The notes below the pieces were generated by a model. That model ran no database searches, was not told the DNA's origin, and worked only from the letters and a program-made list of their open reading frames with translations. Both the position numbers and the translations under genes were made by a program. 64,000 nt of DNA from Paracoccaceae bacterium (GTDB lineage Bacteria > Pseudomonadota > Alphaproteobacteria > Rhodobacterales > Rhodobacteraceae), in contig JASJAU010000009.1 in the NCBI GenBank assembly GCA_030066855.1, positions 1 through 64,000 on the forward strand, given 5' to 3'. This document shows positions 1-64,000 of this stretch, one piece after another (the stretch's first letter is position 1; the number at the start of each line of letters is the position of its first letter).

Positions 1-843
1 CCCTTCGTGACGGTCAGCTCCGCCTCGATCGAGCCCGACCGGATGGAAGAGGTCCTCTTCGGGCGTGAGAGCACGGGCCGGGGGATCGAGCCGGGGCTGT
101 TGGAGCAGGCGCACGGCGGGTTGATCTTCTTTGACGAGATCGCCGACATGCCGCTTGGCACCCAGTCAAAGATCCTGCGGGTGCTGACCGAACAGCAGTT
201 CCAGCGCGTCGGCGGCGGGGACAAGGTGCGCGTCGACCTGCGCGTCATCTCCTCAACTACGCGGAACCTCGAGACGGAAGTCGACGAGGGCAATTTCCGC
301 CAGGAGCTCTTCCACCGGCTGAACGTCGTGCCGGTCGAGGTGCCGTCGCTGTCAGAGCGGCGAGAAGACATACCCGAACTCGCCGCCTTCTTCATCGACG
401 CCTTCAACAAGTCCCAGGGCCTGCCGGTCCGGCAGCTCTCGGAGGATGCGGTAGCGATGCTGCAGACCATGGCCTGGCCGGGCAATGTCCGCCAATTGAA
501 GAACGTGATTGAGCGGGTGCTGATCCTTGGCGGCGACAAGGAGGAGATTGCGGCCTCCGAGATCCCCGGTCAGACCGAAGGACCGGACGAGAGCGAGGAC
601 AAGGTAATTCTGTCGGGCAGTCTCGCCACGCTGCCGCTCCGCGAGGCGAGGGAGCTTTTCGAGCGGGAGTACCTGCTGACGCAGATCAACCGGTTTGGCG
701 GCAACATCAGCCGGACGGCCGGGTTCGTGGGCATGGAGCGCTCCGCGCTGCACCGCAAGCTCAAATCGCTGAACGTGGTGACGTCGAACCGCGCGGGCAG
801 CCGCTTCGCCTCGGTCGCCGAAGACGTCGAGGAGAACGCCTGA
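1..843 (+). CDS. ntrX: NtrX response regulator, 5'-truncated
   Basis: C-terminal 280 residues of an AAA+ response regulator of the NtrC/NtrX family; the receiver domain and Walker A lie outside the window. The reading frame is open from base 1. Visible are a Walker B segment (GGLIFFDEIADM), the sensor and arginine-finger region, and a C-terminal Fis-type helix-turn-helix around SRTAGFVGMERSALHRKLK. The place where sigma-54 activators carry GAFTGA instead reads FGRESTGRGIEPG, so the sigma-54 contact loop is absent, as in other alphaproteobacterial NtrX proteins. NtrX works with the sensor kinase NtrY in nitrogen and redox control. The following trkA-trkH-hfq-hflX order is the usual alphaproteobacterial context. 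Confidence 0.9.
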   Translation, partial: PFVTVSSASIEPDRMEEVLFGRESTGRGIEPGLLEQAHGGLIFFDEIADMPLGTQSKILRVLTEQQFQRVGGGDKVRVDLRVISSTTRNLETEVDEGNFRQELFHRLNVVPVEVPSLSERREDIPELAAFFIDAFNKSQGLPVRQLSEDAVAMLQTMAWPGNVRQLKNVIERVLILGGDKEEIAASEIPGQTEGPDESEDKVILSGSLATLPLREARELFEREYLLTQINRFGGNISRTAGFVGMERSALHRKLKSLNVVTSNRAGSRFASVAEDVEENA

Positions 844-1008
844 GAGGGTGTTCCGTCCGCTCTGCGGACGGCCTGCCGGGGGACATGACGTCCCTCGACC
901 CCCCTGGCAAGTATACGAGCCAAGAGGAAAGCGCGTGATCCGGTTTGCCTTGAACGGCCCCGCGCCGCATGCCAGACAGTCCCGAACGGGGCGGCCCGAG
1001 AGGCGTCT

Positions 1009-2385
1009 ATGAAGGTGATCATCTGCGGCGCGGGCCAGGTCGGCTGGCAGATCGCGCGACACCTGTCCGGCGAGCGGAACGATGTGACGGTCGTCGACAA
1101 TAATGCCGATCTGGTGCGCCGCGCGACCGACACGCTGGACGTGCAGGGGATCGCCGGGCATGCCAGCTATCCTGACATTCTGGACCGCGCGGGCGCGGGC
1201 GACGCCGACATGGTCATCGCCGCGACCCATTCCGACGAGGTCAATATGGTGACCTGTCAGGTGGCGCATTCGGTCTTCGCCGTGCCGCGCAAGATCGCCC
1301 GGCTCCGCGCCCAGAGCTATCTGACCGCGATCTATTCCGACCTGTACAGGCGCGATCACATGCCAATCGATGTGGTCATCAGCCCCGAGCGCGAGGTTGC
1401 GGAAGCCGCGCTCAGGCGATTGAGCGCGCCGGCGGCGTTCGACACAGAAACGTTTCTTGGCGGAAAGGCGATGCTTCTCGGCATCCAACTCGATGAGGAC
1501 TGCCCGGTTCTGAACACGCCGCTTCGGCAGCTGACCGACCTCTTCTCGACCCTCCGCGCCATCGTGGTCGGGATCCGCCGCAAATCCCGACTCTTCGCGC
1601 CCGAGCCGGGGGATCAGCTATTCGACAACGATCAGATCTATGTTCTCGCGCATAGCGAGGATCTGGAGCGGACCTTCGATATCTTTGGTAAGCCGATGAC
1701 CCGGCAAGAGCGAGTGGTGATCGTGGGCGGCGGCAATGTCGGCCTTGCGGTTGCGGAAGCGCTCGAGGGCCGGACTGACCGGTTGAGAGCGAAGGTAATC
1801 GAAAAGAACCGCCTTTGCGCGGAGCGGGCCGCCGACGCTCTGGAGCGGACCATCGTCTTGCATGGCGACGGGCTGAATATGGAGCTCTTGGCCGAAGCGG
1901 GCGTTGACAGGGCCGACGCCATTCTTGCGGTGACGGACGACGACAAGACGAACCTTCTGGCCAGCGTCCGCGCCAAGCAGGCCGGTTGTGGCATGACCAT
2001 CGCGCTGGTGAACGACCCCACGCTTCTGCCGCTGATGGAACCTCTCGAAATCGACGCCTACATCAACCCGCGCGGCACCACCGTGTCGTCGATCTTGCGA
2101 CATATACGGCATGGACGGGTGCGCGGCGTCTACTCCATCGGAGACGCCGAGGCGGAGGTGATCGAGGCGCAGATCCTCTCGACCTCGCCACTGGCCGGCA
2201 AACGTATAAGGGACATCGATTTTCCGGAGGGCGTGCTGGTGGGCGCCGTGATGAAAGGCGAGGAGGTCGTAAAGCCGACGGGCGGCACGTTGGTCGAAGA
2301 GGGCGATGTCATCGTGGTCTTTTCGCTCGCCGCTGACGTGCCCGAGGTCGAGCGCCTGTTTCAGGTCTCGATCGACTTTTTCTGA
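1009..2385 (+). CDS. trkA: Trk potassium uptake regulatory subunit TrkA
   Basis: Cytoplasmic NAD-binding subunit that gates the TrkH potassium channel. The 458-residue protein has the usual duplicated architecture: two RCK modules, each starting with a Rossmann glycine motif (GAGQVGWQIA near residue 7 and GGGNVGLAVA near residue 240), each followed by a TrkA-C domain. Length is normal for the family. The stop codon overlaps the start of trkH (TGATG), so the two subunits are probably translationally coupled. A 165-base leader separates it from ntrX. Confidence 0.96.
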   Translation: MKVIICGAGQVGWQIARHLSGERNDVTVVDNNADLVRRATDTLDVQGIAGHASYPDILDRAGAGDADMVIAATHSDEVNMVTCQVAHSVFAVPRKIARLRAQSYLTAIYSDLYRRDHMPIDVVISPEREVAEAALRRLSAPAAFDTETFLGGKAMLLGIQLDEDCPVLNTPLRQLTDLFSTLRAIVVGIRRKSRLFAPEPGDQLFDNDQIYVLAHSEDLERTFDIFGKPMTRQERVVIVGGGNVGLAVAEALEGRTDRLRAKVIEKNRLCAERAADALERTIVLHGDGLNMELLAEAGVDRADAILAVTDDDKTNLLASVRAKQAGCGMTIALVNDPTLLPLMEPLEIDAYINPRGTTVSSILRHIRHGRVRGVYSIGDAEAEVIEAQILSTSPLAGKRIRDIDFPEGVLVGAVMKGEEVVKPTGGTLVEEGDVIVVFSLAADVPEVERLFQVSIDFF

Positions 2386-3887
2386 TGAGCCGCCTTCTCG
2401 GGCTGCCCTTTATCGTTCTCCTGATGGGGATCGGGGCGCTGGCGATGTTGGCGCCCGCCGTTCACGCGTACATAGCAAGGGATCTCGAGACGGCGCGGGA
2501 CTTCTTTTATTCCTCCATTCTCGCGCTCGCCTTCTTCTCGATGATCGCGATCGCCACGTCGAATTATCGGATCCGGCGGCAGGCGCGGAGCCATCTGATC
2601 TCGATGCTTGGGTTCTTCACAGGCCTGCCGCTACTCCTGGCCGTGCCGTTTTCCGAGGCGGTGCCGGACACAACGTTCCTCAACGCCTATGTCGAGATGG
2701 TCTCGAGCCTGACGACGACGGGTTTCACCCTTTTCGAGGCCGATCGCCTGCCGCCTTCTGTCCATCTCTGGCGGGCGCTGGCTGGCTGGCTGGGCGGGTT
2801 CTTCGTTTGGGTCACGGCGGTGGCGGTACTGGCGCCTTTGAACCTGGGCGGGTTCGAGGTGGCGTCCTCTCAGGAGGTCGGGCAGGGCGCTACCGGCTCA
2901 ACCGTGCAAATCGACCGGGTTGCCGACGCCTCCGAGCGGCTCTGGCGGTTCTCCGTTCAGTTCTTTCCGGTTTATGGCGGTTTGACGGCGGTGCTTTGGA
3001 TCGCGCTGATGCTGGCCGGAGACGCGCCGTTGGTGGCTATCTGCCATGCCATGTCGACACTCGCGACCTCAGGAATCACGCCGGGCGCCGCAACGTCGGG
3101 ATTTGCCGGGGAGGCCATCGTCTTCGTCTTTCTGATCTTCGCGCTGTCGCGGGTAACGTTCTCGCCAGAGGCGCAGTCTCGCCGCGTGTCCTCCTTGGTG
3201 GAAGACCCGGAGCTTCGGCTCGGACTCGCCATCATCGCCGCGCTGCCCGTGTTGCTGTTCCTGCGCCATTGGGTGGCGGTTTTTGACGAGGACACGGTCG
3301 TCACGCTTCGCGAGGGGATGATCGGCCTTTGGGGCGCGGTCTTCACCATCGCCTCATTCCTTACGACAACGGGATTCGAAAGCGCCGGATGGGAATCCGC
3401 CCGTGCCTGGTCGGGTCTCGAGGCGCCGGGTGTACTGCTGGTGGGGCTGGCCCTCTTTGGCGGTGGCGTGGCGACGACAGCGGGCGGGGTCAAACTCTTG
3501 AGAGTCTATGCGCTTTACAAGCACGGTCTGCGGGAGATGGAAAAGCTGGTCCAGCCGTCCTCGATCGGCGGCGCGGGTCAGGTGGCGCGCCGGTTCCGGC
3601 GGCAGGGCGCGTTCTATGCCTGGGTCTTCTTTATGCTCTTCGCGATATCCATCGCGCTTGTGTCCACATTGTTCGCGGCCTCGGGAGTGTCCTTCGAGGA
3701 CGCGATGGTCCTGACCATCGCCGCTCTGTCCACGACCGGCCCGCTGGCGCAGGTCGCGACCGCCGATCCGATTTCGCTGGGGAACTTGAACGATGCAGCG
3801 AAGGCGGTTCTGACGGCGGCGATGATCCTCGGCCGGTTGGAGACGCTGGCAATCATCGCGCTCCTCAATCCCGAGTTCTGGCGCTAG
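2385..3887 (+). CDS. trkH: Trk potassium uptake channel subunit TrkH
   Basis: Inner-membrane potassium-translocating subunit of the TrkAH system. The 500-residue hydrophobic protein shows the four P-loop repeats of the family: SLTTTGFT near residue 106, TLATSGIT near 222, FLTTTGFES near 322 and ALSTTGP near 445. Each carries the glycine of the selectivity filter. It starts inside the trkA stop codon. It should act with TrkA in ATP/NAD(H)-gated potassium uptake. Confidence 0.95.
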   Translation: MSRLLGLPFIVLLMGIGALAMLAPAVHAYIARDLETARDFFYSSILALAFFSMIAIATSNYRIRRQARSHLISMLGFFTGLPLLLAVPFSEAVPDTTFLNAYVEMVSSLTTTGFTLFEADRLPPSVHLWRALAGWLGGFFVWVTAVAVLAPLNLGGFEVASSQEVGQGATGSTVQIDRVADASERLWRFSVQFFPVYGGLTAVLWIALMLAGDAPLVAICHAMSTLATSGITPGAATSGFAGEAIVFVFLIFALSRVTFSPEAQSRRVSSLVEDPELRLGLAIIAALPVLLFLRHWVAVFDEDTVVTLREGMIGLWGAVFTIASFLTTTGFESAGWESARAWSGLEAPGVLLVGLALFGGGVATTAGGVKLLRVYALYKHGLREMEKLVQPSSIGGAGQVARRFRRQGAFYAWVFFMLFAISIALVSTLFAASGVSFEDAMVLTIAALSTTGPLAQVATADPISLGNLNDAAKAVLTAAMILGRLETLAIIALLNPEFWR

Positions 3888-4027
3888 GTCAATCCGGCCA
3901 GGCATTCAGGTCCGTTGCGGACCCAATAAGGGCTGGTCAGTTGGCGAATCACGCCGCATAGTGGCCGAACGAAATAGGCTCTTTGAATATGTTGTAGGGC
4001 CGGCAAGAAAAAAAGGTAATAAAACTC

Positions 4028-4261
4028 ATGGCTTCGGACAGACAGAATTTGCAGGACGCATTTCTGAACCACGTCAGAAAGACAAAGGTTCCGGTGACCA
4101 TCTTCCTGATCAATGGTGTGAAACTTCAGGGCGTGATTACTTGGTTTGACAATTTTTGCGTGCTGCTGCGCCGGGACGGGCAATCTCAGCTTGTCTACAA
4201 GCACGCGATTTCCACAATTATGCCATCGCAGCCGATCAATCTTTATGACGGCGAAGAATAG
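4028..4261 (+). CDS. hfq: RNA chaperone Hfq
   Basis: 77-residue Sm-like protein that forms a hexamer and pairs small RNAs with mRNAs. The Sm1 segment ([19 protein letters not shown]) and the Sm2 motif (YKHAIST) are intact, and the N-terminal [10 protein letters not shown] segment matches alphaproteobacterial Hfq. It lacks the long acidic tail of enterobacterial Hfq, as usual in this class. An AAGG-type ribosome-binding site lies in the A-rich stretch just upstream. hflX follows after two bases, the common hfq-hflX pair. Confidence 0.97.
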
Positions 4262-4263
4262 GC

Positions 4264-5538
4264 GTGCAAGAGACTGAGGCGAGGGCGACCCGCGCCCTCG
4301 TTCTCCACCCCGAAATGACTGGCGATCCTGAGCGGCGCGATGCCTCCTACGCGCTGGAGGAGGCCGTGTCGCTGGCCTGCGCGCTGCCGGGACTGGAGAT
4401 TGCCGGGTCCGCGATCGTGCGGCTGGCGAAACCGACGCCCGGCCAGTTGTTCGGCAAGGGCAAGGTTGCCGAGCTTGGCGCCCGCATCAAAGCGGAGCAG
4501 ATCGAGCTGGTGCTCGTGGACGGGCCAGTGACGCCCGTGCAGCAGCGCAATCTTGAGCGCGAGTGGAAGGTCAAGTTGCTCGACCGGACGAGCTTGATCC
4601 TCGAGATCTTCTCGGATCGCGCCGCCACGAGCGAGGGTGTTCTGCAGGTCGAGATGGCGGCGCTCAGCTATCAGCGAACGCGACTGGTCCGGGCCTGGAC
4701 TCACCTTGAGAGGCAGCGGGGCGGGTTGGGATTCGTCGGTGGCCCGGGCGAAACGCAGATCGAGGCGGACCGGCGGGCCATTGACGAACAACTCGCCCGA
4801 CTTAGACGCAATCTGGACAAGGCGGTAAAGGTCAGGCGATTGCACCGCGCCGCGAGGGCCAAGGTACCATTCCCGATCGTCGCTTTGGTAGGATACACAA
4901 ACGCAGGAAAATCCACTTTGTTCAATCGGCTAACCGGGGCTGAGGTGATGGCAAAGGACATGCTCTTCGCCACGCTGGACCCGACCATGCGGTCGGTCGA
5001 TCTGGCGCCCGGATACAACGCGATCCTGTCGGACACAGTAGGGTTTATCTCCGACCTGCCAACGCAATTGGTGGCGGCCTTCCGGGCGACCTTGGAGGAG
5101 GTGCTTGAGGCTGATCTCATTGTCCACGTCCGCGACATCGCACATCCGGAGAGCGATGCGCAGGCGGCGGACGTTGCCGCCATACTCGAGGAGCTGGGAG
5201 TCACCGAAGAGACGCCGATGATCGAGGTTTGGAACAAGATCGATCTAATTGCCTCGGCCGAACGCTCGGCCCTGCTGACTGAAGCCGCGCGAACAGTCGA
5301 TGTTGTTGCCCTTTCAGCCGTTGGAGGTGAGGGCGTAGCGGATCTTGTCGGCGCGATCACCGAAGCGCTGGATCGGGGGCGGCAAGAGACCGTTTTGGAG
5401 CTTTCCCACGCAGACGGTCGGAAGCGGGCGTGGCTCTACGAGCAGGGCGTCGTCGCGGATGAGGTCGAGACCGAGGCCGGCGTTCGGCTGACCGTGAGCT
5501 GGACCGAGATGCAAGCCGCCCGCTTCGCGCGGCTTTAG
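4264..5538 (+). CDS. hflX: Ribosome-associated GTPase HflX
   Basis: 424-residue GTPase that splits stalled 70S ribosomes, with a GTG start two bases after the hfq stop. The N-terminal HflX domain contains GQLFGKGKV and the glycine-rich segment RGGLGFVGGPGETQIE. The G domain has G1 GYTNAGKS near residue 209, G3 DTVGF near 258 and G4 NKID near 323. The gene converges with the acylase gene on the other strand and their stop regions overlap by four bases. Confidence 0.95.
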   Translation: MQETEARATRALVLHPEMTGDPERRDASYALEEAVSLACALPGLEIAGSAIVRLAKPTPGQLFGKGKVAELGARIKAEQIELVLVDGPVTPVQQRNLEREWKVKLLDRTSLILEIFSDRAATSEGVLQVEMAALSYQRTRLVRAWTHLERQRGGLGFVGGPGETQIEADRRAIDEQLARLRRNLDKAVKVRRLHRAARAKVPFPIVALVGYTNAGKSTLFNRLTGAEVMAKDMLFATLDPTMRSVDLAPGYNAILSDTVGFISDLPTQLVAAFRATLEEVLEADLIVHVRDIAHPESDAQAADVAAILEELGVTEETPMIEVWNKIDLIASAERSALLTEAARTVDVVALSAVGGEGVADLVGAITEALDRGRQETVLELSHADGRKRAWLYEQGVVADEVETEAGVRLTVSWTEMQAARFARL

Positions 5539-8000
5539 TTCGCTGGTTCCAGCCGCGTGATTCCGACCGCGCCGGCGCGCGCGAGCTGCGGGTCGAGCGT
5601 CATGGGGATGTATTCGCCCCGGCGCCAAAGCTCACCCAAATCGTCGTAATGCCGGCTAAGCGGGTGGCCGGACTGTCCGGTCGACGTGATGAAGACCGAG
5701 GAATCCGGATCGGCGAAGTCGTAGACGCCCCGGTAGCCGGCGCCTTGCACATTCAAGAACGGGTTCGGTCCATTGCCCCGGGTCATGCCGCGCAAAAGTG
5801 TGTGGTCTCCGCCGCTGGTCGATTGCCGGATGTTCACCAGCCACGACACCCAGGCGACATCGCCCAGTACCGGGTGGTCATGAGCGGCCTGGTGGGAGTC
5901 CCCCCATCGGAGGCTTTCGAGCGCGGTGCCGTACCGCTCGCCCAGCCAGAGGAGCGCGTCGTCGAGGGACAAGCGGGCGATGTCGGAGCAGGTCTCGACC
6001 GGCGCAGACTGCACCACGTCGCACCAGGCCGAGGCGCCATCCACGTCCCGGAACACGCGCTCGAGGAAGAGCGGCTCGGGATGGGCGAACTCGGTCGAAA
6101 GCGGTCCGAGCTCGTCGCGGATAAGGCGCTCCTGCAGCTCGCGCATCCATGCGGCGTAGATCAGCGGCTCGGGCAAGTGCTCGTTCATCTCGCCGTTCCA
6201 CTCGGCAAGGAGATCGAGCGCCCGGCGTCGCTGCCGTTCCGGCGTGCCTTCCACGGCAGCCTCTCCCGTGAACCAGAGGTCGCGGGCGACCAGCGGGAGA
6301 AGGGTGCGGGCGGTGACGGACACCGTGTCGAGCTGCGCCTCGATGAAACTCTCCCGCGTGTGAACTTCGCGCGACTGCATTAACCGTTCCCAGCGCTGAA
6401 CGCGTTGCGTGTCGCCCCAATCAAAGCTGACATGGAGCGGGAAGGGGCGGTCGGTCGTCTTGTTGTTGGTGTTGCCTAGGATGCCGCCGGCGGGATCGAT
6501 GAAGACCGGGTTCGTCCGCTGGGTGAGCGCGCCCTGCCATCGGTTGTCTTGGATCCAGCCGGGCGACGGCATCCGCCCGTCCGTCTGATGCCGGGGGGAT
6601 CGCCGCGGCAGAGACCCGATCAGGCGCATCGCGATCCTCTCGCCGTCGACCAGCGTCAGGTTCTGGGCGGTCGCGACGAAATCCTCGCTGGCGGCGAGCG
6701 CCGCTTCAATGTCTGCCGCGCGCATCACTGCGAGGAGCGCCTGAAGCGAGGTGTCTTCATCGCTGAGCGCTGTCCAGGCCAGAGACGCGACATGGCCGGG
6801 CGGGGTGATCGCGCCGAGATCGTAATGCGCACCGGGCAGGATCGGGCCGTTCTCAGACCACCTGAGCGTCAGCGGCACCGGATCGGCATCCTTGACGTTG
6901 ATGATCGAAGTGCGCGACGCGACGGGCTTCCAGCCTTCGGGCGTCAGCACCTCTTCCGGGTTGTCGGGGTTCAGCTTCTCGATGAAGACGTCCTGGTCGT
7001 CCGCATGCGCAGTCGTCAGGCCCCAGCCCAGAGTCGCCGTCCGCCCGACCAGGACGACCGGCGCGCCGGGGATCGTGCCGCCGATAACCCCGCCGCTTTC
7101 CAGCTCCAGCCGCGCGAGATACCAGATCGAGGGCGCCGCGAAGCCGAGATGCGGATCGTTGGCCAGAAGGGTTCCGCCCGCCGCCGAGCGCGAGGGGCCG
7201 GCCGCCCAGACGTTCGACGCGCCCGCCAACGCCCGGGATTTGAAGGGCGAGAGCAGGTCATCGGGCAGATCGCCTATATCCGCATAGCGGGGCAGGGCGG
7301 CGTCAAAGAGAGAGGCATACTCCGGGAGTGCGGCCACGGCCTGGCCCGGAACGTCCGGCATGATGTCGGCGACCCGCTCGTCCGGCAGGAGCAGCGACGC
7401 CCGCGCCCGAAGAACCTCGGAGTGGATTTTGCTGGAGAGCTGAAGCGCCATAGCTTTGCCGACAGCGATGGAATCAGCCGGCTGCCAGGGAGCGATCGCG
7501 GGCTCGAAGAGCCAGAACTCTGGCGCGCCCCGGCCTCGCGCGTTCTCGTTGATCTCCTTCAGCCAGGCATTGACGCCCTCTGAGTAGGCTTCGAGCGCGG
7601 CGCGGGTGTAGTCGTCTTGCGCGTCCACTGACCGGACAGCGAGCGTGTAAAGGTCAAGCCTGCGGACACGTTCGTCAATCCGGACGGTTCGAGGACCGAA
7701 AAGCTCGGAAAGCCGCCCCTGCACGGTGCGGCGCAGCATGAGCATCTGCCAAAGCCGGTCCTGCGCGTGCGCAAGGCCGAGGCCGAAGTAGACATCGTGA
7801 TCCGTCGCGCCGAAAATGTGCGGCACGTTCGCGTTGTCGCGCACGATCTCGACCTGCGCGTCGATCCCGGCGACCTGAAGCGTCTCGTCGTAATCGGGAA
7901 TCGAGCGGGAGAAGAACCAGTAGAGCAGCGCAACCGACACCAGCGCCAAAAGCACCGCGCCGGTGACAATACGCACGAGCCAGCGAAAGAGACGAACCAT
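5535..8000 (-). CDS. Penicillin acylase family Ntn-hydrolase
   Basis: 821-residue precursor of the penicillin G acylase / acyl-homoserine-lactone acylase superfamily. A hydrophobic segment at residues 7-29 suggests export or a membrane anchor. The predicted self-cleavage point is before the serine of GASNVWAAGPS near residue 261; the SNxW motif supplies the N-terminal nucleophile of the beta chain. NDPHLGF follows. The family hydrolyses amide bonds of acylated substrates; the substrate here cannot be read from sequence. It is divergent from the dehydrogenase gene at 8075 with only 74 bases between them, and convergent with hflX. Confidence 0.88.
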   Translation of the reverse strand: MVRLFRWLVRIVTGAVLLALVSVALLYWFFSRSIPDYDETLQVAGIDAQVEIVRDNANVPHIFGATDHDVYFGLGLAHAQDRLWQMLMLRRTVQGRLSELFGPRTVRIDERVRRLDLYTLAVRSVDAQDDYTRAALEAYSEGVNAWLKEINENARGRGAPEFWLFEPAIAPWQPADSIAVGKAMALQLSSKIHSEVLRARASLLLPDERVADIMPDVPGQAVAALPEYASLFDAALPRYADIGDLPDDLLSPFKSRALAGASNVWAAGPSRSAAGGTLLANDPHLGFAAPSIWYLARLELESGGVIGGTIPGAPVVLVGRTATLGWGLTTAHADDQDVFIEKLNPDNPEEVLTPEGWKPVASRTSIINVKDADPVPLTLRWSENGPILPGAHYDLGAITPPGHVASLAWTALSDEDTSLQALLAVMRAADIEAALAASEDFVATAQNLTLVDGERIAMRLIGSLPRRSPRHQTDGRMPSPGWIQDNRWQGALTQRTNPVFIDPAGGILGNTNNKTTDRPFPLHVSFDWGDTQRVQRWERLMQSREVHTRESFIEAQLDTVSVTARTLLPLVARDLWFTGEAAVEGTPERQRRRALDLLAEWNGEMNEHLPEPLIYAAWMRELQERLIRDELGPLSTEFAHPEPLFLERVFRDVDGASAWCDVVQSAPVETCSDIARLSLDDALLWLGERYGTALESLRWGDSHQAAHDHPVLGDVAWVSWLVNIRQSTSGGDHTLLRGMTRGNGPNPFLNVQGAGYRGVYDFADPDSSVFITSTGQSGHPLSRHYDDLGELWRRGEYIPMTLDPQLARAGAVGITRLEPAN

Positions 8001-8074
8001 GGAAGCCTTGTTGACTGCGGGGTCGCGTTCGTTAGGTAAACCCCGGCATCACAAGGAAGACAAGGGAGTGCGTC

Positions 8075-8947
8075 GTGGCGAAATGCGCGTTTTTGGGGCT
8101 GGGCGTCATGGGATACCCGATGGCGGGACATCTGGCTGCGGCGGATCACGAGGTGACCGTGTACAACCGCTCGTCGGCGAAGGCCGATAGGTGGACGTCG
8201 GATCACAAGGGCGCCTATGCGGCCACGCCGCGCGAGGCTGCGGACGGCGTCGACTTCGTGATGGCCTGCGTCGGCAACGACGATGATCTGCGCTCCGTCT
8301 GCCTTGGCGAGACTGGGGCCTTCGCAGGCATGGCGCCCGGAACGGTTTTTGTCGATCACACCACCGTCTCGGCCGCGGTGACGCGCGAGCTCTACAAGGC
8401 CGCCGACACGCTGAACGTTTCTTTTGTCGACGCGCCGATTTCAGGCGGACAGGCGGGCGCCGAAAACGGGCAGCTTTCGATCATGTGCGGCGGTGATCAA
8501 GGGGCCTATGACCGCGCCGAGCCGATCATGTCGGCCTATGCCAAGATCTGCCGCCGGATTGGCGAGAGCGGCGCGGGCCAGATGACCAAGATGTGCAACC
8601 AGATAGCCATCGCCGGGCTGGTTCAGGGGCTCTCCGAAGCGCTGCATTTTGCTGAGAAAGCAGACCTTGACGGCCGCGCCGTCGTTGAGGTGATCAGCCA
8701 GGGCGCCGCCGGTTCGTGGCAGATGGCGAACCGGTACGAGACGATGCTGGACGACCAGTTTGAGCACGGTTTCGCCGTCGACTGGATGCGCAAGGACCTG
8801 GACATCTGCCTGAAGACAGCGAACGAGACGGGGGCGAGCCTGCCGGTCACGGCGCTTGTCGATCAGTTCTACAAGGACGTGCAGAAGATGGGCGGCGGGC
8901 GTTGGGACACCTCGAGCCTGCTCAAGCGCCTGCGGGCTCTTGGCTGA
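8075..8947 (+). CDS. NAD(P)-dependent beta-hydroxyacid dehydrogenase (3-HIBADH family)
   Basis: 290-residue oxidoreductase with a GTG start. The N-terminal Rossmann motif is FLGLGVMGYPMAGHL. The substrate motif DAPISGGQAGAENG and the catalytic lysine in GAGQMTKMCNQ are present, so the protein should be active. The family includes 3-hydroxyisobutyrate, tartronate semialdehyde and glyoxylate/succinic semialdehyde reductases; sequence alone does not choose among them. The 3' end overlaps the likely start of the MFS gene, which suggests co-expression with a transporter. Confidence 0.88.
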   Translation: MAKCAFLGLGVMGYPMAGHLAAADHEVTVYNRSSAKADRWTSDHKGAYAATPREAADGVDFVMACVGNDDDLRSVCLGETGAFAGMAPGTVFVDHTTVSAAVTRELYKAADTLNVSFVDAPISGGQAGAENGQLSIMCGGDQGAYDRAEPIMSAYAKICRRIGESGAGQMTKMCNQIAIAGLVQGLSEALHFAEKADLDGRAVVEVISQGAAGSWQMANRYETMLDDQFEHGFAVDWMRKDLDICLKTANETGASLPVTALVDQFYKDVQKMGGGRWDTSSLLKRLRALG

Positions 8948-10121
8948 CATCGCGGCCAACCCGGCGATGGGGCGCTGGCAGGCGTTGGCGCTCCTCTTCG
9001 GCGTGCGCACGGCCATGGCGTTCCAGTTTCAGAGCGTGGCCTCCCTCGGCCCGCAGCTTGAGGCGGCCTATGGGCTGACGCTGGCGGATCTCGGGTTTCT
9101 CTTCGGTCTTTACATGGCGCCCGGCATCGTCGTGGCACTGGCCGGAGGGCGCTTAGGGCAGGCATTCGGGGATGCGCGGGTTGTCATGGGCGGTCTCGTC
9201 CTGATGACGCTTGGCGGCGCGATGATGGCGATGTCGCCGGACACTTGGATGATGACCGCCGGGCGGCTGATCTCGGGCGCGGGTGGCGTGCTGTTGAACG
9301 TCGTGATGACCAAGATGATCAGCGACCGCTTCGACGGACGCGAGATCGCGACAGCGATGGCGATCTTCGTAAACTCCTGGCCGGTGGGCATCGCGCTGGC
9401 GTTGATCTTCCTTCCCGGCTTCGGCGCTTGGGCGGGCGTTGAGGCGGCCTTGTGGCTGTCAGCAGGCCTTTCCGTCCCCGGTTTGCTGGCCATGTTGCTG
9501 ATCTGGCGGGACCGGGATACCGGAGGTGCGGAAAGCGCGTCCGGCGCGCGCTTGAGCGGCAGGCCGTTTGTCGGAGCTGTCGCCGCCGGATGGGTCTGGG
9601 GGTTTTTCAATGGCGCGCTCGCCATCGCCTTCGGTTTCGGCACCGCGCTCCTCGTCGAGCGAGGGGCGGCCATCGAGGTCGCGGGCTGGCCGCCGAGCCT
9701 GGTGATGATCGCCACGGCAATTGTCGCGCCTTTTGGCGGAATGCTGTCGGACAGGACGGGGCGCCGCGACCTGATCATCGCGGTCGGGGGCGTGGCGATG
9801 GCGGTCTTCCTGATACTCGTGGCGATGGATATCGCGACGACGCTAAGCTTCATTGGGATCGGCTGCGCGACCGGGCTGATAGCCGGACCGATCATGGCGC
9901 TTCCGGCATCGGTGCTCCCGCCCGCAATGCGCGCGGCCGGCATGGGTGTGTTCTTCAGCGTCTATTACGCGTCGATTCTGATCACGCCGGTTCTGGCGGG
10001 CGTCATCTCCGAGGCGGCCGACACTGCGGCATGGGCTTTTTCCGCTGCCGCGCTCTTTGCGATTCTGGCCATCGGCGGGTTGAACTGGACCCGGCGGAGC
10101 GCCTTGGAACAGATGGGTTGA
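8940..10121 (+). CDS. MFS transporter
   Basis: Twelve-segment major facilitator protein with a conserved cytoplasmic loop GGMLSDRTGRRD before segment 8. I place the start at TTG 8940, which overlaps the dehydrogenase stop; ATG 8967 is the alternative, and neither has a strong Shine-Dalgarno. The frame is open further upstream, but that part is read over the dehydrogenase gene and is not protein-like. Coupling to the upstream dehydrogenase suggests transport of a related organic acid, which is inference. Confidence 0.8.
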   Translation: MADIAANPAMGRWQALALLFGVRTAMAFQFQSVASLGPQLEAAYGLTLADLGFLFGLYMAPGIVVALAGGRLGQAFGDARVVMGGLVLMTLGGAMMAMSPDTWMMTAGRLISGAGGVLLNVVMTKMISDRFDGREIATAMAIFVNSWPVGIALALIFLPGFGAWAGVEAALWLSAGLSVPGLLAMLLIWRDRDTGGAESASGARLSGRPFVGAVAAGWVWGFFNGALAIAFGFGTALLVERGAAIEVAGWPPSLVMIATAIVAPFGGMLSDRTGRRDLIIAVGGVAMAVFLILVAMDIATTLSFIGIGCATGLIAGPIMALPASVLPPAMRAAGMGVFFSVYYASILITPVLAGVISEAADTAAWAFSAAALFAILAIGGLNWTRRSALEQMG

Positions 10122-10129
10122 ATTGAAAT

Positions 10130-10151
10130 GGCCGCGCTTTCGGGCGCGGCC
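10130..10151. terminator. Possible bidirectional terminator hairpin
   Basis: Inverted repeat GGCCGCGC / GCGCGGCC with a six-base loop, located between the converging ends of the MFS gene and the lipoprotein gene. There is no clear T-run on either side, so an intrinsic terminator is only suggested by position. Confidence 0.4.
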
Positions 10152-10175
10152 GCAAAGTTGATACAGATCAGATAT

Positions 10176-10733
10176 TTACGGGATGATCCTCGTGTATTTG
10201 GTGCCCTCAACTGAGGCGCCTGCAAGCAACCCGGCCTGACCGAAGACTACGGCGATCACCGGCGCGAGAACGGTCGTCGTCTCGGCCGAGAGGTTGCCGC
10301 CCCGGTCATTCAGCGCATATTCGATATCCGCGCCCGCGGCCCAGCCGGACGATGCCCTGAACTCCGCCAACGCCTCTTCTGTCATGAAGTAGAGCACATG
10401 GGAGTACTGCTGCGCGCCGATCTGTACGCCGAAACTCGCCTGGGTGGCGGAATAGTAGTCCAGCGTCGCGTCATTCACCTTGAGCGACCCGCGTCCGTAG
10501 GCGCCGCCGAAGCCCAGACTGGCCTCGGTCACGACCGGCATGACGAGCATGCCGAAGGATCGCTCGCGCAGCGACCGGGTTCCAGGGTAGGTGGTGTCCA
10601 GGAAATCGAGCGTGTTGTCGACGCGCGCGTCGATATTGGCGGCGCCGGGAGATCCGATGCCATTGCCGCAGGCGGCCAGCGCCACGGACGCGGCAGCGCC
10701 GGAGAGAAGCGCGCGTCTGGGGATGGGTGTCAT
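10176..10733 (-). CDS. YSC84/SYLF-type lipoprotein
   Basis: 185-residue secreted protein. The N-terminus has arginines, a hydrophobic stretch and the lipobox LAAC at residues 18-21, so it is probably a lipoprotein. The rest matches the bacterial YSC84/SYLF domain family (AYGRGSLKVNDATLDYYSATQASFGVQIG region), a lipid-binding fold of unclear function in bacteria. It lies downstream of hemB on the same strand, with 134 bases between them, so it probably has its own promoter. Confidence 0.85.
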   Translation of the reverse strand: MTPIPRRALLSGAAASVALAACGNGIGSPGAANIDARVDNTLDFLDTTYPGTRSLRERSFGMLVMPVVTEASLGFGGAYGRGSLKVNDATLDYYSATQASFGVQIGAQQYSHVLYFMTEEALAEFRASSGWAAGADIEYALNDRGGNLSAETTTVLAPVIAVVFGQAGLLAGASVEGTKYTRIIP

Positions 10734-10867
10734 AGGGGTTCGCCCTTCTGTTCGAGTGCCTCTTCGACGGCCTTATCTGGCCGTTCGCCCCAATCTATAG
10801 GGGATGGCGCCAGGAGAGTCACTCCTTATAGTGCTGTAGACGGCGCCAATTGCCGAAATCTGCCGGT

Positions 10868-11878
10868 TCAGGCGAGGGCTTCGGCTACCTTTGGCGCGAA
10901 GTAGGTCAGGATGCCCGAGCAGCCGGCGCGTTTGAACGCGAGAAGGCTCTCCATCATGGCTTTGTCCCCGTCGATCCAACCGCGATCCGCCGCGCCCTTG
11001 ATCATCGCGTATTCGCCCGAGACCTGGTAGGCCATGACGGGCACCTCGAAAGCATCCGACACCCGGCGGCAGATATCCAGATACGGCATGCCCGGCTTGA
11101 CCATGACCATGTCGGCGCCGTCGCGGATGTCGCGTTCGACAAGGCGCAGCGCCTCACCGGAATTGGCGGGGTCCATTTGGTAGGTTTGCTTGTCGCCCTT
11201 GAGAAGACCCGAAGCGCCGACGGCGTCCCGGAACGGCCCATAGAAAGCGGAGGCGTACTTCGCCGCATAGGACAGGATGGCCACCTCATGGTGCCCGTCC
11301 GATTCGAGCGCGCTTCGCATGGCGCCGATCCGGCCGTCCATCATGTCGGATGGGCCGAGTATATCCGCGCCCGCCTTCGCCTGCGCCAGCGCCATGCGCG
11401 TGAGAGCTTCGACCGATTCATCGTTCACGATCCGCCCGTTGCGGACGATCCCGTCATGGCCGTTAATGTTGTAGGGGTCGAGAGCCACGTCCGTCATAAT
11501 CGCGATCTCGGGCACCGCTTCCTTGATGGCTCGCGTGGCGGTGTTGGACAGGTTGTTCGGATTCCACGCCTCTTCGCAAAGCTCGGTCTTGAGCGAGATG
11601 TCGGTGTAGGGAAACAGACAGATGACCGGGATCCCCAGATCGGCGGCGCGACGCGCGGCCTTGACGGCGCGATCGATGGTCAGCCGGGAGACGCCGGGCA
11701 TCGACGCGACAGGCGTCTCGTCATCCTCTCCGTCACGCAGAAAGACCGGCCAGATCAGATCGTCGACCGTGACGACATGCTCGCGGATCAGGCGCCGCCG
11801 CGCGTCCGAGGCCTTCATCCTGCGAAAACGCGTCGACGGGTAAGGTCCGATTGCCATGTTTTGCGGCCTTTCCGCCAT
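10868..11878 (-). CDS. hemB: Delta-aminolevulinic acid dehydratase (porphobilinogen synthase)
   Basis: 336-residue enzyme that condenses two 5-aminolevulinate molecules to porphobilinogen in haem, bacteriochlorophyll and cobalamin synthesis. The two active-site lysines are seen in SYAAKYASAFYGPFRD and MVMVKPGMPYLD. I chose ATG 11878 because AAAGGAA lies at proper spacing before it; the longer open frame to 11923 has no support. It is divergent from the small membrane protein gene at 11973. Confidence 0.95.
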   Translation of the reverse strand: MAERPQNMAIGPYPSTRFRRMKASDARRRLIREHVVTVDDLIWPVFLRDGEDDETPVASMPGVSRLTIDRAVKAARRAADLGIPVICLFPYTDISLKTELCEEAWNPNNLSNTATRAIKEAVPEIAIMTDVALDPYNINGHDGIVRNGRIVNDESVEALTRMALAQAKAGADILGPSDMMDGRIGAMRSALESDGHHEVAILSYAAKYASAFYGPFRDAVGASGLLKGDKQTYQMDPANSGEALRLVERDIRDGADMVMVKPGMPYLDICRRVSDAFEVPVMAYQVSGEYAMIKGAADRGWIDGDKAMMESLLAFKRAGCSGILTYFAPKVAEALA

Positions 11879-11972
11879 GAATTCAGGTTCCTTTCCGGTA
11901 GCTTTCGCTCGCCCACTGGTCAAGCCCGGCTGCTTTCCCTAGTGTCCGCCAAAACAACTCTTGAGGCCCTTC

Positions 11973-12509
11973 TTGAACTGGTACGATACCGTTTTCGAAG
12001 TGATCGACACACGATCCTTCTCCAGCATTTGGTATTGGATCGCGGTCGCGGTTCTTTGGTCTTCGGTCAGTCACTGGGTGCTCGGCGTGCCCTTCGACCT
12101 GATCGCGCGGGCGCGCAGATCGGGCCCGCGCCAGGCCGAAGCGCAGGCCGACCTGAGCGATCTGGTTCGCGTCAACGTCAATCGCCTGCTCTACATCTCA
12201 GAAGTGTCCGGGGCGTGGCTCGGCCTCTTCGGCTCGGCTATTCTGACCGCGCTTCTGGTTATGGCGGTGCTTTACTCGCTGGAACTGGCGCAAGCGGTTC
12301 TGTTCCTTGCGGTCCCCATGGCGATTCTCGGCGCCATGTCGGTCGGGACCGCGCGCAGAATCCAGAAGAGGGAAGAGCAGGGCGCGGCCCTGATCCGCAG
12401 GCTGATGATCCATCGGTTTCTGACCCAGCTTCTGGGCGTTGTCGCGATCTTCGTCACCGCGCTATTCGGGATGTACAAGAACGTCTACGTCGCGCCTTAC
12501 GGGTTCTGA
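11973..12509 (+). CDS. Conserved four-segment membrane protein ('component of SufBCD complex' type)
   Basis: 178-residue protein with four hydrophobic segments (about residues 15-35, 70-95, 95-120 and 150-172). Family members in Rhodobacteraceae are, as I recall, often labelled 'component of SufBCD complex', a name without clear biochemical support. I chose TTG 11973 because GAGG sits six bases before it and the resulting N-terminus (MNWYDTVFEVID) fits the family; TTG 11961 has no ribosome-binding site. It lies directly upstream of mfd. Confidence 0.7.
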   Translation: MNWYDTVFEVIDTRSFSSIWYWIAVAVLWSSVSHWVLGVPFDLIARARRSGPRQAEAQADLSDLVRVNVNRLLYISEVSGAWLGLFGSAILTALLVMAVLYSLELAQAVLFLAVPMAILGAMSVGTARRIQKREEQGAALIRRLMIHRFLTQLLGVVAIFVTALFGMYKNVYVAPYGF

Positions 12510-12553
12510 GAATGCCCTGTTGACAGGAACGGCCCAGCCGTTACCTCCCGCCC

Positions 12554-15500
12554 ATGTCCTCGCCATCCCATGTCACGATCTCCGGCGCACCCGAAGGGCT
12601 CGACGCGCGGCTTCTCCTTTCGGAGCTTGACGCGCGGGGCGGCGCTGTCGCCCATGTGGCGCGCGATGACAAGCGGATGGCCGCGATGCGCGAAGCGCTG
12701 GCTTTCTTCGCACCGGACATGCCCGTCTTCACTTTCCCCGGTTGGGATTGCCTGCCCTACGACCGGGTTTCGCCGAACCCTGACATCTCGGCGGCGCGAA
12801 TGGCGGCTCTGGCGGCGCTCACGCACGCGATGCCGTCCCGTTTCATCCTGCTCACCACGATCAACGCGGCGACCCAGAGGGTGCCCGCGCGCGCGATTCT
12901 GCGCGAGGCGGCGTTTTCAGCCTCGGTCGGCAGCCGGATCGACGAGGCGGCGCTTCGGACCTTTCTGGTTCGCATGGGTTTCGTGCAGGCGCCGACAGTG
13001 GCCGAGCCCGGGGACTACGCCATACGCGGCGGCATCATCGACATCTATCCGCCCGGCGAGGGCGGGCCGGTGCGATTGGATCTCTTCGGCGATGTCCTGG
13101 ACGGCGCCAGGCGCTTCGACCCGGTCACACAGCGCACGACAGAGCCGCTGAGGACCGTCGAACTCGCGCCCGTTTCGGAAGTCATTCTGGACGAGCAGGC
13201 GATCACGCGCTTCCGTCAGAATTACCGATTGGAGTTCGGGAGCGCGGGAAGCGACGATCCGCTTTACGAAGCCGTCAGCGCCGGGCGGAAGCACGCGGGC
13301 ATGGAGCATTGGTTGCCTTTCTTCCACGAGCGGCTTGAGACGCTGTTCGACTACCTGCCCGACGCAACCTTTGTTCTGGACGATCAGGTCACGCCGACGC
13401 GTGTCTCGCGCTGGGAGGGCATCGCCGACCAATACGAAACCCGGCACGAGGCGATGGCGGACAAGGCGCGGATCGATACCGTCTACAAACCGACGCCTCC
13501 CGAAGCGCTCTATTTGAACGACGCGGCCTGGGACGCGGTGACCCGCGACCGGCGCGTCCTGCAACTTGCGGCGCTGTCCCAGCCGACAGGCCCCGGCGTG
13601 ACCGATGCCGAGGGCCGGATCGGACGGGATTTCGCGCCGGAGCGGCAGCAAGAGAGCGTCTCCCTCTTCGGCGCGCTTGCCGCGCACATCGAAACATTTC
13701 GGAAAGCGGGTCCGGTCATAGTCGCCTCTTATTCCGAGGGCGCGCGGGAACGCCTGCAGGGCTTGCTCGAGGACGAGGGCGTCGCGGGCGCGAAGCCGGT
13801 TTCCGATTTCCGCGACGTGCCGGATGAGAAGGGCGGCTTGTTCCTGGCGATCTGGGCGCTGGAGCACGGGTTCGAGGCGAAGGACGGACTCACCGTCATT
13901 GCTGAGCAGGACGTTCTGGGCGACCGCCTGATCCGCCAGACCCGCAAGAAACGCCGGGCCGAGAACTTTCTGACCGAGCATCAGACCTTGTCGCCCGGCG
14001 ACCTGATCGTGCACGTCGATCACGGGGTCGGGCGGTACAACGGTCTAGAGGTGATCGAGGCGCTCGGCGCCCCTCACGAATGCCTGCATCTGGAGTATGC
14101 GGGCGGGGACCGGCTGTTTCTGCCGGTCGAGAATATCGAACTCCTCAGTCGGTTCGGCCATGAAGAGGGGCTGTTGGACCGGCTCGGCGGCGGCGCCTGG
14201 CAGGCCAAAAAAGCGAAGCTAAAAGAGCGCATCCGCGAGATCGCCGATCGTCTTATCCGCGTAGCGGCGGAGCGGCATTTGCGCAAAGCGCCTGTTCTCG
14301 CGCCCCAACACGGGCTCTGGGAAGCGTTTTCGGCGCGTTTCCCCTATCAGGAGACGGACGATCAGCTGAAGTCCATCGCCGACACGCTCGACGACATGGC
14401 CGCGGGGGCGCCGATGGACCGGCTCATCTGCGGCGACGTCGGCTTCGGCAAGACCGAGGTCGCCATGCGCGCCGCCTTCGTCGCGGCAATGTCAGGCGTG
14501 CAGGTGGCAGTTATCGCGCCGACAACGCTTCTTGCCCGGCAGCACGCAAAGGGGTTCAAGGAGCGGTTTCGCGGCTTTCCCGTCGAGGTGCGCCAACTCT
14601 CCCGCTTCGTGTCGGCCAAGCGCGCGGGCGAGACACGCGAGGGTTTGGCAAACGGCACCGTCGATATCGTCATCGGCACCCACGCCGTTCTGGCCAAGCA
14701 GGTGAAGTTCCAGAACCTTGGCCTTCTGGTGATCGACGAGGAACAGCACTTCGGCGTGAGCCACAAGGAGCGGTTAAAGCAGATGCGTTCGGACATCCAC
14801 GTTCTTACGCTTACCGCAACGCCGATTCCCCGGACGCTGCAGCTGTCGCTGACCGGCGTGCGCGACCTGTCGATCATAGGGACCCCTCCGATCGATCGTC
14901 TGGCTATCCGCACCTATGTGAGCGAATTCGATACGATCACGATCCGAGAAGCCCTTCTGCGCGAGCATTATCGCGGCGGCCAGTCATTCTTTGTCGTCCC
15001 TCGCATTCGCGACCTGCCGGAGATGGAAGAGTGGCTGCAGGAGCAGGCGCCCGAGGTCTCCTACGTTGTGGCGCATGGTCAGATGGCCGCGGGGGAGTTG
15101 GACGACCGGATGAACGCCTTCTATGACGGCAAGTACGACGTGCTGCTCGCCACTACGATCGTCGAATCCGGGCTGGATATTCCGACCGCCAACACAATGG
15201 TGGTGCATCGCGCCGACATGTTCGGGCTGGCCCAGCTTTATCAGATCCGCGGGCGGGTGGGGCGATCAAAGACCCGCGCCTACGCCTATCTCACCACCAA
15301 GCCGCGCGGACGTATCACGCCGCAGGCTGAAAAAAGGCTCAGGGTTCTTGGCTCTCTCGATTCGCTCGGGGCCGGGTTCACGCTGGCCAGTCAGGATTTG
15401 GATATACGCGGCGCGGGCAACCTGCTTGGAGAAGAGCAGTCCGGGCATGTGCGCGAGGTCGGCTATGAACTCTACCAATCGATGCTTGAGGAGGCGATCG

Positions 15501-16027
15501 CCAAGATCAAGGCGGGCGAGCTTGAAGGGCTGAGCGCCGCCGACGATCAATGGGCGCCGCAGATCAACCTTGGCGTGCCGGTCCTGATCCCGGAGGACTA
15601 CGTGCCGGACCTGGATGTGCGGCTCGGCCTCTATCGTCGGCTGTCCGGCCTCTCCACGAAGGTGGATCTCGAGGCCTTCGCAGCAGAACTGATCGACCGG
15701 TTCGGCAAGCTGCCGCGCGAGGTCAACACGCTTCTCGTTGTCGTCCGCATCAAGGCGGAATGCAAGAAAGCGCACATCGCGAAGCTGGACACAGGGCCCA
15801 AAGGCGCGACGATTCAGTTCCACAACGACAAGTTCCCGAACCCGGCGGGTCTTGTCGAGTTTATCGAGGCGCAGAAGGGCCTCGCCAAGGTGCGCGACAA
15901 CAAGATCGTCGTGCGACGGGACTGGTCGCGGACCAAGGACCGGGTTCAGGGCGCCTTCGCCGTCGCGCAGGACCTCGCGAAGCAGGCCCGGAGCGCGTCT
16001 CCTGCGGCGAAAGAGCCTGCCGGTTAG
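12554..16027 (+). CDS. mfd: Transcription-repair coupling factor Mfd
   Basis: 1157-residue DNA translocase that removes stalled RNA polymerase and recruits UvrA. Domains in order: UvrB-like N-terminal module, RNA-polymerase-interaction domain (GDLIVHVDHGVGRYNGLE near residue 480), RecG-like helicase core with Walker A GDVGFGKTEVA near 625 and DEEQHFG near 725, TRG motif region (QDLDIRGAGNLLGEEQSGH near 950), and C-terminal UvrA-interaction domain. It is full length. It converges with an MFS gene one base away. Confidence 0.97.
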   Translation: MSSPSHVTISGAPEGLDARLLLSELDARGGAVAHVARDDKRMAAMREALAFFAPDMPVFTFPGWDCLPYDRVSPNPDISAARMAALAALTHAMPSRFILLTTINAATQRVPARAILREAAFSASVGSRIDEAALRTFLVRMGFVQAPTVAEPGDYAIRGGIIDIYPPGEGGPVRLDLFGDVLDGARRFDPVTQRTTEPLRTVELAPVSEVILDEQAITRFRQNYRLEFGSAGSDDPLYEAVSAGRKHAGMEHWLPFFHERLETLFDYLPDATFVLDDQVTPTRVSRWEGIADQYETRHEAMADKARIDTVYKPTPPEALYLNDAAWDAVTRDRRVLQLAALSQPTGPGVTDAEGRIGRDFAPERQQESVSLFGALAAHIETFRKAGPVIVASYSEGARERLQGLLEDEGVAGAKPVSDFRDVPDEKGGLFLAIWALEHGFEAKDGLTVIAEQDVLGDRLIRQTRKKRRAENFLTEHQTLSPGDLIVHVDHGVGRYNGLEVIEALGAPHECLHLEYAGGDRLFLPVENIELLSRFGHEEGLLDRLGGGAWQAKKAKLKERIREIADRLIRVAAERHLRKAPVLAPQHGLWEAFSARFPYQETDDQLKSIADTLDDMAAGAPMDRLICGDVGFGKTEVAMRAAFVAAMSGVQVAVIAPTTLLARQHAKGFKERFRGFPVEVRQLSRFVSAKRAGETREGLANGTVDIVIGTHAVLAKQVKFQNLGLLVIDEEQHFGVSHKERLKQMRSDIHVLTLTATPIPRTLQLSLTGVRDLSIIGTPPIDRLAIRTYVSEFDTITIREALLREHYRGGQSFFVVPRIRDLPEMEEWLQEQAPEVSYVVAHGQMAAGELDDRMNAFYDGKYDVLLATTIVESGLDIPTANTMVVHRADMFGLAQLYQIRGRVGRSKTRAYAYLTTKPRGRITPQAEKRLRVLGSLDSLGAGFTLASQDLDIRGAGNLLGEEQSGHVREVGYELYQSMLEEAIAKIKAGELEGLSAADDQWAPQINLGVPVLIPEDYVPDLDVRLGLYRRLSGLSTKVDLEAFAAELIDRFGKLPREVNTLLVVVRIKAECKKAHIAKLDTGPKGATIQFHNDKFPNPAGLVEFIEAQKGLAKVRDNKIVVRRDWSRTKDRVQGAFAVAQDLAKQARSASPAAKEPAG

Positions 16028-16028
16028 G

Positions 16029-17255
16029 TCAAAACTCCTCCGGCTCGCGGGTACGGAGCATCAGGAGAAGCCCGACGATGGTCGCAGCCAGGATGCCAAC
16101 CGTCATCGGAACGGGCGTGCCGTCGAAGGCCTGACCGACCGGAGCCGCGAGCAGCATTGAAAAGACGGTGGCGGTTGCGGCGGTGATGGAGGCTGCCATG
16201 CCAGCGATATGCCCCATGGGCTGAAGCGCGAGGGCGTTGAGGTTGCCGATGCAGAGGCCCGCCATGCCAAAGCACGTTGTCATCCAAGCGATGAACAGGG
16301 CGAAGTCGATACCGGGCGCCAAAGCGCCGGACCATTGCAACGCCAGGTAGCCGCCCGAGATGACAGTTTGTCCGGCGAGCGTGGTCAGCACAACGCGACG
16401 CATGCCGATCCGGATCACGATAGCGGCGTTCAGCATGCTGGCCGTCGCCGAGATCGCGGCCACGACGCCAAACCAGAAAGGGAAGGATGCGCCCCGCCCG
16501 AACGCCTGATCCATGACTGGCTGGCTGGACAGCAAGCAGATGAAGAGAATTGTGAAGACGATGGTCTGTACGGCGATCGCAAGCATCACCTGACCGTTCG
16601 AAAAGACCTCACGCATGCCGGCGCTGAGTTCTCTAGGGCGGAATGGCCTGCGTTTTTCAGAAGGAAGCGTCTCCGGCTGGCGAACGAGCAGCCATGTGGT
16701 CGAGATGATCGAGAAGACGGCGAAAGACACGAAAATCGCCCGCCAGCCGAAGACCCATGCGATACCGGCGCCGATCGTGGGCGCGAGCACCGGGACCAGC
16801 GTGAACACTGTCATGATGAAACTGACGATCCGCGCCATCTGACGGCCGGAGAAGAGGTCCCGGCTGATGGCGACGGCGGCGACGCGGGGCCCGGACGCGC
16901 CCAGCCCCTGCAGCGCCCGCGCGGCAAGCAGAGTCTCCAGCGTTGGAGCGATGGCTCCCAGAAGGGCGCCGACGACATATAGGATCGATCCCGCGACCAC
17001 GATGCGGTGGCGCCCGACCGCGTCGCTCAAGGGGCCGGAGAAGAGCGTGCCGAAACCCATGCCGATCACGAAAGCCGCGATGACGAGCTGAGCGTCGTTG
17101 CTGTCTGCCAGCGCCAGATCGCTGGCGATGTTCGGAAGCGCCGGAAGCATCGCGTCGATCGAAAAGGCGACCGTCGCCGACATCATCGCCAGAAGCGCGA
17201 CAAGCTCGGTGCGGGAGATCGGGCTGGCGGCGCTCGGTTCGGCGGACACCGTCAT
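16029..17255 (-). CDS. MFS multidrug efflux transporter, Bcr/CflA type
   Basis: 408-residue twelve-segment transporter. The N-terminal half has the drug-resistance loop GPLSDAVGRHR between segments 2 and 3 and the segment 4-5 region typical of Bcr/CflA efflux proteins. The ATG overlaps the stop of the upstream DsbA-like gene, so both are probably one transcript. Substrate unknown. Confidence 0.85.
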   Translation of the reverse strand: MTVSAEPSAASPISRTELVALLAMMSATVAFSIDAMLPALPNIASDLALADSNDAQLVIAAFVIGMGFGTLFSGPLSDAVGRHRIVVAGSILYVVGALLGAIAPTLETLLAARALQGLGASGPRVAAVAISRDLFSGRQMARIVSFIMTVFTLVPVLAPTIGAGIAWVFGWRAIFVSFAVFSIISTTWLLVRQPETLPSEKRRPFRPRELSAGMREVFSNGQVMLAIAVQTIVFTILFICLLSSQPVMDQAFGRGASFPFWFGVVAAISATASMLNAAIVIRIGMRRVVLTTLAGQTVISGGYLALQWSGALAPGIDFALFIAWMTTCFGMAGLCIGNLNALALQPMGHIAGMAASITAATATVFSMLLAAPVGQAFDGTPVPMTVGILAATIVGLLLMLRTREPEEF

Positions 17256-17911
17256 CCGGACGGGCTTTCGGCCGGTTCGGCCGGGTTCGCCGCGATCTCG
17301 TCGATGACCTTGAGCCAGAGCTCTGTCGGTTGCGCGCCGGGAACGACGTGCTGATTGCCAACCACGAAGGTCGGAACCCCGGTAACGCCGCGAGCCCGGG
17401 TGTGGGCGTCGCGCGCCCGGATGTCCTCGATGTCGGCATCGCTTTCGAAGAGACGGGCGGTCATGGCGCGGTCCAGGCCGAGCTCTTCGGCGATATCCAG
17501 AAGCGTCTCGACATCGCCGATGTCGCGCCCCTCCTCGAAATAGGCCTTGAAAAGCCGCGACGCGACTGGCGTCTGGCGCCCTTCAAGTCCTGCCCAGTGG
17601 ATCAGCCGGTGCGCGTCGATCGTGTTCGGGGTGCGGTCAATCGCGCCGAAGTCGATGGCGAGCCCCGCCGCTTCGGCCGCCTCCGCGACCCGGGCGTAAA
17701 CGCGGACCGCGTTGTCCTTTCCGCCGAACTTGGTCTCAAGGTACGTTTTGCGGTCCATCCCTTCGGGAGGCATGTCGGGGTTAAGCTGGAAAGGATGCCA
17801 CTCGATCTGGAAGGCATGATCCGGACGCGCCTCAAGGGCCCGGTCAAGATTTGCCTTGCCTATGTAGCACCAGGGGCAGATCGGATCGGAGATGATGTCG
17901 AGCTTGACCAT
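17252..17911 (-). CDS. DsbA family (FrnE-like) thioredoxin-fold oxidoreductase
   Basis: 219-residue protein with the redox motif CPWC near residues 12-15 (SDPICPWCYIGK), a helical insertion, and the cis-proline region GVTGVPTFVVG. There is no signal peptide, so it is cytoplasmic, like FrnE and 2-hydroxychromene-2-carboxylate isomerase relatives; the CxxC favours a thiol-disulphide role. It is translationally coupled to the downstream MFS gene. Confidence 0.87.
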   Translation of the reverse strand: MVKLDIISDPICPWCYIGKANLDRALEARPDHAFQIEWHPFQLNPDMPPEGMDRKTYLETKFGGKDNAVRVYARVAEAAEAAGLAIDFGAIDRTPNTIDAHRLIHWAGLEGRQTPVASRLFKAYFEEGRDIGDVETLLDIAEELGLDRAMTARLFESDADIEDIRARDAHTRARGVTGVPTFVVGNQHVVPGAQPTELWLKVIDEIAANPAEPAESPSG

Positions 17912-17984
17912 GACCCGCCGTCTGTCACAGACCTGCGGTCCGCGCGCAAGGGCTTTTGATCATACACTCGGGAAAGGGGCGTCG

Positions 17985-18200
17985 CTATTCCGCGGCGACC
18001 GCTACGGGCGCGGCGGCGACATGCGCGAACCCCAAGAGTTCCAGTGTCTCAGCCGCTTCCGACCGCGTCACTTCGTGGATCTGGGAGAGGTAGGCGACCA
18101 CCGCATCCCAGTGACCGATCAGGGCCCACAGGATCTGATCGTCGGAATGAGGAAAGAGGCTCTTCAGCCTGCTGACCGTATCGTTTGCCGTAGGGCTCAT
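17985..18200 (-). CDS. Hypothetical 71-residue protein
   Basis: Small soluble protein of unrecognised family. It begins MSPTANDTVSRLKSLFPHSD, is mainly helical in character, and ends in an Ala/Val-rich tail. A plausible helical bundle would fit a regulatory or adaptor role, but nothing in the sequence names a function. It stands alone, 73 bases upstream of the DsbA-like gene on the same strand. Confidence 0.65.
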   Translation of the reverse strand: MSPTANDTVSRLKSLFPHSDDQILWALIGHWDAVVAYLSQIHEVTRSEAAETLELLGFAHVAAAPVAVAAE

Positions 18201-18406
18201 CGCGCATTCTCCCGTTCGCGTCTTCTTGTCCGAGGAATGTCCGCTTCAGTCGCTAATTTTCTCCTAACGAACACGCGCCCATTTCAAAAGCGCTACCGGT
18301 CCCTTCAAAGAAAGATCAGCGACAAACCCCTCGTGTCTGAGAGGTGAAATGCGCGACGGACCATTTTGGTTCCCGATCGCGAGGAGAATTCAGAAATTGA
18401 CGTCGA

Positions 18407-18523
18407 TCAGATCGCTCGGTCTACCGCTCGGGCGCCCGCTGATACGTCCTGTCCGAAGCCTTCAAGCGTGTTGCACGCAGTGAGCCCCAGCAAAACTGCG
18501 GCGAGAAGGGCCAGTTTCTTCAT
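18407..18523 (-). CDS. Entericidin A/B family small lipoprotein
   Basis: 38-residue reading frame. It starts MKKLALLAAVLLGLTACNTLEG, so it has a lysine-rich start, a hydrophobic stretch and a lipobox LTAC with cysteine 17, followed by the short amphipathic GFGQDVSAGARAVDRAI tail typical of entericidins. A GGAAG ribosome-binding site precedes the ATG. It begins five bases after the stop of the solute-binding protein gene and is probably its last cistron. Entericidins in enterobacteria form an antidote/toxin pair; here only one copy is seen, so role is open. Confidence 0.8.
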   Translation of the reverse strand: MKKLALLAAVLLGLTACNTLEGFGQDVSAGARAVDRAI

Positions 18524-18528
18524 TCTTC

Positions 18529-20328
18529 CTACTCCTCAAACCACCAGACGTCCGGCTGGAAGCCAATCCAATCCCCGTACATCGGGAGCGTCGATGGATA
18601 CCGAAGCTCTTTGACATGGGCAAGCCGTGCGATGGGGGAATGCCAAATTGGGATGACGTAGCGGCCTGAAGTCAGCACGCGGTCCAGCGCGCGGGTCGCG
18701 GACAAGAAGTCGTCGCGGCTGGCTGAGTTCAGCATCTGGTTGACCATCGCCTCGACGGCCGGGCTCTTCACGCCCATCCAGTTCCGGCTGCCCTCGGTTT
18801 CTGCCGCCTCGGAGCCCCAATAGAGCATCTGCTCGTTTCCGGGCGACAGCGAGAGGCCGCGCCAGTACCAGGTCATGTCGAAGTCGAAGGCGTTCGTGCG
18901 TTCTTTGAACTGCGCGCTGTCGGTCGTGGTGACCGTAACAACCGCCCCGAGGCGTTCGAGCGCGGAGGCGTAGAGATCGACGATCTGCTGGGTCTCGGTC
19001 GCGCCGGACTGGAGCAGGATGTCAAAGCCGAAGGTCATTCCGGCCGCGTTCTTCAACACTCCGTCCTGAAGCGTCCAGCCGGCCTCTTCCATGAGCGCGA
19101 GCGCGGCGCGCAGATTGGCGCGGTTCCGCTCCGTACCGTCGCCCTCGGGAAGCGCGTAGCCGTCCAGTGCGCCAGGATAGAGCGCGTCGGCGAAGGGCTC
19201 CAGAAACTCCCGCACGCGGCCTTCAGCCGGGCCTTCGCTCATGCCCAGAATGGAGTTTGAGAAATACGACGCGATCCGAGGCTGCGGCGCGCCGTTGATC
19301 GTCGTGTTGATGAACTCGAAGTTGAATGCGGTGATCAGCGCTTCGCGCACGCGCCAGTCCTGGAACATCTCGCGGCGCGTGTTCATCACGAGGCCGCGAA
19401 TGCCGGATGGGCGCTCGTGCGGGATGATCGACTTGAGCACGTCGCCTCGCTCGACCGCCGGAAAGGCGTATTGCGTGTCCCACTTCTGGACGTTCGTCTC
19501 GCGCATCGTGTTCAGGAGACCGCCCTTGAAGGCTTCGAACATCGCTGTGCCGTCGGCGAAGAACTCCATGCGGATCTCGTCAAGATTCGCGCGACCCTGC
19601 ATGAAGGGCACGTCCGCGCCCCAGTAATCCGGGTTGCGGGTCAGCACCACGTAGCGTCCCGGATCGAAATCCGAGATCACGTAGGGCGCCGACGAGATTG
19701 GGATGATGTCGATCCCGGATTCGGCGAAATCCCGACCCTCCCACTGCGCCTTTTTCAGGATGGGACGGAGGCCGAGAATCAGGGGCAGTTCGTCGTCTTC
19801 GGTGTTGAAAGTGAAACGGACGGTCCTCTCTCCAACCTGCTCGGCGCTCGCGACTTTCTTCCACGAGCCGTGATAGCGAGGGTGGCCGACGGTGCCGAGG
19901 GTCTCGTAGCTCCAGATGACATCTTCGACGGTGACAGGCGCCCCGTCAGAGAATCGCGCCTCCGCGCGGAGGGTGAATTCGACCCAAGAGCGGTCCTCAG
20001 GGACCTCGACCGATTCGGCCAGAACGCCGTAAAGTGTGAAGGGTTCGTCGTAGCTGCGGCCCATCAGGCTCTCATGGGCGAGGAAGCGGAGCTGCCAGGG
20101 CACGGAGCCCTTCAGGATGTGCGGGTTCAGAGAATCGAAGCTGCCGACCTCGCCTTGGACGATGCCTCCGCCCTTGGGCGCGTCGGGGTTAGCATAGGGC
20201 AGAGACACAAAATCCGGTGGCAGCTGAGGCTCCCCATACATAGCTATGCCGTGTTTTGGCTCGGCGCTGACCGATGCGGCCGAGAGCCCCGCGACGATCG
20301 AGACGACGTGGAAAAAGTTCATCCGCAT
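18529..20328 (-). CDS. Extracellular solute-binding protein, YejA-like (peptide ABC type)
   Basis: 599-residue periplasmic binding protein of ABC transporter family 5, closest in layout to the YejA/microcin C group. The signal peptide ends near ASVSAEP (residues 1-22). The mature protein begins with HGIAMYGEPQLP and shows the family segments GSFDSLNPH and EDVIWSYETL. No permease or ATPase genes lie next to it, so it is an orphan here and must use components encoded elsewhere, or have a stand-alone role. Confidence 0.88.
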   Translation of the reverse strand: MRMNFFHVVSIVAGLSAASVSAEPKHGIAMYGEPQLPPDFVSLPYANPDAPKGGGIVQGEVGSFDSLNPHILKGSVPWQLRFLAHESLMGRSYDEPFTLYGVLAESVEVPEDRSWVEFTLRAEARFSDGAPVTVEDVIWSYETLGTVGHPRYHGSWKKVASAEQVGERTVRFTFNTEDDELPLILGLRPILKKAQWEGRDFAESGIDIIPISSAPYVISDFDPGRYVVLTRNPDYWGADVPFMQGRANLDEIRMEFFADGTAMFEAFKGGLLNTMRETNVQKWDTQYAFPAVERGDVLKSIIPHERPSGIRGLVMNTRREMFQDWRVREALITAFNFEFINTTINGAPQPRIASYFSNSILGMSEGPAEGRVREFLEPFADALYPGALDGYALPEGDGTERNRANLRAALALMEEAGWTLQDGVLKNAAGMTFGFDILLQSGATETQQIVDLYASALERLGAVVTVTTTDSAQFKERTNAFDFDMTWYWRGLSLSPGNEQMLYWGSEAAETEGSRNWMGVKSPAVEAMVNQMLNSASRDDFLSATRALDRVLTSGRYVIPIWHSPIARLAHVKELRYPSTLPMYGDWIGFQPDVWWFEE

Positions 20329-20408
20329 TTTGGCGACAATCCTTCTGCTCCCCTTGTTCTTTGGAAAAGGAGCCTACGCAGCACTTTCAACCTTTTCAAA
20401 CTTTTAGC

Positions 20409-20437
20409 TTGGCCCCCGGCAATTCGTTGCGTATAAA
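20409..20437 (+). promoter_or_regulatory. Sigma-70-type promoter of candidate sRNA
   Basis: TTGGCC and TATAAA are separated by exactly 17 bases, a near-consensus housekeeping promoter. It faces right, away from the solute-binding protein gene, and lies seven bases before the predicted start of the candidate small RNA. Confidence 0.6.
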
Positions 20438-20443
20438 AGGGGC

Positions 20444-20518
20444 ACTGCTCGATAGGTTTCTTGCCTGTATGAAACCTGCCTCAATAACTTAACGCCCGCC
20501 TTGTGCGGGCGTTTTTTT
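20444..20518 (+). ncRNA. Candidate small RNA, about 75 nt
   Basis: Predicted transcript between a near-consensus promoter and a strong intrinsic terminator, with no ATG-initiated reading frame of use. It folds into two hairpins: AGGTTTC / GAAACCT (20454-20460 with 20471-20477, ten-base loop TTGCCTGTAT), a single-stranded GCCTCAATAACTTA linker, and a GC-rich terminator stem with a seven-T tail. This is the layout of a short Hfq-type sRNA. The loop and linker carry CCTG/CCTC segments that could pair with ribosome-binding sites. I do not recognise a named family. Confidence 0.6.
20492..20518 (+). terminator. Intrinsic terminator of candidate sRNA
   Basis: Eight-base-pair stem ACGCCCGC / GCGGGCGT, five-base loop, then seven T. 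It is a strong rho-independent terminator and lies upstream of ridA, so it ends a transcript that starts in the preceding gap. Confidence 0.85.
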
Positions 20519-20573
20519 CTTTCCCATCGCTTCGAAGCAGCCGCTAACGTCGGGCAAAGCCAATGGGGACTTC

Positions 20574-20960
20574 ATGAACTGGACCGTGGACTCAGCCGAC
20601 GCGCCGGCGCCATTCTCGGCCTACGCGCAAGCGATCGAGGTGCCGGCCGGCGCCAGAACGATCCATGTCTCCGGACAGGTCGGCGTCTCATCCGACGGCT
20701 CTCTGGCGGAGGGCGTGGAGGCGCAGGTGGAGCTCGCCTGGCAGAACATCTTCACGATTCTTGCGGCGGCGCGGATGGACAAGTCGGACATTGTCGATGT
20801 TCTGGTGCTTCTGAAACGTGCTGAAGACGTGGGCGTCTACCGTCGGGTGAGGGACCGCTATTTCGAGGGGCATCTGGCCGCATCGACCATGCTGGTCTGC
20901 GACCTGGCGCAACCTGACTGGCTGGTGGAGATCGCCGTCAGGGCGGCGAAGGTGGATTAG
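20574..20960 (+). CDS. RidA family protein
   Basis: 128-residue member of the RidA/YjgF/UK114 family, trimeric enamine/imine deaminases that remove reactive 2-aminoacrylate-type intermediates. Typical segments are HVSGQVGVSSDGSLAEGVEAQ and VLVLLKRAEDVGVYRRVRDR. The family arginine that holds the substrate carboxylate is not obvious in the usual place, so it may belong to a divergent Rid subgroup. Start chosen at ATG 20574. It converges with an MFS gene with a four-base overlap. Confidence 0.82.
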   Translation: MNWTVDSADAPAPFSAYAQAIEVPAGARTIHVSGQVGVSSDGSLAEGVEAQVELAWQNIFTILAAARMDKSDIVDVLVLLKRAEDVGVYRRVRDRYFEGHLAASTMLVCDLAQPDWLVEIAVRAAKVD

Positions 20961-22171
20961 GCGGGCGCCACGCGCGGGCTAGGTCCGCTTCGCACGAGAA
21001 TGGTCAGGACGATCGCGATGTTCATGAGGTTCCACAGAACCCCGTTCCAGATCGCGAGCGCGTAGCTGCCGCTCAGATCGTAGAGCCAGCCGGAGAGCCA
21101 GCCGCCCAGCGCCATCCCGAGGATCGTGGCGGACATCACGACACCGACGCGGCGGCCCGCCTCCTTGGGCGGCATGTATTCGCGGACGATGATCGCGTAG
21201 GAGGGCACGATGCCGCCCTGGCTCAGACCGAAAATCAGGGAGACGAGGTAGAGAGACGTCAATCCGCCCTCGATCAAGAAAAGGCAAAGCGCGGCCATTT
21301 GCAGGACGGACCCCGCCAGCAGAGTCTTGAGCCCGCCGATGCGGTCGGCGAGGCCGCCCGAGATCAGCCGAGACGCCACACCGCCAGCGAGCATGAGGCT
21401 CAACATCTCCGCACCCGCCGCCGCGCCAAAGCCCCGGTCCATGCAGAGCGCGACGATATGGACCTGGGGCATCGACATGGCCACGCAGCAGCCGAGACCG
21501 GCGAGCGCCAGGAGCGCTTGGAGCGCCCGCGGCGACAGGCCGATCTCAAAGAACCGGGACGCGGCTTCCGCTGTGGCGCGCGCGGTCGAGACAGCGTCGA
21601 TGCGCCGGCGCAAGAGGAAGGCGCCAGGGCCGACGATCAGGAGTATGGCGGCGGCAAGGAAGAGATAGGCGCTCCGCCAGTCGCCGCCATCCATGATCCA
21701 GACAATGATGGGCGGCCAGACGGCGCCCGAGACATAGTTACCGCTCGCCGCGATTGCGACGGCGATGCCGCGCCGGCGCTGAAACCATTGCGAGATGTCG
21801 GCGATGAGCGGCCCGAAGCTGGCCGAGGCGCCAAGTCCGAGGGCGAGGTGAAGAATACTCAGCGCAAAAAGGGACGATATCAGCGCCGATCCGGCAAATC
21901 CGATGGCCGACGCCAGCGCCGCCGCCGCAAGAACCGGCGTGATGCCCCAGCGGTCCACGGCGCGGCCCAGAAGGAGATTCCCCGCCGCGAAGCCGAGCAT
22001 AGTGCAGATGTAGGGGTAGGTGGCGTCGGCGCGATTGATGCCGAACTCGTCCTGCATGGCGGGCAGCACGACGACGACGGCCCACATGCCAATATTGCCG
22101 ACGATCGCCAGCCCGAGTGAGAGGGCGAGACGCATCCAGGAATAGGAGCTGTCGTGCGCGGTTGTCTCCAT
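20957..22171 (-). CDS. MFS transporter
   Basis: 404-residue twelve-segment major facilitator protein, resembling the oxalate/formate and monocarboxylate-type antiporter group (GRAVDRWGITPVL loop in the N half; GGLADRIGGLKTLL loop in the C half). Substrate cannot be stated. It is a single gene flanked by converging ridA and the gap terminator. Confidence 0.83.
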   Translation of the reverse strand: METTAHDSSYSWMRLALSLGLAIVGNIGMWAVVVVLPAMQDEFGINRADATYPYICTMLGFAAGNLLLGRAVDRWGITPVLAAAALASAIGFAGSALISSLFALSILHLALGLGASASFGPLIADISQWFQRRRGIAVAIAASGNYVSGAVWPPIIVWIMDGGDWRSAYLFLAAAILLIVGPGAFLLRRRIDAVSTARATAEAASRFFEIGLSPRALQALLALAGLGCCVAMSMPQVHIVALCMDRGFGAAAGAEMLSLMLAGGVASRLISGGLADRIGGLKTLLAGSVLQMAALCLFLIEGGLTSLYLVSLIFGLSQGGIVPSYAIIVREYMPPKEAGRRVGVVMSATILGMALGGWLSGWLYDLSGSYALAIWNGVLWNLMNIAIVLTILVRSGPSPRVAPA

Positions 22172-22233
22172 GCGCGGACGCTATGCCTGCGATGGCGACG
22201 GGTTCAATCGATTTCGACTCAACCTAAACAAAA

Positions 22234-22256
22234 GGCCCCGCGCGTGGCGCGGGGCC
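22234..22256 (-). terminator. Intrinsic terminator downstream of gap
   Basis: Perfect ten-base-pair stem GGCCCCGCGC / GCGCGGGGCC with a three-base loop. Read leftward it is followed by TTTTGTTT, so it ends the gap transcript. Confidence 0.85.
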
Positions 22257-22278
22257 CTTCGGTTCATTTGATGCGAGC

Positions 22279-23280
22279 CTAGATCAGCTTGCCCATCGCA
22301 ACCGCAGTATCGGACATGCGGTTCGAGAAACCCCACTCGTTGTCGTACCAGGTCAGGATGCGCACCATGCTCCCCTCCATCACCTTGGTCTGGTCGGTAT
22401 GGAAGATGGACGAGTGGGGATCGTGGTTGAAATCCTGGCTGACGAGCTTCTCGTCCGTATAGCCGAGGACGCCCTTGAGCGGGCCGTTCGCAGCAGTGCG
22501 GATGGCGTCGTTGATCTCGTCGACGCTGGTCGCGCGGCTGGCTTCGAACACCAGATCGACGACCGAGACGTTTGGCGTCGGCACGCGTATCGCCACGCCG
22601 TCAAGCTTGCCGTTCAGTTCCGGCAGCACCAGGCCCACGGCTTTGGCCGCGCCGGTCGAGGTCGGGATCATCGACATCGCCGCGGCGCGAGAGCGGTAGA
22701 GATCCTTGTGCATCGTGTCCAGCGTCGGCTGGTCGCCGGTGTAGCTGTGGATCGTCGTCATGAAGCCTTTGGTGATGCCGATCGCGTCGTTCAGCACCTT
22801 GGCGACGGGCGCCAGGCAGTTCGTCGTGCAGGAGGCGTTCGAGACGACGACGTCGTCCGAGGTCAGAAGCTCATGGTTTACACCATAGACGATCGTTTTG
22901 TCGGCGTTCGCGCCCGGCGCGGAGATCAGGACGCGCTTCGAGCCGTTTTCGAGATGCGCCTGACAGGCCTCTTTCGAGTTGAATATGCCGGTGCACTCCA
23001 AAACGATATCGACATGGCCCCAGGGCAGATCCGCCGGGTTGCGGATCGCGGTCACCTCCATCGGCCCGCGCCCGACATCGATCGTCGACTCCGTGGTGGT
23101 CACCTGCGCCGGGAAGCGGCCGTGGACGCTGTCGTAACGCAGAAGGTGGGCATTCGTCTCGACCGGCCCGAGATCATTGATCGCGACCACCTCGATATCG
23201 GTCCGGCCCGACTCGATTATGGCGCGCAGGACGTTCCGGCCGATCCGTCCGAAACCGTTAATGGCGACTGTAACTGCCAA
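22279..23280 (-). CDS. gap: Glyceraldehyde-3-phosphate dehydrogenase, type I
   Basis: 333-residue glycolytic/gluconeogenic enzyme. NAD-binding segment INGFGRIGR at the N-terminus, catalytic cysteine in [12 protein letters not shown] near residue 152, and C-terminal [12 protein letters not shown]. The start is TTG at 23278-23280, with GAGGGAG nine bases upstream; no in-frame ATG fits the conserved N-terminus. A TTG start is unusual for such a highly expressed gene. It has its own terminator. Confidence 0.96.
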
Positions 23281-23497
23281 AGGTCATCTCCCTCAAATGT
23301 GCTTCGGTCTCGCAGCGCTTGCGCTGGGTTCCGAGATTTCATGTTTGCGGCATCCGCGCGCCGCCGTTCCAAGACCGCTTTCGTTGCGAGAACCGCCAGA
23401 GAAAACCGACCGGCCCGAGCGAGAGCCTTTTGGTCGTGAGGCGGTTATTGCAAATGCCTGACCGGTGGAAAAGGGCATAAACTGACGCGGATGTAGC

Positions 23498-24400
23498 CTA
23501 GTCCGGCTTGGCCTCGCACGCCTCGATCCATGTCCAGTCCTTCATCCGTCCGCGAAACCAGCTCCGCTGACGTTTCGCATATTGCCGCGTCAATGTGACG
23601 ATCGTGTCGCGAACTTCCTCCAGACCAAGCCTGCCGTCGAAGTGGCGCATGAGCGCTTCGGCACCGATCGCCTTAGCCGAGGGCAAATCCGGGCGCCAAG
23701 CGGCTCGGTTCGCTCGGGCCTCGTCCAGAACGCCGTCCGCCAGCATCCGCTCCCACCGCGTCTCGATGCGCGGATTCAACCATGTGGCGGGCGCGTCGAG
23801 CACGATAGGCTGGGCGCGGGAGAGGGGAAGAACCGGCGGGCCGGTGTCCTCCCGCCAGTCCGCGAGACCCTTTCCGGTGGCTTGCAGCACCTCCCAGGCG
23901 CGCTGAACGCGCATCGGGTTGTCCGTGTCGATCCGTTCTCTGGTGGCGCTGTCGAGTTCGCCCAGAAGGACGCCCGCCCCCTCAAGCTTCAATCGCTCAA
24001 GCGCCCGTTTTCGGATCACGTCCGGGATTTCCGGGATCTCCGCAAGCCCCCCAGTCAGAGCGGCGAAATAGAGCCCCGTGCCGCCGACGATCACAGGCGG
24101 CGGACCTTCGAGACAAGGCGCCAGATCGCGCAGCCAGGCGCCGACGGAGTAGGGGGCGTCGCCCGGGACATGGCCGTAGAGCTTGTGGGGCCAGCGGGCC
24201 TCATCGTCCTGGCTCGGTCGCGCGGTCAGGACGCGCCAGTCGGCATAAACCTGGATAGCGTCGGCATTGATGACCGGCCCGCCGACGCATTCGGCGATCC
24301 GCAAAGCCAGCGCCGATTTCCCGCTCGCGGTCGGTCCAGCGAGCAAAACGGGACGCTCTTTGTCGAGCGTTCCGATCAAAGTCTCGATGTCCGCGGGCAA
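23498..24400 (-). CDS. miaA: tRNA dimethylallyltransferase MiaA
   Basis: About 300 residues; adds the dimethylallyl group to A37 of tRNAs that read UNN codons. P-loop GPTASGKSAL near residue 19, DAIQVYADW and the VGGTGLYFAAL segment are present. I set the start at TTG 24398-24400 because GGAAGGAGG precedes it at good spacing. The open frame continues to 24508, but that extension would overlap the divergent pyrH start and adds residues not found in the family. Confidence 0.93.
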   Translation of the reverse strand: MPADIETLIGTLDKERPVLLAGPTASGKSALALRIAECVGGPVINADAIQVYADWRVLTARPSQDDEARWPHKLYGHVPGDAPYSVGAWLRDLAPCLEGPPPVIVGGTGLYFAALTGGLAEIPEIPDVIRKRALERLKLEGAGVLLGELDSATRERIDTDNPMRVQRAWEVLQATGKGLADWREDTGPPVLPLSRAQPIVLDAPATWLNPRIETRWERMLADGVLDEARANRAAWRPDLPSAKAIGAEALMRHFDGRLGLEEVRDTIVTLTRQYAKRQRSWFRGRMKDWTWIEACEAKPD

Positions 24401-24491
24401 GTCCGCCCTCCTTCCGCGTTGAACACCGGGCGGTTTTCCGACATTTTCCGCGCGGGCGCAAAGACCCGACGAGACAGCCGCGAGGGACTCC

Positions 24492-25220
24492 ATGACAGCC
24501 GAAGCCACCCAGCCCGCCTACAGCCGTGTTCTTTTGAAGATTTCGGGCGAGGCGCTGATGGGCGATCAGGGGTTCGGGCTGCACCCGCCCACGGTGGCGA
24601 GAATCGCCCGCGAGGTTCAGGCGGTGCACGAACTCGGCGTCGAGATCTGCATGGTCATCGGCGGGGGGAACATCTTTCGTGGCCTTCAGGGCTCGGCGCA
24701 GGGGATGGAGCGGACGACTGCTGATTACATGGGCATGCTGGCGACCGTGATGAACGCGCTCGCCATGCAATCCGCCTTGGAAGCGATCGGCATCCATACC
24801 CGCGTCATCTCGGCGATCCGCATGGACGAGGTAGCCGAGCCCTATATCCGGCGCCGCGCCGTGCGCCACCTTGAGAAGAAGCGGGTCTGCATCTTCGCCG
24901 CCGGGACCGGAAACCCGTATTTCACCACCGATACTGCCGCGACGCTCCGCGCCTCCGAAATGTCCTGCCAGGCGATTTTCAAAGGCACCAAGGTCGATGG
25001 CGTATATGACAAGGATCCGGTGAAACACACGGATGCGGAGCGCTACAACGCGGTCAGCTATGACGAGGTTCTCGCGAAGCATCTGGGCGTCATGGACGCC
25101 TCCGCCATCGCGCTCGCCCGCGACAACGCCCTGCCCATTATCGTCTTCTCGCTAGAGGAGCCTGGCGGGTTCCGGGGCATTCTGGCCGGCGAGGGGACCT
25201 ACACGATCGTGCGGGACTGA
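24492..25220 (+). CDS. pyrH: UMP kinase
   Basis: 242-residue amino-acid-kinase-fold enzyme that makes UDP from UMP, hexameric and allosteric in bacteria. [10 protein letters not shown] at the N-terminus, the glycine loop [10 protein letters not shown], and the [16 protein letters not shown] segment are diagnostic. First gene of the pyrH-frr-uppS-cdsA-dxr-rseP row, a widely conserved order. Divergent from miaA, with 91 bases between them. Confidence 0.97.
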
Positions 25221-25330
25221 TCCGCGCGCCGTCTGCGCGACCGCACCGCTTGCTCTATACATTTTACCGTTAACAAAGGTATAGAAACAGGAAACGCGCA
25301 AGAAATGCGCCGGAACACGAGACGACGGGC

Positions 25331-25894
25331 ATGGCTGATGACATCGAGATAGACCTCGACGACCTCGAGCGCCGCATGGATGGCGCGATGACGGCGCTGA
25401 GGAGCGAGTTTCTGACGTTGCGGACTGGACGGGCCTCGGCCTCGATGCTGGAGCCCGTCATGGTCGACGCCTACGGCGCGATGACGCCCGTCAACCAGGT
25501 CGGCACCGTGAATGTGCCGGAGCCCCGGATGATCACGGTGAACGTCTGGGACAAATCGATGACCGGCAAGGTCGAGAAGGCCATTCGCGAATCCGGCCTC
25601 GGGATCAACCCGGTGGTCGACGGCACGATCATCCGCTTGCCCATTCCAGAGTTAAACGAAGAGCGCCGCCGTGAGTTGACCAAGGTCGCCGGCCAGTACG
25701 CCGAGAGCGCGCGCGTGGCGATCCGCAACGTCCGCAGGGACGGCATGGACCAGATCAAAAAGGCCAAATCTGACGGCATGTCCGAGGACGATCAAAAGTT
25801 CTGGGAGGGAGAAGTCCAGGAGCTGACGGATAAATCGATCGCCAAGATCGATCAGGCTCTCGAAAGTAAGCAAGAAGAAATAATGCAGGTTTAA
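25331..25894 (+). CDS. frr: Ribosome recycling factor
   Basis: 187-residue factor that, with EF-G, splits post-termination ribosomes. The three-helix coiled-coil domain ([20 protein letters not shown]) and the [18 protein letters not shown] segment are typical. A 110-base gap separates it from pyrH and holds inverted hexamers CTATAC/GTATAG, so a separate promoter is possible. Confidence 0.97.
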
Positions 25895-25930
25895 CCTGCA
25901 ACCGGGTGGGGCAGGCAAAAGGAGACTGCT

Positions 25931-26656
25931 TTGGGCAGACATTCGAACGAGAGACCCGCGCCCGAGCACGTGGCGATTATTATGGATGGCAACGGGCGTT
26001 GGGCGCAGGCGCGCGGCAAACCGCGACTCTTCGGCCATCACGCCGGGGCGCGGCGGGTGCGCGAGATTGTCGAGGCCTGTCCGGATCTGGGCGTCAAGTA
26101 CCTGACGATATTCGCCTTTTCGACCGAGAACTGGAAGCGCACACAGGCCGAAGTCTCGGGCCTCATGCGGCTCTTCAAACGCTACCTGATGAGCGAGACG
26201 AAGGAGCTCATCGAGGCGGGCGTGCGCGTCCGGTTCATTGGCGACCGCATGAAGCTGGAAGACACGCTTGTCTCGCTGATGGATGAGCTGGAGCTCCTGA
26301 CCTGCGAGAACGACAAAGTGCACCTGACCGTCGCGCTGAACTACGGCGGGCGGGACGAGGTGGCCCGCGCCACCAAACGGCTGTCGCGCGAGGTCGCAGC
26401 TGGTAGGCTTGACCCGGAAGCGGTGAATGCGGAAACTTTGGCCCGCTACCTCGACACCTACGTCCTGCCTGACCCCGATCTGGTCATCCGCACGTCGGGC
26501 GAGGCGCGGATCTCGAACTTCCTCCTCTGGCAGTCGGCCTATTCGGAGTACGAGTTTGTCGACACGCTATGGCCCGATTTCACGCGCGAGGAGTTCGCCC
26601 GCGTGATCGGCGGGTTCTCGGCGCGCGACAGGCGATACGGGGCCGTGCCTGGATGA
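25931..26656 (+). CDS. uppS: Isoprenyl transferase (undecaprenyl diphosphate synthase)
   Basis: 241-residue cis-prenyltransferase that makes the C55 carrier for peptidoglycan and O-antigen. IIMDGNGRWAQARGKPR with the catalytic aspartate near residue 18, FAFSTENWKR and RTSGEARISNF are all present. TTG start at 25931 with AGGAG eight bases upstream. The cdsA ATG overlaps its stop codon. Confidence 0.96.
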   Translation: MGRHSNERPAPEHVAIIMDGNGRWAQARGKPRLFGHHAGARRVREIVEACPDLGVKYLTIFAFSTENWKRTQAEVSGLMRLFKRYLMSETKELIEAGVRVRFIGDRMKLEDTLVSLMDELELLTCENDKVHLTVALNYGGRDEVARATKRLSREVAAGRLDPEAVNAETLARYLDTYVLPDPDLVIRTSGEARISNFLLWQSAYSEYEFVDTLWPDFTREEFARVIGGFSARDRRYGAVPG

Positions 26657-27450
26657 CAGAAGCGCGGGGGGGGCAATGGTCTGATCTTGGGCCGCGCCTG
26701 ATCTCGGGCGGCATTGCCGCCGCCATCGGCCTTTGGGCCATGTGGGTCGGCGGCACTGTCTTCCACGCCGCTATCGCGCTCATCAGCGGCATCATGATTT
26801 GGGAGCTCGTCCGCATGATCGGGGCCGAGCGCCTCGCCATCCCGCTCGCCGCCGTCGCCGCCGTCGCTGTCTTCGCGGCGATGGAGCTGCCGCGCGGTTT
26901 CGCGCTGCCTTTGCTCCTCGCGCCGGCCATGATCGGATTCTCGCAGATCGAGCAACACCGGCTGACCTACGCCCTCTACACCGCAGCAATCCTGATCGCG
27001 GGATTCGGTATCGTGGCGCTTCGCGACGATTTCGGCTTCGGCTGGATGGCCTGGCTCGCACTCGTAGTGATCTCAAGCGATATTCTCGGCTATTTCGCGG
27101 GCCGCTTTATCGGCGGACCCAAATTTTGGCCGCGTGTGAGCCCCAAGAAAACCTGGTCGGGCACCGTCGCCGGTTGGGTCGGAGCGGCTTTGATCGGCGG
27201 CATCTTCGTCTGGCAGGGGCAATCGGGACCGGAGCTTATAGGGATCTCCATCGCGATCGCCATGGCGGGTCAATTCGGCGACATCGCCGAAAGCGCCCTG
27301 AAAAGGCGGATGGGCGTGAAGGACAGCTCCGGCATAATCCCTGGACATGGCGGCATGTTCGACCGCTTCGACGCCATGCTCGGCGCGTCGATTTTCCTGC
27401 TGCTGGTCGAGCAGGTGATCGATTTCCCGCCCGCGCCGGTGCCGCTTTGA
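26653..27450 (+). CDS. cdsA: Phosphatidate cytidylyltransferase
   Basis: 265-residue membrane enzyme that makes CDP-diacylglycerol for all phospholipids. Multiple hydrophobic segments and the C-terminal signature SALKRRMGVKDSSGIIPGHGG are seen. Start ATG 26653 overlaps the uppS stop (ATGA); the frame is open upstream but that part lies over uppS. Coupled to dxr by a TTGA overlap. Confidence 0.95.
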   Translation: MTEARGGQWSDLGPRLISGGIAAAIGLWAMWVGGTVFHAAIALISGIMIWELVRMIGAERLAIPLAAVAAVAVFAAMELPRGFALPLLLAPAMIGFSQIEQHRLTYALYTAAILIAGFGIVALRDDFGFGWMAWLALVVISSDILGYFAGRFIGGPKFWPRVSPKKTWSGTVAGWVGAALIGGIFVWQGQSGPELIGISIAIAMAGQFGDIAESALKRRMGVKDSSGIIPGHGGMFDRFDAMLGASIFLLLVEQVIDFPPAPVPL

Positions 27451-28625
27451 CTCGCCGTATCTCGATTTTCGGATCGACCGGATCCATCGGCTGCAACACC
27501 GTGGACCTGATCGCGCGCGACCGCGAGGCTTACGAGATCGTCGCGCTGACTGGCGGGCGGAATTTTGAGAAACTCGCGCGTCAAGCTCTTGATCTAAAGC
27601 CAAAAATTGCCGTTACCGCCTATCCGGAGTGCTATCAGGACCTGAAGGAAGCGCTTGGTGGCAGCGGGGTCGAGGCCGCCGCAGGTGAAGACGCGCTTTG
27701 CGACGCGGCCCAGCGCCCCTCCGATTGGACCATGTCCGCCATCGTCGGCGCCGCTGGTCTGCCGCCTGGTCTCAAGGCGCTCGAACAGGGCGCTACTGTG
27801 GCGCTGGCAAACAAGGAGAGCCTTGTGACGGCAGGCGCGCTGGTCATGGCGACCGCGAAGGCGTCCGGCGCGACGCTCCTGCCGGTCGACAGCGAACACT
27901 CCGCGATCTTTCAGGCCTTGGTTGGTGAGGACATCGAGGCGGTCGAGCGCGTCATCATTACCGCATCCGGCGGAGCGTTCAGGGATCTCCCAACGGAAGA
28001 CTTGGCGCATGTCTCGCTCGCGGACGCCTCGTCGCACCCGAACTGGGACATGGGGCAGCGGATCACCATCGATAGCGCCAGTTTGTTCAATAAAGCCTTA
28101 GAGCTTATTGAAACAAAAGAATACTTCGGCATTGACACTAACCGGATCGAGGCCGTCGTCCATCCCGAGAGCCTCGTCCACGCGCTCGTCGGCTTCAAGG
28201 ACGGCGCGCTGATGGCCCATGTCGGTCCGCCGGACATGCGCCATGCCATCGGATACGCTCTGCACTGGCCCGAGCGGCGCGCGCTCCCTGTTGAGCGGCT
28301 GGATCTCGCCAGCATCGGCCAACTGACCTTCCGCGCGCCGGATGAGGAGCGCTATCCTGCTTTGCGTCTCGCGCGTTGGGTGATGGAGGAGGGCGGTCTT
28401 GCAGGGGCGGTCTTCAATGGCGCCAAGGAAAGGGCGCTCGACGCCTTCATAGACGGGCGCATCGCGTTCCTCGACATGGCCGCTGCCGTCGAGGATGTCA
28501 TCGAAAAGATGTCAGGCGATGGTCTCGGAAAGGTCGCGATTGGTCTTGATACAGTGCGCGAGGCGGACCACATCGCTCGTCAGAGAGTTGACGCGTGGAT
28601 CGGCAATAGGTCTGAAAGGGGATAG
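27447..28625 (+). CDS. dxr: 1-deoxy-D-xylulose 5-phosphate reductoisomerase
   Basis: 392-residue enzyme of the MEP isoprenoid pathway, making 2-C-methyl-D-erythritol 4-phosphate. NADPH motif GSTGSIGCNT, metal/substrate segments LPVDSEHSAIFQ and TASGGAFRD, and the flexible loop are present. Start is TTG 27447, which overlaps the cdsA stop; it gives the normal family N-terminus (TRRISIFGSTG). The much longer open frame upstream runs over cdsA. Confidence 0.95.
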   Translation: MTRRISIFGSTGSIGCNTVDLIARDREAYEIVALTGGRNFEKLARQALDLKPKIAVTAYPECYQDLKEALGGSGVEAAAGEDALCDAAQRPSDWTMSAIVGAAGLPPGLKALEQGATVALANKESLVTAGALVMATAKASGATLLPVDSEHSAIFQALVGEDIEAVERVIITASGGAFRDLPTEDLAHVSLADASSHPNWDMGQRITIDSASLFNKALELIETKEYFGIDTNRIEAVVHPESLVHALVGFKDGALMAHVGPPDMRHAIGYALHWPERRALPVERLDLASIGQLTFRAPDEERYPALRLARWVMEEGGLAGAVFNGAKERALDAFIDGRIAFLDMAAAVEDVIEKMSGDGLGKVAIGLDTVREADHIARQRVDAWIGNRSERG

Positions 28626-29963
28626 ATGGAACTGGCGACCCTGATTCCGACGTTTGGCGGCTTGGCCTGGACGATTGCGGCCTTCGTGATCGCGCTGTCG
28701 ATCATCGTCGCCGTCCACGAATACGGGCATTACATCGTCGGCCGGTGGTCCGGGATCAAAGCGGAAGTATTCTCTGTTGGCTTCGGACCGGTGCTCTACT
28801 CGCGTATCGATCGTTTTGGGACCCGCTGGCAGATCGCGGCGCTGCCATTCGGCGGCTATGTGAAGTTTCTTGGCGACGCCAATGCGGCGTCCGGCAAGGA
28901 CGAAGCCGCGATGGCCGCGCTCGACGCTGAAGAGAACCGAGCTTCGATGCACGGGGCGCCTCTTTGGGCGCGGACGGCGACCGTTGCGGCCGGCCCGATC
29001 TTCAACTTTGTCTTGTCGCTGGCGGTCTTCATGGCGCTGATCATGTACCGGGGCGTCGCCAGCGACCCTTTGACCGTCGATACGATCTCACCCACGCCCG
29101 GCGGACCGGGCGATCTGCGTCAGGGCGACGTGGTGTTGGCGATCGACGGCGCCGCGCTGCCGTCTTCCGACCTCTTTGCCGAGTTCGGCGAGGAATTAGA
29201 GGCGAACCCGCGACCTGTTTACACAGTGAACCGCGATGGCGCGACGCTCGACGTCGAAGGGCCCTGGCTCTATCCGCCGCTGGCCGCCGGCGTAACGCCC
29301 GGTTCGGCGGCCGATGAGGCGGGTCTAATCGCCGAAGATGTCATCACGACCGTGAACGGCGCGCCGATTTTCGACTTCGGCCAGCTCCGCGACCTCGTGC
29401 GGGCCTCTGACGGCCAGCCGGTGACGCTGGGCATCTGGCGCGACGGCGCAGCCTTGGAACTGACCATGACGCCGCGACGTCAGGACCTTCCGCTACAGGA
29501 CGGCGGGTTCGAGACGCACTTCATCATCGGCATGACGGGCGGCCTGGTTTTCTCGCCGGCGACCGAAACCCCTGGTTTCGGCGAGGCCCTTTCCGCCAGC
29601 GCAGAACAGATCCGGTTCATCGTCACGTCCAGTATTTCCGGGCTCTACCATATGATTGCGGGCAAGATCTCCACCTGCAACATCTCCGGCCCCGTCGGCA
29701 TCGCAGAAACCTCGGGTCAGGCGGCCAGCCAGGGCTGGCTGTCGTTCTTCTGGTTCATCGCCGTTCTGTCCACCGCGGTAGGGCTCCTGAATCTCTTCCC
29801 GATTCCGATCCTCGATGGCGGCCACCTGGTCTTTTACGCCTGGGAGGCCGTGACCGGGCATCCGCCAAGCGATGCGGCGCTGCGTTACCTTATGGCAGGC
29901 GGTTTGACCGTTATGCTGGCTCTGATGGCTTTCGCCATCACGAACGATCTGTTCTGTCCTTAG
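28626..29963 (+). CDS. rseP: RIP metalloprotease RseP
   Basis: 445-residue intramembrane zinc protease. The HEYGH active-site motif lies in the first transmembrane segment near residue 31, a PDZ region lies in the middle, and the second metal motif LDGGH is near residue 398. The family cleaves anti-sigma factors (sigma-E stress response) and remnant signal peptides. It starts directly after the dxr stop. It precedes the bamA cluster, the usual context. Confidence 0.95.
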   Translation: MELATLIPTFGGLAWTIAAFVIALSIIVAVHEYGHYIVGRWSGIKAEVFSVGFGPVLYSRIDRFGTRWQIAALPFGGYVKFLGDANAASGKDEAAMAALDAEENRASMHGAPLWARTATVAAGPIFNFVLSLAVFMALIMYRGVASDPLTVDTISPTPGGPGDLRQGDVVLAIDGAALPSSDLFAEFGEELEANPRPVYTVNRDGATLDVEGPWLYPPLAAGVTPGSAADEAGLIAEDVITTVNGAPIFDFGQLRDLVRASDGQPVTLGIWRDGAALELTMTPRRQDLPLQDGGFETHFIIGMTGGLVFSPATETPGFGEALSASAEQIRFIVTSSISGLYHMIAGKISTCNISGPVGIAETSGQAASQGWLSFFWFIAVLSTAVGLLNLFPIPILDGGHLVFYAWEAVTGHPPSDAALRYLMAGGLTVMLALMAFAITNDLFCP

Positions 29964-30085
29964 ACGCAATCTCGGTCGAAAAGAGAGCGGTGTTTCCAAT
30001 CCGGTACAAAGCGTCGAGCGCCATGCCAAATTGACGCCACATTCCAAGGCTATTCTTTGCCTGTCGCAATGAACGGACTCGGAAT

Positions 30086-30211
30086 ATGCAACACCTGTTG
30101 AACGGATATCGCGGACTTGAGCTGCTGTTCGAACTCAACCTCGACCGATTGGCCGCAATTCTTGTGCTGGCGGCCTCGCTGTTCCTCGCTGCGTACGTGG
30201 GACACGGCTAA
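30086..30211 (+). CDS. 41-residue membrane peptide, Rhodobacteraceae type
   Basis: ATG-initiated frame of 41 codons. It has a short polar/amphipathic start (MQHLLNGYRGLELLFELNLD) and one hydrophobic segment from about residue 23 to 37, so a single-pass inner-membrane peptide. A strong terminator follows 27 bases later, which supports a separate transcript. I recall similar short peptides with an 'LELLFELN' start in other Rhodobacteraceae, without known function. Ribosome-binding site is weak (CGGA). Confidence 0.6.
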   Translation: MQHLLNGYRGLELLFELNLDRLAAILVLAASLFLAAYVGHG

Positions 30212-30237
30212 GTCTGCCCTGTCAGATCGCGTTTCAG

Positions 30238-30267
30238 AGCCGCCCCGAGGGGCGGCTTTGTGTTTTT
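30238..30267 (+). terminator. Intrinsic terminator after 41-residue peptide gene
   Basis: Stem AGCCGCCC / GGGCGGCT with a four-base loop, then TTGTGTTTTT. It separates the rseP side from bamA. Confidence 0.8.
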
Positions 30268-30325
30268 GACAGCCTTTCAGAATCCCAGTACTCAGAAGCG
30301 GATAAAACAAGACGGGCGGGGCGCT

Positions 30326-32620
30326 ATGTTGCGGGCAAAAACCTTCGGATTCGGCGGGGCTTTCGCGGTTGCTCTGGCGGTACTGTTCGGCGCCCTGACG
30401 GCCAGCGCTCAGACGCGGGTGAATGCGATCACCGTCGAAGGAAATCAGCGAATTCCCGCCTCGACTGTCGCCAGTCTTTCAGAAATCACGCCCGGCTCGG
30501 TCGTCTCAGACGGGCAGATAAGCGACGCGCTGCAGCGGATCATCGGTTCGGGCCTCTTCGAGACTGTCGAAATCACGCCGACCGGCAACGGGCTTCTCAT
30601 TGAAGTCTCCGAGCGGCCGACGATCAACAGGATCAATATCGAAGGCAACGACCTACTGGACGATGGCGCGCTTCTGCCTCTTCTCAGCTCGCAGCCGCGT
30701 CGAGTGTATTCTCCGACGATCGCGGAGGCCGACGCCGCCGCCATTGTCGGTGCTTACACGGATACCTCGCGGCTGGCCGCCACCGTCACGCCAAAGATCA
30801 TCCGCAGATCGGACAACCGCGTCGATCTCGTTTTTGAGGTCTCCGAGGGCAGGCCGGTCGAGAACGAGCGCATCGGCTTTGTCGGCAACCGCGAGTTCTC
30901 GGACCGCCGCCTTCGCCGCGTCATTGCGACCAAGCAGGCGGGGTTTCTGCGTTCTATCATTGAGCGGGACGCTTTCATCCCCGAGCGCATCGCGTTCGAT
31001 CGTCAGCTTCTGACCGACTTTTACCGCTCGCGCGGGTTCATTGATTTCCAGGTCCTGGACGTTACCACTGAGCTCTCGCGCGAGCGGGACGCGACCTTCA
31101 TCACGTTTAGCGTGAGAGAGGGGCAGCGGTTCTCGATCGGAGAGATATCCTTGACCTCGGAGTTCGAGGAGGTCGATCAGGAGGAGTATCGAAACGCGAT
31201 CCGAATGCGAACTGGTGACACCTGGTCGCCGAACCTCATCGAGCTTCAGATCGCCCGGCTTGAGCGGCTGGCGCTGCGGCAGGGCTTTGACTTCCTGCGG
31301 GTCGAGCCGCGTTTCACCCGAAACAACCGCGAGCTGACGCTGGACGTCGAATTCGCGCTTGTGCGCGGTCCTCGGGTCTTTGTGGAGCGTATCGACATCG
31401 AAGGCAATCAGACCACGCTCGACAGGGTTATCCGCCGCCAGTTCGACACCGTCGAGGGCGATCCGTTCAATCCGCGCGAGATCCGGAATGCCGCCGAGCG
31501 TATTCGCGCCCTGGGATTCTTCGCGACAGCCGATGTCGAAACCCGTGAAGGCTCGTCGGCCGATCAAGTCATCGTCGATGTGGATGTCGAGGAGCAGCCG
31601 ACCGGAAGCCTCACCATCGGCGGTGCCTTCTCCGACGACTCCGGTTTCGCTGTTCTCCTGGGGTTCTCCGAGCGGAACTTCCTGGGACGCGGCCAGTCTC
31701 TGACGTTCAATATCCAAACCGGGTCTCAGGACTCGGACTCGCGCATTTCATTTCGCGAGCCCGATTTCCTCGGGAGGGGGCTCACGCTCGGTTTCGACGC
31801 CGAATACGTCACAACCGATTTCGACACTGCGACCTACCAGACGCGCATTGCGTCGATTTCGCCGTCGCTCGCCTTTCCCACGAGCGAGAACGGGCGGCTG
31901 CGCATCTTTTACGAGATCGCCAGGGAGACCATTTTTGATGTGGACGTGGGCGCCTCTCCAATCATTGCAGGGGACGAGGGCTCTGCGACCCGCAGCACGA
32001 TCGGGTATTCGTACACCCTGGACCTGCTTCGAGGCGGTCTGAACCCGAACCGCGGAGTCCGCTTCACCTTCGGTCAGGAGTTGGCCGGGCTCGGGGGGGA
32101 TGTGAAGTTCGTGAAGACGACAGGCCGGGCGGTCGCCGAGCGCGACATTTTCGCCGAGGAAGTGACGCTTCGCGGGATCGTCGAAGGCGGGCTGATCTCC
32201 TCGCTGGATGGCCAGAACACCCGTGTCAGCGATCGTTTCTTCCTGTCCTCGGGCCAGCTACGTGGCTTCGCGTCACGCGAGGTGGGTCCGCGCGATACAA
32301 GCGCCGGCCTGTCCGATGTACTGGGCGGGAATCGTTACGTTTCGATCCGGATTGAAGCTGATTTCCCCCTGGGTCTTCCCGAGGAGTACGGGATCACAGG
32401 CGGGGTGTTCGCGGATTTCGCATCGCTTTGGGGGCTCGACGATACGGCTGGCGAGTCCGCCGAGGTCGACGATGGTTTCGAATTGCGGTCTTCGGTGGGA
32501 ATCTCGTTGTTGTGGACCACGCCCATCGGACCACTGCGTTTTAACTTCGCACGGCCAATCCAGAAAAACGATCTGGACGAAGAGAACACCTTCGACGTGA
32601 CGATTTCGACGCAGTTTTGA
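30326..32620 (+). CDS. bamA: Outer membrane protein assembly factor BamA
   Basis: 764-residue Omp85 protein, the core of the BAM complex that inserts beta-barrel proteins. Signal peptide ends near ASAQT (residue 28-30). Five POTRA repeats follow, then a C-terminal barrel with the loop-6 motif GQLRGF (VRGF type) near residue 655 and a final Phe (ISTQF). ATG 30326 is the start; the frame is open further upstream without signal-peptide sense. ompH begins on its stop codon. Confidence 0.95.
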   Translation: MLRAKTFGFGGAFAVALAVLFGALTASAQTRVNAITVEGNQRIPASTVASLSEITPGSVVSDGQISDALQRIIGSGLFETVEITPTGNGLLIEVSERPTINRINIEGNDLLDDGALLPLLSSQPRRVYSPTIAEADAAAIVGAYTDTSRLAATVTPKIIRRSDNRVDLVFEVSEGRPVENERIGFVGNREFSDRRLRRVIATKQAGFLRSIIERDAFIPERIAFDRQLLTDFYRSRGFIDFQVLDVTTELSRERDATFITFSVREGQRFSIGEISLTSEFEEVDQEEYRNAIRMRTGDTWSPNLIELQIARLERLALRQGFDFLRVEPRFTRNNRELTLDVEFALVRGPRVFVERIDIEGNQTTLDRVIRRQFDTVEGDPFNPREIRNAAERIRALGFFATADVETREGSSADQVIVDVDVEEQPTGSLTIGGAFSDDSGFAVLLGFSERNFLGRGQSLTFNIQTGSQDSDSRISFREPDFLGRGLTLGFDAEYVTTDFDTATYQTRIASISPSLAFPTSENGRLRIFYEIARETIFDVDVGASPIIAGDEGSATRSTIGYSYTLDLLRGGLNPNRGVRFTFGQELAGLGGDVKFVKTTGRAVAERDIFAEEVTLRGIVEGGLISSLDGQNTRVSDRFFLSSGQLRGFASREVGPRDTSAGLSDVLGGNRYVSIRIEADFPLGLPEEYGITGGVFADFASLWGLDDTAGESAEVDDGFELRSSVGISLLWTTPIGPLRFNFARPIQKNDLDEENTFDVTISTQF

Positions 32621-33150
32621 TGCGATACCTTGTCCTCGCGTGTCTGATCTCTGTCGCATTTGGATATGCGCCCCCGGTTCGCGCCCAGGACGCGTCGTTC
32701 ACGATCCCGCCGCCAATCCTGACAATCGACCAGGAACGGCTGCTGGCCGAAACCCGCCCGGGCGCCCGGCTGATCGCAGAGATCGAGGACCAAGCGCTCG
32801 CGCTTGCTCAGGAAAACGAGGCCATCGAGGCCGAACTGACACGCGAAGAGCGCGAACTGACCGAACAGCGCGCGAGCATGGAGCCGGCTGAGTTCCGCGC
32901 GCTTGCGGACGCCTTCGACGCCAAAGTCCAGGGCCTCCGCGCCGAGCAGGAAGAGAAAGCGCGTCAGGTCAATGAAGCTGGCGAACAGGCCCGACAGGCC
33001 TTTCTGGCGGATATTGCCGGTGTCATCTCAGACATCGTGCTCGAGCGGCGCGCGCTGGTTGTTCTGGACCGCCGCGACGTTTTCTTATCCGCGGACCGCA
33101 TCGACATCACGAACGAGGCGATCCGAAGAGTGAATGCAGCAGCGGAGTGA
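32620..33150 (+). CDS. OmpH/Skp family periplasmic chaperone
   Basis: 176-residue secreted protein with a signal peptide (residues 1-23, ending VRAQDA) and a long charged coiled-coil region (about residues 60-130, rich in Glu, Gln and Arg). Position after bamA matches Skp/OmpH, which carries unfolded outer-membrane proteins. ATG 32620 overlaps the bamA stop codon. Confidence 0.87.
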
Positions 33151-33220
33151 TAGGGCGGGCTCTCTTGTTGACAGTGCCTGGGCTTGCTACCGCGTATCTG
33201 ACGAGAAGGAAGGATTGGCG

Positions 33221-33676
33221 ATGAGCGACGCTTTGAAAACTGCGGATATCGACCTGATCCAGCGGATCCTGCCGCATCGGTATCCGTTCCTGCTTGTAGA
33301 CCGGGTCGTTGACATCGACGGCACCGCCTCCGGGGTCGGGATCAAAAACGTGGCTATGAACGAGCCGCAGTTTACCGGGCACTTCCCCGGCATGCCCGTC
33401 TTTCCCGGGGTTCTGATGATCGAAGCCATGGCGCAAACGGCGGCGGTCGTGGTGGGCGTGGGGAACAATCTGGCGGACAAGGAATTCGGCGTCTTCTTCA
33501 TGACGGTCGATGGCGTGAAATTCCGCCGCAAGGTCGTCCCCGGCGATCAACTGCGGATGGCAGTCGAGACCTTGCGCAGCGGCGGTCGCGTCTGGAAGTT
33601 CGCCGGAAAGGCGACGGTCGACGGCGAGCTCGCCTGCGAGTGCGAATTCAGCGCGATGATGGATATGCCCAAGTGA
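33221..33676 (+). CDS. fabZ: 3-hydroxyacyl-ACP dehydratase FabZ
   Basis: 151-residue hot-dog-fold enzyme of fatty-acid synthesis. The catalytic histidine segment [19 protein letters not shown] holds the active His and Glu. I chose ATG 33221, which has GAAGGA before it; the frame continues upstream without support. lpxA starts by a GTGA overlap. Confidence 0.96.
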
Positions 33677-34473
33677 GCGTTGACCCTTCGGCGAGCATTC
33701 ACCCTTCGTCGGTGATCGAAGATGGCGCCAGAATCGGGGGCGACGTGACAATCGGGCCGTTCTGCGTTGTTGGTCCTGAGGCAGAGCTGAAAGACCGAGT
33801 CGAGTTGAAGCCGCATTCTGTCGTCACTGGCCGCACGTTAGTGGGTGCCGACACGGTCATTTTTCCAGGCGCGGTCATTGGCGAGATCCCCCAGGACTTG
33901 AAGTTCAAGGGCGAGCGAAGCCGCCTTGTGATCGGCGCGCGGAACCGGATTCGCGAGGGCGTCACGATGAACACCGGCACCGAGGGGGGTGGCGGTGTCA
34001 CGCGGGTTGGCGATGACTGCTTGTTTATGACAGGGGCCCATGTGGCCCATGACGCGCAGGTCGGCAACCGCGTGATCGTCGCCAATCAGGGCGCGATCGC
34101 CGGGCACTGCGTGATCGAGGATGACGTGATCATCGGCGGCTTGTCCGGCATTCATCAGTTCGTGCGCGTGGGCAAGGGGGCAATCATCGGCGCGGTTACG
34201 ATGGTGACGAACGATGTCATCCCCCACGGGCTGGTGCAGGGGCCGAGGGGCAGGCTGGACGGGCTGAATCTGGTCGGTCTGAAGCGGCGTGGCGTGCCCC
34301 GAGAGGATATCACCGCGCTGAGGGCGGCCTTCCAGATGATGGCGCAAGGCGACGGCGCCTTTCAGGATCGCGCCCGCAGGCTCGGCGAGGAGACAGAGAG
34401 CTCCTATGTGCGCGAGATCGTCGAGTTCGTGCTGGGGGGGTCAGACCGCAATTTCCTGACGCCGGAGCGCTAG
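33673..34473 (+). CDS. lpxA: Acyl-ACP--UDP-N-acetylglucosamine O-acyltransferase
   Basis: 266-residue left-handed beta-helix protein that does the first lipid A step. Hexapeptide repeats run through the first 190 residues, and the catalytic histidine lies in [14 protein letters not shown] near residue 120. GTG start overlaps the fabZ stop. Length fits the family. Confidence 0.95.
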
Positions 34474-34474
34474 C

Positions 34475-35251
34475 ATGCTTGCGCTGATCGCAGGCCGTGG
34501 TCGGTTGCCGGAAATTCTCGCGGAACGAACCGGGGCCGAGATTATCGGCCTGCGCGGGGTCTCTTATGACGCGTTGCGTCCTGAGAAAAACTACGGGATT
34601 GAAGCGCTTGGGAGCTTGATTGCGGATTGCGTCAGCGCGGGCGTGACGGCCGTCTGCTTCGCGGGCGGTCTGACCAGGGTTCCACTTGACCCGACGAAAC
34701 TCGATCAGAAGACCCTGCCGCTGGTTCCAAGGATGATGGAGGCGCTGGCGGCCGGTGACGATGCAGCATTACGGACCGTGGTCGCCTTTTTCGAGGAGGC
34801 GGGCATCCGGACCGTGGGCGCCCATGAACTCTGCCCGGAGTTGCTGCCGGTGGCGGGCTCCTATGGCGGCGTCGCCCCCGATGGATTTGAGACAGATGCC
34901 GACAGGGGCTGGGAGGTCATCGCCGCGCTGGGCGCTGCGGATGTCGGCCAGTCCTGCGTCGTTCAAGACGGTCAGGTGCTCGCCGTGGAAGCCCTGTTCG
35001 GCACCGATTGGATGCTCGACAGCCTGAAAGACCGGCCCAGAGGGGCGGGCGGATTGCTCTGCAAGGCGGCTAAACCAGGCCAGGATCTGCGCGTCGATAT
35101 GCCAACAGTTGGGCCTGACACCGTGCGAAAGCTTGCTGATCTGGGATTGAACGGACTCGTCATCAAATCGGGTGAGGTGATGGTGCTTGACCAGGAAGAG
35201 CCGTTCGCGCTGGCCCGAGCGCGCGGCCTCCTGTTCTGGGTGCGGGAATGA
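34475..35251 (+). CDS. lpxI: UDP-2,3-diacylglucosamine diphosphatase LpxI
   Basis: 258-residue DUF1009 protein; LpxI replaces LpxH in many alphaproteobacteria and cleaves UDP-diacylglucosamine to lipid X and UMP. Family segments are MLALIAGRGRLPEILAE, the middle LPLVPRMMEALAAGDDAAL and the C-terminal RVDMPTVGPDTV. Placement between lpxA and lpxB agrees with its step in the pathway. Confidence 0.94.
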   Translation: MLALIAGRGRLPEILAERTGAEIIGLRGVSYDALRPEKNYGIEALGSLIADCVSAGVTAVCFAGGLTRVPLDPTKLDQKTLPLVPRMMEALAAGDDAALRTVVAFFEEAGIRTVGAHELCPELLPVAGSYGGVAPDGFETDADRGWEVIAALGAADVGQSCVVQDGQVLAVEALFGTDWMLDSLKDRPRGAGGLLCKAAKPGQDLRVDMPTVGPDTVRKLADLGLNGLVIKSGEVMVLDQEEPFALARARGLLFWVRE

Positions 35252-36480
35252 CCTCGGACACGACACCGCCTCTCAGGCTATACCTTCTGGCGGGCGAGGC
35301 CTCGGGCGACCGTCTGGGCGCCGCGCTGATGCGTGGTTTGAAGTCGATTGCGCCGGACGTGGAGTTTCGAGGCGTCGCCGGACCGATGATGCAGGAAGAG
35401 GGGATGGTTAGCCTCTTCCCGATGAGCGAGTTGTCGGTCATGGGCATCGCCGAGGTGCTACCGCGATACCCCGCGCTCGTTAAGCGTCTCAACGAAGCGG
35501 CCGAGGACGTGATCGGCTGGCGCCCCGACGCTCTGGTGACGATTGACAGTCCGGATTTCTCGCTGCGGCTTGCCAAGCAGGTCAAAGAAAGCGCCGATAT
35601 CCCGACGATCCACTACGTCGCGCCGTCGGTCTGGGCCTGGCGACCGGGCAGGGCGGAGAAGATGGCGCGCTCAATTGACCATGTCCTGGCGCTCCTGCCG
35701 TTCGAGCCCCCGCTCATGGAGGCGGCCGGGATGAGTTGCGACTTCGTCGGGCACCCGGTCGTCGCTGAGCCCGTAGCATCGGCGGAGGACATCGCCGCGT
35801 TCCGGAGCGAGACGGGACTTGGAGAGGCTGACGTCCTTCTGGTGCTTCCCGGGTCCCGGCGAACCGAGATAGAGCGGTTGCAGCATCCCTTTGGAGAGGC
35901 GCTGAAAACCCTCGCCGCCCGGCATCCTGATCTGCGCGTCGTAGTCCCTGCAGCGCCCGGATTGAGCGAGGATGTCGCGCGCTTCGTCAGGAGTTGGCCA
36001 GGCGACCCGGTTGTCATCGACACCGGCGCCACGGACGGGGCGGCGCGGAAACGAGCCGCGTTCGGGGCCGCGCGCCTTGCGCTCGCCGCGTCTGGTACAG
36101 TCTCGCTGGAGCTCGCAGCAACAGGGACGCCGATGGTGATCGCCTATGACATGAACTGGCTGTCCTGGAAGATCATGTCGAACCTGGCGCGCGTAGAAAC
36201 GGTGACGCTGGTCAATCTGGTCTCCGAAACCCGCGAGGTGCCGGAATTCCTAGGCCCGGCCTGCAAGCCGGAGAGCATTGCGAGCGCGCTTGAGGCGCTC
36301 CTCAGCGACGAGGACGGAGTCGTGGCGCAGCGCGACGCAATGCGGGTCACCATGGAAAGGCTGGGGAAGGGAGGCGAGGCGCCGGGACACCGCGCCGCCG
36401 CTTCGGTGTTGAAAGCGCTCGATTACGCGCCGCGCCATATCCAGCCGCCACCCAGCACGCGGGTGCCGCCGGTCTCGTAG
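35248..36480 (+). CDS. lpxB: Lipid-A-disaccharide synthase
   Basis: 410-residue GT19 glycosyltransferase joining lipid X and UDP-diacylglucosamine. [13 protein letters not shown] near the N-terminus, the [13 protein letters not shown] segment and the [12 protein letters not shown] loop are typical. The ATG overlaps the lpxI stop. Its last 58 bases are shared with the 3' end of mnmA on the other strand; the C-terminal 20 residues ([15 protein letters not shown] end) are therefore read opposite mnmA. Confidence 0.94.
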
Positions 36481-37568
36481 AAGACGCAGGCCTGCCCAGG
36501 CGAGACGCCCTCCTCGGGCGAGAGCAATTCGATCTCTGCTTCGGTTTCCGACAGCGGTCGGGCGATTGCCTCGGTCGGCGGCCGCGTTGACCGGACTTTC
36601 ACAGACAAGGCCCATTCCTCCTGCGAGGAGAAGGGCGCGTCTCCCAGCCAGTTCACCTCCCGAACCGGCACCTTACGGGTGGAGAGCATGTCTTTCGGAC
36701 CGACGATCACCCGCCGGTTCTCCACATCGAGCTTCACCACGTAGAGCGGCTCTTCCAACCCGCCGATCCCCAGACCGCGCCTCTGCCCGATCGTGTAGTG
36801 AATGACGCCTTTGTGCGCGCCCAGCACTCGCCCGTCCGCATGGACGATATCGCCGGGCTCGGCGGCTCCGGGACGCAGTTTCTCGATAACGCTGGCGTAG
36901 TCGCCATTCGGCACGAAGCAGATGTCCTGGCTATCGGGCTTGTCGGCAACGCCCAGCCCATGCGAAGCCGCGAGCGCGCGGGTTTCATCCTTGGATTCCA
37001 GATGCCCCAGCGGGAACCGGAGAAAGGCGAGCTGCTCCGGCGTCGTGGAAAACAGGAAATACGACTGATCCCGTGAGGCATCCGCCGCCATGTGCAGCTC
37101 CGGTCCGGCCTCACCCATCTTGCGTTGGATGTAGTGGCCGGTCGCCATGCAGTCGGCGTCGAGATCCTTGGCGGTCGCCAGCAGGTCTTTGAACTTCACC
37201 CGCTCATTGCAACGGATGCAGGGCACCGGGGTGGCGCCGGATAGGTAGCTGTCGGCGAACTCGTCGATCACCGCGTCGCGGAAGATGTTCTCATAGTCCA
37301 GCACATAATGGGGAAAGCCCATGTCCTCAGCGACCCGGCGGGCATCGTGAATATCGATCCCAGCGCAACAGGCGCCCTTCTTGGCCAGCGCCGCGCCGTG
37401 ATCGTAAAGCTGCAGGGTTACGCCCACGACATCATAGCCTTCGCGCGCGAGCTCCGCCGCCACGACCGAGCTGTCGACTCCGCCGGACATGGCCACGACG
37501 ACGCGGGTCTCCGAAGGCGGTTTCGGAAACCCGAGGGAATTCAGTGCCTCGCTCCGGTCGAGCGCCAT
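36423..37568 (-). CDS. mnmA: tRNA-specific 2-thiouridylase MnmA
   Basis: 381-residue enzyme that makes 2-thiouridine at U34 of tRNA Lys, Glu and Gln. PP-loop motif [11 protein letters not shown] near residue 28, first catalytic cysteine in [13 protein letters not shown] and second in [11 protein letters not shown] place the start at ATG 37568; the frame continues to 37631 without family match. It is convergent with lpxB and divergent from sciP. Confidence 0.95.
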
Positions 37569-37702
37569 GGGAAAGGGTCCGATGCTGGTCAGGAGTCGGG
37601 CGCAATATAGGAAAATGCCGCGCAGTCTCAAGTGGAGGCTTCACCGCCGGTTAAACCCTTGGGGCCATAGTGCTTCCCCGTGACGAGCCGCGAGGATGTG
37701 CG

Positions 37703-37981
37703 ATGTATCTCAAGAAGGTTGACGGGCCGAGGGCGGTGGCGCTCCCCGATGGCACCGTCATGACCCGCGCCGACCTGCCCGACCCGAAGACTCGGCGCTG
37801 GGTGGCGAGCCGCAAGGCTGCGGTCGTCCGGGCCGTCGAAGGCGGGCTGATCACCCGCGAGGACGCGTTGAAGACCCATGGCTTGTCGGGGGAGGAGTTG
37901 GATGCATGGCAATCTACGGTTGAAAAACATGGAGAATCAACGCTGAAAGCGACGTCTATTCAGCGCTATAAACAACTTTAG
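37703..37981 (+). CDS. sciP: CtrA inhibitor SciP (DUF1153)
   Basis: 92-residue helix-turn-helix protein of the DUF1153 family. The N-terminal segment PRAVALPDGTVMTRADLP and the helix segment KAAVVRAVEGGLITREDALKTHGLS are characteristic. In Caulobacter SciP is a late-cell-cycle protein that blocks transcription of CtrA-activated genes. Start ATG 37703 has GAGG ten bases upstream; the open frame to 37670 lacks family match. It lies 90 bases upstream of ctrA. Confidence 0.9.
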   Translation: MYLKKVDGPRAVALPDGTVMTRADLPDPKTRRWVASRKAAVVRAVEGGLITREDALKTHGLSGEELDAWQSTVEKHGESTLKATSIQRYKQL

Positions 37982-38016
37982 GTTGTAATATTAATTTCAA
38001 GCCTGGCAACCGGCAA

Positions 38017-38024
38017 TTAACCAT
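38017..38024 (+). promoter_or_regulatory. Possible CtrA half-site upstream of ctrA
   Basis: TTAACCAT, the half-site form of the CtrA recognition sequence, lies 48 bases before the ctrA start in an AT-rich gap. Autoregulation of ctrA is known in Caulobacter. One octamer is weak evidence. Confidence 0.45.
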
Positions 38025-38071
38025 TGATCTGCAATTCTGCTGCCAGAATGGGATGACTGCGGAGAACTGAT

Positions 38072-38785
38072 ATGCGCGTACTCTTGGTCGAAGACGATCC
38101 GACGACCTCGCGCAGCATCGAACTGATGCTGACCCACGCCAACCTCAACGTCTATGCGACCGACCTGGGGGAGGAGGGGATCGATCTCGCCAAGCTCTAC
38201 GACTATGACTTGATTCTGCTGGATCTCGACCTGCCCGACATGGACGGCCACGACGTGCTGCGGCAGCTCCGCCTCGCCCGGGTCGAGACGCCGATCCTGA
38301 TTCTCACGGGCTCGGACGACACCGAGAACAAGGTAAAGGGCTTCGGCTTCGGCGCCGACGACTACCTGACCAAGCCATTCCAACGCGAAGAGCTGGTCGC
38401 ACGCATCCACGCCATCATCCGCCGGTCCAAGGGCCACGCCCAATCCGTCATCCGCACCGGCAAAGTCGCTGTGAACCTTGACGCGAAAACGGTCGAGGCG
38501 GAGGGACGGGCGGTGCATCTGACGGGCAAAGAATACCAGATGTTCGAGCTGCTCTCGCTCCGGAAAGGCACGACGCTGACCAAGGAGATGTTCCTGAACC
38601 ACCTTTACGGCGGCATGGACGAGCCCGAGTTGAAGATCATTGACGTGTTCATCTGCAAGCTTCGTAAGAAACTCAGCGAAGCCACCGACGGCGACAACTA
38701 CATCGAAACGGTCTGGGGGCGGGGCTATGTGCTGCGCGACCCCGAGCCGGTCAACGACGACTCTCGGATCGCCATCAGCGCCTGA
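38072..38785 (+). CDS. ctrA: Cell-cycle response regulator CtrA
   Basis: 237-residue OmpR-type regulator. Acidic pocket EDDPTT, phospho-acceptor Asp in [13 protein letters not shown] near residue 51, and a C-terminal winged helix containing the near-invariant block [17 protein letters not shown]. In Rhodobacterales CtrA is not essential and controls motility, gene transfer agents and similar traits. Signals reach it through the CckA-ChpT relay, not encoded here. Confidence 0.96.
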
Positions 38786-43071
<4,286 letters not shown>

Positions 43072-43099
43072 TCTGTACTAACTCATTTTGTTCGCTTTT

Positions 43100-43114
43100 G
43101 TTCTCAAAAAGTTC
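43100..43114 (+). promoter_or_regulatory. LexA-type SOS box (GTTC-N7-GTTC)
   Basis: GTTCTCAAAAAGTTC matches the alphaproteobacterial LexA consensus GTTC-N7-GTTC exactly. A third GTTC lies at 43090-43093, with a spacing one base too short. The site is in an AT-rich gap, 84 bases before a 39-residue membrane peptide gene that is followed by a terminator. An eight-base pattern is expected about twice in 64 kb on both strands by chance, so placement is the real support. Confidence 0.55.
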
Positions 43115-43197
43115 TTTACTTGGGCGCTCCAATTTGAGAACAAAGTGTTAACACAGCAGCCCGCCCGCTGCCTGACCTGAACGAAGGACATTGACCG

Positions 43198-43317
43198 ATG
43201 CAGGATTTGAAAGCCGCTATCGCCCGCAGCCCCGGTTTGCTCGCTCAAGACTTCGCAGGCGCCGCCGCGCTTGCCCTGATCCTCATCGTCGGGCTGAATC
43301 TGCCTGTCCTGATGTGA
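43198..43317 (+). CDS. 39-residue membrane peptide, probably LexA-regulated
   Basis: ATG-initiated frame of 39 codons with GAAGGA about eleven bases upstream. It has an amphipathic N-terminal half (MQDLKAAIARSPGLLAQD) and one hydrophobic segment (about residues 20-38, AAALALILIVGLNLPVLM), so a short single-pass membrane peptide. I recall similar short peptides starting MQDLK and ending in a G-L-x-L-P turn in other Rhodobacteraceae; none has a role I know. A LexA-type box upstream suggests SOS induction, like the unrelated 29-residue SidA division inhibitor of Caulobacter. Function is inference. Confidence 0.65.
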   Translation: MQDLKAAIARSPGLLAQDFAGAAALALILIVGLNLPVLM

Positions 43318-43437
43318 ACCCTCTGCCTGCGGTCTGGAAGACCGGCCACGCATCCTGTCCCCATTTGTGATGCACTGACCTGTCCCAAACACGGCTCTGT
43401 CCCGAGCCGCTGCCGGTCCCGAACCAGATACGCCACT

Positions 43438-43475
43438 GACGCCGCCTTCCTCACGGATGCGCGGCGTCTTTTTTT
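43438..43475 (+). terminator. Intrinsic terminator
   Basis: Stem GACGCCGC / GCGGCGTC enclosing a 15-base loop, followed by seven T. It faces right and closes the transcript of the 39-residue peptide, leaving about 120 bases of untranslated sequence. It ends just before the stop codon of the converging Fe-S scaffold gene. Confidence 0.75.
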
Positions 43476-43476
43476 G

Positions 43477-43929
43477 TCAGGCGCAGCTTTGCCGGGCTTC
43501 GGCCTCGCCCGCCGCTTCCGCCGTGGCTTCAAGCGCCAGAAGGATCGAGGCGTGCCGGTTCTTGAAATCGCGCGCCGGCACGAGGACGGAATAGTCATCG
43601 AAAGGCGGGGCGGGGACTTCGCCGTCTTCCTTGAGCATGGCCCTCAGATCATCCCGCGCGGCCTCGATCTCGGCCCGTGTCCGTCCGATCACGTTCGCCG
43701 CGAGAATGGCGGCCGAAGCCTGGCCCAAGGCGCAGGCTTTCACGTCCTGACCGAAGCGCGAGATGCGCCCGTCGGTCACGTCCAAATCTACCGTCACCGT
43801 GGAGCCGCAGAGCGGCGAACGCTTCTTCACGGTCGCTTCCGGGCTCTCAAGACGCTCGGCCAGCGGGATGTCCGCGGCGAGCTCCAGAATGCGTCCGGAG
43901 TAAAGCTTTATGAGGTCGGTGTCGGCCAT
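43477..43929 (-). CDS. Iron-sulfur cluster assembly scaffold (IscU/NifU-like)
   Basis: 150-residue protein of the NifU N-terminal / IscU-SufU-like family. Conserved cysteines are seen in SPLCGSTVTVDL near residue 41, in KACALGQASA near residue 68 and in the C-terminal QSCA. The third position is unlike classical IscU, so ligand set may differ. ATG 43929 is the supported start; the frame upstream runs opposite hisI. Divergent from hisI. Confidence 0.85.
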   Translation of the reverse strand: MADTDLIKLYSGRILELAADIPLAERLESPEATVKKRSPLCGSTVTVDLDVTDGRISRFGQDVKACALGQASAAILAANVIGRTRAEIEAARDDLRAMLKEDGEVPAPPFDDYSVLVPARDFKNRHASILLALEATAEAAGEAEARQSCA

Positions 43930-43995
43930 CGGTTTCCTTGCGCGTTCCGCCCCATTATCTAGGACCCTCAGCCATCGAAGAAAAGGATTCGCTCC

Positions 43996-44355
43996 ATGGC
44001 ATTCGAACCCACGACGCTTCGTTACGACAGTCAGGGGCTGATTCCGGCGATCGCGCAGGATGCCGAGACGGGCGAGGTTCTGATGATGGCCTGGATGAAC
44101 GAAACCGCGGTTCGGGCGACGCTTGAGACCGGGCGTGTGACCTATTGGTCGCGGTCCCGTCAGGCGCTCTGGATTAAGGGCGAGACCTCGGGCCACACGC
44201 AGGAGCTTGTCGACTTCCGGTTCGACTGCGACGAGGACTGCCTGCTCTTGCAGGTCCGCCAGACCGGCCCCGCGTGCCATACGAACCGGCGGTCGTGTTT
44301 CTATCGCGCCGTTCGCGGTGGTGAAGTTGAGGAGTTGATGACGCCAATCGTCTGA
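43996..44355 (+). CDS. hisI: Phosphoribosyl-AMP cyclohydrolase
   Basis: 119-residue enzyme of histidine synthesis, the HisI part only (no HisE fusion, as usual in this class). Zinc and active-site cysteines lie in [15 protein letters not shown] and [40 protein letters not shown], a hallmark segment, is intact. It converges with gluQRS after three bases. Confidence 0.95.
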
Positions 44356-44358
44356 GCG

Positions 44359-45219
44359 TCAGAGCCCGACCATCCGGCGGACATCCTGGGCGGAGTGCCC
44401 CGCCTCCCGGAACGACCGTACCGATCGGGCGTCGTCGCGCTTGGCGAGCCTTTTGCCGGCCTCGTCCCGGATCAACTGGTGATGGTGATAGCGAGGCGTG
44501 GGCAGATCGAGCAGGCGTTGCAGGATCACGTGGATCTTCGTGGCTTCGAACAGGTCTTCGCCCCGGATGACGTCCGTGACGCCTTGCGCGGAATCATCGA
44601 GGACCACGGAAAGATGATAGGAGGTGCCCATGTCCTTCCGCGCCAGAACCACATCCCCGATCTGTTCCACCGCCTCCCAGGCGCGGACGCCGACCCGCTC
44701 TTCGCCGCCGCCCGCGATCCGTCCGGTCTCAACAAAGCTGCAATCTCCCGCCTCAGATACGGCCATCGCCATATCAAGGCGCAAGGCGACGCCGTCGGGA
44801 ACAGGCGCCTCCACCGTTGCCGCCTTGCGCACCCGGCAGGTGCCCGGATAGACCACCCCGTCCGGGCCGAAAACCGGCGTGCCTTCGTGCGGCGCCGCCA
44901 CCGCTTCCAGGACATCCCGGCGGTTGCAGGTGCAGGCGAAGAGAAGACCGCGCCGCCAAAGGTCTTCCAGCGCCGCGCGATAGGCGCTGAGGCGCTCCGA
45001 CTGGCGCATAACCGGCGTTTCCCAATCAAGGCCCAGCCAACGCAGATCCTCAAAGATCAGCGCCTCCCATTCAGGCCGGGATCGCGAGCGGTCGATATCC
45101 TCGATCCGAAGCAAGAACCTTCCACCCCGCTCTCGCGCCATGTCATGGGCCAGCATCGCCGAATAGGCGTGGCCCAGATGAAGCGGTCCGGTGGGCGAGG
45201 GCGCGAAGCGCGTGATCAC
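44359..45219 (-). CDS. gluQRS: Glutamyl-Q tRNA(Asp) synthetase
   Basis: 286-residue truncated glutamyl-tRNA synthetase paralogue that glutamylates queuosine 34 of tRNA Asp. HIGH-type motif FAPSPTGPLHLGHAYSA, zinc site CTCNRRD ... YPGTC, and the KMSKS-like KRLAKRDDARS are seen; no anticodon-binding domain. GTG start overlaps the methyltransferase stop (GTGA). Confidence 0.94.
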   Translation of the reverse strand: MITRFAPSPTGPLHLGHAYSAMLAHDMARERGGRFLLRIEDIDRSRSRPEWEALIFEDLRWLGLDWETPVMRQSERLSAYRAALEDLWRRGLLFACTCNRRDVLEAVAAPHEGTPVFGPDGVVYPGTCRVRKAATVEAPVPDGVALRLDMAMAVSEAGDCSFVETGRIAGGGEERVGVRAWEAVEQIGDVVLARKDMGTSYHLSVVLDDSAQGVTDVIRGEDLFEATKIHVILQRLLDLPTPRYHHHQLIRDEAGKRLAKRDDARSVRSFREAGHSAQDVRRMVGL

Positions 45220-45830
45220 GTCTTTTTCAGGATATAGACCGTCGAGCGCATGTTCTTGCCCGGAAGATGCGGCCCATCCTCCTCGAACACCAGCTCGATG
45301 TCCGGGGCGAGGCAGGCGATGTCGAGCCGCTCGGTATAGGCGCGGTCGGCCATCGTCGCTTCGTTGAAGGAGAAGGCCAGCAACCCGCCGGCGCCAAGCG
45401 CGTCCACGAGCATGTCGAGCGTCTCCGGCGGGGCGGCGCCGAGGCTGACCACGCCGGCTGCGGCGATGATGGCGTAATCTGCACGCTTCACGTGCCCCAT
45501 GCTCCCCGGCGTCCCGATCCAGACCTGGCGATAGACCTCGCGCGCCTCGGCGGCGGCCAGCATCTCGGGCGAGATATCGGTGCCGTCGATCACGTCGAAC
45601 CCCACAGCCTTCAGCGCCATGCCGGAAAGCCCCGTGCCGCAGCCGAAATCCAAAACCGGCTTTTCGACATTGGCGCCGGATTGGCGAAGCGCGAGCGCCA
45701 GGCGGGCAGGGGTGGCGTAGCCCCAGGCGGCGACATCCGCGTCATAGGTAGCCGCCCAATCGGCGTAGATTTTCTGAGTCTCCTCAACGGAGTGCCGGGT
45801 CCAAAGCCCCTGCGTCTTATCGTCTGTCAT
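45216..45830 (-). CDS. Class I SAM-dependent methyltransferase
   Basis: 204-residue protein with a SAM-binding motif VLDFGCGTGLSGMAL near residue 58 and DGTDISPEML as motif II. The N-terminal segment (KTQGLWTRHSVEETQKIYADWAATYD) resembles the Williams-Beuren-region methyltransferase type. Substrate unknown. Translationally coupled to gluQRS. Confidence 0.84.
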   Translation of the reverse strand: MTDDKTQGLWTRHSVEETQKIYADWAATYDADVAAWGYATPARLALALRQSGANVEKPVLDFGCGTGLSGMALKAVGFDVIDGTDISPEMLAAAEAREVYRQVWIGTPGSMGHVKRADYAIIAAAGVVSLGAAPPETLDMLVDALGAGGLLAFSFNEATMADRAYTERLDIACLAPDIELVFEEDGPHLPGKNMRSTVYILKKT

Positions 45831-45875
45831 GGCCGCAAACTTATGCGCGATGGTGCCGCGGGTCGAAAGGAAATC

Positions 45876-47234
45876 CTACTCGGCGGCAAGATTCTGTTCG
45901 CTGCCGCCTAGCCAGGCGGTCCAATCGGCTTTGGCGCGATCGGTGTAGGCCTTATAGCGCTCACGCCGTCCGCGCCGGCCGCCTTTGGCCTCAACAGGCG
46001 GGAAAAGCCCGAAGTTGACATTCATCGGCTGGAAGGTCTTCGCATCCGCCCCTCCCGTGATGTGCGTGAGAAGCGCGCCTGTTGCGGTGGCAGAAGGGAT
46101 GTCCTCTAACGAACGGCCCTGGATCTCCGCAGCCGCCATCCGTCCCGCCACAAGCCCCATCGCGGCGGATTCGACGTAGCCTTCAACGCCCGTGATCTGA
46201 CCCGCGAAGCGAATATTGGGACGGCTCTTGAGACGCATTTCCTGATCGAGCAGGCGCGGCGAGTTGAGAAACGTGTTCCGGTGAATGCCGCCAAGACGCG
46301 CGAATCGCGCGTCCCGCAAGCCCGGAATCATCTTGAATACATCCGTTTGCGCCCCGTACTTCATCTTGGTTTGAAATCCGACGATGTTGTAGAGCGTCCC
46401 GAGCGCGTTGTCCTTCCTGAGTTGGACCACCGCGTAGGGCTTGGTTTCGGGATCATGGGCGTTGGTCAGGCCGACAGGCTTCATTGGCCCGTGGCGTAAG
46501 GTCTCGCGACCGCGCTCCGCCATCACTTCAATAGGCAAGCAACCGTCAAAATAGCCCGCCGTCTCGCCCGGTTTGAATGCGGTCTTGTCGGCCGCGAGGA
46601 GCGCGTCGATGAAACTTTCGTATTCCTCGCGATCCATCGGGCAGTTGATATAGGCCTTCCGCTCAGCCTCGGTCGCGCCCTTGTCGTAGCGCGACTGCTC
46701 CCAGGCTACCGACATGTCGATGCTCTCAGCATAGACGATGGGCGCGATCGCGTCAAAGAAGGCCAGGCTCTCCTCCCCGGTTTCCCGAAGGATCGCGTCG
46801 GCGAGGGCGCCGGAGGTCAGAGGGCCGGTCGCGATGATCCAGCGGCCCTCGTTCGGAAGCTCGCGGATCTCGCCATGCTCTACGGTGATATTCGGATGCG
46901 CCGCCAGGCGGCTGGTCACGTCGTCTGAGAAAGCTTCCCGATCCACGGCGAGCGCGCCGCCGGCCGGCACCCTGTGCCTGTCGCCCATTTCGATGATGAG
47001 ACCGCCGGCCGCCCGCATCTCCCAGTGCAGAAGACCGACCGCGTTCTGCTCGTCATCATCCGAGCGGAACGAGTTGGAGCAGACCATCTCCGCAAGCTTG
47101 CCAGTCTTGTGGGCGAAGGTTTCAACCTCGGGACGCATCTCGTGGATCACCACCGAGACGCCCAGATTGGCCGCCTGCCAGGCGGCTTCGCTGCCGGCGA
47201 GACCTCCGCCGATAATGTGAAGGGTGTTTTCCAT
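45876..47234 (-). CDS. trmFO: Methylenetetrahydrofolate--tRNA-(uracil-5-)-methyltransferase TrmFO
   Basis: 452-residue FAD enzyme that makes m5U54 in the T loop using folate. FAD motif [13 protein letters not shown] at the N-terminus, the [11 protein letters not shown] segment, and the conserved [11 protein letters not shown] and [15 protein letters not shown]-type blocks are seen ([17 protein letters not shown]). Length typical. Confidence 0.94.
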
Positions 47235-47272
47235 GCCCCGCGCTTAACGCCGCATGGCCGGTTTGGAAAGGG

Positions 47273-47797
47273 TCAGGTGACGCGCGCGAGGTCGAGGTCT
47301 CTGCGGTATAGCTCGGCATCCTGTTTCGCGGACTGGCTCTCACTCGTCCGATCGGACCGCATGAAGGACGCCTTGGTCGAGATGCGCCGCCGGTGCCGCT
47401 GAAACTCGGGCGCGGGGTCTCCCGCGATCCGCTCCGCGTCCGCATAGGTCAGTATAAGCGCGCCGATCAGCGCGAGATCGCGCCAGAACGCGCCGAGCTC
47501 GTCGACCGGCGCGGAGAGCATCGTCAAATAGCTGGCCCAGAACATCGCGATCGCTAAAAGCAAGGCTGCAGCCCGACGATGGACGCCCAGAAGGATCATT
47601 GCGGCCAGGCCGAAAACCGCCCCGCTTGTCAGGACACGCGCCGGCAGGTCGGGCAGGAACGGACCGGCAAGAACCGAGACATCTGTTCCGCTGATGACGC
47701 CGAGGGAGAGCGCCATGAAGTAGGAGACAATCAGCAGTCGAACGACAGCATGACCGGTGAGAAGTTCGAAGTTCCGACGGGCGGCAGCCTTCCGCAT
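47273..47797 (-). CDS. DoxX-like four-segment membrane protein
   Basis: 174-residue protein with four hydrophobic segments (about residues 18-38, 52-72, 75-95 and 103-120) and a polar C-terminal tail of 50 residues rich in Arg, Ser and Asp. Layout resembles DoxX-type proteins but I cannot name a family with certainty. ATG 47797 is preferred; an extension to 47857 has no membrane or signal logic. Confidence 0.65.
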   Translation of the reverse strand: MRKAAARRNFELLTGHAVVRLLIVSYFMALSLGVISGTDVSVLAGPFLPDLPARVLTSGAVFGLAAMILLGVHRRAAALLLAIAMFWASYLTMLSAPVDELGAFWRDLALIGALILTYADAERIAGDPAPEFQRHRRRISTKASFMRSDRTSESQSAKQDAELYRRDLDLARVT

Positions 47798-47967
47798 TGT
47801 CGAGTTTCCCGTTCTGACGGACGCACATCGCCCGGTGACACTCGACACGTCGCGCACCCACCACAGGTCGAACCCGTGGCCCGAGGAGCAATGTTCCGGG
47901 CAAGTGCGGCGAATGCGAGGTCAGGGCGCGGAAATTCGCCGGCAGGAATGCGGCGAAAACGCGGCGG

Positions 47968-48717
47968 CTATTGCAGTCCCCGCCGAACCAAACCGGCCAC
48001 GGGATCATATGTTCTGAACGGGCGGGTGGCGGGGTCGACTCCGCCCAAACGCCCGAGCGCGATGGATATGCCGGCGCTCAGCCGTGTGGCCGAAGGCGCG
48101 CCGTCTCGACCAGAGAGATCGGAGTGCGATAGCCCTCCCCAAAGCCCCCAGAACGCGCCCTCGGGGCTGTAGGTCACCGTCAGACTGGCCTCGGTCCCGA
48201 CGGCGCGAAATGCCGCTTCGTCGAACTCGACCGCGTCGAAAGCGCCTTCCACAAGCAGGCCCGGCGCGAGTTCTCGCGCGAACGAAAGGCCGCCGTAGAT
48301 GTAGTCGAGCCCGTCGTTGTCTACCTTGCCCAGTCCGGTCCGCCCCGCGATCGCGGTGCGTTCGCCAAGTGGCAGCTGCCCCTCGATTCCGGCGCTCGCC
48401 CAGGCGAGCGACCGGCCGTCGACATCAGAGAACTGGAAATGGAAACCGTATTTCTGGCCCGGAACCGGATCCATGTAGAGATGCGCGTCGACGCGCCCGA
48501 TCGTGCCATTCGCGGTATCTTCGAATGCCAGCCCGCCTTGCAGGCCGTGCGCCTCGGTGATCGCGTTGTCCACCGCAAAGGATGTCCGTGTCCGCACGTC
48601 GCCGCCCTCATCCTGAACAAACCCCAGTTGAATTTCAGCGCCGCTGATGCCGAGACTGCTTTCGGCGAATGCGGGTTGGGCGGCGAGAAGCCCCAAAACC
48701 AAGACAGTCGTCCTCAT
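47968..48717 (-). CDS. Secreted beta-rich protein, putative outer-membrane porin-like
   Basis: 249-residue protein. Signal peptide at residues 1-18 (MRTTVLVLGLLAAQPAFA). The mature part alternates polar and aromatic/hydrophobic residues in the way of transmembrane beta-strands (for example YGFHFQFSDVDGRSLAWAS and SLTVTYSPEGAFWGLWGG), with no cysteine. The C-terminus ends LVRRGLQ, not the usual aromatic, so barrel insertion is not certain. Its upstream region has a perfect CtrA box and a -10-like element. Confidence 0.65.
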   Translation of the reverse strand: MRTTVLVLGLLAAQPAFAESSLGISGAEIQLGFVQDEGGDVRTRTSFAVDNAITEAHGLQGGLAFEDTANGTIGRVDAHLYMDPVPGQKYGFHFQFSDVDGRSLAWASAGIEGQLPLGERTAIAGRTGLGKVDNDGLDYIYGGLSFARELAPGLLVEGAFDAVEFDEAAFRAVGTEASLTVTYSPEGAFWGLWGGLSHSDLSGRDGAPSATRLSAGISIALGRLGGVDPATRPFRTYDPVAGLVRRGLQ

Positions 48718-48792
48718 GAAACCCCCGAAGACCGATACGCCACCACCACGCTCCGGGGATCGCAGAAGTTCTTGGTTAAGAAAAGTATAATC

Positions 48793-48808
48793 TTAATAGA
48801 TGGTTAAC
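48793..48808 (-). promoter_or_regulatory. CtrA full binding site (TTAA-N7-TTAA)
   Basis: TTAATAGATGGTTAAC holds TTAA-N7-TTAA and, on the minus strand, the half-site form TTAACCAT. It lies in the gap between gyrA and the beta-rich protein gene, 76 bases before that gene's ATG. A TATACT -10 element (48789-48784, minus strand) sits three bases downstream of the box, and the matching -35 position is poor. This is the layout of an activator-dependent CtrA promoter. ctrA itself is at 38072. Confidence 0.6.
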
Positions 48809-48856
48809 GGACGCGCCGGATATCAGGATCTAGAAACACGCAATCCGGCGGTCCGA

Positions 48857-51589
48857 TCAGCTCTCTTCGTCTTCGGCGTCCTCGTCGCTCTCGGCGATCC
48901 ACGCGACCGAGACAACCTCCTCGCCCGCCGCCGTGTTGAACACCCGAACGCCCCCTGCCGCGCGGGAGCGGAACGAGATGTCCTGCACCGGCACGCGGAT
49001 CGACTGTCCGGTCGATGTCGCCAGCATGATCTGATCCGACACCTCGACCGGGAAGCTCGTAATCAGGGGCCCGCCGCGCATGGCCGCATCCATGGCGCGG
49101 ACGCCTTGCCCGCCGCGACCGCGCACCGGGTAGTCATGGCTGGATGACAGCTTCCCGGCGCCCTGGACCGTGATCGTCAGGATCAGGTCTTCCGCCGCCG
49201 ACATCTCGGCATAGCGCTCGGGCGAGAGCGCCACATCCGCCGCCGTCTCCTCGTCGTCGGCCTCCGGCTCCTCGGTGTCGCCCGCGACGGCCCGGCGCAT
49301 CTTCAGATAGGCGGCGCGGTCTTCGGGCGAGGCTTCGAAATGCCGGATCACCGACATGGACACGACCGTGTCGTCTTCGGCCAGACGGATTCCTCGCACC
49401 CCCGTCGAATCGCGGCCCTTGAAGACCCGGACGGCGGTGGTCGGGAAACGGATCGCGCGCCCGCCCGCCGTGATCAGCATCACATCATCCTCCTCGGAGG
49501 CGATCCGCGCGTTCACAAGGCTCACGCCCTCGGGCAGTTTCATCGCGATCTTGCCGTTGGATTTCACGTTGGTGAAATCGCTGAGCGCATTCCGCCGCAC
49601 GTCGCCCGTCGATGTGGCGAAAACGATCTGCAACTCGTCCCACTCGTCCTCGTCGCGATCGACCGGCATCATCGCGGCGATGGAGACGCCGGTCGGGATC
49701 GGCAGGATGTTGACGATCGCCTTGCCGCGCGAGGTGCGTCCGCCAAGCGGCAGGCGCCAGGTCTTCAGCTTGTAGGCCATGCCGTCGGTCGTGAAGAACA
49801 AGAGCTGCGTGTGGGTGTTCGCCACGAAGAGTGTCGTGACGACGTCGTCCTCCTTCAACTCCCCCCCGGACAGGCCTTTGCCGCCGCGTTTCTGTGCGCG
49901 GTAATCGGCTAGCGGCGTGCGCTTGATGTAACCGGACTGCGTGACCGTCACGACCATATCCTCGCGCTCGATCAGGTCCTCGTCTTCCATGTCGCCCGAC
50001 CATTCGGAGATCTCCGTGCGACGCGGCACGGCGAATTGCTCTTTGACGTCTTGGAGCTCGTCCGAGATGATCGCCATGATCCGCTCGCGCGAGGAGAGGA
50101 TGTCGAGGTAGTCCTTGATCTTGGCCGCAAGCTCCTCGAGCTCGTCCGTGACCTCCTTGACGCCGATCTGGGTCAGGCGCTGAAGCCGCAGATCGAGGAT
50201 CGCGCGGGCTTGGGTTTCGGACAGGAAGTACGTGCCATCCTCGTTCAGCTTGTGGGTCGGGTCGTCGATCAGCTGGATGTAGCCGGCGATGTCCATAGCG
50301 GGCCAGCGCCGCTCCATCAGCTTCTGCCGAGCCTCCGCGCCATCGGCCGAGGCGCGGATGGTCGCCACAACCTCGTCCACGTTCGAGACCGCGACGGCCA
50401 GACCGCAGAGCACATGGCTCCGCTCACGCGCCTTGCGCAACTCGAAAGCGGTTCTTCGGGCCACAACTTCCTCGCGGAAGTCGATGAAATGGGTGAGGAA
50501 ATCGCGGAGCGTCAGTGTTTCGGGCCGGCCCCCATTCAGCGCAAGCATGTTGCAAGCGAAAGACGTTTGCATCTGACTGAAGCGCCAGAGCTGGTTCAGC
50601 ACCACATCCGGCGTCGCATCGCGTTTCAGCTCGATCACAACGCGCACGCCGACGCGGTCCGACTCGTCCTGAATGCCGCTGATGCCCTCGATCTTCTTGT
50701 CGCGCACCAGATCCGCGATGCGCTCGATCATCGACGCCTTGTTCACCTGATAGGGGATCTCATCGAGGACAATGGCGTAACGGTCTTTCCTCACCTCCTC
50801 GATCCGGGTCTTGGCGCGGACGATGACGCTGCCGTTGCCTTCCAGATAGGCCTTCCGCGCCCCTGAACGGCCTAGGATCGTACCGCCGGTCGGGAAGTCC
50901 GGACCGGGCACGTACTCCATCAATCGTTCTGTCGAGAGATCCGGGTCTTCGATAAGCGCCAGCGTCGCGTCTACAACCTCGCCCAGATTATGCGGCGGAA
51001 TACGCGTCGCCATGCCAACGGCGATGCCTTCGGCGCCGTTCACCAGGATGTTCGGGTAACGCGCAGGAACGACCGTCGGCTCCTGGCGCTTACCGTCGAA
51101 GCTGTCCTGGAAGTCAACTGTGTCTTTCTCGATGTCATCGAGAAGCACCCTCGCTGCCTTGTCGAGCCGCGCTTCGGTGTAGCGGAAAGCAGCTGGGGGA
51201 TCGCCGTCCATCGAACCGAAATTGCCCTGACCGTCGATCAGGGGCAGAGACATCGAGAAGTCCTGCGCCATCCGGACGAGCGCGGCGTAAATCGCGCTGT
51301 CACCGTGCGGGTGGTAGTACCCCATGACTTCGCCCACGGGCGTCGCCGACTTGTTGTAGGACTTGTCGTGCGTGTAGCCCTTGTCGTTCATATGGAACAG
51401 AATCCGCCGGTGGACTGGCTTCAATCCATCGCGCAGATCGGGGATCGCCCGGCTCACGATGACCGACATCGCGTAGTCGAGATAGGACGCCCGCATCTCG
51501 TCCTCGATCGAGATGCTCGGCCCGTCGTGCCGCGGGCCCTCCGGCATCATTTCATCCATGTTTTCTGGGGGTTCCGGAGTGTCGGACAA
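48857..51589 (-). CDS. gyrA: DNA gyrase subunit A
   Basis: 910-residue type II topoisomerase subunit. Catalytic Tyr137 in AFRYTEARL, GyrA box in RAQKRGGKG near residue 560, and six beta-pinwheel repeats in the C-terminal half. The quinolone-determining loop reads [17 protein letters not shown]: Ser98 equals E. coli Ser83, but Ala102 stands where E. coli has Asp87. Start is TTG 51587-51589; the next ATG is at residue 11. Length is near the family norm. Confidence 0.95.
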
Positions 51590-51691
51590 GGTCTGCTCGC
51601 TTTTTCTTCAGGCCCCAATATCTGGGCTATTTCATTCTACCAGACCACAAGAGATAGGTGCAACGGGCGTTTCCGAAATGCCTGTCAGCCG

Positions 51692-51719
51692 ACTCTATAG
51701 AGTGATAACACCCTGTTAT
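51692..51719. promoter_or_regulatory. Two adjacent dyads between gyrA and usg
   Basis: ACTCTATAGAGT (51692-51703) is a perfect 12-base palindrome. One base later ATAACA-CCC-TGTTAT (51705-51719) is a perfect inverted repeat. Both lie in the 189-base AT-rich gap of two divergent genes, a likely place for operators. No known regulator is assigned. Confidence 0.4.
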
Positions 51720-51778
51720 TATTGAAAAGTTAGCCCGGCTGTGCCTCAATTCGGAAAAGAGCAGTTTGAGAGGTGACC

Positions 51779-52048
51779 ATGGGTGTTTCGGAAACCGAGC
51801 TGATGCTCAAGGGATACGGGCTTACAACCGCCGAGCTTTACTACCGGATGCCGGACTTTCAGAACGTCCTCAATACCTTCATCTGGCAGGATTACGACAT
51901 CGCGCCGGACCATCCGAAGCTGTTCGAATTCATCGAATACTGGCAGGACAAGATCGAAGGCCCGCTGCACTCCGTCCGCTTTGTTCACCGCAAGAAGATC
52001 GCGGCGGGCGAGTGGCGGAACATCACGGGCGAGTTCACGCTGAACTGA
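51779..52048 (+). CDS. usg: Usg family protein
   Basis: 89-residue protein typical of alphaproteobacteria, of unknown function. YGLTTAELYYRMPDF, VLNTFIWQDYDIAPD HPKLFEFIEYW and the HRKKIAAGEWRNI end are family marks. ATG 51779 has AGAGGTG just upstream; the GTG six bases before is less likely. Its last 14 bases overlap the 3' end of dsbB. Confidence 0.88.
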   Translation: MGVSETELMLKGYGLTTAELYYRMPDFQNVLNTFIWQDYDIAPDHPKLFEFIEYWQDKIEGPLHSVRFVHRKKIAAGEWRNITGEFTLN

Positions 52049-52514
52049 CTTCCTTGTTCCGAAGCGCCACGATCCAGAGCAGCATTAGCCCGTAGGAGAT
52101 GATCGCGTTCCAGCTCGCCATGCTGAGCCCGAGAAACGCCCAGGCGACTTCGTCGCACATGACGATATTCACTGGCGTGTCGAGCGACAGAAGCTCAGCG
52201 CCCGTCATCTCCGCCATCGAGCTCGAGCCGCCGCTGCAAGAGGCCGGACCCTCCCACCAGCCTTGCTCGACGCCGGTGTGGTAAACCCCGATCCCGGCGG
52301 TCGCCAGCGCGCCCAAAGCGCCCGCGAGCCCCCAGATGAAGAGTGGACCGGTCAGAACAACCAGCGCACCCGCCGCGACAGCCGCGCCGTGCGGCCAGCG
52401 CTGCCAGATGCACATCTGACAGGGCGCGTAGCCCGCCAGCTGAAACGCAAACGCGCCCAAGAGAAGCGCGAGCGAGCCGGCGGCGGCGAGATACATGAGG
52501 TTGGCGCGTGTCAC
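52035..52514 (-). CDS. dsbB: Disulfide bond formation protein DsbB
   Basis: 159-residue inner-membrane protein with four hydrophobic segments. First redox pair in YAPCQMCIWQRWPH, second pair in ASCSGG and IVMCDEVAW, so it should re-oxidise DsbA with quinone. I chose GTG 52514, which overlaps the upstream stop (GTGA) and has an AGG ten bases before it; ATG 52496 is the alternative. Confidence 0.88.
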   Translation of the reverse strand: MTRANLMYLAAAGSLALLLGAFAFQLAGYAPCQMCIWQRWPHGAAVAAGALVVLTGPLFIWGLAGALGALATAGIGVYHTGVEQGWWEGPASCSGGSSSMAEMTGAELLSLDTPVNIVMCDEVAWAFLGLSMASWNAIISYGLMLLWIVALRNKEVSSA

Positions 52515-53089
52515 AGGAACCTGATCGCGTAGAACCCGCCGATGAGCAGAATGATGAACACTGTGAAGAGTAACCCGAGGTACTTTTCGATAAACAGGCG
52601 AATTGGCGCGCCGAATTTCCAGAGAAGCGCCGCTACGATGAAGAAGCGGAACCCGCGCGCGATAATGGACGAGATCACGAAGACCGGGATCGACAGGCCG
52701 GTCCAGCCCGACATGATCGTGATGACCTTGTAAGGGAAGGGCGTGACGCCTGCGAACAACACGGCCCACGCGCCATATGCATTGAACCGCTCATTGAACT
52801 CCAAGACGCTGTCTGTCTTGCCGTAGAAGTCCAGGACGGGCTGGCCCACGGCCTCGAACACGAACGCGCCGATCGCGTAGCCGGCAAGACCGCCGAGAAC
52901 GGATGAGACAGTCGCGACGCCCGCGATCAGAAACGCCCGTTTCGGCGCTGCGATGATCATCGGGATCATCAGGATGTCGGGCGGAATCGGAAAGACCGAG
53001 CTTTCGATGAAGGCGACGAACGCCAAAGCCCAAAGCGCCCGCGGATGGGCGCTAAGCGCAAGGGTCCAGTCGTAGAGTCTTCTGATCAT
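52511..53089 (-). CDS. YqaA/DedA-like (VTT/SNARE-associated) membrane protein
   Basis: 192-residue membrane protein of the YqaA branch of the DedA superfamily. Segments FIESSVFPIPPDILMIPMI and the re-entrant region FAGVTPFPYKVITIMSGW are typical. The related YqaA and DedA proteins influence lipid carrier flipping and envelope stability. ATG 53089 (MIRRLYDW) is preferred over the frame to 53143. dsbB is coupled downstream. Confidence 0.87.
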   Translation of the reverse strand: MIRRLYDWTLALSAHPRALWALAFVAFIESSVFPIPPDILMIPMIIAAPKRAFLIAGVATVSSVLGGLAGYAIGAFVFEAVGQPVLDFYGKTDSVLEFNERFNAYGAWAVLFAGVTPFPYKVITIMSGWTGLSIPVFVISSIIARGFRFFIVAALLWKFGAPIRLFIEKYLGLLFTVFIILLIGGFYAIRFL

Positions 53090-53269
53090 CGCCTGCCTCG
53101 TCCGGCTCAAGAGCCACGCCCGCGCGTCGCCGTCAAGGCGCAAGCGGACGCAGGCGCGGCGGTGTGTCGGGAATGGAGCAACGCAGCGGAAAAAGCGCTG
53201 ACAGGAAGAGAGGCGCCGGCCTTTGGCGCTTTCCCTTGTGCCCGGGGCGGGTTAAGAGAAACGCGGTGC

Positions 53270-53355
53270 GCCCGAGTGGCGGAATGGTAGACGCAGCGGA
53301 TTCAAAATCCGCCGATGGCAACATCGTGCGAGTTCGAGTCTCGCCTCGGGCACCA
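53270..53355 (+). tRNA. tRNA-Leu (anticodon CAA)
   Basis: Acceptor stem GCCCGAG / CTCGGGC, anticodon stem GCGGA / TCCGC with loop TTCAAAA giving anticodon CAA (UUG codons), class II variable arm, T arm with GTTCGAGTC, discriminator A and encoded CCA. Length 86 with CCA is right for leucine tRNA. It stands alone, in front of modA. Confidence 0.95.
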
Positions 53356-53436
53356 CTCATCCCCAAGGCCAAGTGTCGCGTCGAATCCGGATGTCGGGAC
53401 CTTGCAAATCCGGAGATTGCGTGGCCAGAAGGGCGG

Positions 53437-54159
53437 ATGAGACGTTTTTTCTGCGCCCTGGCGCTTCTTGTCGCCTGCGTTCGGCCCGCCGCCGCCGAAG
53501 ACGTGACGATCGCGGTCGCGTCCAATTTTCTGTCGACGGCGGAGCGGCTGGTTGAGGTTTTCGAGGCGGCGTCCGGCCATGATGCGACTATCGCGCATGG
53601 CTCGACCGGGCAGATCTACGCCCAGATCGTCTCTGGCGCCCCGTTTGACGTGTTTCTCGCCGCCGATGCCCAGCGACCCGCTCTGCTTCGACAGGATGGG
53701 CTTGCCGAAATGACGCGCACCTACGCTTTAGGCAAGCTGGTCTTGGTCTCCCGAATACCGGTCACGGAAGACTCGATCTCGGAGGCCTTCGCCGGTCAGA
53801 ACGTCGCGCTCGCCGATCCGATCGTCGCGCCCTACGGCCTGGCCTCTACATCGGCGATGGAGCGGCTGCGTTTGGATACCGCAACCTTCCAGCCAATTCT
53901 CGTCGCCAATGTCGCGCAGGTCGCGACGGTCTTCGCCACCGGCAACGCCGATTTCGCCTTCATCGCCGAAGCGCTGCTGCCGCGCCTTGCGGCCGATCAC
54001 GTGCTCCCGCTTGCCGGCAAGCACCCGCCCATCCGCCAGGACGCGGCGCTGCTCGTCCGCGCAGCGGACAATCCCGCGGCGATGGCGTTCTGGACGTTCC
54101 TCGAAACCGAGGAAGCGCGATCCATCATCGGCGCGGCAGGGTACGATCTGCCGGAATGA
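53437..54159 (+). CDS. modA: Molybdate ABC transporter substrate-binding protein
   Basis: 240-residue periplasmic protein. Signal peptide residues 1-20 (ending PAAAED), then VTIAVASNFLSTAE and HGSTGQIYAQI, the two oxyanion-binding serine segments of ModA, and FDVFLAADAQRP. ATG 53437 has AGAAGGGCGG before it; the open frame upstream covers the tRNA and is not coding. ModB overlaps by ATGA. Confidence 0.95.
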   Translation: MRRFFCALALLVACVRPAAAEDVTIAVASNFLSTAERLVEVFEAASGHDATIAHGSTGQIYAQIVSGAPFDVFLAADAQRPALLRQDGLAEMTRTYALGKLVLVSRIPVTEDSISEAFAGQNVALADPIVAPYGLASTSAMERLRLDTATFQPILVANVAQVATVFATGNADFAFIAEALLPRLAADHVLPLAGKHPPIRQDAALLVRAADNPAAMAFWTFLETEEARSIIGAAGYDLPE

Positions 54160-54827
54160 ACCTCTGGCCAGTCATATCGCTTACCCTGCAACTGGCGGCG
54201 ATAACAACGGTCATTCTGATGACGTTGGCTTTACCTCTGGCCTGGTGGCTGGCCACCACCCAAAGCCGCGTCCGCCCTGTCATCGAAGCCATCACCGCAC
54301 TGCCGCTCGTGCTGCCGCCGACGGTGCTTGGCTTTTACCTATTGATCCTGATGAGCCCGCAGAGTGCCCTCGGATCGTTCTGGGTGCGGATGAGGGGAGA
54401 GTCGCTTACCTTCTCCTTCACCGGCCTCGTCATCGCGTCGCTGTTCTATTCTCTGCCATTCGCCGTGCAGCCGCTGCAAACGGCTTTAATGGCGGTTCCT
54501 CAGGCGACCGTCGACGCGGCGAGAACGCTAGGCGCTTCGGCCAGAGACGCGTTCTTCTCGATCTCGCTTCCTCTGGCCCGCCGGGGATTTCTGACAGCCG
54601 CCGTGTTGACGTTCGCGCACACGATCGGCGAATTCGGCGTCGTTCTGATGGTGGGCGGGAACATCCCCGGCAAAACCCGGGTGATTTCGATCGAGATCTT
54701 CACCGCGGTGGAAACGCTCGACTACGGCACGGCGCATGTACTCTCGGCCGGGCTGCTGATCTTCTCCTTCGGCGTACTGACGCTTGTATACGCGCTGAAC
54801 CGGAAGGGAGGAGCGCGGCTTGGCTAG
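54156..54827 (+). CDS. modB: Molybdate ABC transporter permease
   Basis: 223-residue membrane protein with five to six hydrophobic segments. The ABC-permease EAA loop reads DAARTLGASARDAFFSISLP near residue 125. Start overlaps the modA stop and end overlaps modC by eight bases. Together they form the modABC unit. Confidence 0.95.
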   Translation: MNLWPVISLTLQLAAITTVILMTLALPLAWWLATTQSRVRPVIEAITALPLVLPPTVLGFYLLILMSPQSALGSFWVRMRGESLTFSFTGLVIASLFYSLPFAVQPLQTALMAVPQATVDAARTLGASARDAFFSISLPLARRGFLTAAVLTFAHTIGEFGVVLMVGGNIPGKTRVISIEIFTAVETLDYGTAHVLSAGLLIFSFGVLTLVYALNRKGGARLG

Positions 54828-55854
54828 AACGCTGGCCTTCAAGGCGCGTCTCGCGCGCGGCCCCGACTTCGTACTCGATGCCGAGGCGGTGATCCCTCTT
54901 GAAGGCGTCACCGCGATCGCCGGCCAGTCCGGCAGTGGCAAGACGACGCTTTTGCGGGCGCTCGCCGGCCTCGACCAGCAAAAAGGCGATGCGGTCCGTG
55001 TGGATTTTGCAGGTCAGGCCTGGGACGATGCTGAGCGCCACACGCCACCGGAAGAGCGGCGGGTCGGTTTCGTCTTTCAGGACCCGAGTCTCTTTCCCCA
55101 CCTCTCGGTCGAACAGAACCTCCGCTACGGCGCCCGGCGACGTCAGATCGCGTCGCTAGATGCGATTGTGGATGCGCTGGACCTCAAGTCCCTGCTTCCC
55201 CGCGCGACAGAGGGCCTTTCCGGCGGCGAGGCGCGCCGCGTCGCGCTGGCCCGGGCGCTCGCCTCCGACCCGGCGGTTCTGTTCCTCGACGAACCGCTCT
55301 CCGGCATGGATTGGGACCGCAAGGGCGAAGTTCTCCCCTATCTCGCCCGAGCAGTGAGCGAGGCGCAGGTGCCGGCGCTCTACGTTACCCACGCCGCCGA
55401 CGAGATCGCCATGCTCGCCGATCGGGTTCTCACGATGGATGCGGGTCAGGTCGTCGGATGGGCGCCGCCGCCGATCCGAATGTCCGCGCGCGTCGAGGGG
55501 ATCGGTCCGAACGGCATGCTGATCGCGCTCGATGGCGCGACTGAAGGCAAGGGCCGGTTCAGCGTGCCCATCCGCGCCCGGGTGGGAGAGGCTATCGGCC
55601 TTGGGGTTCCCGCCGACAGCCTGATGGTCAGCGCGACCCATCCCGGCAACAGCTCTGCGGCAATGGTGGTGCCGGCGGATATTCTTGACGGGGCCAATGA
55701 CGGATCAGGCATCCGGGTCTCGGTCTTCGGGCAGGAAGTACATCTCCCGATGCTCGATATCGGGCTCACCGGATCGCGGGTCTGGCTATCGATCCTCAGG
55801 GCCCTGCCGCGCCCCGAGCCGCGCGATTCGCAGGCCGACGCAAACCACGATTAA
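54820..55854 (+). CDS. modC: Molybdate ABC transporter ATP-binding protein
   Basis: 344-residue protein: Walker A GQSGSGKTTLLRALAG near residue 32, signature LSGGEARRVALARAL, Walker B VLFLDEPLSGMD, then a C-terminal mop-type domain (from about residue 225) that can bind oxyanion and regulate transport. TTG start with GGGAGGAG just upstream. No ModE-type palindrome is seen before modA. Confidence 0.94.
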   Translation: MARTLAFKARLARGPDFVLDAEAVIPLEGVTAIAGQSGSGKTTLLRALAGLDQQKGDAVRVDFAGQAWDDAERHTPPEERRVGFVFQDPSLFPHLSVEQNLRYGARRRQIASLDAIVDALDLKSLLPRATEGLSGGEARRVALARALASDPAVLFLDEPLSGMDWDRKGEVLPYLARAVSEAQVPALYVTHAADEIAMLADRVLTMDAGQVVGWAPPPIRMSARVEGIGPNGMLIALDGATEGKGRFSVPIRARVGEAIGLGVPADSLMVSATHPGNSSAAMVVPADILDGANDGSGIRVSVFGQEVHLPMLDIGLTGSRVWLSILRALPRPEPRDSQADANHD

Positions 55855-55863
55855 CCAATCGTG
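55846..55863 (+). terminator. Hairpin at end of modC
   Basis: Stem CACGATT / AATCGTG with a four-base loop AACC that includes part of the modC stop codon. There is no T-run after it, so it may protect the 3' end or end transcription only weakly. Confidence 0.4.
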
Positions 55864-56331
55864 CGCGTTGCGGAGCATTGGTTCGCCCGCAGTAACGGAC
55901 CAATTCGGGCGTCGCGGCCACAGAAAGGGCATGAAGTCGCTTTCTTCCCCGCCGGTCTTTTAGTTCCGAATACGAAACAATGCGGCTGAAGAGCGCGGTC
56001 CCTGACAGAGAGATGCTCTCTCCATCGCCCATATTTTCATGAGGTTTCTTAGATGTCAGCTATTCACTCTCTGTTTCCAAATTTGCGACAGTTCTGAGAA
56101 TGAACCGGTTCCGCCTCCTCTACGGGTGGCCACAATTTGCAACAAGTAGCGCCCCCAGCCGCCTTGTTTCCGCCTTTTTTCCTTTGGCCACCGGCCCGTG
56201 CCGGGTAGCGTTGAGTCACCTCGCTGGGGGGTAGTGCAGCGGCAATGGGGGTGCCGCGCACGCTTCGCGACAGCGGAGCTGGGTATCGAGTGCTGCCGGT
56301 TGGCGGCGGGGATCGATGCGCCCCGTGTGAC
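55864..56331. other. Gene-free stretch between converging modC and nucleotidyltransferase
   Basis: About 470 bases without a supported gene, the longest gap in the window. It holds a small AGAGAG-ATG-CTCTCT hairpin near 56008 and a T-rich patch near 56030-56090, and a 14-codon frame at 56053 with GAGG upstream. No RNA gene, repeat or known operator is recognised. The sequence is lower in GC than its neighbours for about 100 bases. Confidence 0.5.
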
Positions 56332-57021
56332 TTAAGACCCGCGTTTCGGGTCCTCACGGAAGCCGCGTCGGTCCCCGTTTCGTTCCAGCGAGTATGCTTG
56401 GGGCTTTCCCTGCCGCCACACTTTCCAATCCTCCGGCGTATCCAAATCGGTCCGCGCGCGCTGACCGCCAAGATCCACGGCAACCAAAGGCTCGCCTTCG
56501 AAAAGGGTGGACGCGCCACGATCACCTTCAAGGACATCAAAGCTTCGGAGAAGGTAGTCGGGAATAATCGTCGGGTGGCCCAGCCTTCCGTCCTCCGTGG
56601 CGGCGCGAACGACGGCGCCTCCATTCGCCTGGAACTCCAGGTCCAATGCGATGAGGTCCTGAGCGGCGATGTCAGGCATATCGGGCAGAAGAACCATCAT
56701 TCCGAAGTACTCGTGTTCCCCTGCGGTCAGGTAGCCAGCCTCGATTTCGCGAAGCGCGGCTCGCGCGCCCGCGCGAAGAGTCGCGGCCATGCCTTCATCG
56801 GCGTCGGGAACCGGCACAACCTCGACTTCCAGGTTGCGAAGCGCCTTGTCGTGGACTTGGTCGCCTGTCTTGAGCCCGACGAGCACGGGCCCGAGCCCTG
56901 CTGAGAGCGCGATACTTGCGGTTCGCCTCAGGATCGGCTGGCCGTCCAAAGCCTCAAGGAGCTTGTCCCGCCCTTGCATCCGCGTTGACCGGCCGGCGGC
57001 GGGAATGAAGGTGACAATCAC
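56332..57021 (-). CDS. MocA/MobA-like nucleotidyltransferase
   Basis: 229-residue NTP transferase. N-terminal motif IPAAGRSTRMQGRDKLLE is the (L/I)xAGxSxRMxxxK signature, then MMVLLPDMPDIAAQDL with the metal aspartates, and GHPTIIPD. This matches molybdenum cofactor cytidylyl/guanylyltransferases (MocA, MobA). It could instead be another sugar or cofactor nucleotidyltransferase. GTG start overlaps the livM stop (GTGA), so it is coupled to amino-acid transport genes; molybdate transport genes lie convergently next to it. Confidence 0.8.
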   Translation of the reverse strand: MIVTFIPAAGRSTRMQGRDKLLEALDGQPILRRTASIALSAGLGPVLVGLKTGDQVHDKALRNLEVEVVPVPDADEGMAATLRAGARAALREIEAGYLTAGEHEYFGMMVLLPDMPDIAAQDLIALDLEFQANGGAVVRAATEDGRLGHPTIIPDYLLRSFDVLEGDRGASTLFEGEPLVAVDLGGQRARTDLDTPEDWKVWRQGKPQAYSLERNGDRRGFREDPKRGS

Positions 57022-58322
57022 CGTTCCGGAATCAATCCGCGCGGGCTGAACCGGAGGACGAGAATAAGGATCAGCCCCATGGTCAGCAGCCTCATGTGCG
57101 CCGCGCTGTCCAAAAGATGCTCTTTTAGCCAGAATCCGTCGGTCATGCCCGCCGTTATGAAGCCAATGAGTGTCTGTCCGAAGGGTTCGACCATGACCCA
57201 AAGATACCAGATCAGGAAGCCGCCCAGTACGGCGCCGAAATTGTTGCCTGAGCCGCCGACGATCACCATGACCCAGACGAGGAACGTGAACCGGAGCGGC
57301 TGGTAGGACGCCGGCGTGAGCTGCCCGTCAAGCGTTGTCATCATCGCCCCGGCCAGACCGCACACGGCAGAACCAAGGATGAAGACCTGAAGATGCCGCC
57401 CGGTCACATCCTTGCCCATGGCCTCGGCCGCGACTTCGTTGTCACGGATGGCGCGCATCATCCGGCCCCAGGGCGAGTTCAGCGCCGATTGTGTCAGCCA
57501 AAGAAGAAGAGCCAGAAAGCCTAAAAACAGCCCCGAGTAGGCGAGTTTCACCGTGATTGACGAGGCGGTCACGGGATCGAACCCCCAACCCGTCACCCGG
57601 TCGACGAATCCGGGATCGTTTTGCAGGTCGATCTCATAGGGAACCGGGCGGGGCAGACCGATGACGTTCTTTACGCCCCGGGCCAGCCAATCCTCGTTTT
57701 TCATGACCGCGATAATGATCTCGGCGATCCCGAGCGTCGCGATAGCGAGATAGTCCGAGCGCAGCCCCAAGGCCGTCTTGCCCACGACCCAGGCGGCTCC
57801 GGCGGCAAGCGCAGCGCCAACGGGCCAGGCAATGATGACCGGCAGGCCAAGCCCGCCCAGGTACCCGGTCGCGGCGGGATTGACGCGCTCAATGGCCTCG
57901 ACCGCCGGGTCGAAAAGGGCGCGGAAAACGAAAAAGCCGACGACAAGGAGCGCTATCAGAAGGGCCGTCCGCCTCAACCCGCGCTCCATCCGCCTCCAGA
58001 GCACAACGGCGCCGACAATCGTGCCGAGACCCGCGATCAACGCCGCAATGACCCGCAATCCGCCAGCCGCCCATGCATCATTCACGGGAGGCATCGCCAC
58101 AATGACGGCCCCAAGCCCACCGAGGGCGACGAATCCCATGACCCCGACGTTGAAGAGCCCTGCGTAGCCCCACTGCATGTTCACCCCTAGCGCCATGATC
58201 GCCGAGATCAGCCCCATGTTGAAAATGCCAAGCGCGACATTCCAGCTTTGCAGAAAGCCCGTGGCAACGATCAACCCGAAGACGATGAAGAACAGCGCGA
58301 TATCACGGGGTTGGAGCGTCAT
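57018..58322 (-). CDS. livM: Branched-chain amino acid ABC transporter permease LivM
   Basis: 434-residue multispanning permease, longer than LivM norm because of a loop region (about residues 105-160) with charged and hydrophobic parts. The transmembrane-domain segment MRAIRDNEVAAEAMGKDVTGRHLQVF, a LivM mark, is intact. ATG overlaps the livH stop. Part of the leftward operon livK-livG-livF-(unknown)-livH-livM. Confidence 0.93.
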   Translation of the reverse strand: MTLQPRDIALFFIVFGLIVATGFLQSWNVALGIFNMGLISAIMALGVNMQWGYAGLFNVGVMGFVALGGLGAVIVAMPPVNDAWAAGGLRVIAALIAGLGTIVGAVVLWRRMERGLRRTALLIALLVVGFFVFRALFDPAVEAIERVNPAATGYLGGLGLPVIIAWPVGAALAAGAAWVVGKTALGLRSDYLAIATLGIAEIIIAVMKNEDWLARGVKNVIGLPRPVPYEIDLQNDPGFVDRVTGWGFDPVTASSITVKLAYSGLFLGFLALLLWLTQSALNSPWGRMMRAIRDNEVAAEAMGKDVTGRHLQVFILGSAVCGLAGAMMTTLDGQLTPASYQPLRFTFLVWVMVIVGGSGNNFGAVLGGFLIWYLWVMVEPFGQTLIGFITAGMTDGFWLKEHLLDSAAHMRLLTMGLILILVLRFSPRGLIPER

Positions 58323-59332
58323 GCCGTCTTTCCCTGGAAAAGGCCCGTTGGCCGGAACAACAGCACGATGATCAGAATCGCGAAGCTGACCGCGAACTTG
58401 TAGTCCGTGGACAGGAGCTGAACCAGACCGTCAGGCTCCCAGGCTTCGGGCAAGAGGTAGCCGGCGAACCTTTTGAAGGCATAGGTGATCGTCACCTCGC
58501 TGAAGGCGATGACGAAACCGCCCGCGATCGCGCCGATAGGACTGCCCAGACCGCCCACGATCGCCGCCGCGAAGATCGGCAAGAGCAGTTGGAAATAGGT
58601 GAACGGCTTGAAGGTCTTGTCGAGGCCATAAAGCACGCCCGCCGTGGTGGCGAGCGCGGCGACGATGATCCATGTGATCGCCACCACCCGTTCAGGATTG
58701 ATACCGGACAGCAGCGCAAGGTCTTCATTGTCGGAGAACGCGCGCATCGACTTGCCTGTACGCGTCTTGTTCAGGAACCAGAAGAGCGCCGCCACGACCA
58801 GAACAGCGACGACCACAGTGATGACCGCGGTAGACTTGATCGCGAGCCCTTCGCGCAGCCCGGTCAATTCGCGGAACTCGCGGGCCGAGATCAGAAAGCG
58901 GGCTCCGTCCGCGAAGTTCTGATCGTCCACGCCGATGATGAACCGGACCAAACCGTTCATCACGAACATCACACCCATGGACACGATCACCAGGATCACC
59001 GGCGCAGCCTTCTGCTCCCGATAGAAGCGGTAGACCAACCGGTCTGTTGCCAGAAGCAGCAGGCAGGTCGCGAAGATCCCGAAGGGCAAGGCGAGGAGCG
59101 CGGTCGGCAGCGGCCCGAGCGTGACGCCTTGCGCCTGGAGCGCCCAGGTCACCAGGATCGTCGCCATCGCGCCGAACGCCATGGTGTCGCCATGGGCGAA
59201 ATTCGAGAATCGGAGAATGCCGTAGATCAGCGTGACGCCGAGCGCCCCCAGCGCAAGCTGGCTGCCATAGGCGAGCGCGGGCATGATCACGAAGTTCGCC
59301 AGCACCGCGAGGGCGTTCAGAAGATCGATCAT
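58319..59332 (-). CDS. livH: Branched-chain amino acid ABC transporter permease LivH
   Basis: 337-residue inner-membrane permease. LIYGILRFSNFAHGDTMAFGA near the N-terminus and RAFSDNEDLALLSGINPERVV, the LivH EAA-like loop, are clear. It precedes livM with an ATGA overlap. Confidence 0.94.
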   Translation of the reverse strand: MIDLLNALAVLANFVIMPALAYGSQLALGALGVTLIYGILRFSNFAHGDTMAFGAMATILVTWALQAQGVTLGPLPTALLALPFGIFATCLLLLATDRLVYRFYREQKAAPVILVIVSMGVMFVMNGLVRFIIGVDDQNFADGARFLISAREFRELTGLREGLAIKSTAVITVVVAVLVVAALFWFLNKTRTGKSMRAFSDNEDLALLSGINPERVVAITWIIVAALATTAGVLYGLDKTFKPFTYFQLLLPIFAAAIVGGLGSPIGAIAGGFVIAFSEVTITYAFKRFAGYLLPEAWEPDGLVQLLSTDYKFAVSFAILIIVLLFRPTGLFQGKTA

Positions 59333-59363
59333 GCGGACAGCCTAGCTTCTACTCATGAGGTTC

Positions 59364-59774
59364 TCAAAGCGGCAGCCAGCGATCCAGATGCGCTTCGAAG
59401 TCGCGGCATTCGCCGATACGCGTCGCCGTCAGGATCTTCGAGTCGCTCTCGCGCAGCATCTCCATGTTCAAGGCGGCGCGTCCATCCTCGCGAAATCCTA
59501 TGGTGTACATCGCCTGCTTCTCGCTCAAGCCGCGGATCATGATGTCCCTGTCCTCGGTCGCCAAGATCGGCTGCGCCGATGCAGTAACCGAGACCTTGCC
59601 GTTCAAATCCATCTGAACGCGAAACAGGCCCGGCTGATCCTTGAGCGATGGTTTCGGCTCAAGCACGACACGGATTGGCGTCTCTCCCGTTTCAAAGCTG
59701 GGAAAATCGCATGTGATCGGACCATTCGCCCCGTGGGCGTTCGCAATTATCGTTAGTAGTAGCGCCTTCAGCAT
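59364..59774 (-). CDS. Secreted protein of unknown function inside liv operon
   Basis: 136-residue protein with a weak signal peptide (MLKALLLTIIANAHG). The mature part has two cysteines (PITCDFPSF and GECRDFEAHL) that could form one disulphide, and alternating strand-like segments. No family is recognised. It lies between livF (161 bases) and livH (31 bases) on the same strand, with GGAG before the ATG, so it is probably an operon member. A periplasmic accessory role is only a guess. Confidence 0.68.
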   Translation of the reverse strand: MLKALLLTIIANAHGANGPITCDFPSFETGETPIRVVLEPKPSLKDQPGLFRVQMDLNGKVSVTASAQPILATEDRDIMIRGLSEKQAMYTIGFREDGRAALNMEMLRESDSKILTATRIGECRDFEAHLDRWLPL

Positions 59775-59935
59775 CGATAGGCTCCCGTTCCCTGTCGGCG
59801 CGGTTCGCTCGATCCGCGCTCGGTTCAGGCCGTCCGGGGCGCCTTTCTGTCGTCTCTACCCGGTCCGCCCTTTTGCCCGGGCGCTGCCCGGACGCTCTCT
59901 CCCGGGTCGGGTGACATGCATGGTTCCCGCCATGA

Positions 59936-60763
59936 TCACCCTCCCAGGAACGTGCGGCGAACCTCGGGATCGGCGAGCAAAGCCTGACCAGTGTCGGTGT
60001 AGGCGTTCCGCCCTTGCACCAGCACATAGCCCTTGTCCGCGATATGAAGCGCCTGCCGCGCGTTTTGCTCGACCATTAGGATCGAGATGCCCGTGCGGGC
60101 GACCTCGATGATCCGGTCGAATAATTCATCCATGACGATGGGGGAGACCCCCGCCGTCGGCTCGTCCAGCATCAGGAGTTTCGGCTGGGTCATCAGGGCG
60201 CGTCCGACCGCAACTTGCTGCCGCTGTCCGCCGGACAACTCGCCCGCTGCCTGATATCGCTTGTCCTTTAAGATCGGGAACAGGTCATAGACCTGCGCCA
60301 TGGTCCCGCCGATGTCGTCGCGCCGCAGGAAGGCGCCCATCTCGAGGTTCTCCTCGACCGTCAGCGATGTGAAGATGTTCGAGGTCTGCGGAACAAAGGC
60401 CATGCCTTTGGCGACGCGGTCCTGCGGCGTGAGAAGCGTGATGTCCTCGCCATCCAGCCGCACTGCGCCCTCGCGCAGGTTCAGCATCCCGAAAACGGCC
60501 TTCATGGCCGTCGATTTGCCCGCGCCGTTGGGTCCCACAATGACGGCGATCTGGCCCTGATCGACGGCGACCGTGCACCCGTGGATGATGTTGGCGCCCA
60601 TCCCATAACCGCCCGTCATCCGGTCCCCGATCAAAAACGGCTGCTTCGCCGCGGCGGTAACTGGACCGCTTTCCATAAGCGCGTCGGGAGGGGGGTGCGT
60701 TCTTGGACGCGTGATCGACACGTCCTTGTTGCCGCGGTCGTCCTGATACGGAGTCCCCGTCAC
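59936..60763 (-). CDS. livF: Branched-chain amino acid ABC transporter ATPase LivF
   Basis: 275-residue ATPase: Walker A GPNGAGKSTAMK near residue 79, signature LSGGQRQQVAVGRAL, Walker B LLMLDEPTAGVSP. GTG start overlaps the livG stop (GTGA), which gives an N-terminal extension of about 40 polar residues compared with typical LivF; ATG 60676 would remove most of it but has no ribosome-binding site. Confidence 0.92.
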   Translation of the reverse strand: MTGTPYQDDRGNKDVSITRPRTHPPPDALMESGPVTAAAKQPFLIGDRMTGGYGMGANIIHGCTVAVDQGQIAVIVGPNGAGKSTAMKAVFGMLNLREGAVRLDGEDITLLTPQDRVAKGMAFVPQTSNIFTSLTVEENLEMGAFLRRDDIGGTMAQVYDLFPILKDKRYQAAGELSGGQRQQVAVGRALMTQPKLLMLDEPTAGVSPIVMDELFDRIIEVARTGISILMVEQNARQALHIADKGYVLVQGRNAYTDTGQALLADPEVRRTFLGG

Positions 60764-61548
60764 GCGCCCGCCTCGGCTTTGACCTTATTCTTCAGCCCGG
60801 TTCCCAAATAGGCCTCGATCACCTGCTCGTTCTTCATGATGTCATCGGCAGCGCCTTCGGCCAAGACTTTTCCTTCGGCCATGACGATCACCGGGTCGCA
60901 AAGGCGACTAATGAAATCCATGTCATGCTCGATCATGCAGAAGGTGTAGCCGCGCTCCCTATTGAGTCGGATGATCGCGTCGCCAATGGTGTTCAGGAGG
61001 GTGCGATTCACTCCGGCGCCGACCTCGTCAAGGAAGACGATTCTCGCGTCGACCATCATAGTGCGCCCAAGCTCAAGGAGCTTCTTCTGCCCGCCGGAAA
61101 GGTTGCCTGCTTTTTCGTCCTTCAGATGATCAATCGTAAGAAATTCAAGAACTTCATCGGCTTTCTTGAGAAGCTCTCGTTCTTCTTCGGTAATCTTCCC
61201 GCGCCCTATCCAGGCGTTCCAGATCTTTTCTCCCGATTGGCCGCCAGGAACCATCATGAGGTTCTCGCGGACCGTCATCGTCGAGAATTCGTGAGCGACC
61301 TGAAATGTGCGAAGAAGGCCTTTGTGAAAGAGCTCATGCGGCGGAAGGCCGGTGATGTCCTCGCCTTCCATCGTGACTTGACCTGAAGTTGGCTCAAGAA
61401 CGCCCGCGATCACGTTGAAGAGCGTGGTTTTTCCGGCGCCATTGGGGCCGATCAGGCCGGTGATTGATCCCGCGCTGATCTCGAGAGAGGCGCCGTCGAC
61501 GGCATGGAACCCACCGAACTTTTTGTGAATATCGTCGACGACGATCAT
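60760..61548 (-). CDS. livG: Branched-chain amino acid ABC transporter ATPase LivG
   Basis: 262-residue ATPase: Walker A GPNGAGKTTLFNVIAG near residue 33, signature LSGGQKKLLELGR, Walker B IVFLDEVGAGVN, where the usual Pro of DEP(T/S) is Val. ATG 61548 is chosen over TTG 61560. It is 79 bases after livK with a hairpin between them. Confidence 0.93.
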   Translation of the reverse strand: MIVVDDIHKKFGGFHAVDGASLEISAGSITGLIGPNGAGKTTLFNVIAGVLEPTSGQVTMEGEDITGLPPHELFHKGLLRTFQVAHEFSTMTVRENLMMVPGGQSGEKIWNAWIGRGKITEEERELLKKADEVLEFLTIDHLKDEKAGNLSGGQKKLLELGRTMMVDARIVFLDEVGAGVNRTLLNTIGDAIIRLNRERGYTFCMIEHDMDFISRLCDPVIVMAEGKVLAEGAADDIMKNEQVIEAYLGTGLKNKVKAEAGA

Positions 61549-61584
61549 TTTCCGTCCCAAGTCCGCAAACGCTTGCAGTCAGAA

Positions 61585-61606
61585 ACGGCCCGGATATCCG
61601 GGCCGT
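61585..61606 (-). terminator. Palindromic hairpin between livK and livG
   Basis: Perfect 22-base palindrome built on ACGGCCCGGAT, located 22 bases after the livK stop. Read leftward the tail is only TTTCTG, so partial termination or mRNA protection is more likely than a full stop; this would give more binding protein than ATPase. Confidence 0.55.
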
Positions 61607-61627
61607 CTTCCGTTCTTAAAGAGGTCT

Positions 61628-62827
61628 TCAGCGACGACCTGCCGTCAGTTCTTCACCACCCTCGAACTTCACTTCGCGGTAAGTTCCGGCAGCTTCGCCA
61701 GGCCCGACAAGCTCGACTCCCGTCGCGCCGACGTAGTCGATCTCGCCACCGTCGGCGAGGATCTGAAGCGCTTTTGCGAGTTCGCCGGCTTGAATCGGTT
61801 CGCCAGGAGCGTTCGCGACGTCCATGACCTTGCCCTTGAAGTCCGCGGATTCAGACGATCCCGCGGCTTGCATCGCCAGCATGATCAGCGCGGCCGCATC
61901 ATAGCTCTCAGGCGTGAAGGGCGAGGATGCATCAAACGCGCCATCGACAAGCGCCGCGAAATTGGCAGCAAGCTCGTCGGAAGGCGCGGGATGCTGCCCG
62001 GATGATCCGTCAATCTCAGCGCCGAAGTTTTCCGTCAGAGCTGACGAAATCATCCCGTCGGGGAAATGGAACGTATCAAACGCGCCGGTGTCCAGCGCCG
62101 CGCGAACAATCCCTGATCCGCCCTGATCAACATAGCCAGCAACAACAAGACGCTCGCCACCGGCAGCTGCAAGCGCACCGATTTCCGCGGAGTAGTCCGC
62201 CTTGCCGTCTTCGTGCGCCGCATTGATCGTAACCTTACCGCCGGCGGCCTCGAACGCTGCCTGGAAGCTGTCGGCAAGGCCCTTGCCATAGTCGTTGTTG
62301 GTATAGGTGACGGCCACTTCATTGATGCCAAGGTCCATAAGGACGTCTGTCATCACAACGCCCTGGCGCGCGTCGGAAGGCGCCGTGCGGAAGAACAGCC
62401 CTTCGTCTTCATTGTTGTTGTGGGACAGGCCGGGAGATGTCGCGGAAGGCGAAATCATCACAATGCCGTTCGCCAAGGCGACGTTCTGCAGAATCGCGCC
62501 AGTGACGCCCGAGCAATCCGCGCCCATGATGGCTTTCACGCCATCTGCCGTGATTTGTTGCTCCGCAACTGAGGTAGCGGCAGCGGCGTCGATGCAGGTT
62601 GAGTCGCCGCGAACTGCCGTAACCTTTGAGCCGCCCAGAAGAAGTCCCGACTCGCTTACCTCGGTAATTGCGAGTTCGGCGCCGTCACCCATGGAAGGTG
62701 TGAGCGATTCAATCGGGCCGGTGAACCCGAGAATGATGCCGATCTTGATTTCTTCCGCATGGCTCCCCGCGAAGGCGGATGTCGCGCAAAGGGCCGTCGC
62801 CGCAGATGCCAGAAGGAACTTTTTCAT
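61628..62827 (-). CDS. livK: Branched-chain amino acid-type ABC transporter substrate-binding protein
   Basis: 399-residue periplasmic protein of family 4 (LivJ/LivK). Signal peptide residues 1-20 (ends SAFAGS). IKIGIILGFTGPIESLTPSMGDGAELA and the VRGDSTCIDAAAATSVAEQ segments are typical. Start ATG 62827 with GGGAG upstream; an extension to 62983 has no signal peptide. The actual ligand cannot be read. First gene of the operon. Confidence 0.92.
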   Translation of the reverse strand: MKKFLLASAATALCATSAFAGSHAEEIKIGIILGFTGPIESLTPSMGDGAELAITEVSESGLLLGGSKVTAVRGDSTCIDAAAATSVAEQQITADGVKAIMGADCSGVTGAILQNVALANGIVMISPSATSPGLSHNNNEDEGLFFRTAPSDARQGVVMTDVLMDLGINEVAVTYTNNDYGKGLADSFQAAFEAAGGKVTINAAHEDGKADYSAEIGALAAAGGERLVVAGYVDQGGSGIVRAALDTGAFDTFHFPDGMISSALTENFGAEIDGSSGQHPAPSDELAANFAALVDGAFDASSPFTPESYDAAALIMLAMQAAGSSESADFKGKVMDVANAPGEPIQAGELAKALQILADGGEIDYVGATGVELVGPGEAAGTYREVKFEGGEELTAGRR

Positions 62828-63004
62828 TTGTGTCTCCCTGAATGGATCATTGTCCTGAAGCGAGCCTAAAGCGCGAAAAACAGAAAGAAAAGTACGGTTG
62901 CGCTTGTGAAGCGCTTGGGAAGCATTGATTGACCCATGCGTGATTGGACGATCGAACATCGCGCTCCTAAGTTTGCCGGGCACGATTCACAAAGGATCTC
63001 GAAT

Positions 63005-64000
63005 ATGCTCCTCCGACTCGCCGCTGCGACGGTCTTCCTCCTTGCTCCCGCGGCCGCAAACGCGCTGGACACCTCCGTTGGAGAGATCGAAGTGTCGCCG
63101 ATTGTGACTGGCTTGGACGAGCCTTGGGCCGTCGGCTTCCTGCCCGACGGCGCCATCCTGATCACAGAGCGCGACGGCCGATTGCTGTCGGTCAAGGACG
63201 GCGCGGTCAGTGAGATCAAGGGTTTGCCAGAGATCGCCGCCGTGGGGCAGGGCGGACTCCTGGACCTCGTCGTGCCGCGGGATTTTGCGGAAACGCGGGA
63301 AATCCTCATGAGTTACGCCAAGCCGCAAAACATGGGCGTGGGCACCGCGCTGATGAGCGCCCGGCTTTCCGACGACGGCGCCCGCCTCGAGAACGTGAAG
63401 GTCCTATTCGAACTCGCGCTCGGCTCGAACGGCGGCCTGCATTTGGGCAGCCGCATTGTCGAGGCGCCGGACGGAACGATCTTCCTGACGATCGGAGACA
63501 GAGGCAATCGGATGTCGGCGCAAAACCTTGGCGTCCAGAATGGCTCCGTCGTGCGAGTCGCCCGGGACGGATCGGTGCCACCGGACAATCCCTTCCTCAG
63601 CAGGCCCGAAGCGCAGCCCGAGATCTGGTCCTTCGGCCACCGAAACCCGCAAGGCGCGGCGCTTGATCTGAACGGCAACCTCGTCGTGGTCGAGCACGGC
63701 GCGCGCGGCGGAGATGAGATCAATCGCGTGCGGGCAGGCGCCAACTACGGCTGGCCGGTCATCGCCTATGGCCGCCACTATTCGGGAGGGAGGATCGGCG
63801 AGGGCACGGCCCGACCGGGCATGGAGCAGCCCTCGTACTATTGGGATCCGTCGATCGCGCCGTCTGGCATGATGATCTATTCCGGAGCGCTCTGGCCGGA
63901 ATGGGAGGGCCACATCTTCGTGGGTTCGCTAAAGTTCGACTATATCTCCCGCCTCGATGGGTTTCCTTTGCAGGAGGCCGAGCAGATCAGCTCCGACGAC
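63005..64000 (+). CDS. PQQ-dependent soluble aldose/sugar dehydrogenase, 3'-truncated
   Basis: First 332 residues of a secreted six-bladed propeller protein of the YliI/Asd type that oxidises sugars with PQQ. Signal peptide residues 1-20 (ends AAANALD). Blade segments LDEPWAVGFLPDGAILITERDG, the GDRGNRMSAQNLG region, EIWSFGHRNPQG and GDEINRVRAGANYGWPVI are family marks; histidines in FGHRNPQG and the HLG motif near 140 fit the active site. The frame stays open to the window end, so the C-terminal part is missing. Confidence 0.9.
   Translation, partial: MLLRLAAATVFLLAPAAANALDTSVGEIEVSPIVTGLDEPWAVGFLPDGAILITERDGRLLSVKDGAVSEIKGLPEIAAVGQGGLLDLVVPRDFAETREILMSYAKPQNMGVGTALMSARLSDDGARLENVKVLFELALGSNGGLHLGSRIVEAPDGTIFLTIGDRGNRMSAQNLGVQNGSVVRVARDGSVPPDNPFLSRPEAQPEIWSFGHRNPQGAALDLNGNLVVVEHGARGGDEINRVRAGANYGWPVIAYGRHYSGGRIGEGTARPGMEQPSYYWDPSIAPSGMMIYSGALWPEWEGHIFVGSLKFDYISRLDGFPLQEAEQISSDD

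Follow-up and report, generated by a model that had tools for sequence, protein, structure and literature searches.

A probable LexA-controlled gene behind recG in Rhodobacteraceae, encoding a predicted membrane peptide and a structured 3′ UTR RNA

The short reading frame behind recG in the window, i.e. the whole 64-kb stretch of DNA that was analysed, raises the question of whether it belongs to an SOS-controlled gene and, if so, what such a gene would do. All features are on the plus strand unless stated otherwise. The recG gene (40,981–43,071; RecG_wedge and RecG_dom3_C matches) is followed by a LexA-type operator, GTTCTCAAAAAGTTC, of the form GTTC-N7-GTTC at 43,100–43,114, and an extra GTTC half-site at 43,090–43,093 completes a GTTC-N6-GTTC-N7-GTTC arrangement. 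A ribosome-binding site, GAAGGA, is read in the sequence at 43,183–43,188. The frame itself runs from the ATG at 43,198 to the stop ending at 43,317 and encodes a 39-aa predicted membrane peptide with one hydrophobic segment, SOS-regulated as judged by the motif. The operator with its third GTTC, the short frame with its ribosome-binding site and the adjacency of recG had all been claimed in the original prediction and were recovered as described. The prediction had also put a terminator after the frame. A strong intrinsic terminator of the peptide/RNA transcript does exist, but it sits ~120 nt beyond the stop codon, at 43,438–43,475. Two features had been overlooked, namely a reverse GAAC at 43,138 (followed by seven bases and TAAC) and a structured RNA in the 3′ UTR (43,323–43,441).

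A pattern count within the window alone gives the box no significance: GTTC-N7-GTTC occurs three times against 2.19 expected, 40 of 100 shuffles contained as many, and the other two sites are located inside long ORFs. The significance of the box instead derives from its conservation across orthologous loci. Pooling gave 143 loci, reduced to 125 distinct ones when exact repeats were dropped; these were picked by peptide similarity, not by the box, and as best matches represent the better-conserved part of the family. All 125 carry GTTC-N7-GTTC within 200 nt of the peptide start, at a distance of 68–107 nt, compared to four sites in 479,187 bases of flanking DNA (largely coding, mostly recG). 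Retention of the box at orthologous loci of related Rhodobacteraceae, the first check proposed for this locus, was thus found throughout. recG lies directly upstream in each of these loci, and the three-half-site arrangement is kept in 117 of them.

The operator is directly abutted by TTTACT (43,115–43,120), and GAGAAC is found further downstream at 43,136–43,141. On the minus strand, a weaker operator-like element, GAAC-N7-TAAC (43,138–43,152), probably overlaps the −10 region. Its counterpart, GAAC-N7-(C/G)AAC and mostly GAAC-N7-CAAC, is present downstream in 121 of the 125 distinct loci; the window, where this second element is degenerate (TAAC), is among the four without it. The TTTAC columns (alignment positions 15–19) are 94–99% conserved, with TTGAC instead in some divergent relatives (L215, L220). 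Around the peptide box, conservation falls sharply on either side of the blocks TTTGTTCRCAAAT, GTTCTYAAAAAGTTCTTTAC and ATGAGAACAAA...GCAACA. As these conserved blocks bracket the TTTAC/TTGAC element, LexA would cover the promoter. The promoter region shows no canonical −10, and it is from sequence that we infer both the −10 position and the probable role of TTTACT as −35.

Comparison with other SOS promoters strengthens the assignment of the operator. The genome of the window holds one match each to lexA and recA. A GAAC-N7-GAAC motif immediately precedes the start of lexA, and recA is preceded by GAAC-N7-GAAC plus an imperfect GTTC-N7-GGTC, a two-element layout shared with the peptide promoter. 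Among 19 family genomes, the perfect motif was found upstream of lexA in 18/18 and of recA in 16/19, counted in either orientation within 335 nt, with matches belonging to other families and lexA matches scoring below the family cut-off set aside; one incomplete genome gave no lexA match, and three recA loci have no perfect box. Because the motif also precedes lexA and recA in the family, the box of the peptide gene is very probably a LexA operator, and the claim of SOS control is strongly supported by this family-wide comparison. In seven of the 18 lexA promoters (L263, L265, L266, L267, L268, L272 and L279), a second perfect GAAC-N7-GAAC, shifted by 11 bases, overlaps the first, resulting in a triple direct repeat with an 11-base period; the triple of the peptide promoter differs from it by one 10-base step.

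The distribution of the gene was followed by similarity searches. A tblastn search with the peptide matched 74 of 100 family genomes at E ≤ 1, the weaker of which may be chance matches, and the 30 top-scoring loci (E up to 6.7e-4) were all situated just downstream of recG and all preceded by the box. Profile A1 matched 271 of 292 genomes of the order at E ≤ 0.01, with a second match in seven of the 271. In all 125 distinct loci, a peptide of 39–43 aa is encoded directly after recG. The gap downstream of recG was read in 20 of the 21 profile-negative genomes; 17 of them contain the box together with a short, divergent ORF, which is 31 aa long in nine. These nine relatives (L208–L211, L213, L216–L219), all of genus g24, encode a shortened peptide without the N-terminal part. 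In L221 the box is present and no ORF was found, and L206 and L207 have neither box nor ORF behind recG; these three profile-negative cases imply that loss of the gene is possible. Named records in which it was found comprise Ruegeria (including a Ruegeria pomeroyi strain, L156), Leisingera, Sulfitobacter, Rhodovulum and other Rhodobacteraceae, and the family is called Rhodobacteraceae for this reason. Two class-wide profile searches yielded no convincing relatives outside the family: profile A1 matched 20 of 285 genomes at E ≤ 0.1 (none below 0.008) and profile A7 207 of 381 at E ≤ 1 (none below 0.007), in both cases weakly and partially, and at the 24 outside-family loci examined (L302–L325) no LexA box was present within 250 nt upstream of where the match should begin. 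A peptide gene that forms part of the core SOS genes of Rhodobacteraceae is the best explanation of the locus. A mobile or phage origin was considered and rejected, as one query peptide gave no match in phages and a search of viral contigs gave none either; plasmid records contained a single match, on a 1.6-Mb Pseudorhodobacter replicon. Assignment to a known protein family was likewise rejected, the window peptide having no Pfam or NCBIfam match.

The frame evolves under purifying selection. The median dN/dS was 0.29 (range 0 to 1.07) over 44 non-overlapping pairs, drawn from 94 ORFs of 40 codons and limited to 0.2 < dS < 1.5, and differences at codon positions 1, 2 and 3 numbered 407, 233 and 594. 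Coding conservation, another check suggested at the outset, is thereby established. In the comparison with the only other genome of the genus, synonymous sites were saturated, hence no dN/dS ratio is given for this pair. Across 113 distinct peptides, D-x-x-G is invariant, none has K, R, D or E after the D, and 109 end on an L/I/V-P near the C-terminus (LP in the window). The best 19-residue hydropathy mean ranges from 1.78 to 2.63, and 97 of the 113 carry a net charge of +1 to +3 N-terminal of the D. The D and the G remained invariant in 22/22 rows after 13 divergent forms had been added. The core of the peptide, as read from these alignments, is made up of D-x-x-G followed by a predicted transmembrane helix free of charged residues and, at the end, L/I/V-P. 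AlphaFold2 in single-sequence mode predicted helices at residues 3–10 and 12–38 (mean pLDDT 84.3, pTM 0.44). By the positive-inside rule, the data fit a predicted single-pass membrane peptide with its N-terminus inside. The expectation that recG is adjoined by a conserved peptide crossing the membrane once is strongly supported by the family comparison, with the membrane location being predicted. Taken alone, LexA control combined with a membrane peptide is close to certain on these sequence grounds.

The second product of the locus became apparent downstream of the frame. No consensus fold (0 pairs) emerged when diverse 3′ UTRs were aligned with MAFFT. A covariance model, R1, was built from the narrower alignment A4 of 16 sequences from Ruegeria and near relatives and then searched over other loci. 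At E ≤ 0.01 it matched 37 of 92 other sources; every match is on the coding strand and begins between 1 and 80 nt past the peptide stop. In these 37 non-training rows, 85.4% of the cells were paired compared to 67.5% in shuffled controls, changes on both sides occurred in 29 of 31 pairs compared to 20.1, and the covariation score was 0.433 against 0.167 for shuffled and ≤0.089 for slid alignments; it should be noted that fitting the covariation alignment to the model biases the result towards the structure. From those 37 sequences a second model, R2, was built; it matched 24 of the 55 remaining sources at E ≤ 0.1 (18 of them at E ≤ 0.01), among them the window at 43,323–43,441 (E 2.4e-5, 338 kb searched). 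Together, both models account for 61 of 92 sources, 55 of them at E ≤ 0.01, and the 22 second-round matches in the pooled set begin 0 to 110 nt past the stop. Among the 20 profile-negative loci (L204–L223), R2 matched L218 alone, where the match starts inside the ORF by coordinates and is doubtful. In 61 whole genomes, searched with strict filters by which weak matches are lost, R2 gave a single match in each of 14 at E ≤ 0.1, and 13 of these matches were at the peptide gene.

The RNA is drawn as a closing stem with inner hairpins and UGYCY motifs, which in the window lie at 43,324, 43,356, 43,381 and 43,398. Including the terminator, the window RNA folds with −60 kcal/mol (z −4.23); without it (43,318–43,437), the value is −39.1 kcal/mol (z −2.79) and none of 200 shuffles was as stable. 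Over 45 loci, UGYCY occurs 4.1 times per RNA compared to 0.93 in shuffled sequences, a figure in which one copy is built in by the way the segments were cut; without the first 9 nt, the numbers are 3.1 and 0.82. Rfam searches of 43,060–43,700 in the window (E up to 10) returned five matches, all below the gathering score, and those of 14 loci (E up to 1) returned seven, all sub-gathering Ysr141 matches on the recG side with none over the 3′ UTR. The segment at 43,323–43,441 is a conserved structured RNA that shows covariation and to which no Rfam family could be assigned. Pairing of the 5′ UTR with its own 3′ RNA was examined and found no support, the cognate pairing being stronger in just 20 of 45 cases and no better than between loci.

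Combining these elements, LexA would bind the operators overlapping the promoter behind recG and keep the gene off, as motif and conservation suggest. LexA cleavage triggered by RecA would then allow synthesis of a short transcript, by our estimate ~330 nt, encoding a peptide of 31–43 aa whose short, usually basic N-terminal part is predicted to stay in the cytoplasm. The uncharged helix would cross the inner membrane so that the invariant D lies at the cytoplasmic face and the L/I/V-P at the opposite, outer end. The fixed positions of D-x-x-G and the terminal P suggest a specific, helix-to-helix contact with a membrane protein. By analogy with SidA in Caulobacter, the likeliest target would be the late divisome, with division being delayed during DNA repair. 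The 3′ UTR RNA would probably tune the stability or translation of the peptide mRNA or be released as an sRNA.

A SidA-like division brake is accordingly proposed as the likeliest function, albeit tentatively. The divisome is ranked first for three reasons: the alphaproteobacterial SidA and DidA act there (PMC4211646), the helix carries no charge, in contrast to those of TisB and DinQ (PMC8309996), and the gene is chromosomal with a fixed place behind recG; the recG neighbourhood as such says nothing about division. SidA of Caulobacter crescentus is a 29-aa SOS division inhibitor (PMC4211646), and the peptide described here would likewise be a tiny, LexA-controlled, single-pass inner-membrane peptide of an alphaproteobacterium. 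The likeness is one of description: the lengths differ (39–43 aa here, 31 aa in nine divergent loci), the bacterial group is another, and the available text of the SidA account contains no structured 3′ UTR, which is present here (PMC4211646). DidA, also from Caulobacter crescentus, has 71 aa and binds FtsN (PMC4211646). It is similar in being a small single-transmembrane protein produced upon DNA damage, but is SOS-independent (DriD), whereas the promoter analysed here contains LexA boxes. sulA is reported to be absent (PMC4211646).

The conserved D-x-x-G and terminal P fit a specific partner that is not necessarily part of the divisome, and the peptide may instead be an SOS-induced modulator of another inner-membrane protein, such as a transporter, a protease, a component of secretion or of DNA uptake, or the CckA phosphorelay. 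In this bacterial group LexA has been tied to cckA and gene transfer agents, and the SOS response was reported to affect the CckA phosphorelay in Rhodobacter capsulatus (PMC6473078, citing earlier work). Conversely, the neighbourhood indicates no partner besides recG, and unrelated SOS-induced division inhibitors, namely yneA, divS, chiZ and sidA, recur elsewhere (PMC4211646), a recurrence that makes a division role the first guess. We consider a non-division target possible, if on the unlikely side.

The division-brake reading can also be extended to the RNA. The transcript might serve two functions: it would encode a division-arresting peptide, and its covarying multi-loop RNA would work in trans through the repeated UGYCY loops, either as a sponge or as a base-pairing sRNA; this combination is regarded as somewhat unlikely. 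If true, a membrane effector and a programme of post-transcriptional control would be switched jointly by DNA damage throughout Rhodobacteraceae. The Cuckoo/CcsR-type sRNAs of Rhodobacter are structured, contain a repeated C-rich loop motif, CCUCCUCCC, and are made with a small-protein mRNA. They thus share with the present RNA its structure, repeated loop motifs, a small-protein mRNA and occurrence in Rhodobacteraceae. They differ in that the motif here is UGYCY (CUGUCCC, CUGCCU), the promoter is LexA-type and the 3′ UTR has no Rfam match; neither CCUCCUCCC nor CCTCCTCCC was found in the window copy of the RNA.

An RNA-controlled toxin is the next reading to be weighed. TisB (29 aa) and DinQ (27 aa) are SOS type I toxins of E. 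coli (PMC8309996, PMC3567139). Following their example, the peptide would be SOS-induced, insert in the inner membrane and lower the membrane potential, leaving damaged cells tolerant and non-growing; its translation would be limited either by the structured 3′ UTR or by another RNA that has escaped notice. Size class, LexA control, a single transmembrane helix in the inner membrane and control at the RNA level would be in common (PMC8309996, PMC3567139), and the conserved structured RNA on the transcript is in line with this. However, TisB is described as amphiphilic with a charge pattern and the DinQ helix contains E17 and R20 (PMC8309996), and antisense RNAs are known for both, whereas the helix is free of charge after the D in 113/113 peptides here. 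The specific invariant residues rather suggest a protein partner, the gene is always behind recG (125 loci) and absent from the phages and viral contigs searched, and the cognate 5′ UTR–3′ RNA pairing, stronger in only 20 of 45, speaks against this mode of control. A toxin of this kind appears unlikely.

Strong covariation (0.433 compared to 0.167 shuffled), the excess of UGYCY repeats (3.1 compared to 0.82) and a terminator of its own would be expected if the RNA were the main SOS-induced product, acting in trans via its repeated loops, with the frame as a minor or stabilising leader. Purifying selection on the frame, its retention at loci with a reduced or undetected RNA (the 31-aa forms) and the lack of any known trans target render this very unlikely. 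Finally, a chance box before a spurious ORF, compatible as it is with the chance-level count in the window, is rejected on the grounds of conservation across orthologous loci (box in 125/125 loci, median dN/dS 0.29, profile matches in 271 of 292 genomes) and is given virtually no weight.

In the open-access literature searched, no recognisable description of the peptide or the RNA was found. The available text of an in-silico LexA study of Dinoroseobacter (PMC6473078) does not name the gene, and its main text does not contain recG. The same holds for recG, helicase, LexA and SOS in the main texts of the sRNA surveys of Ruegeria pomeroyi and Paracoccus denitrificans; an anonymous entry in the supplementary position tables of these two surveys is possible. 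As the peptide has no Pfam or NCBIfam match and the RNA no Rfam match, annotation may well miss both. From the comparisons above, the peptide gene is probably part of the DNA-damage response of Rhodobacteraceae and possibly, by analogy, a division brake. Such a nearly family-wide candidate makes the coupling of DNA damage to division or membrane physiology directly testable in this family.

Two further boxes were noted in the same genome. On a short contig (L093), GTTCTCATTTCGTTC at 1,515–1,529 lies ~480 bases before a serine recombinase gene (ORF 2,013–3,767, with PF00239 and PF07508); another predicted frame overlaps this box, which may have arisen by chance. In L095, the box GTTCTTATTTTGTTC at 2,118–2,132 on the minus strand is located immediately upstream of a gene for a 361-aa Radical SAM protein (PF04055; 1,021–2,106, minus strand), which on the basis of this motif is likely a further member of the LexA regulon.
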